DNA from: a virus
Length of the DNA stretch: 22,634 nucleotides
Reading direction: 5' to 3' (one strand)
Virus record (IMG/VR): IMGVR_UViG_3300030099_005423
Coordinates: 1-22,634 of that record
Made by a program: the position numbers and the translations under genes. Below the pieces are notes generated by a model, which saw only the letters and a list, made by a program, of their open reading frames with translations, did no database searches and was not told the DNA's origin. Of the stretch, positions 1 through 22,634 are shown one piece after another; position 1 is the stretch's first letter, and the number at the start of each line of letters is the position of its first letter.

Positions 1-2
1 AT

Positions 3-65
3 GGGAGTTATTTTCACAATTATATCACTGACTCGCAGTTACACATTGCGAAGATTGTTCAATAG
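3..65 (+). CDS. possible 3' end of an upstream gene (partial)
   Basis: Reading from base 3, an open frame runs off the left edge and stops at TAG 63-65, giving about 20 residues that end in HIAKIVQ. A competing frame from base 1 stops at 76-78 and looks less protein-like (arginine-rich). Too little is visible to name a product, and the first bases could equally be non-coding. Confidence 0.22.
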   Translation, partial: GSYFHNYITDSQLHIAKIVQ

Positions 66-69
66 GATT

Positions 70-186
70 AGGGCATGAATTTTGTATGTCATAAAAATGG
101 GTCACATACACTACATACAAAAACGAGTATGTATATGTTTGTATGTCATGCCCTATATAAGGGCAGACGTACATACACATACAAAC
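70..186. repeat. cluster of short direct and inverted repeats (iteron- or operator-like)
   Basis: The heptamer ACATACA occurs at 104-110, 113-119, 171-177 and 177-183, and its reverse complement TGTATGT at 83-89 and 140-146. A 12-bp direct repeat TTTGTATGTCAT occupies 81-92 and 138-149. AGGGCATG at 70-77 is the inverse of CATGCCCT at 147-154, and GTTTGTATGT (137-146) is inverse to ACATACAAAC (177-186). The cluster lies in the non-coding leader upstream of the first complete rightward gene. Such a density of short repeats is typical of replication-initiator iterons or of multi-site operators. The sequence alone does not say which. Confidence 0.6.
150..164. promoter_or_regulatory. 15-bp palindrome with TATATAA centre
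   Basis: GCCCT (150-154) and AGGGC (160-164) form a perfect inverted repeat around ATATA. The centre resembles a -10 box, which would place a transcript start near 166-170, upstream of the gene starting at 212, but no good -35 box is visible. It could be an operator over a weak promoter or a protein-binding dyad within the surrounding repeats. Confidence 0.4.
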
Positions 187-211
187 TGTCTGCAGCAGAA
201 TTTGAGGTACA

Positions 212-814
212 ATGAGGTACAAATATCGAAATAATGATTATAAGTTTTTTGATCGACAAAGTGAGATAATCGGTATCTCGGCATATCGAAGTTTACCTTA
301 TTATGTGTACGTGGAAAACTTTCTAAATATGAAAGAAAATTTTGACGATTACTACGGCAGGGATAATCTCGTTGAGTTGGTCGATGCAGATATGAGAGCA
401 CGTTTTGATAGTGCATTGAGAAACTTAAGATTTGCATTGAAAGAGAATCCAACAAGAGAAGATATAAAACATGTTGCCGGTCGTTGTGAGATTTGTAAAC
501 GAGGTCTCGCAGCGATGAAAAAGTATGTCGAAGATAATAAATTATTTATTCCACCGGTTGTTTGGATTGCAAAAACAGACGATCATAAATTTGGAATAGT
601 ACAAAGAGAACATCACAAATCCACGGCTGCCACCCAACATAAAGATATAAAATGTTTTTTTTCGTTATTAGAAGTCGCAATTATCCTAAACGACCATAAA
701 AAAACTTTGGATATAAAAAAGAGTCTGACCGATCACAATTTAAAAAGTGAGGTGGTCGAAGTTGTTCAATCTAAATATACGGAGGAAGAGTTTGATGAAC
801 CAATCCCATTCTGA
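212..814 (+). CDS. hypothetical protein, 200 aa
   Basis: Complete gene of 200 codons with an ATG preceded by GAGG at good spacing. I do not recognise the family. The protein is soluble, charged, and carries no membrane segment or signal peptide. The middle has helical character, with one CEICK pair of cysteines near residue 93 that is not followed by a second pair, so a zinc finger is not supported. The C terminus is acidic (EEEFDEP). The gene follows the repeat-rich leader, and its end overlaps the next gene by 20 bases, so the two are probably one operon. Its place outside the structural region suggests a regulatory or metabolic role, but that is only positional inference. Confidence 0.75.
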   Translation: MRYKYRNNDYKFFDRQSEIIGISAYRSLPYYVYVENFLNMKENFDDYYGRDNLVELVDADMRARFDSALRNLRFALKENPTREDIKHVAGRCEICKRGLAAMKKYVEDNKLFIPPVVWIAKTDDHKFGIVQREHHKSTAATQHKDIKCFFSLLEVAIILNDHKKTLDIKKSLTDHNLKSEVVEVVQSKYTEEEFDEPIPF

Positions 815-1166
815 AAAAAAACCAAATATAATATTAAACGAGTGCGAAGATATTCTTAAATTAAAAGGTAAACAATACGGAGACTATGTCGAGTTATTCG
901 ATCGGATGGCTGAACGTTTCTCGTTTTCGTTGGGAGAATATGTGACACCGGTTCGGGCAGCGATGATTATGGTCGAGTTGAAATTGGCACGAATGGATTT
1001 AAATTTACCTTGCCATGATGATTTTCAAGATGCGATTAATTACCTGGCGATTGCAGGAAGTTTGCAAAGTAGAGTCGAAGTCATAAAGAAAAGACCAAGA
1101 CCGGAGATAAAAGGTAATTATAAAGATATTGATTGGCAAGATATCCTAAAAAAGAAACCGGAATAA
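795..1166 (+). CDS. DUF6378-like phage protein
   Basis: I chose ATG 795 because GGAGG lies at 781-785, nine bases upstream. An earlier in-frame ATG at 747 lies deep inside the preceding gene and lacks such a site. The 123-aa product has a helical core running from GKQYGDYVELFDR through TPVRAAMIMVELKLAR to DDFQDAINYLAIAG. This matches the pattern I know from DUF6378 proteins of phages (a YGDP-like start, an M.LKIAR helix, then a D...DxxGYxA helix). The molecular function of that family is not established. An all-helical fold reminiscent of MazG-type proteins is possible but unproven. The basic tail (KKRPRPEIK) is probably disordered. It is co-transcribed with the gene upstream. Confidence 0.75.
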   Translation: MNQSHSEKKPNIILNECEDILKLKGKQYGDYVELFDRMAERFSFSLGEYVTPVRAAMIMVELKLARMDLNLPCHDDFQDAINYLAIAGSLQSRVEVIKKRPRPEIKGNYKDIDWQDILKKKPE

Positions 1167-1179
1167 TTAGGGCCCTATT

Positions 1180-1650
1180 TTGATAAAATATATAAAATCT
1201 GATCTTGGGATTGATGAACGTCTAAATGGCGAGGACTTCAGAGATGAACCGGTTGGATTAACTGCCGGTTCTCAATTGAGAAGACGGATATTATCTCAGA
1301 ACCTAATTGATCGATATTTTCAAAGAAAACTCATAACACCAAGGCAATATAATACTGCCAATTATTTATATACTTTATATCAAAAAGGCATTGCAAAAAG
1401 TTCGATGGCACTTGATATAAAAGTGAATGAGTCGAGAAAGAGTTTCGATAACTCATCAAATGCATATAGTGACTATATGAGGGCAATGAGGAAACTTCCA
1501 ACCGATTTATTCCAAGTGGTGCAATATATCGTGATTGAGGGATCAACGGCAACAAGTCTCGACCAAAAAGAATATGCATCTCGTAGGGTCTCCATGAATA
1601 AGTTACGAGATGCCCTCGACAAGTTATCTAATTATTTTGGTATCTATTGA
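1180..1650 (+). CDS. putative HTH protein, DUF6456/ArpU-like
   Basis: This 156-aa frame starts at TTG 1180, the only credible start after the in-frame stop at 1168-1170. The ribosome site is weak. The N-terminal half (roughly residues 30-70) is helical and polar. The C-terminal part, around TSLDQKEYASRRVSMNKLRDALDKL, ends in a helix followed by a NYFG motif. That resembles the C-terminal helix-turn-helix of DUF6456 proteins of Alphaproteobacteria and their phages, and more loosely sigma region 4 or ArpU-type phage regulators. A transcription-regulator role is therefore inferred, not shown. The gene is last in its rightward group and converges on the leftward operon across a terminator hairpin at 1652-1683. 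Confidence 0.6.
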   Translation: MIKYIKSDLGIDERLNGEDFRDEPVGLTAGSQLRRRILSQNLIDRYFQRKLITPRQYNTANYLYTLYQKGIAKSSMALDIKVNESRKSFDNSSNAYSDYMRAMRKLPTDLFQVVQYIVIEGSTATSLDQKEYASRRVSMNKLRDALDKLSNYFGIY

Positions 1651-1651
1651 T

Positions 1652-1683
1652 AAAAAAAAGACCCACCGGAGTCGATGGGTCTT
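1652..1683 (-). terminator. intrinsic terminator of the leftward operon
   Basis: On the minus strand the RNA folds as an 11-bp stem with an ACUC tetraloop (AAGACCCAUCG paired with CGGUGGGUCUU) followed by a run of U encoded by A 1652-1659. On the plus strand one pair becomes a C-A mismatch and no U run follows, so it works mainly for leftward transcripts. It sits 22 bases beyond the stop of the last leftward gene. Confidence 0.8.
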
Positions 1684-1704
1684 GTAGTTATGATATGGTA
1701 TATA

Positions 1705-2406
1705 TCAATCTTTGGAGTAATATTTTGCGATTGACTTTAGAGTATTAATTGCATCTTGTTCCGAAATCTTCTCTCGTGCGAATTGATCTGTTAAGTCTTG
1801 CAAGTCTTCAAGAAGAGTACTTTCCTCATATCCAACGTGTTCAAGTACTTCCTCCCAAGTATCAAAACTTGTCCCGTCATACAACTCGCCATCTTTATCA
1901 ATATAGACTCGAAACCTTTTTATTTTTGAATAGTCTTGAAATCCCTCCTCGTTCTTTTTTGGGTCTTTGTGACCTATGTGGATTTGAAAATCTTTGTAAC
2001 CAAAACATGGGAAGACATCATTTACATAAAATAAACAATCGAACTCGTTTGGTATTGTCTCAATATCCTCAATACATGACTCGAAATATTCTGTTATTAC
2101 ATCTTGTTTTGGTTTTTCTAAAACGTAGACCATCACATTTTCATAATACTCATCATCCGGATAATTAAATACTAGTGTATTATCCCAATCTTCAAGATGG
2201 TGGGCATGTTTACGATCTTCCAACTTGACATAAATTGAGAAGATTGACTTCCCATCCACAACCATATCAGAGTCGTGTCTCTCAACTGTTCCAATCATAT
2301 GTGTACAATTTAAATCTGTTCTTATGATTGTGTGATGATGATTTACGAATTGAACTCTCATCCCATCCGTTGCATCCATTAATTTGATTTTTGTTTTATT
2401 AGTCAT
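1705..2406 (-). CDS. hypothetical protein, 233 aa
   Basis: The start was set at ATG 2404-2406 (minus) because AGGAAGGA precedes it; an in-frame ATG further upstream has no such site. The 233-aa product is acidic and has no membrane segment. The N terminus (residues about 8-75) looks like a beta-rich domain with histidines and hydrophobic strands (MRVQFVNHHH, FSIYVKLED). The middle is rich in aromatic and acidic residues, and the C terminus is helical (LLEDLQDLTDQFAREKISEQ). I recognise no family. It is the last gene of a leftward three-gene operon and ends just before a strong terminator. Its position points to an early or host-interaction gene, which is inference only. Confidence 0.7.
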   Translation of the reverse strand: MTNKTKIKLMDATDGMRVQFVNHHHTIIRTDLNCTHMIGTVERHDSDMVVDGKSIFSIYVKLEDRKHAHHLEDWDNTLVFNYPDDEYYENVMVYVLEKPKQDVITEYFESCIEDIETIPNEFDCLFYVNDVFPCFGYKDFQIHIGHKDPKKNEEGFQDYSKIKRFRVYIDKDGELYDGTSFDTWEEVLEHVGYEESTLLEDLQDLTDQFAREKISEQDAINTLKSIAKYYSKD

Positions 2407-2462
2407 AACTATCCTTCCTATTAAGTTACTAAATAGAATAAACGTAATCAAGTCTATTCAAT

Positions 2463-2488
2463 ACAACCCACCGGAGTCGATGGGTTGT
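2463..2488 (-). repeat. intergenic hairpin, second copy of the CCCA...TGGG element
   Basis: The 18-mer at 2467-2484 (CCCACCGGAGTCGATGGG) is identical to 1662-1679, and the outer arms here are ACAA/TTGT. In minus-strand RNA it gives an 11-bp stem with an ACUC loop, but no U tract follows (AUUGAAUAG). It lies between two leftward genes, so it may act as an attenuator, an RNA-processing site or a 3'-end stabiliser rather than a full terminator. Confidence 0.65.
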
Positions 2489-2498
2489 CTTCAATAGA

Positions 2499-3089
2499 TT
2501 AGTGACCCCAACCGGAGGCAGTTTGTTTTTTTGGTACACCATCCCAAGGATATGCATATGAGAAAGAATTAATTGAGATTGAATTTGTTCTTCCGTTCAC
2601 TCTGCAAGTTGCGATGTCACTGATAATCTCATCAGTAGGTGTCACGTTGTCAGAATATTCATATTGTGTTGGGGTCACGTTACATCTGACCTTGGCAACT
2701 TTAATTGTGTTCTTGCCAACAACATCAATCACTTTGAAGAAATCGATATTTGTTTGGTCATATCCCCAACTTGAATAGAGGAAATCTCCAACCTTTAACG
2801 TGTGTGGTTGCATTCTACTTTTTTTGTATTCTTCTTTTTTCTGAAGAGATGCATTGTTATTCTCAATGGTGTCGTTTACAACTTTTTGAAGTTGTTCTTC
2901 ACTTTTAAATCTATAATACCATCTCGGTTTTTTCGATCTATTTGTGTAACATCTTGCAACGATCTCATCTCGTGTGAAGTCTCTGAAGAATTGTAGATTA
3001 TTAGTATCTGCAAATTGAGATGTAACCTCTTCCCAATCTGTAGACATTCCACGTTCTGCATGTATTTGATTTAGTTTTTCTTGGTTCAT
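2499..3089 (-). CDS. conserved phage/plasmid hypothetical with SSWGYDQTN motif
   Basis: Complete 196-aa gene with GGAAGGA seven bases before the ATG (minus strand, 3087-3089). The N-terminal half is helical and charged. From about residue 100 it contains VGDFLYSSWGYDQTN followed by FFKVIDVVGKNTIKV, a small beta barrel-like module I recall from many phage and plasmid proteins of unknown function. The protein ends with a PWDGVPKKQTASGWGH-type tail that is also typical of that group. No catalytic residues can be assigned. It is the middle gene of the leftward operon, 24 bases from the preceding gene, with a conserved hairpin downstream. The family resemblance is from memory and needs a profile search. 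Confidence 0.7.
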   Translation of the reverse strand: MNQEKLNQIHAERGMSTDWEEVTSQFADTNNLQFFRDFTRDEIVARCYTNRSKKPRWYYRFKSEEQLQKVVNDTIENNNASLQKKEEYKKSRMQPHTLKVGDFLYSSWGYDQTNIDFFKVIDVVGKNTIKVAKVRCNVTPTQYEYSDNVTPTDEIISDIATCRVNGRTNSISINSFSYAYPWDGVPKKQTASGWGH

Positions 3090-3113
3090 AATATTATCCT
3101 TCCAAAATAATTA

Positions 3114-3323
3114 TTAGAAACTCACAACATCAGTTGTTGGTTTCGGTTTGTTGTTAATCCAAGTTTCGAAAAAGTTTCTCGCCTCATCTCTTAACTCGTA
3201 ATGAGAACGATTCTTGTTCATCAGTCTTTCGAGTCGATAGAACTGATTATTTTTGTAACAAAGAAGAAGTTCTTTATCACTCTCGTAGAATATTGAATAT
3301 TCATTTTTATTATATAATAACAT
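3114..3323 (-). CDS. small hypothetical protein, 69 aa
   Basis: First gene of the leftward operon, 69 codons, with GAGGA five bases before its ATG (minus strand 3321-3323). The product starts with a short beta-like segment (YSIFYESDKELLLCYKNNQFYRLERL). It continues with a helix (YELRDEARNFFETWINN) and a polar tail. I recognise no family. The nearby near-consensus promoter and the good ribosome site support it as a real and well expressed gene. Part of its ribosome site overlaps the 17-bp element shared with the large terminase leader, so its translation or transcription may be controlled through that element. Confidence 0.7.
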   Translation of the reverse strand: MLLYNKNEYSIFYESDKELLLCYKNNQFYRLERLMNKNRSHYELRDEARNFFETWINNKPKPTTDVVSF

Positions 3324-3329
3324 GTAAAT

Positions 3330-3346
3330 CCTCGCCTGGTTTGTTA
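3330..3346. promoter_or_regulatory. 17-bp shared leader element, copy 1
   Basis: CCTCGCCTGGTTTGTTA here matches CCTCGCTTGGTTTGTTA at 4144-4160 with one mismatch. This copy lies in the 5' leader of the leftward operon, about ten to twenty-five bases after the expected start of transcription, and touches the ribosome site. A chance match of this quality somewhere in the window is not unlikely. Its position just past a strong promoter in both cases is what makes it notable. Confidence 0.45.
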
Positions 3347-3362
3347 TTAAAGTAATACTTGT

Positions 3363-3390
3363 ATTATATATGTTTATTTATGCATTTCAA
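3363..3390 (-). promoter_or_regulatory. sigma70-like promoter for the leftward operon
   Basis: On the minus strand TTGAAA (3385-3390) and a perfect TATAAT (3363-3368) are separated by 16 bases. The start would be near 3356, leaving a leader of about 33 bases before the first leftward gene. It is the best -10/-35 pair in this half of the window. Confidence 0.75.
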
Positions 3391-3423
3391 CAAAATAAGT
3401 GTTTTTTTTTGTCTTTTTTTTGA

Positions 3424-3429
3424 TATTAT
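3424..3429 (+). promoter_or_regulatory. possible -10 box giving a leaderless transcript
   Basis: TATTAT ends six bases before the ATG at 3436, and that gene has no visible Shine-Dalgarno sequence. If this is a -10 box, transcription would start at or next to the start codon. The upstream sequence is two T runs (T9 and T8) with no clear -35, so support is weak. Confidence 0.25.
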
Positions 3430-3435
3430 TAACAA

Positions 3436-3774
3436 ATGGTTATTAATAAAAATAATGGGGTTGCGACCAGGAGGAGGGGTCGCCCACAAGGATCAAAAAA
3501 CAAATCAAATCCAAACTTCGATAGTGCTGTTCTCATTAAAAACAGTATCAAGGAGGCAATGATTGAGTGTGAGAGGCGAGGTCGACCACTACACATATTA
3601 CTTGCAGACGAAATGTCAGACGGAAACCCATCAAGAACCTTGGGTAATCTGTCGAAGTTCTTGCCAAACGAGGTCAACCTCAATGTGACCAACAGTTTTA
3701 GCGATGCACTAACAGAACTCAATGCGAGGATCATGGAGGAGGCCCAAATAATCGAACATGATGAAGATGATTAG
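3436..3774 (+). CDS. putative terminase small subunit
   Basis: This 112-aa protein precedes the large terminase gene. It begins with a basic, AT-hook-like segment (RRRGRPQGSKNK, residues about 12-23) and a second RRGRP at about residues 47-51. A middle helical region follows (LIKNSIKEAMIECERR), then an LSKFLPNEVNLNVTN stretch and an acidic C terminus (EHDEDD). A DNA-binding N terminus with RGRP.GSKNK is common in small phage proteins found in the small-terminase position of marine and other phages. That plus its location suggests it selects phage DNA for packaging. The homology is not certain, and a nucleoid-type DNA-binding protein is the alternative. There is no ribosome site, so translation may be leaderless. 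It is separated from the large terminase by 402 bases. Confidence 0.55.
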   Translation: MVINKNNGVATRRRGRPQGSKNKSNPNFDSAVLIKNSIKEAMIECERRGRPLHILLADEMSDGNPSRTLGNLSKFLPNEVNLNVTNSFSDALTELNARIMEEAQIIEHDEDD

Positions 3775-4062
3775 TAGTCTTTGGCAATCAATTATAACTC
3801 GTTGATATATATAGATAAAATTTTAGGACTGCCCAAGGATATTCCGGCTGCCGTGGAAAAGTGAGATTTTGCACAAAAGCCCCCCATAAATTATATGCGA
3901 GGTGCAGTATATTTCTAATACCCCCCTTATAAATTTTGTGAATAAAAACAATAATGCATAAAAAAACTCTTGCATTTCGTTACAGCATAAAGTATCTATT
4001 TATATAACATACGTGATTTGTCTATGATCTCCTGGTTATAATAGTCAACGATGTTATCCTTT
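3775..4062. other. intergenic region upstream of the large terminase; candidate packaging or regulatory zone
   Basis: No credible coding frame is present. It holds two C6 tracts with similar right flanks: CCCCCCATAAATTA at 3880-3893 and CCCCCCTTATAAATT at 3921-3935. Their starts are 41 bases apart, about four helical turns. A GC-rich stretch at 3842-3856 includes CGGCTGCCG. The right part (from about 3973) has TTGCAT, 17 bases, then TATCTA, a modest promoter that could serve the candidate RNA at 4003-4090. Phage cos or pac sites often sit next to terminase genes, so this is the best candidate in the window, but no such site can be proved from sequence. Confidence 0.35.
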
Positions 4063-4090
4063 CATAGAGCCACCCCCGTGTGGCTCTTTT
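4003..4090 (+). ncRNA. candidate structured non-coding RNA or leader
   Basis: Between the two terminase genes, CTATGA (4022-4027) pairs with TCATAG (4062-4067) to close a 34-base interior that contains a weaker ATAA/TTAT stem. A perfect terminator follows at once, and its stem begins at 4066. The right side of the closing stem shares two bases with the terminator stem, so the two could compete. A modest promoter lies at about 3973-4001. It could be a small RNA, or the 3' end of the upstream mRNA with an attenuator. The 5' end is a guess. Confidence 0.35.
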
Positions 4091-4095
4091 AATTT
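4066..4095 (+). terminator. intrinsic terminator upstream of the large terminase
   Basis: AGAGCCAC (4066-4073) and GTGGCTCT (4080-4087) form a perfect 8-bp stem around CCCCGT, followed by TTTAATTT. It would end the transcript coming from the putative small terminase gene and separates it from the strong promoter that follows directly. Confidence 0.85.
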
Positions 4096-4123
4096 GACAA
4101 TAGTCACAAAAAAAATTAATAAT
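4094..4123 (+). promoter_or_regulatory. sigma70-like promoter for the large terminase/late operon
   Basis: Consensus TTGACA at 4094-4099 is followed after 18 bases by AATAAT (4118-4123, five of six consensus positions). The start would be near 4130, leaving a leader of about 45 bases. It lies right after the terminator and before a rightward block with no other clear promoter or terminator visible to me, so it probably drives packaging, modification and head genes. Confidence 0.7.
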
Positions 4124-4143
4124 AAATTCGGTCACTCATATTA

Positions 4144-4160
4144 CCTCGCTTGGTTTGTTA
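4144..4160. promoter_or_regulatory. 17-bp shared leader element, copy 2
   Basis: CCTCGCTTGGTTTGTTA, one mismatch from 3330-3346, lies in the leader of the large terminase about 15-30 bases after the predicted transcript start and 16 bases before the ATG. Having copies at both strong promoters suggests a common operator or RNA-binding site. Orientation relative to transcription differs between the two copies, which favours a DNA-binding protein over an RNA element. Confidence 0.45.
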
Positions 4161-4176
4161 GTGACCACTTTCTTTT

Positions 4177-5577
4177 ATGACAGATAAAAAAAGTGATGCG
4201 GCAGACACACTTCTAAAACTTCATAATGATCCCGTATTATTCGTTCGTACATGCTTACAAGCAGAACCACAAAAGTGGCAGCGACAAGCATTACGTAATA
4301 TTGTAAAAAATAATCGACTTTCGATACGAAGTGGTCATGCCGTTGGGAAAACGACATTTCTTAGTTGGACAATCCTCTGGTGGCTAACAACACATTACCC
4401 ATGCAAGATTGCAGCAACAGCCAACTCTGCGAGTCAGTTAGAACAAATTCTTTGGTCAGAAATCCAAAAGTGGCACAAGATGATGCCAAAAGGTTTCCAA
4501 GACGAATTGGAGTTCCGTTCTGATAAGATATCGATAAAAAGTGCTGCCGATAGTTTTTGTGTGGCAAGAACGAGTAGGAGAGAGAACCCAGAGGCACTAC
4601 AAGGTTTCCACTCTCCAAACATGCTTTTCATAATCGATGAGGCTTCCGGTGTACCAGATTTGATCTTTGAGGTCGCACAAGGTGCTATGTCAACTCCAGG
4701 TGCAAAGACAATCATGGTGGGCAACCCCAATCGTGCATCCGGATATTTCTATGACTCGTTCAAGAAAAATGCAGAGAGTTGGAAAACAATGACTGTTGCA
4801 TGTCACGATTCCGATACTGTTGACCCACAATACATAAAAGATATGAAGAAACAGTATGGCGAAGATAGTAATGTCTATAGAGTTCGTGTACTCGGCTTAC
4901 CTCCGGAAACAGATGATAACTCAATAATCAGTCGCACTCTCGTTGAGTCTGCCATAGACAGAGACGTTGACCCCGTTGAGACGATGCCGGTGTGGGGAGT
5001 AGACATTGCACGACATGGTTCAGATCGATGTGCCTTGGCAAAACGAAAAGGCAACGTTGTTACTGAACCCATAAAGTTTTGGGGAGATAAAGACCTCATG
5101 GAGACTGTCGGAGTAATCATGGCAGAATATGAGTCTACCCCATATAGAGAAAGACCGAGCGAAATATTAGTTGATAGTATCGGTCTTGGTGCAGGAGTGG
5201 TGGATAGGTTGGTGGAATTAGATATGCCAGCACGAGGCATAAATGTGGCAGAAAGTTCAAGTATGACGGACAGATACATGAGACTTAGAGATGAGTTATG
5301 GTTCAAATGTCGTGAATGGCTTGAGGCAAAAGATTGCAAGATACCGGATCAAGATGAACTTGTGAACGAGATTACCAACGTTCGATATGAGATATTGTCG
5401 AGTGGCAAATTCAAGGTCGAGTCAAAAGACCAAATGAAGAAACGTGGATTTAGAAGTCCAGACGTTGCCGATGCACTCATGTTGACCTTTGCTGGTATGG
5501 CAGTTCGTGCTGCAGGTGGTTCGGCATATAAGTTCAATTCAAAAATAGATTATGGCGATAGTGGTTGGATTGTATGA
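4177..5577 (+). CDS. terL: terminase large subunit (packaging ATPase/nuclease)
   Basis: This 466-aa protein has the two expected domains. The N-terminal ATPase carries the Walker A motif SGHAVGKT (residues 52-59), a Walker B FIIDE (151-155, with catalytic E155) and a coupling-type stretch TIMVGNP (178-184). The C-terminal nuclease has acidic residues in GVDIARHGSD (D276), ILVDSIG (D333) and SPDVADAL (D429, D432), as in RNase H-like terminase nucleases. It translocates phage DNA into the prohead through the portal, powered by ATP, and cuts the concatemer. The length is normal for the family. No good ribosome site precedes the ATG, although a strong promoter does. The gene ends in an ATGA overlap with the next. 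Unusually, a DNA-modification cassette of about 2.8 kb and a small-protein cluster separate it from the portal gene. Confidence 0.96.
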   Translation: MTDKKSDAADTLLKLHNDPVLFVRTCLQAEPQKWQRQALRNIVKNNRLSIRSGHAVGKTTFLSWTILWWLTTHYPCKIAATANSASQLEQILWSEIQKWHKMMPKGFQDELEFRSDKISIKSAADSFCVARTSRRENPEALQGFHSPNMLFIIDEASGVPDLIFEVAQGAMSTPGAKTIMVGNPNRASGYFYDSFKKNAESWKTMTVACHDSDTVDPQYIKDMKKQYGEDSNVYRVRVLGLPPETDDNSIISRTLVESAIDRDVDPVETMPVWGVDIARHGSDRCALAKRKGNVVTEPIKFWGDKDLMETVGVIMAEYESTPYRERPSEILVDSIGLGAGVVDRLVELDMPARGINVAESSSMTDRYMRLRDELWFKCREWLEAKDCKIPDQDELVNEITNVRYEILSSGKFKVESKDQMKKRGFRSPDVADALMLTFAGMAVRAAGGSAYKFNSKIDYGDSGWIV

Positions 5578-6374
5578 AATTACGAGTCTTGTCTCTCGGT
5601 GCAGGAGTACAAAGTTCAACGTTAGCATTGATGATAGAACATGGCGACATACCTATGGTTGATTGTGCTATCTTTGCCGACACTATGGCAGAGCCAAAAG
5701 AGGTCATGGATCATCTATCGTGGTTAAAAGGCAAACTGTCCTACCCATTACACATTGTGAGTAAAGGTAATCTTACAGAGGACACGATTGATATTGTTGA
5801 GGGCAGAAGTCATAGAAAATTCATGGATATCCCATTTTACACTGTAAACAAGGAAACCGGTAAAAAGGGTTTGTTGAAAAGACAATGCACGAGTGATTAT
5901 AAAATAACTCCAGTGCATCAAAAAATAAGACAGTTGTTAGGTCTACAAAAGGGAGAGAAAAGAAAAAGGGGAACAGAGGTCGAACTCCTTATGGGTATAT
6001 CAATTGATGAAATCGTGAGAATGAAAGAAAATCATGTGCCATGGGTCAAAAACGTTTTTCCATTGATTGATAATAATATCTCCAGGCAAGACTGCAAAAA
6101 TTGGTTCAATGAAAGATATCAGAGGCAATTACCAAGGTCTGCATGTATTTATTGCCCATATAAGACAAATGGAGAATGGCAATACATGAAAAATGAGATG
6201 CCACAAGAATGGGATAGAGCCGTAGAGTTTGACAGAAAGATACGATACGGAACAACGACAGACGACTCTGTCTTTGTGCATCGTTCGTGTAAACCTTTAG
6301 AAGAGGTTACATTCAAAGAGGAAGTCACACAATATTCGTTACTCGATGAGTGTGATGGGATGTGTGGAGTATGA
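5574..6374 (+). CDS. PAPS reductase-like adenine nucleotide alpha-hydrolase family protein
   Basis: The start was set at ATG 5574, which overlaps the terminase stop as ATGA. The 266-aa product has the PP-loop variant SLGAGVQSS (residues 7-15), then CAIFADTMAEPKEV (31-44), typical of phage PAPS-reductase-like proteins of the adenine nucleotide alpha-hydrolase superfamily. Cysteines sit at C105 (RQCTSDYK), C191 and C194 (ACIYCPYK), and C260 and C264 (ECDGMC). The superfamily activates substrates with ATP, and DndC and TtcA are related members that carry an Fe-S cluster. The cysteines here could bind metal or Fe-S, but that is inference. True sulfate assimilation is unlikely, as no other sulfur gene is present. 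Two DNA methyltransferases follow, so a DNA or RNA modification role is plausible. No dnd partner genes are visible. Confidence 0.85.
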   Translation: MKLRVLSLGAGVQSSTLALMIEHGDIPMVDCAIFADTMAEPKEVMDHLSWLKGKLSYPLHIVSKGNLTEDTIDIVEGRSHRKFMDIPFYTVNKETGKKGLLKRQCTSDYKITPVHQKIRQLLGLQKGEKRKRGTEVELLMGISIDEIVRMKENHVPWVKNVFPLIDNNISRQDCKNWFNERYQRQLPRSACIYCPYKTNGEWQYMKNEMPQEWDRAVEFDRKIRYGTTTDDSVFVHRSCKPLEEVTFKEEVTQYSLLDECDGMCGV

Positions 6375-6925
6375 TTCCATTTCCAAAGCAGAAATACAAT
6401 ATTATTTATGCAGACCCACCTTGGGGTTTTAGCAGTAAAGAATTATGTAGGTATGATGGAAAAAGATTTACTAGCATAGAAAAACATTATCCCACACAGT
6501 CAAAGACATGGATTAAAGATTTGCCTGTTAATGATATTACCAATAATGACTGTGCCTTATTTCTTTGGACAACTGATGCACACATAAAAGATGCAATAGA
6601 AACTATTGAAAGTTGGGGGTTTAAATATATAACAATAGCCTTTGTTTGGGAAAAGAAAACAAATAAGGGAAAAACTGTAGCTAATCTTGGTGCATGGACA
6701 ATGAAAAACTATGAAATATGTTTGTTGGGTACTAAAGGCTCAATGCTTAAACACAAGCAAGTAAATAACATATATCAAAAAGTAGAGGCAGAAAGAACTA
6801 AGCACAGCAAAAAACCACAAGAAGTAAGAAGTAGAATAGAATTATTGTTTGGCGATTTGCCACGTATAGAATTGTTCGCTAGACAAAGATTTGATGGTTG
6901 GGACGCTTGGGGTAATGAGTTATGA
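6371..6925 (+). CDS. MT-A70 family N6-adenine methyltransferase
   Basis: The chosen ATG 6371 overlaps the previous stop (ATGA); an in-frame GTG at 6362 is the alternative. The 184-aa product carries DPPW (residues 15-18), the catalytic motif of MT-A70 amino-methyltransferases, in IIYADPPWGF. It also has LFLWTTDAHIKDA and an ELFAR..FDGWDAWGNE C terminus, all diagnostic of phage and bacterial MT-A70 enzymes. It should transfer a methyl group from S-adenosylmethionine to N6 of adenine in DNA, probably at a short specific site. The size fits small phage members, which lack a separate recognition domain. Three sampled 60-base rows have 18-19 G/C each (about 31 percent). One row each of the terminase and portal genes has 28, which suggests a separate origin. 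Its end overlaps the next gene as ATGA. Confidence 0.93.
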   Translation: MIPFPKQKYNIIYADPPWGFSSKELCRYDGKRFTSIEKHYPTQSKTWIKDLPVNDITNNDCALFLWTTDAHIKDAIETIESWGFKYITIAFVWEKKTNKGKTVANLGAWTMKNYEICLLGTKGSMLKHKQVNNIYQKVEAERTKHSKKPQEVRSRIELLFGDLPRIELFARQRFDGWDAWGNEL

Positions 6926-7167
6926 GTCGCCTTACAACAGATGAACTCATTGAGAGTGAAGATATTAAAAGATGCTGCGATTTCTTTGCAGATATCATAC
7001 AAGATTTGATGACTTCTAATACGGCAACCGGAGATACGATTGCCACATCGTTGTGCATGTTGGCACACGATATTATGAGAGGTCAACACATGACCGACAT
7101 TGAAATACAATTCTTTGTCGATGAGATTTTTCCGAGAAGTGGTTTTAGGTTCGATTTTGACGATTAA
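6922..7167 (+). CDS. hypothetical protein between two methyltransferase genes, 81 aa
   Basis: An 81-aa acidic protein whose ATG overlaps the MT-A70 stop (ATGA) and whose TAA directly abuts the GTG of the cytosine methyltransferase. It is helical in its first two-thirds, with a DELIESEDIKRCCDFFADII stretch. The end is acidic and aromatic (FPRSGFRFDFDD). No family is recognised. The tight junctions on both sides suggest it is made together with the two methyltransferases. It could be a small partner or regulator, or an unrelated passenger. Nothing in the sequence settles this. Confidence 0.7.
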   Translation: MSRLTTDELIESEDIKRCCDFFADIIQDLMTSNTATGDTIATSLCMLAHDIMRGQHMTDIEIQFFVDEIFPRSGFRFDFDD

Positions 7168-8421
7168 GTGAAAGTTCTAAGTCTGTTCGATGGAATGGCT
7201 TGTGGGAGAATTGCACTAGAACGATGTGGATTTGATATTGAAAAATATTATGCATCTGAGATTGATAAATATGCAATCGAAGTGGCGAGGGCAAACTATC
7301 CGGATATAATACATATTGGAGATGTTTGTAACGTCACGGCAGAAGATTATCAAGATATCGACTTACTTATGGGTGGTAGCCCATGCCAAGGATTTAGTTT
7401 TGCTGGTAAGAAACTAAACTTTGACGATCCACGATCTGCACTATTTTTTGAGTTCGTTCGCATACTGCAAGAAGTAAGGCCCAAATATTTCTTACTTGAA
7501 AATGTACGTATGAAAAAAGAATACCAAGATATCATAACAGAACATTTGGGTGTAGAACCGATTATGATAAATAGTGCTCTTGTTTCGGCACAAAATCGTG
7601 TGAGACTATATTGGACTAATATACCAAACGTAGAACAACCAGAGGATAGAGGGATTGTTCTTAAAGATGTGTTGGAACGATTTGACGACTTTGAAGAGTC
7701 TTCTGCACTGCCAAAATGGTTGCACGGGAATTACAACGATAAGAAACGTATTGACTTGGTAAAAAGTATAGACGAAAAGTCAAGCACATTGAGAGCAACT
7801 ATGTGGAAAGGGCATACAGAGGGTTATGTTAGCAAACCAAACCAAGTCGAAAACGCAGCAGAAAAAACAGTCTATGAATTTGTTGAACATCCTAACTACT
7901 ATCAATTTGATGTTAGTGGTAAAGGCTATAATTCACAACAAGATCGCATACGTAAGACAGAGGCTAAGTCAAACACACTCGCAGCAGGACACGCTTCGAT
8001 ACCAAAAGTTGTAACACGACAAGTTTCTATGACCGAAGTTCGAACAGACGAAGCAAATCAAATACGTTACGAAAACAGAAGAAAACATGGTTATGACTGG
8101 TCGCCAAGACAGTTGAGGCATTTGGTAGAGAGAACTGACAACAAATCAAATGCAATCACTCCTAGTCTTACAAAACAACACATAATCAAAGAAGAGTCTG
8201 CTGGTATTTCGTACAGAAAACTTACACCGGTTGAATGTGAACGTTTGCAAACAATACCCGATAACTACACAAACTATGTATCAAACACACAACGATATAA
8301 GATGATCGGCAATGGTTGGACTGTCGAAGTCATACGGCACATATTTAAAAATATGAAGCCACCTACTAACAAAGTTACAAGCGATAGAAAAAATTTAAAC
8401 ACATCACTTATTGTTAGGTAG
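7168..8421 (+). CDS. C5-cytosine DNA methyltransferase with repeated recognition region
   Basis: GTG start directly after the previous stop; 417 aa. Conserved motifs are in order: I, SLFDGMACGRIAL (5-17); II, SEID (30-33); IV, GGSPCQGFS (69-77) with nucleophile C73; VI, LENV (110-113); VIII, QNRVRLYW (142-149); and X, MIGNGWTVEVIRHI (379-392) after TPVECERLQTIPDNYT. All catalytic elements are present, so it should methylate carbon 5 of cytosine in phage DNA using S-adenosylmethionine. The span between motifs VIII and X, about 230 residues, is long and contains KSSTLRAT (204-211), KSNTLAAG (267-274) and KSNAITPS (326-333), about 60 residues apart. These resemble repeats of the conserved element that follows a recognition domain and may reflect several target-recognition modules. 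No restriction enzyme is nearby. Confidence 0.95.
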   Translation: MKVLSLFDGMACGRIALERCGFDIEKYYASEIDKYAIEVARANYPDIIHIGDVCNVTAEDYQDIDLLMGGSPCQGFSFAGKKLNFDDPRSALFFEFVRILQEVRPKYFLLENVRMKKEYQDIITEHLGVEPIMINSALVSAQNRVRLYWTNIPNVEQPEDRGIVLKDVLERFDDFEESSALPKWLHGNYNDKKRIDLVKSIDEKSSTLRATMWKGHTEGYVSKPNQVENAAEKTVYEFVEHPNYYQFDVSGKGYNSQQDRIRKTEAKSNTLAAGHASIPKVVTRQVSMTEVRTDEANQIRYENRRKHGYDWSPRQLRHLVERTDNKSNAITPSLTKQHIIKEESAGISYRKLTPVECERLQTIPDNYTNYVSNTQRYKMIGNGWTVEVIRHIFKNMKPPTNKVTSDRKNLNTSLIVR

Positions 8422-8438
8422 GTGGTACGAGGATAAAG

Positions 8439-8711
8439 ATGGTAGCAAAAAAATTTCAAAATCCCAAAGGTGGACTCAATCAAAAAGGTCGTGAGTTCTT
8501 CAAAAGAAAAGAGGGCAGCAACCTCAAAAGACCTATCAAGAGTGGCACGAACCCAAGACGTGTAAGTTTTGCTGCACGTTTCGGTGGCATGGCAGGGTCA
8601 ATGAAAGATAGTAAAGGGAGACCAACAAGACTTGCTCTTGCTCTAAAAGCATGGGGTTTTTCCTCAAAAGAACAAGCGAGAGCTTTCGCCAACAAACATA
8701 AAAAATCATAG
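8439..8711 (+). CDS. DUF6321-like small basic protein, 90 aa
   Basis: A 90-aa, strongly basic protein with GAGGA ahead of the ATG. The sequence GGLNQKGREFFKR..GSNLKRPI, then FAARFGGMAGSMKDSKGRPTR and ALALKAWGF match the layout of DUF6321 proteins found in phages, from memory. The function is unknown. The lysine and arginine content suggests nucleic-acid binding or a virion-associated role. It starts a run of six small basic genes that ends at the portal, all with clear or overlapping starts, so they are probably expressed together in the late operon. Confidence 0.85.
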   Translation: MVAKKFQNPKGGLNQKGREFFKRKEGSNLKRPIKSGTNPRRVSFAARFGGMAGSMKDSKGRPTRLALALKAWGFSSKEQARAFANKHKKS

Positions 8712-8720
8712 GAGTAGGAG

Positions 8721-8825
8721 ATGCCCGGCATGAAAATGTATATGAAAAAAATGACAATGAAAAAAGGTGCAAAGAAAAAAGGCAAGAAGAAAAAGGGAAT
8801 GTCTTATGGTGGCAAAAAGAAATAA
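8721..8825 (+). CDS. tiny lysine/methionine-rich protein, 34 aa
   Basis: An ATG preceded by GGAGTAGGAG opens a 34-codon gene rich in lysine and methionine, ending in YGGKKK. The strong ribosome site and the packing (9 bases after the previous stop, 20-base overlap with the next gene) support translation. The sequence is low in complexity (MKMYMKKMTMKKG), so homology searches will be weak. It may be a DNA- or RNA-binding peptide or an internal head peptide; this is inference from charge only. Confidence 0.65.
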   Translation: MPGMKMYMKKMTMKKGAKKKGKKKKGMSYGGKKK

Positions 8826-9003
8826 ACGTAAGTTTGCCAAAGTACCTAAAACAAAAAAAGGTGTACCAACTAAATATGTCAGTGGTGCAAAAAATCCTAC
8901 TGCGAGAGAACGTGAGATACTTCGTACTAGGCGATTATATAAACAAGGAAAACTTACAAAATCCATGATGGATAGAATAAGTAAACAACGGAGTCGAGGA
9001 TAA
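8806..9003 (+). CDS. small basic phage protein, 65 aa
   Basis: I chose ATG 8806, with AGGGA upstream; a GTG at 8767 would add 13 residues but sits inside the preceding gene without a ribosome site. The 65-aa product has a basic N terminus (AKRNKRKFAKVPKTKKG), then NPTAREREILRTRRLYKQGK and a basic helix to the C terminus. Its end overlaps the next start as TAATG. I have seen similar small proteins next to DUF5824-type genes in marine phages, but their function is unknown. Confidence 0.75.
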   Translation: MVAKRNKRKFAKVPKTKKGVPTKYVSGAKNPTAREREILRTRRLYKQGKLTKSMMDRISKQRSRG

Positions 9004-9218
9004 TGCCAAGTTACCCAGCGAGTTATACAAAACGTTTTTCAAAAGCAACATTAGACAAAGTCTATAAAAGGGGCCTCGGTGCATATTATTCATCGGGTTC
9101 ACGACCAAAGGTTTCTGCACAACAATGGGCTATGGGTCGTGTAAAGAGTTTTGTAACCGGTAAAGGTGGAGCACGTAAGGCTGACTCTGATCTCATCAGA
9201 AAGAAAGGAAAGAAGTAA
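9003..9218 (+). CDS. DUF5824-like small protein, 71 aa
   Basis: ATG 9003 overlaps the preceding TAA, with GGAGTCGAGGA upstream. In 71 residues it contains YKRGLGAYYSSGSRPKVSAQ followed by QWAMGRVKSFVTGKGGARKADSDL, the pattern I associate with DUF5824 of phages (G.GA...SG.RP....QWA..RV.SF ... AD.DL). The function is unknown. Such domains are also found in larger phage structural polyproteins, so a virion or assembly role is possible. The C terminus is a lysine-rich tail. Confidence 0.8.
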   Translation: MPSYPASYTKRFSKATLDKVYKRGLGAYYSSGSRPKVSAQQWAMGRVKSFVTGKGGARKADSDLIRKKGKK

Positions 9219-9219
9219 G

Positions 9220-9384
9220 ATGGCAATAAAGAAACTAACAAAACGCCAAGAAGATGCACTCAAACGTCACAAGGCAAAAGGTACTCATACAAAGAAACAC
9301 ATGGATAGCATGAGAAAAGACATGATGAGGGGTATGACTTTTACACAAGCACATAAACGTGCAATGAAAGGTGTCGGTAAGTAG
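9220..9384 (+). CDS. small basic KHM-type phage protein, 54 aa
   Basis: ATG 9220 is preceded by GGAAAGAAG at a suitable distance; an upstream in-frame ATG at 9166 lies inside the preceding gene. The 54-aa product reads as KRQEDALKRHKAKGTHTKKH followed by MDSMRKDMMRGMTFTQAHKRA and GVGK. This histidine- and lysine-rich helical pattern (HTKKHM...M..G.TFT.AH..A...VGK) is common to many small phage proteins of unknown role. Its stop overlaps the next GTG by one base. Confidence 0.8.
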   Translation: MAIKKLTKRQEDALKRHKAKGTHTKKHMDSMRKDMMRGMTFTQAHKRAMKGVGK

Positions 9385-9506
9385 TGCCATTTAGTAAATA
9401 CAGTTCCAAGCAAAAGAAGTTAGCAAGAGTAGCAAAACCAAGAGATAAAATTACTGGTGCAGATTTCAAGGCATTGAAAAAGAAAAAAAAGAAAAAGAGT
9501 AAGTAA
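9384..9506 (+). CDS. tiny basic phage protein, 40 aa (GTG start)
   Basis: GTG 9384 overlaps the previous TAG, and the frame runs 40 codons to TAA 9506, one base before the portal ATG. The product has SKYSSKQKKLARVAKPRDKI then TGADFKALKKKK. I recognise this YSSKQKKLA.VA.PR.KIT..DF..LK layout from small phage proteins encoded next to portal genes. The A-rich end (A5-G-A8-G-A5, 9477-9496) encodes the lysine tail and is a possible slippage site. Its function is unknown and it is probably a basic accessory protein. Confidence 0.75.
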   Translation: MPFSKYSSKQKKLARVAKPRDKITGADFKALKKKKKKKSK

Positions 9507-9507
9507 T

Positions 9508-11598
9508 ATGGCGAAAATGGATGATAGCACATTTAAGGCCCTAATTGATGACCACATGGTTGATGCCGTAAACTACTATGATACTGAATTTTCGGCAGAT
9601 AGAGCAGAGACACTCGATTATTACCTAGGCGAACCATTTGGTAACGAGGTCGAGGATAGGTCACAAGTTGTTGCAACCGAGGTATCTGATACTATTGAAT
9701 ACATCATGCCTCAACTGATGAAAGTATTTTCTTCTTCTGATAATTTTGCACGTTTCATTGCAAGACAACCGGAAGATGTAAAGGCAGCCGAACAAGCAAC
9801 GGATTTAGTAAACTACGTCATCAACAGTGAAAACAATGGTTTTGTGAACATATATAATTGGTTCAAGGATGCCTTACTATTCAAAGTTGGTGTACTGAAA
9901 GTATTCTTTGATGAAGACATCGAAGTCGTAGAGGAAGAGTATAAGAACCTCAACGAAGAGGAGTTGACCATACTTCTTGACGATGACGATGTTGAGGTCG
10001 TATCACAATCAATCAATGAGGTCGGTGTTGTAACCGATGATAGTGATTTACCAGAAGATGAAGAGATTGACGAAGAAGACGTACAAAACATTGTCAGTGG
10101 CGAGAACCAAATACCATTGAGACGTACCTTTGACGTAGAGATCAAAAGACGTAAGAACAGTGGCAAAACAAAGATTATCAACGTGCCACCGGAAGAGTTT
10201 CTGTTTTCAAGACGTGCCGTTGATTTACAAACTGCAGACTTCGTTGCCCATAGAACAACAATGAAAGTTGGCGACCTCGTCAATGATGGATATGACTACG
10301 ATACTGTTTTACAATATTCCGGCTATTCTGAAATAGAAAACGAAATGGAAGTGCAACAACGTTTCCAAGATACAGAGAGTGGTGCAAAACACGAAAGTAA
10401 GAACGACCCAACCATGCACGATTGTTTAGTTACAGAGATGTATCTAAGGGCGGACTACGATGGCGATGGCATACCAGAAATGAGACGTGTTCTGGCGATT
10501 GGCACACAAAACTTTATATTGGAAAATGATCCTTTTGACCACATACCTTTCTGTATAGTATCTCCAATTTTAATGCCTCATAGAATGGTGGGTCGATCTG
10601 TTGCAGAGATGGTTAAAGATTTACAACTCATTAAGTCAACAGTGCTGCGACAACTACTCGATAATATGTACTTAACAAACAATTCACGAGTCGGTGTTGT
10701 TGAGGGTCAAGTAAACCTTGAGGACTTACTTTCTGCACGACCAGGGAATATTGTGAGGATGAGAGCACCAGGCATGGTACAAGCATTAAATGTGCCACAA
10801 ATAGGTGCAACTGGTTTTAACATGCTTGAGTACATCGACCAAGTACGTGACCAAAGAACTGGTTTCTCAAAAGCAAGTATGGGCCTTGATCCAAAAGTCT
10901 TGCAATCAACCACGGCACAAGCAGTGCAAAGTACAATGCAAGGAGCACAACTGAAGACAGAAATGATTGCTCGTGTGTTTGCAGAGACCGGTTGCAGAGA
11001 CCTTGCGAAGTTAGTCTTGTTATTATGTCAAAAACACATGATGAAAGAAAAGACCATACGATTAAGAAATGAATATGTAACGATAGACCCTCGTGCCTTT
11101 GATAATGAGTTTGACATCAGTATCGAAGTAGGACTTGGGAATGGTCGTGAAGAAGAAAAGATGGCGATGCTTCTGCAGATTGCAGGAAAACAAGAACAAC
11201 TAATCGGTCAACTTGGCATGAACAATCCGGTTGTCAAACCAAGTCAATATGTCAACACATTGAGTAAGATCATTGAGATGGCAGGGTTTAAAGATACCTC
11301 GCAGTTCTTCAATAGTGCAGAACAAATCGATCAAATACTCGCCCAGCAAGAACAACAAGCTGCAAGTGCAAATGCACCGATGAACCAACAAATGCAAGAG
11401 ATTGAGTTAGAAAGACAAAAACTCCAAGCAGATATAGCACTTGAAAGAGAAAAAATGTTGTTAGAATTAGAACTCGAACGTGAGAAGTTCCAACAACAAT
11501 TAGAACTACGTAGAGAAGAATTACAAGCAGAATTAGACCTTAGAGCACAAAAGGCTGCACTAGGTGGCGATATCAGTACAAATCTACCACGAGCATAA
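9508..11598 (+). CDS. portal protein
   Basis: This 696-aa protein lies in the standard position before scaffold and capsid. Its N-terminal region (DYYLGEPFGNEVEDRSQVV, TEVSDTIEYIMPQLMKVFSS) and its core (DPFDHIPFCIVSPILMPHRM then GRSVAEMVKDLQLIKSTVLR, and TGFSKASMGLDPKVLQSTTA) are typical of podovirus portals of the P22-like type. It forms the ring at one head vertex through which DNA enters and leaves and on which scaffold and capsid assemble. Two regions stand out: an acidic stretch at about residues 134-198, possibly a charged loop, and a coiled coil at about 630-682 of heptad-like ELEREK / LELRREEL repeats that could form a barrel extending into the head. The length is in the range of large podovirus portals. 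Confidence 0.92.
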   Translation: MAKMDDSTFKALIDDHMVDAVNYYDTEFSADRAETLDYYLGEPFGNEVEDRSQVVATEVSDTIEYIMPQLMKVFSSSDNFARFIARQPEDVKAAEQATDLVNYVINSENNGFVNIYNWFKDALLFKVGVLKVFFDEDIEVVEEEYKNLNEEELTILLDDDDVEVVSQSINEVGVVTDDSDLPEDEEIDEEDVQNIVSGENQIPLRRTFDVEIKRRKNSGKTKIINVPPEEFLFSRRAVDLQTADFVAHRTTMKVGDLVNDGYDYDTVLQYSGYSEIENEMEVQQRFQDTESGAKHESKNDPTMHDCLVTEMYLRADYDGDGIPEMRRVLAIGTQNFILENDPFDHIPFCIVSPILMPHRMVGRSVAEMVKDLQLIKSTVLRQLLDNMYLTNNSRVGVVEGQVNLEDLLSARPGNIVRMRAPGMVQALNVPQIGATGFNMLEYIDQVRDQRTGFSKASMGLDPKVLQSTTAQAVQSTMQGAQLKTEMIARVFAETGCRDLAKLVLLLCQKHMMKEKTIRLRNEYVTIDPRAFDNEFDISIEVGLGNGREEEKMAMLLQIAGKQEQLIGQLGMNNPVVKPSQYVNTLSKIIEMAGFKDTSQFFNSAEQIDQILAQQEQQAASANAPMNQQMQEIELERQKLQADIALEREKMLLELELEREKFQQQLELRREELQAELDLRAQKAALGGDISTNLPRA

Positions 11599-11604
11599 CA
11601 ACAC

Positions 11605-11865
11605 ATGTCATTAGACGAAGAGAGACAACGTGGGTTACAAGCAGAGAGTCTGCGAAACAATCCACTATTACAAAAAATATTTAGCGAACTTAAAGAATCC
11701 TATATCCGTGATTGGTCACAAACCGATCACAAAGATACGGAGAAGAGAGAACATGCTTTCTATTTGCATAAAGCAGTTGAGGAAATCGAGCTTGAAATTG
11801 CAAGTCTGATATCCTCTGGACAGATGGCAACACAGCAAATTGATAGCATTGTTCGTAAAAAGTAA
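11605..11865 (+). CDS. small phage protein between portal and scaffold, 86 aa
   Basis: An 86-aa helical protein with the pattern LRNNPLLQKIFSELKESYIR then WSQTDHKDTEKREHAFYLHK. I recall this as a widespread small phage family encoded near the portal, with N-terminal ...NP.L...L..L...Y...W..T...D...RE..W and a helical C terminus. The function is not established. No ribosome site is clear; it starts seven bases after the portal stop, so it is probably coupled to portal translation. Confidence 0.8.
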   Translation: MSLDEERQRGLQAESLRNNPLLQKIFSELKESYIRDWSQTDHKDTEKREHAFYLHKAVEEIELEIASLISSGQMATQQIDSIVRKK

Positions 11866-11883
11866 CTAACAATGGAGTAAAAA

Positions 11884-12870
11884 ATGGCTAGTATTCCGGA
11901 TGGAACTAACACTCAAAATGCACCACTTGAACAGAGTGAGGCAATAAATTTACTTTTGAATAGAGAAAACACCCCTATTGAGGCAAGTGAAGATGTTCAA
12001 GAGTCTAAAGATATGGTCGAAGAAGACGTATCCACTGAAGAATCAGAAGTTGAAACAGAAGCAGAAGTCGATGACCAATCTGCTGCAGATGATACTGATG
12101 AAGAAAGTGAACAGTATGACGAAGAATCAGAAGAAGAAGTCACTGAAGATATTTATATAGCAAAGGTTGATGGACAAGAAGTTGAGGTGACTGCCGAAGA
12201 CTTAATAAAATCATATCAACTCGAGCAAACTGCACAGAAACGATTGCGAGAGGCAGCAGAGGAACGTAAGAAAATACAAACTGATGCACAGCAAGTTGAG
12301 GCAGAAAGGAAATATTATGCAGAGAACTTAGCCCTACTGCAAGAGCAACTGAAACAATACCAAAATGGTAACATGACAGACCAGCAATGGGCAGAGTTGT
12401 ATCAAAGTGATCCTATGGCTTACATGAAAGCAAAAGAAGATTTACGAGATAAAGAGACACAAGCAAAGGCATTGCAAGAGGAACAACAAGCGATACATCA
12501 AAGGTACATTCAAAGTGAACAAGCAAAACTCTTGGATAGAATACCAGAGTGGCGAAACGATGAAGTAGCCCAAAGAGAACGTAATAACATTGTTACTTAT
12601 GCAAAACGTTTTGGTTTTAATGACCAAGAAATTGCTGCAACAAGTGACTCTCGAGTCGTTGATCTTTTAAGACGTGCATATCTTTATGATGAGTTACAAG
12701 CGAAGAAACCATCGGTAACCAAGAAAGTAAAGAAAGCACCGAAGATGATAAAGGCAGGTAAACCAAAAGGTAAAGTTAATGTTTCAGACCAAAACCGAAA
12801 AAAGGCTTTTGATAAATTAGCGAAATCGGGTCGAAAAGAAGATGCGATTTCATATCTTTTAACTAAATAA
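11884..12870 (+). CDS. scaffolding protein (putative)
   Basis: GGAG precedes the ATG of this 328-aa gene, which lies directly before the major capsid gene. The N-terminal 100 residues are very acidic and serine-rich (EEDVSTEESEVETEAEVDDQ), followed by IYIAKVDGQEVEVTAEDLIK. Then comes a long charged coiled coil (about residues 115-210) and a C terminus that turns strongly basic (SVTKKVKKAPKMIKAGKPKG), ending in KAFDKLAKSGRKEDAISYLL. This charge asymmetry and coiled-coil core are typical of podovirus scaffolds, which guide capsid assembly and leave before or during packaging. The assignment rests on order and composition more than sequence identity. Confidence 0.8.
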   Translation: MASIPDGTNTQNAPLEQSEAINLLLNRENTPIEASEDVQESKDMVEEDVSTEESEVETEAEVDDQSAADDTDEESEQYDEESEEEVTEDIYIAKVDGQEVEVTAEDLIKSYQLEQTAQKRLREAAEERKKIQTDAQQVEAERKYYAENLALLQEQLKQYQNGNMTDQQWAELYQSDPMAYMKAKEDLRDKETQAKALQEEQQAIHQRYIQSEQAKLLDRIPEWRNDEVAQRERNNIVTYAKRFGFNDQEIAATSDSRVVDLLRRAYLYDELQAKKPSVTKKVKKAPKMIKAGKPKGKVNVSDQNRKKAFDKLAKSGRKEDAISYLLTK

Positions 12871-12887
12871 CTGAATAGGTAAAAACA

Positions 12888-13832
12888 ATGGCAACATTTT
12901 TAACAACAAATGCTATTGGGGAAAGAGAAGATTTATCTGATATTATTTATCGGATTGATCCTGCAGAAACACCATTATTCACTGCTGCTGCAAAAGAAAC
13001 AACCAGTGGCGTTACAACTGAATGGCAAGTCCAAGAACTCGCTGCAGCAGTTGACACAAACCATGTGAATGAGGGTGCAGACTACTCGTATGTAAATCCT
13101 CAGAGTACTACGAGGCTCTCAAATGTCCATCAAATAGCAGCACAAGCTGCATCAGTGTCAAACACACTCGATGTAGTAGACAAAGCAGGTCGTGATAGAG
13201 AAACTGCATACGTCAAAGTCATTAAAGGACTTGAGCAAAGACGTGACATTGAAAAGTCACTTTTCAAGAACGAAGCAAAATCTGCATCTGACCCAAGAAA
13301 AACTGCAAAACTACTTACATGGCTAACAAATGGCGACAAACCATCTGACATGGGCCATGCCACTGGAGATGGAAGTGATACTGCAGATTTAACCGGTACT
13401 GCGAGAGCACTGACACTTGCACAAATCGAGGCAGCAATCAAAGAAGCATACGAAGATGGTGGTTCGCCATCATTACTCGTAATGTCTCCTGCAAACAAAG
13501 TTGCTTTCTCTGGTCTATCATCTGGTTCAGTAGCAACCAACCAAATCACAACAACTGCTCCTCAAGAGGCAGCAATCGTTGGTTCAGTAAGTTTATTCTT
13601 ATCTGACTTTGGTACTGTAAATGCAGTAGTTGACAGACAAGCACCGAACAGCGAAATGTATGTAATTGATACAGACTATGTCGCAATCGGTACATTGCCA
13701 GGAAGAAACTTCGCAGTAAGCGATGTCGCTCCAACAGGCGATGCAACTAAATTTGCAATCGTTACAGAATATGCATTGATTGTACGTGCTCCAAAAGCAC
13801 ATGCTTTCATATTCGGATTAAATACTTCATAA
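12888..13832 (+). CDS. major capsid protein, SU10 (DUF5309) type
   Basis: This 314-aa protein begins FLTTNAIGEREDLSDIIYRI then DPAETPLFTAAAKETTSGV, with TEWQVQELAAA.DTNHVNEGAD. The layout matches the SU10-type major capsid family (DUF5309) of podoviruses and metagenomic marine phages. It should adopt the HK97 fold and build the head shell. Later features include SPANKVAFSGL and a PTGDATKFAIVTEYALIVRA C-terminal region also typical of the family. The ribosome site is AGG a few bases ahead of the ATG. A strong GC hairpin follows the stop at 13847-13868, which fits a highly expressed mRNA with a protected 3' end. Confidence 0.95.
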   Translation: MATFLTTNAIGEREDLSDIIYRIDPAETPLFTAAAKETTSGVTTEWQVQELAAAVDTNHVNEGADYSYVNPQSTTRLSNVHQIAAQAASVSNTLDVVDKAGRDRETAYVKVIKGLEQRRDIEKSLFKNEAKSASDPRKTAKLLTWLTNGDKPSDMGHATGDGSDTADLTGTARALTLAQIEAAIKEAYEDGGSPSLLVMSPANKVAFSGLSSGSVATNQITTTAPQEAAIVGSVSLFLSDFGTVNAVVDRQAPNSEMYVIDTDYVAIGTLPGRNFAVSDVAPTGDATKFAIVTEYALIVRAPKAHAFIFGLNTS

Positions 13833-13846
13833 GGTATTTAGACAAC

Positions 13847-13868
13847 GAGGGGGGGTACATCCCCCCTC
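13847..13868 (+). repeat. GC-rich hairpin after the capsid gene
   Basis: GAGGGGGG (13847-13854) pairs with CCCCCCTC (13861-13868) around a six-base loop. No U tract follows, so it is not a standard terminator. It may stabilise the capsid mRNA or reduce read-through. The last CCTC can alternatively pair with GAGG at 13873-13876, the ribosome site of the next gene, so folding of the main hairpin would leave that site free. Confidence 0.7.
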
Positions 13869-13881
13869 ACATGAGGTTATA

Positions 13882-14214
13882 ATGGCAAAGAAAATAACAG
13901 TCGCAACTGATGGTGTTTCAAAAAAGACAACAATGGAATACGATGCGAATGAAGAACACTACGTATATAAAACAGAACAAAAAATAGACCCAATACGTGA
14001 TCTTGCAAAATCACAAAGAGATTTTCATAGACCTGGCGACTTGATTGGTAACACACAAAAACATTGGCAGAAAGTAGGAGAGATACCGGCAGTTCTATAC
14101 CATGAATTACTACTCAAGTTTGGCGAACCACGAGACAATCCAAAGGCATGGATGAGGTGGCTGCAAGATAAAGATAACGAAGCATTTAGAACAACAACTG
14201 GAAGATTAATCTGA
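13882..14214 (+). CDS. neck/head-completion-region protein, 110 aa
   Basis: GAGG five bases ahead of ATG 13882 opens this 110-aa gene. The C-terminal half (HWQKVGEIPAVLYHELLLKF, then PKAWMRWLQDKDNEAFRTT) follows the layout of small proteins encoded between capsid and adaptor genes in podoviruses: a helical segment with IP..V..., a WL.D.....FRT ending. I know the family only as phage proteins of unknown function. A head-completion or virion role is inferred from order. Its stop overlaps the adaptor start as TGATG. Confidence 0.75.
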   Translation: MAKKITVATDGVSKKTTMEYDANEEHYVYKTEQKIDPIRDLAKSQRDFHRPGDLIGNTQKHWQKVGEIPAVLYHELLLKFGEPRDNPKAWMRWLQDKDNEAFRTTTGRLI

Positions 14215-14837
14215 TGGCACTTTCTAACTTTAGTGATTTAAAAACAGCAATAAGCAACTTCTTGGCACGAGATGATTTAACATCACAAATACCAGATTTT
14301 ATAAAATTGGCAGAGGCACGTATGAGTCGGGAGTTGAGTTCGAGAACACAAGAAAAACGTGCGACTGCAACAACAGTAGCAGGAGATGGATTTATTAGTC
14401 TGCCAACTGATCTAAGAAGTATCAGAAACGTGCAACTTAATACTGATCCATTTACCATACTGAAGTTTCATACTGCCGAAATGTTGAGTAAAGAATATAG
14501 TCAAAGTGGTAATGGCAAACCAAGAGGATATACAATCATTGGAACAGAAATTCAATTGAGGCCCATACCCGATACAACATATACAGTCGAGATAGTTTAC
14601 GGAGAGGGCATTGACTCTCTGTCAGACACGACAACAAACAACACAATACTTACAAGACACCCCGATGCATATCTGTATGGGTCGTTGACAAATGCCTACA
14701 CCTATCTGATGGATGAGGCGAGAGCAACACAATACGATGGATTATTCACACGTATTATGTCTGAAATAATTAGAGATACAGAAGATGCCAGATATGGTGG
14801 TGTCTTATCAATGAAAACAACATATAGAGGAAAATAA
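14214..14837 (+). CDS. head-tail adaptor protein (SU10-adaptor-like)
   Basis: A 207-aa protein starting with FSDLKTAISNFLARDDLTSQ and IPDFIKLAEARMSREL, the signature of phage adaptor proteins of the SU10/Gp6-like group. A beta segment with SLPTDLRSIRNVQL follows, and then RHPDAYLYGSLTNAYTYLMD, also characteristic. It should form a ring below the portal and connect it to the nozzle of a short tail. Its place between capsid and tail genes fits. The TGATG overlap with the gene upstream suggests coupled translation. The 207 aa length is normal. Confidence 0.88.
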   Translation: MALSNFSDLKTAISNFLARDDLTSQIPDFIKLAEARMSRELSSRTQEKRATATTVAGDGFISLPTDLRSIRNVQLNTDPFTILKFHTAEMLSKEYSQSGNGKPRGYTIIGTEIQLRPIPDTTYTVEIVYGEGIDSLSDTTTNNTILTRHPDAYLYGSLTNAYTYLMDEARATQYDGLFTRIMSEIIRDTEDARYGGVLSMKTTYRGK

Positions 14838-14839
14838 CA

Positions 14840-15226
14840 ATGTCAGCTATGTCAAACTTTTTAGAAAATGAAATATTAGACCATATATTGAGAAACTCTG
14901 CATACACACCACCTAGTACAGTCTTTATTGGACTTTCAACCGGTAGTTTTGGCGATGACAATAGTGGCACTGAATTAAGTGGCAATGGTTATGCACGTCA
15001 ATCCATAGCATTTGATGCTGCAAGTGGTGGGGTCTCAGACAACACCAGTAATGTGGACTTCCCAGCAGCCACCGGAAATCAAGGAACCATTAGTCACTTC
15101 GGCTTGTTTGATGCGAGTAGTGGTGGAAACTTACTGATACATGGTGCTTTCTCTGCTTCCAAAGCAGTCACTACTGGAGACATACTTCGTATTGCAGCCG
15201 GCGAACTTGACATAACTGCTGCATAG
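14840..15226 (+). CDS. virion/tail fibre-like protein, 128 aa
   Basis: GAGGA lies upstream of ATG 14840. The 128-aa product begins with SNFLENEILDHILRNSAYTP and STVFIGLSTGSFGD, and has NGYARQSIAFDAASGG and ISHFGLFDASSGGNLLIHGA. This pattern is typical of small phage structural proteins annotated as tail fibre protein (Gp80-like in some phages). It is mostly beta with a short N-terminal helix. The molecular role is uncertain, but homologues are often found in the virion. It probably forms part of the tail or head decoration. Confidence 0.8.
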   Translation: MSAMSNFLENEILDHILRNSAYTPPSTVFIGLSTGSFGDDNSGTELSGNGYARQSIAFDAASGGVSDNTSNVDFPAATGNQGTISHFGLFDASSGGNLLIHGAFSASKAVTTGDILRIAAGELDITAA

Positions 15227-15230
15227 TCTC

Positions 15231-15794
15231 ATGGCAACAATGGAGGAGTTAGATGCCTTTGGCACGATGGACTCCCTTGATTCTTTCACTTTAGAACAAT
15301 TAGATAATCTTACACTACATAGTGCAAGTGCAGCAGTATCAATTGCACTTACAACGTCATCCACTGCAAATCGTATATTAGGTGCTTCATCGGCAGTAAC
15401 TATTGCGATTACATCAACAAGTGGTAGTGGTCTTATACAAGAGGTCGGTAGTGATGTTACAATCGCAATCACTGAAAGTAGTGCTGCAGGTCTCATAAAA
15501 ACAGTATCAGAGAGTGTTGCAATATCAATAAATGCAACCTCAAGTTGCAACATCATATTAGATGCTGGTGCAGATGCAACAATCAGTATTACGACAAGTG
15601 CTGGTTTTGGTCGCATCATGGAAGTATCGGCAGGAGAGAGCATAACATTGAGTGCCGAGACAATTGGAGAAATATTAGGCGAGGCATGGACAGAAACATC
15701 AGTCGGTGGGGAAACGTGGACAGAGGTCACTGTTGGTAGTGAAACGTGGACAGAGACCTCAACAACAACAACAGAGTGGGGTACACTACAATGA
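15231..15794 (+). CDS. repeat protein with exact 20-residue period, putative virion component
   Basis: A 187-aa protein with a short helical N terminus (MEELDAFGTMDSLDSF). Then come six repeats of 20 residues at exact spacing, whose cores occupy 33-40, 53-60, 73-80, 93-100, 113-120 and 133-140, for example SAAVSIAL, SSAVTIAI and GSDVTIAI. The pattern of alternating small and branched residues followed by a G or T turn fits short beta strands stacked as a solenoid. A second repeat follows with tryptophans at W153, W163 and W173, exactly ten residues apart (ETWTEVTVGS). Alternative start M4 (15240) is possible. It lies between a tail fibre-like gene and the nozzle gene and overlaps the latter as ATGA, so a virion role is likely. 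I recognise no named family. Confidence 0.8.
   Translation: MATMEELDAFGTMDSLDSFTLEQLDNLTLHSASAAVSIALTTSSTANRILGASSAVTIAITSTSGSGLIQEVGSDVTIAITESSAAGLIKTVSESVAISINATSSCNIILDAGADATISITTSAGFGRIMEVSAGESITLSAETIGEILGEAWTETSVGGETWTEVTVGSETWTETSTTTTEWGTLQ
15327..15650 (+). repeat. 60-base periodic coding repeat (6 units)
   Basis: The six 20-residue protein repeats correspond to 60-base units in phase with the reading frame. DNA copies have diverged while the amino-acid pattern is kept, which points to old duplication under selection for structure rather than recent expansion. Confidence 0.7.
15687..15755 (+). repeat. 30-base periodic coding repeat encoding WTE(T/V) units
   Basis: Three units with TGGACAGA at 30-base steps encode WTETSVGGE, WTEVTVGSE and WTETSTTTT. 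The DNA is more conserved between units than in the 20-residue block (GGGGAAACGTGGACAGA, AGTGAAACGTGGACAGA), suggesting more recent duplication. Confidence 0.75.
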
Positions 15795-17263
15795 TAGAGT
15801 TTGGAGAATGGTTGCCAGACCAATCAGATTTAGGAAATTCTGGTGTACTAGAAGCAAAGAATGTTTTGCCATCAATACGAGGTTACGTGCCGATGAAAAG
15901 TTTGGCACAAATATCTGGTGTTGCTGATAACTACATACGTGGCATGTTTGCAACAAGAAAGCAAGATGGTACAGTGCAACTGTTTGCAGGAGATAGTGCA
16001 AAATTATATAGATATGCAAGTGCCGACTCTGATTTAGATAGTGTGTCTACCAGTGGAAACTACACATTGGGAACAGAAGATGTGTGGAAGTTTGTTCAGT
16101 TCGGTAATTCACTGATCGCTGCCGGTGGTCACAACCAAGTATTGCAGGAGTTTAATATTGAGAGTTCGAGTAATTTTGATCCGATTAGTGGAGCACCTGC
16201 AGCAAAGCATATTGCAGTTGTACGAGATTTTGTTGTCACTGGTAATGTTAAGTATAGTGGCAATACTCACTCTGATCGTATTTATTTTTCTGCCATCAAT
16301 GATCCTACTGATTGGACTATTGGCACTAATCAAACAGATATTCAAACAATACCAGATAAAGGACAAATAACTGGTCTTGTCGGAGGCAACGTAGGTGTCG
16401 TGCTTTTACAGAAAGGTATTGCACGTATCGAGTATGTTGGCAGTCCTATCATATTCTCTGTAGAGATGATTGAGACAACTCATGGTTGTGACTTGTCAAA
16501 TTCAGTAGTCGCACTAGGAACGTATGCAATATTTTATCTCTCGCCAGATGGTTTCTTTATGTTTGACGGACAGAGGTCAATCCCCATTGGTTCAGAGAAA
16601 GTTGACACATTCTTCTATGATGACTTAAATCCTGCATTTACACATCGATTGACGGCTGCGATAGACCCACAAAATCAAGTCGTTATGTGGTCATATCCAA
16701 GCATCGCATCAACAAGTGGCGATCCGGATAGAATGTTGGCATATAATTATGCAATCAATAAATGGAGTCTGATCGAACTCGACCACCAAAGTTTGGGTAC
16801 AATACTGATCCCAGGCAGTACACTTGAGGAATTAGACAATATCAATTCATCAATAGATGCACTTGGCACAAGTCTTGATAGTCCTTTATTCAAAGGCGAT
16901 AGTTTTACATTAGCTGCATCAAAAGATAAAAAGATACATACGTTTACCGGCACACCATTATCGGCAACTGTTACGACTCGTGAGTTCGAGATAGCACCGA
17001 TGCGAACAAGTGTGATAAACAAAGTCATACCATACGTGACGGCAAAAAACCCAGCAGTACAACCAACCTTATCTGTATCGGTAGGTAGCCGGTCAAAACA
17101 ATTAAACGATGTGACATTCACAAGTGCATCCTCACTTAGTGATGACAACTTTTGCAATGTACGTTCACATGGTCGTTACCATCGTGTACGTGTAGAGACA
17201 AGTGGAGACTTCAGATATTTGTTAGGATGTGACATTGAGGGTGCAACATTAGGTAAAAGATAA
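15791..17263 (+). CDS. tail nozzle / stabilization-like protein
   Basis: The start was set at ATG 15791, which overlaps the repeat-protein stop as ATGA; an earlier in-frame ATG at 15746 lies inside that gene. The 490-aa product begins IEFGEWLPDQSDLGNSGVLE then AKNVLPSIRGYVPMK. Later blocks are RDFVVTGNV....RIYFSAINDPTDW and GLVGGNVGVVLLQKGIARIE, then YLSPDGFFMFDGQ and AIDPQNQVVMWSYPS. This is the beta-propeller-like layout of podovirus nozzle and P22 gp10-type stabilization proteins. It would form the tail tube tip under the adaptor and plug the channel. Size and order fit. The exact family is not fixed by what I can see. Confidence 0.82.
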   Translation: MIEFGEWLPDQSDLGNSGVLEAKNVLPSIRGYVPMKSLAQISGVADNYIRGMFATRKQDGTVQLFAGDSAKLYRYASADSDLDSVSTSGNYTLGTEDVWKFVQFGNSLIAAGGHNQVLQEFNIESSSNFDPISGAPAAKHIAVVRDFVVTGNVKYSGNTHSDRIYFSAINDPTDWTIGTNQTDIQTIPDKGQITGLVGGNVGVVLLQKGIARIEYVGSPIIFSVEMIETTHGCDLSNSVVALGTYAIFYLSPDGFFMFDGQRSIPIGSEKVDTFFYDDLNPAFTHRLTAAIDPQNQVVMWSYPSIASTSGDPDRMLAYNYAINKWSLIELDHQSLGTILIPGSTLEELDNINSSIDALGTSLDSPLFKGDSFTLAASKDKKIHTFTGTPLSATVTTREFEIAPMRTSVINKVIPYVTAKNPAVQPTLSVSVGSRSKQLNDVTFTSASSLSDDNFCNVRSHGRYHRVRVETSGDFRYLLGCDIEGATLGKR

Positions 17264-17586
17264 TGACAGAGTTCAACTATCGTAAGTTGCCACCTCAAGG
17301 AGGAACACCAAGAGAGATTGCATCTGTTGTGAACTTACTTGTCGATGGCAAGAATAATGCAACTGGCACGTTCACATTGACTGCGAGTGCAACAACAACA
17401 CAAGTAACAGATTTGAGAGCAGGTACAGATAGTGTCATACTTTATGTACCTACCACTGCAAATGCCTCTGCCGAAATAGGTGCAGGTACAATATTTATTT
17501 CTGCAAGAGCAGATAGTAGTTTTACTATCACTCATGCAAATAATAGCCAAAATGATAGGACTTTTATTTACGCCATAATCGGATGA
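17263..17586 (+). CDS. small beta-rich phage structural protein, 107 aa
   Basis: ATG 17263 overlaps the previous TAA (TAATG). After a short head (RKLPPQGGTPREIASVVNLL) the 107-aa protein contains GTFTLTASATTTQVTDLRAG, then VILYVPTTANASAEIGAGTI and SSFTITHANNSQNDRTFIYA. I know this layout from many phage genomes as a conserved small protein next to tail genes. It is beta-rich and its function is unknown. A virion role is inferred from location. Confidence 0.82.
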   Translation: MTEFNYRKLPPQGGTPREIASVVNLLVDGKNNATGTFTLTASATTTQVTDLRAGTDSVILYVPTTANASAEIGAGTIFISARADSSFTITHANNSQNDRTFIYAIIG

Positions 17587-18005
17587 ATTTACTACCAATA
17601 CCGATGGCCCAACTTGACGACATGTGGGTACACATCGAACCAATAATTAAACGTGCCGTTCTACTAACTCCGGATAGGATTGGAACTGAGGATTTGTTGG
17701 ATGCTGCAAAAGCAGGTCAATATCTTCTTTGGATCGTCTACGAAGAGAAAGATAAGAACAAGATCATACAAGCAGTTCTTAGCACACGAGTACTGCAATA
17801 TCCAAAGACAAAGGCTTTTGCCATTGATTTTGTCGCAGGTACAAACATGAAACAGTGGTTACCAATCGTCATGGATAAATTTGAAGAAGTCGCAAAGTTA
17901 AATTCATGCACACATATCGAGGGATATGGTCGCACTGCATGGAGTCGATATCTAAAGAAATACGGATGGAATGTCCGACACATACAATATGAGAAGAGGT
18001 TATAA
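17583..18005 (+). CDS. GNAT-like virion-associated protein, 140 aa
   Basis: ATG 17583 overlaps the previous TGA (ATGA); a second ATG at 17604 is possible. The 140-aa product has QYLLWIVYEEKDKNKIIQAV then FAIDFVAGTNMKQWLPIVMD, and ends KLNSCTHIEGYGRTAWSRYL, KKYGWNVRHIQYEKRL. This is the pattern of GNAT-fold phage proteins that lack clear acetyl-CoA motifs, seen in podoviruses including the T7 gp13 group. It may be an internal core or assembly protein rather than an active acetyltransferase. The gene directly precedes the ejection-type proteins, which supports that reading. Confidence 0.72.
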   Translation: MNLLPIPMAQLDDMWVHIEPIIKRAVLLTPDRIGTEDLLDAAKAGQYLLWIVYEEKDKNKIIQAVLSTRVLQYPKTKAFAIDFVAGTNMKQWLPIVMDKFEEVAKLNSCTHIEGYGRTAWSRYLKKYGWNVRHIQYEKRL

Positions 18006-18877
18006 TGAGTAAAGGAAGATCAGTATCGACTACGACACAAAGTGTCCAGATACCAGACTACTTACAAAACGTACAACAAGAGGTCTTTCAAGCTGCAAGA
18101 GATTTCCAACCGGAAGTTTTTCAAGGCGATAGATTTGCTGCAGTCAATCCACTTGAACAAGCACAACTAGAAAGATTACAACAATTCGGACAAGACTCAG
18201 GGTTGATAGCCGATACTAGTGGTGCAGTTGGTAATTTATTATCCGGCACTATTGGGCAACCAACTTTGTTACAACAAGAGTTTGAAAGAGATTTAAGTCC
18301 AGAGTTTTTAGATCAAGTTATCAGAGATCGTATCGCAGATCAAACAGATGCCATAACGTCACAATATTCGATGGCAGGTAGACTTGGCAGTGATGCCTTT
18401 GGTAGTGCATTAGGTCGTGGCATTGGAACTGCCGTTGCACCTCTTTTGGCAGACCAACAAAGATTTGAGGCAGATCGAAGAGCACAGTTAGCAGGTCAGA
18501 TATCTGATGCAGAAAGACTTGCAGGTGCATTACAACTACAAGGCATAGGTGCAGTACCAAGTGTCCAAAATCTCGAACTACAAAGAATACAAGGTCTCGG
18601 TTCTGCCGGAGAACTCCAAAGACAAATGGACACAAGAAGTATCGTTGCAGAACAAGCACGAATAGCAGAAGAGAATGAGGCAGAAAGACAACGACTCAAT
18701 GCCTTACTTCAAGCTGCAGGTGCAGGAGAGGTCGGTATCGGACAAGTGACAACTCAACAAACACCAGGAGGGGGTATTGGAAGCACATTATTGGGTGCAG
18801 GTCTATTAGCTAGTGGGATAGCAGACTCCGGTCTAGTTAGTGCAGGTATACCATTCTTAACAAGTATTTTTGATTGA
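18005..18877 (+). CDS. putative internal virion (DNA ejection) protein
   Basis: ATG 18005 overlaps the previous TAA, with GAAGAGG upstream. The 290-aa product is rich in Q, A and G. It starts with SVQIPDYLQNVQQEVFQAAR and has a long amphipathic helical body (QRFEADRRAQLAGQISDAER, DTRSIVAEQARIAEENEAER). It ends in a glycine-rich hydrophobic segment (TLLGAGLLASGIADSGLVSA) of about 25 residues that could insert in a membrane. These features are common to podovirus internal proteins that leave the head and form a channel through the cell envelope. Family homology is plausible but not certain. Confidence 0.72.
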   Translation: MSKGRSVSTTTQSVQIPDYLQNVQQEVFQAARDFQPEVFQGDRFAAVNPLEQAQLERLQQFGQDSGLIADTSGAVGNLLSGTIGQPTLLQQEFERDLSPEFLDQVIRDRIADQTDAITSQYSMAGRLGSDAFGSALGRGIGTAVAPLLADQQRFEADRRAQLAGQISDAERLAGALQLQGIGAVPSVQNLELQRIQGLGSAGELQRQMDTRSIVAEQARIAEENEAERQRLNALLQAAGAGEVGIGQVTTQQTPGGGIGSTLLGAGLLASGIADSGLVSAGIPFLTSIFD

Positions 18878-18885
18878 GGCAAGGC

Positions 18886-19845
18886 ATGGCAACTAAAGCA
18901 CAAAAAAGAAAATTAGAAAGACTTGAGAGAAGTGCGAGATCAACAAATATATACAGTGATGGAAATAATTTACGTAAAACAGACCCACAACGTTATGCAA
19001 GAGAAAAAATAAAAAGACGTAAGGCATACGAAGATTTTGCACGTTCAATCGGCAGACCAATAAGAGCCCCTAAAGATGTACGCAGGAGGATGGCAAATGT
19101 TGCTGCCTCAAGTGATGGTGGTTTTATCAACCGATTGATGAACACACCAAATGATATGAGGAATCGTAGTCCAAGACTAAGTGACTTTCCACCAAGGTAT
19201 GATGCTTTATTTAGCAGAGAAGTTGCACAAGGCAGTGGTACGGGTATAGGTCAACAACCTCGTGGTTCTGACATCAACAGAGACGTTGCACAACAACTCA
19301 TCAATCAACAAGCGGCACAAAACTTGGCAAGTGATCCAAATTTCTATCAACAAGGTCAACGTAGAGGATCAGACCTTGCAACAACAAGAACATCAACAAC
19401 ACAACTTACGGCTCCACGTATTACACCTCGTGCCGTAGATTTAGGATTGCTGCAAACAAACATGGGTCAAGTTGATCCTAGTTTTATACCGATTGTAAAC
19501 TTTGGTATTGGTATTGGCGATGCAGGTATCATCACAAATCGTGGTCTTGAAAATGAACTTGGGCAGAATTTTGCAAGTTTAGTCGGAGGCTTCGATGGTG
19601 TAAATATCGACCCAACACTACCCAATATAAACGTCAGACGAGCACGTGATGACCAACAAGGGTTACTCACTGGTTTCTATAGACCTTTTGGGGTTACAGC
19701 AAGTGGTCGTCAAATAGGTTTCGATGACTTATCGTTTGCACAACAACAAGCACTCAATGAGTTTGTAAGACAAAGAGAAAATCAACTAAGAGGTGTCGTA
19801 CCACAAAATTATGGCATCGACTTAAGAATGGCTAGAGGAACTTAA
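18886..19845 (+). CDS. hypothetical virion-region protein, 319 aa
   Basis: I chose ATG 18886, with GAGG upstream; TTG 18874 would add four residues. The 319-aa protein has a basic N terminus (KAQKRKLERLERSARS, then REKIKRRKAYEDFARSIGR). The middle is rich in Q, N, T and R and is probably disordered. The last part has GIGIGDAGIITNRGLENELG and FDDLSFAQQQALNEFVRQRE. I recognise no family. Its place among ejection-type genes and its mix of basic and low-complexity regions suggest an internal virion protein that may contact DNA. This is inference only. Confidence 0.7.
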   Translation: MATKAQKRKLERLERSARSTNIYSDGNNLRKTDPQRYAREKIKRRKAYEDFARSIGRPIRAPKDVRRRMANVAASSDGGFINRLMNTPNDMRNRSPRLSDFPPRYDALFSREVAQGSGTGIGQQPRGSDINRDVAQQLINQQAAQNLASDPNFYQQGQRRGSDLATTRTSTTQLTAPRITPRAVDLGLLQTNMGQVDPSFIPIVNFGIGIGDAGIITNRGLENELGQNFASLVGGFDGVNIDPTLPNINVRRARDDQQGLLTGFYRPFGVTASGRQIGFDDLSFAQQQALNEFVRQRENQLRGVVPQNYGIDLRMARGT

Positions 19846-19846
19846 C

Positions 19847-20881
19847 ATGGTAACAAGAGCAGAACGAGGCAGAGAAGATTTTAGGAGATTTCTAAACTTC
19901 ATAGGCCCATCACAAGCACAAGCACAAAGACGAAGTGTTATGACAGGCAATCCCATAGTGCAAGGAGGTCTTCTTGATCCCCAATCAATTGCAATGCAAC
20001 CAGGGGTGGGTCGTGGAACAGATGCATTTACTAGTCAAAATATCCCACTATACACACCACCAGTTGCATCAAGTGGTAACCGATTTGCAGTGAACACAAT
20101 ACCAACCATGCCAAACATCGGTGTTGATGTCGAACGACCAAGATTTAGTTTTGGTCAAGGACTGCAAAATATATTCAACAATCCAACTGCTCTTGGAAAT
20201 ATTGCAGCAGGTATCAGTCTGTTGGAGGGTGGAGAGTTAACAGAGGCATTAGGTATTAGAGAGGCATTGCAACCAACAGAGGAGACGACTGATACTGGAT
20301 TACCGGATTATCTTGGTAAACTGAAAGAGGGGGAGGAATATCTGCAAAGAGATGATGGGCAGTACGTAATTAGGGCCATACGTGATGGTTCAGTAGAAAA
20401 TGAAATATTTGGACAAATAAGAAAAGACAAAGCAGCAATACAAGCAGTCAATCGAAATGCCGATAGTTACATAAATGATATTGATATTATTCTAAGTGCA
20501 GTGCCGTCTGGTGGTTTTTTTCAAGGTGTCTTTGCACAACTCCCAGGCAGAGTAAAGGATGCCATAGGTCGTTTAAGGAATAAAGAGTTCATAAATAATC
20601 TTAAAGATTTAAAGGCAGGTGGAGCATCGTTAGGTCAAGTAACAGAGACAGAGGGTGCAAGACTCGAAGCGATTGCGACATCTTTCAACCCATTCTCTGC
20701 TAATTTTATACCAGAATTAGAAAAGTTAAGAGATAAGGCACTACTTATTAGAAAGGCAGAAGTTGATGCTTTAACAGGTGCGATTGCACAACAAAGTGGT
20801 CGATTACATGATGACAGAGTTGCTCTTGCCGTAACCGAAGAAGATGATGCAGATGTCGACAAAGAATTAGGAATTTCATAA
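19847..20881 (+). CDS. putative internal virion / ejection protein, 344 aa
   Basis: Starts one base after the previous stop with GAGG nearby. The 344-aa product has a disordered N-terminal third rich in Q, P and N. A short hydrophobic stretch follows (TALGNIAAGISLLEGG, about residues 113-128). The C-terminal helical domain contains INNLKDLKAGGASLGQVTET and EGARLEAIATSFNPFSANFI, then ELEKLRDKALLIRKAEVD. I recall this GG..LGQVT..E...L..A module from the ends of podovirus injection/internal proteins. It probably sits inside the head and enters the cell with DNA. The next gene overlaps as TAATG. Confidence 0.72.
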   Translation: MVTRAERGREDFRRFLNFIGPSQAQAQRRSVMTGNPIVQGGLLDPQSIAMQPGVGRGTDAFTSQNIPLYTPPVASSGNRFAVNTIPTMPNIGVDVERPRFSFGQGLQNIFNNPTALGNIAAGISLLEGGELTEALGIREALQPTEETTDTGLPDYLGKLKEGEEYLQRDDGQYVIRAIRDGSVENEIFGQIRKDKAAIQAVNRNADSYINDIDIILSAVPSGGFFQGVFAQLPGRVKDAIGRLRNKEFINNLKDLKAGGASLGQVTETEGARLEAIATSFNPFSANFIPELEKLRDKALLIRKAEVDALTGAIAQQSGRLHDDRVALAVTEEDDADVDKELGIS

Positions 20882-22446
20882 TGGCAGTAGATTTTGAGAA
20901 CTTAAGTGATAATGCACGATTTCTTTTAGAGAGTGAACTTGGTAAAGCACCGGATCAAAGAAACCCAAAATATGCAAAGGTAACTGAAGAATACAGTGAC
21001 TTCAAATCACAAAAGGCAACCGAAAGAGAACAAGCAAGACCACTGTTGAGTAGGGCAGCGTCAAACTTCTTACCAAGTGCAGGTCGTTTCGCCCAAGATA
21101 TTGCATCACTCCTCAACATCCCAAGAACTGTATCAAGTCTATATAATTTAAGTGAGGGTATTGTGAGTACCTTTATTCCTGGCGAACAGAGGAATGAACA
21201 GTTAGTTCGAGATGTTGCAGAGTTTTTCAAAGACAGATATGGTTCGGGCGAAAAATTTAGAGAGACATTTGCCACTGATCCAGTGGGTGTTGTAGGCGAT
21301 TTAAGTTTGTTACTTGGAGGTAGTGGTGCAGCACTTCGATCCTCTGCCGTCACAAGAGGCCTCGGAGAGGGTGTTGGTTTTGCAAGTGCGATTACTGACC
21401 CAACGAGAGCAATTACAAAACCTATTTCACTTGCAACGAAAGCTGGTGGAAAAGGTGCAGCAGAAATACTCGGTGTTACAACGGGTGCAAAGAAAGAGGC
21501 TATAGAAATACTTGCAAATCCAAACACCTCAAGGGCAGCAAAGGATGCCATGCGAGGTCGGTTTACAGATAGTGACATAATAAAACTCGCAGAGGGACAA
21601 TTTGCACAACTGAAAAAAGCGAGGAATGATAGATTTAAAGCAGACACCAAAAATTTTGATCTAAAAGCAGTTAAGGTAGAACCCAGCCTAGTAGATAACC
21701 TTTTGAATATTACTGATGACATTCGAACCGAGAGAGGCACAACACTTACAAAGTCAGAAAACAACATACTCAAGACTATTGAAAAAGATGCATTATCAAA
21801 ACTCCGTACTTCTGATGTCACTCTTGAAGAGTTGATTGGTGCGAGAAGAGAGCTCGATGACATCATTGCTAAGACAGAAAGAGGTACGCCTGGTTTTGCC
21901 ACTTCAAGTGAGATCAGAGTGGCATTACGAGAGGCTATTGAAGAAGTTTCGCCGGAGTATGCAAGAATATTTGAGGAGTACAGCGAGGCGACAAAAGAAT
22001 TAACAGAAATAACAAAAGAACTAAAGATCGGTGGCACAGCTTTAGACTCAACAAAACTTAATAAACTTGATGCAACCTTACGAGCAGGTACACAAATTGG
22101 AGAAGAGATATTGGAAACTCTACCAGATGGAGGATTACTACGTGAAATACTTGCAGGTCGAAGACTCAATCCATTCATTGCCCAAGACTTCTTACGTGGT
22201 GTTGCCGTTGGTGGTATCGGCACGACACAAGGTGCAGGTGCAGCAGCAGGTGGTTTTGGTCTTGTTAGTCCACGTATCATTGGCGAGGCAGCAGCAGGTA
22301 TTGGTGGTATACGAAGATTTGCCAATCGACCAAGATCAGTACTAGGTAGACCAATAGGAAACATAAAACAACTAGGCACACCAGTGAGACAAACACTTAT
22401 CGCAGGTAGACCTTTAGGAACATTAGAAAGAGAAGGAATTCTATAA
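20881..22446 (+). CDS. large internal virion-type protein, 521 aa
   Basis: ATG 20881 overlaps the preceding TAA, with AGGA upstream. The 521-aa protein has ASNFLPSAGRFAQDIASLLN and a short helical region with TFATDPVGVVGDLSLLLGGS, which recalls phage internal proteins with a membrane-active helix. A long helical, charged middle (about 220-400) and a glycine/alanine-rich hydrophobic segment (RGVAVGGIGTTQGAGAAAGG, about 440-475) follow. The C terminus is basic. No enzyme motif (for example a lytic transglycosylase ExxxG context) is clear to me. The role as an ejection or envelope-channel protein is inferred from composition and order. A 504-codon open frame on the opposite strand is a by-product of its codon use. 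Confidence 0.75.
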   Translation: MAVDFENLSDNARFLLESELGKAPDQRNPKYAKVTEEYSDFKSQKATEREQARPLLSRAASNFLPSAGRFAQDIASLLNIPRTVSSLYNLSEGIVSTFIPGEQRNEQLVRDVAEFFKDRYGSGEKFRETFATDPVGVVGDLSLLLGGSGAALRSSAVTRGLGEGVGFASAITDPTRAITKPISLATKAGGKGAAEILGVTTGAKKEAIEILANPNTSRAAKDAMRGRFTDSDIIKLAEGQFAQLKKARNDRFKADTKNFDLKAVKVEPSLVDNLLNITDDIRTERGTTLTKSENNILKTIEKDALSKLRTSDVTLEELIGARRELDDIIAKTERGTPGFATSSEIRVALREAIEEVSPEYARIFEEYSEATKELTEITKELKIGGTALDSTKLNKLDATLRAGTQIGEEILETLPDGGLLREILAGRRLNPFIAQDFLRGVAVGGIGTTQGAGAAAGGFGLVSPRIIGEAAAGIGGIRRFANRPRSVLGRPIGNIKQLGTPVRQTLIAGRPLGTLEREGIL

Positions 22447-22634
22447 TGGCAAAAGAGAATATTACTCAATACGATACAACTGCAGCGAACAATACAGACA
22501 TAGATGGTGTAAATATTGCAGAATCATGTCCTCCCTCCGGAATCAATAACGCTCTGAGAAGTCTGATGAGTCACTTAGCTCGAATCAATGATGGCACAGA
22601 CTCATTTGGCACAGTCAAGGTTGATAATCTACAA
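22446..22634 (+). CDS. tail fibre protein, N-terminal part (cut by window end)
   Basis: ATG 22446 overlaps the previous TAA, with AAGGA upstream. The first 63 codons are in the window. The sequence ITQYDTTAANNTDIDGVNIA and ESCPPSGINNALRSLMSHLA is the well-known virion-anchoring N terminus of phage tail fibres and spikes in many podoviruses and siphoviruses. The rest of the gene, including the receptor-binding part, lies beyond the right edge. Confidence 0.85.
   Translation, partial: MAKENITQYDTTAANNTDIDGVNIAESCPPSGINNALRSLMSHLARINDGTDSFGTVKVDNLQ

Follow-up and report, generated by a model that had tools for sequence, protein, structure and literature searches.

A gene-swap slot between the terminase and portal genes of a marine podovirus group, filled in one phage by two methyltransferase genes and a gene for a putative SspD-related protein

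The window, by which we mean the whole 22,634-nucleotide stretch of DNA analyzed here, carries on its plus strand an interval that runs from the gene for the terminase large subunit (TerL, 4177..5577; Pfam Terminase_6N, phrog_2) to that for an SU10-type portal protein (9508..11598; Pfam SU10_portal, E = 3e-196). The four open reading frames that an earlier note on this DNA had placed between the terminase and the basic-protein and portal genes are all present. They encode a stand-alone, 266-aa SspD-like protein of the PAPS-reductase superfamily (5574..6374; phrog_424, 1.7e-43; PADLOC SspD, 5.7e-18), here called the PAPS-like protein; a 184-aa MT-A70 family N6-adenine methyltransferase (6371..6925; Pfam MT-A70, E = 3e-27); an acidic helical protein of 81 aa (6922..7167) with homologues in the terL-portal intervals of relatives; and a 417-aa C5-cytosine methyltransferase with a GTG start (7168..8421; Pfam DNA_methylase, E = 2.5e-52). 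The first gene to the right, also on the plus strand, encodes a small basic protein (8439..8711; Pfam DUF6321, 2.7e-23), homologues of which occur in the terL-portal intervals of 7 of 25 close relatives. The genes had been described as chained by ATGA overlaps, which is true of the three joints from TerL through the PAPS-like and MT-A70 genes to the 81-aa gene but not of the C5 gene, where a TAA abuts the GTG. No nuclease was recognized among the open reading frames of the interval, in agreement with the earlier note. Searches within the window returned no tRNA or Rfam RNA, and a seed search with the gene at 747-1163 gave no relatives.

The comparison set consisted of the 25 close relatives that have a complete terL-to-portal interval; TerL identity to close relatives is 80 to 87%. 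A homologue of the 81-aa protein follows terL in 23 of these 25, an MT-A70 gene lies in the interval of 6 and a C5 gene in that of 2, and the PAPS-like gene is found in none. Two pairs of sister phages display the turnover gene by gene. In L103 and L104, sequences with ~99% identity flank the one difference, a single MT-A70 gene at the GTATGA joint, the site at which accessory genes enter and the sequence in which TerL, the left border of the slot, ends. L124 and L109 are ~96% identical and differ by 1122 bp, exactly the length of the C5 gene. Since single genes are gained and lost one by one among relatives, the site is one of gene swapping and not a fixed DNA-modification machine. The stretch between terL and portal serves this marine podovirus group as a gene-swap slot, with the 81-aa gene as its resident, and the genes in it have separate histories and are present or absent with gene-exact borders. 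In the window phage the slot is filled by three independently acquired single genes, those for the PAPS-like protein, the MT-A70 enzyme, and the C5 enzyme.

The 81-aa protein is thus a resident of the phage group downstream of terL and stands outside any modification set, contrary to the membership previously proposed for it. A seed search in phages and viral contigs returned no homologues of it, but a profile search among the loci fetched for TerL and portal did recover them, so that the empty seed search reflects a limit of sensitivity. Its AlphaFold2 model (pLDDT 80) had no match in a fold search. The idea of an inserted cassette therefore survives in one respect, in that the interval does take in genes, but the four genes are not a single set, the 81-aa gene being resident and the other three being swapped singly, as the sister pairs and the MT-A70 identities indicate.

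Those identities are uneven. The window MT-A70 protein, which spans the whole Pfam domain (positions 1-172 of 172; 96.1 bits against a cut-off of 23.9) and contains the DPPW motif, is 86% identical at the nucleotide level and 90% at the amino acid level to genes in unrelated phage contigs that match the window in this gene alone, versus only 44 to 48% amino acid identity to the MT-A70 proteins in the same slot of sister phages. The gene has a GC fraction of 0.34. Judged by these comparisons, it is an accessory gene that was horizontally acquired. It resembles the orphan phage adenine methyltransferases of phrog_359 in its complete domain and DPPW motif, and similar enzymes occur in many phages; it differs from them by sitting in a swap slot.

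The C5 enzyme likewise belongs to a complete catalytic family. Its Pfam match covers positions 1-323 of 324 (178.7 bits), motifs I, IV (PCQ), VI (ENV), VIII (QNRVR), and X (GN) are visible in the alignment, and its PDB matches include DNMT3A and M.HhaI. The conserved catalytic frame is joined to three target-recognition-like modules, with borders drawn from homologues: A (aa 178-231; 7699..7860), B (aa 244-285; 7897..8022), and C (aa 286-343; 8023..8196), all on the plus strand. Compared with the enzyme of L109, the catalytic part is 84% identical and the recognition region 27%. Each module recurs in other phage C5 enzymes, A in the arrangements A-D, E-A-B, A-D-C, and E-A-D-B-C; B in D-B, E-A-B, and E-A-D-B-C; and C in A-D-C, C alone, and E-A-D-B-C, so that modules A to E recombine across phage C5 homologues in a fixed order. 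By sequence, then, several independent recognition modules are combined in one protein, and because three of them are exchangeable, the enzyme probably methylates several sequences. Multispecific C5-methyltransferases are known from the Bacillus phages SPR, phi3T, rho11, SPbeta, and H2 (literature cited in PMC8936443), and their plan, an orphan enzyme with a single conserved catalytic frame and tandem recognition modules in a variable region, is matched here. The window enzyme differs in coming from a marine podovirus, and the likeness drawn here is one of architecture.

Self-protection, as suggested earlier, fits a pair of complete methyltransferases with no recognizable nuclease, in a site whose content changes from one relative to the next, and the two enzymes most likely methylate DNA as a defense against restriction. 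The MT-A70 enzyme would place m6A on newly replicated phage DNA and the C5 enzyme would add 5mC, probably at several sequences, and DNA so methylated would be protected from the restriction enzymes of the next host. Orphan phage methyltransferases can also act in regulation or packaging rather than in anti-restriction, and the location of both genes in the packaging operon near terL would suit such a role, for example, the marking of DNA for packaging. Yet their presence in one and absence from the other of two near-identical phages suggests that they are dispensable for packaging, and in other phages methyltransferases lie in replication regions; we give the regulatory or packaging role little probability beside protection from restriction.

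The third acquired gene is of another kind. The AlphaFold2 model of the PAPS-like protein (pLDDT 89) has a PAPS-reductase-superfamily fold according to Foldseek (best match 7rge, E = 3e-5, TM-score [target] 0.54), and the top PDB profile match is PptA (PDB 21fy, 2e-6). The PP-loop reads GAGVQSS, with Gln13 in place of Asp, and so departs from the SGGxDS pattern of ATP pyrophosphatases. Further motifs are C105-T-x3-K110, GIS-x-DE-x2-R, C191-x2-C194, and a C-terminal C260-x3-C264. The extra cysteines earlier ascribed to this protein are borne out: it has eight, and within the family C105, C191, and C194 never vary and C260 is almost always kept. Members of this family, roughly 28 to 48% identical, include viral genes annotated as cysH or PAPS reductase (phrog_424) in Pelagibacter phage HTVC034P, Thermus phage P23-77, and Mycobacterium abscessus prophages; these relatives lie mostly in replication regions, whereas the window gene occupies the terL-portal slot.

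The cysH gene is reported to be widespread in viruses (PMC9301287), and surveys of marine viruses annotate it as encoding an assimilatory reductase, which would make it an auxiliary metabolic gene that feeds cysteine synthesis. The fold of the window protein matches PAPS reductases, and its PP-loop Gln and cysteine-bearing C-terminal tail resemble CysH. The sequence comparisons point elsewhere. The Pfam PAPS_reduct model does not match the window protein and matches 25 of 39 family members weakly; against genuine APS reductases from the genomes examined, phmmer gave E values of 0.7 to 1.1 and a profile search 0.24 or no match, whereas SspD matches at 1e-16 to 1e-17. The motif S-x-C-x2-C-[PF]-[FY] and the terminal Cys pair are also of the SspD type and not the ECG[IL]H of the reductases. 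An assimilatory role therefore seems unlikely, and the protein belongs to a phage family that is widespread and stands closer to SspD than to the assimilatory enzymes.

With SspD of the SspABCD system (and with DndC and BrxP) the protein shares the PP-loop domain, C-T-x3-K, DE-x2-R, S-x-C-x2-C, and the C-terminal Cys pair. It is conceivable that it acts as an SspD-like sulfur donor that uses host SspB/SspC or a host Dnd system to phosphorothioate phage DNA, given that all 39 family members match SspD and that the cysteines are arranged in the alignment as in bona fide SspD. Against this, 33 of 38 family members have Gln where genuine SspD (SGG[KR]DS) has the PP-loop Asp, phage-type proteins score far below genuine SspD (63.6 bits for the window protein versus 435 to 455 bits), and the phages of the family have very diverse hosts (Pelagibacter, Thermus, Mycobacterium, Geobacillus), so that an Ssp or Dnd system would have to be present in every one of these. 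We regard donation to host partners as quite improbable. As for partners encoded by the phages, a search with the SspC model PDLC02780 (positive control, 1304 bits) found none in 25 phage records that carry a PAPS-like gene and none in the window's contig, although that contig is incomplete at 22.6 kb, so that partner genes could lie beyond it. SspB, DndD, and DndE do not appear among the best 25 PADLOC families listed for the neighboring proteins. DNA phosphorothioation by the window phage alone is thus unsupported. The earlier hint of a sulfur-based modification keeps a foothold in the SspD likeness and the conserved cysteines, which make sulfur chemistry by this protein possible, but SspC is missing from the 25 phage records, and a modification beyond methylation is hypothetical.

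Gene neighborhoods bear on whether the PAPS-like protein might work with the methyltransferases. The counts exclude loci retrieved with a C5 or MT-A70 query, since these are biased. A recurrent linkage of PAPS-like and MT-A70 genes, for which the earlier note had proposed a check, was not seen, the two occurring together in 2 of 49 records, from one lineage, and in 1 of 14 complete phages. For C5 the association is loose and at the contig level: the gene is on 16 of 49 PAPS-like contigs versus 5 of 45 in an imperfect control (Fisher p = 0.014, relatedness ignored), in 9 of 17 PAPS-like lineages, and in 2 of 14 complete phages, but it lies within 3 kb in 7 of 16 cases versus 4.7 expected (p = 0.14, not significant). 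Co-occurrence was accordingly rejected as evidence of a cassette for MT-A70, while the weak C5 signal leaves room for a functional link. That all four genes form one integrated cassette whose products act together to methylate DNA and to give it a second, sulfur- or adenylate-based modification would agree with their contiguity and partial stop/start overlaps, with the SspD kinship and conserved cysteines of the PAPS-like protein, and with the C5 co-occurrence in lineages. Yet the 81-aa gene is found without the other three, sisters differ by single genes, MT-A70 is so seldom a companion, and SspC is missing from the phage records and the contig alike; this reading is in our judgment very improbable.

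The explanation that we prefer as a whole, a swap slot holding two anti-restriction methyltransferases and a separate SspD-related enzyme, we consider probable. The latter would be an adenine-nucleotide-binding, thiol-relay enzyme that operates without Dnd or Ssp partners, and a small molecule, a nucleotide, or RNA would be a likelier substrate than the DNA backbone. A bolder proposal, which we hold to be rather unlikely, is that the SspD-like phage family, with its PP-loop Gln, five conserved cysteines, and lack of Ssp or Dnd partners, modifies phage DNA, nucleotides, or tRNA by a sulfur-dependent reaction not yet described and that many viral cysH genes encode this enzyme.

The near-identical natural pairs found here reveal the gain or loss of single methyltransferase genes where, in a late phage operon, one gene's stop meets the next gene's start. 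Together with a C5 family that shuffles its target-recognition modules, these sister pairs make the restriction arms race readable gene by gene. The closer kinship of the PAPS-like family with the phosphorothioation donor SspD also puts in question the view of viral cysH as a sulfur-assimilation gene.

In the window, an IMG/VR viral contig of 22,634 bases that is probably a fragment, the head operon runs from terL (4177-5577) through a PAPS-reductase-like gene (PAPS-like; 5574-6374), an MT-A70 methyltransferase gene (6371-6925), an 81-aa open reading frame (6922-7167), and a C5-methyltransferase gene with a GTG start (7168-8421) to a group of small basic proteins and, to their right, an SU10-type portal gene (9508-11598). 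The earlier note described the four genes behind terL as one DNA-modification cassette strung together by ATGA overlaps. The gene order is as described, and ATGA overlaps do join terL, PAPS-like, MT-A70, and 81-aa genes; the description fails at the last joint, where the C5 gene's GTG comes immediately after the TAA stop of the 81-aa gene. The gap separating the C5 gene from the portal encodes several very small basic proteins, one of them from a lysine-rich stretch (KKGAKKKGKKKKGMSYGGKKK type) at 8720-8826.

The idea of a single cassette is not supported, as the 81-aa gene is a resident and the others differ singly between relatives. We fetched TerL and portal relatives and read the terL-to-portal stretch in each; the close relatives with a whole interval (n = 25, TerL 81 to 87% identical) are partly nonindependent, some being near-identical. 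The 81-aa gene, with homologues in 23 of these 25 (24 to 56% identical in alignment A2), lies right behind terL or one inserted gene away and is a resident of the interval. Far fewer of the 25 intervals hold an MT-A70 gene (six) or a C5 gene (two), and none holds the PAPS-like gene. The AlphaFold2 model of the 81-aa protein (pLDDT 80) consists of helices, and a fold search with it returned no match.

The occupants of other intervals include an HNH-nuclease-like protein, judged by eye and lacking a clear Pfam match (L099), an NPPY-motif protein with no Pfam match (L097), and a 2OG-Fe(II) oxygenase (L109; Pfam, 7e-8). Four relatives (L107:7316-7690, L113:4916-5266, L121:3837-4283, and L105:2159-2623) encode, ahead of the portal, a short protein bearing the pattern GL[VI]DIV...KAYDVK, on our own reading possibly a PD-(D/E)XK or homing-type nuclease; the window lacks it in this interval, and Pfam gives no match for the copy in L107.

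Pairs of sister contigs resolve these differences to individual genes. L103 and L104 are 99.2 to 99.3% identical on both flanks of the site; in L103, terL ends in GTATGA and runs straight into the 81-aa gene, while L104 carries a single MT-A70 gene between them with TATGA at each end, an insert of 524 bp by coordinates, the length of the MT-A70 gene minus four overlap bases. L124 and L109, about 96% identical, differ by 1122 bp, 373 codons plus a stop, which is exactly the C5 gene. They differ again downstream of it by two genes that L124 lacks (L109:7529-8844), encoding a 241-aa unknown protein and the 196-aa 2OG-Fe(II) oxygenase. Slot genes come singly, at a gene border, and each difference may be a gain in one sister or a loss in the other. 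The window's MT-A70 gene is 90% identical in amino acids (86% in nucleotides) to those of L273 and L274, contigs with nothing else detectable in common with the window, versus only 44 to 48% to same-slot MT-A70s of sisters; therefore, either the slot has been filled repeatedly or the MT-A70 gene in it has been replaced.

Exchange extends to parts of genes. The window's C5 enzyme has the C5 motifs, and its PDB matches are DNMT3A and M.HhaI. Its first 165 residues are 84% identical to the same-slot enzyme of L109, versus 27% in the recognition region, which consists of modules bearing a K-S-x-T-L-like element. Among 103 homologues these occur as A-D (46 distinct sequences), D, E-D, D-B, E-A-B, A-D-C, and E-A-D-B-C, and the order E-A-D-B-C is never broken; the window has A-B-C. 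Multispecific C5 enzymes of Bacillus phages, as cited in PMC8936443, have the same kind of modular architecture, and the window's enzyme probably has several targets.

The PAPS-like protein belongs to phrog_424, a family in 46 phage records from unrelated hosts and morphologies, the tailless P23-77 among them. Its confident AlphaFold2 model (pLDDT 89) has the PAPS-reductase-superfamily fold, and the best PDB profile match of the family is the recently solved 21fy chain C (PptA; E, 2e-6). The PADLOC SspD profile matched all 39 aligned members. In genomes holding both SspD and APS reductases, where genuine SspD scores 435 to 455 bits and adjoins SspC, the phage profile found SspD at 1e-16 to 1e-17 and gave no significant match to genuine APS reductases of the same genome set (E of 0.24 or none). 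The protein shares C-T-x3-K, DE-x2-R, S-x-C-x2-C, and a C-terminal Cys pair with SspD but has GAGVQSS in place of SGG[KR]DS. The PP-loop Gln (33 of 38 members) and the C-terminal tail presumably resemble CysH, a likeness seen here in part.

The nearest PAPS-like relatives (73%) are located elsewhere, close to homologues of the window gene at 1180-1650; among them, L004 carries a C5 gene as well, in a different place. In 14 phage neighbourhoods the gene lies mostly among replication genes, and polymerase, helicase, and DUF6378 genes are its neighbours on viral contigs. Small DUF6378-type proteins adjoin it in seven viral loci (including L066, L074, and L254), and a DUF6378 protein lies at the window's left end (747-1166). 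Of 49 records with the PAPS-like gene, 2 also have MT-A70, 1 an N4/N6 methylase, and 16 C5; among 14 complete phages, MT-A70 accompanies it in 1 and C5 in 2. C5 is commoner in the 49 records than in TerL-relative contigs (5 of 45; P = 0.014, ignoring relatedness and phage type), and its proximity to the PAPS-like gene is not significant (P = 0.14). In two PAPS-carrying contigs (L064 and L065), the C5 match (contig positions 5312-6031 and 4567-5286, respectively) crosses seven in-frame stop codons, so the gene there seems broken or degenerate, or else the match bridges a shift in reading frame. SspC was found in none of 25 phage records carrying the PAPS-like gene, while the positive control worked.

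Bacterial relatives (loci L353-L432, mostly alphaproteobacterial) have an adjacent ParB-like gene in at least 36 of 80 loci and an ArdC antirestriction gene in at least 20 of 80, the pattern of mobile islands; in some (e.g., L423:4994-5944 and L421:7565-9724) the relative sits between the two. No ssp or dnd genes were among the neighbour families listed. Published accounts of Mycobacterium abscessus prophages, Thermus phages, and Sinorhizobium prophages leave the function of these genes open (PMC8092301, PMC11437467, and PMC12429752). On present evidence, sulfur-based DNA modification is unlikely, and the PAPS-like enzyme, with putative thiol or adenylate chemistry, is most safely regarded as a passenger in its own right.

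In this demonstrably modular slot the catalytic motifs are intact, and family knowledge suggests how the two methyltransferases probably work. Encoded with the packaging genes, they would methylate replicated phage DNA ahead of packaging and so shield it from restriction in the next cell, and swaps of genes and modules would change the set of restriction enzymes evaded. The terL-portal interval is a genuine swap slot and an instructive case, in which two methyltransferases of what would be ordinary anti-restriction kinds, one of them probably multispecific, stand alongside an unsolved SspD-like family.
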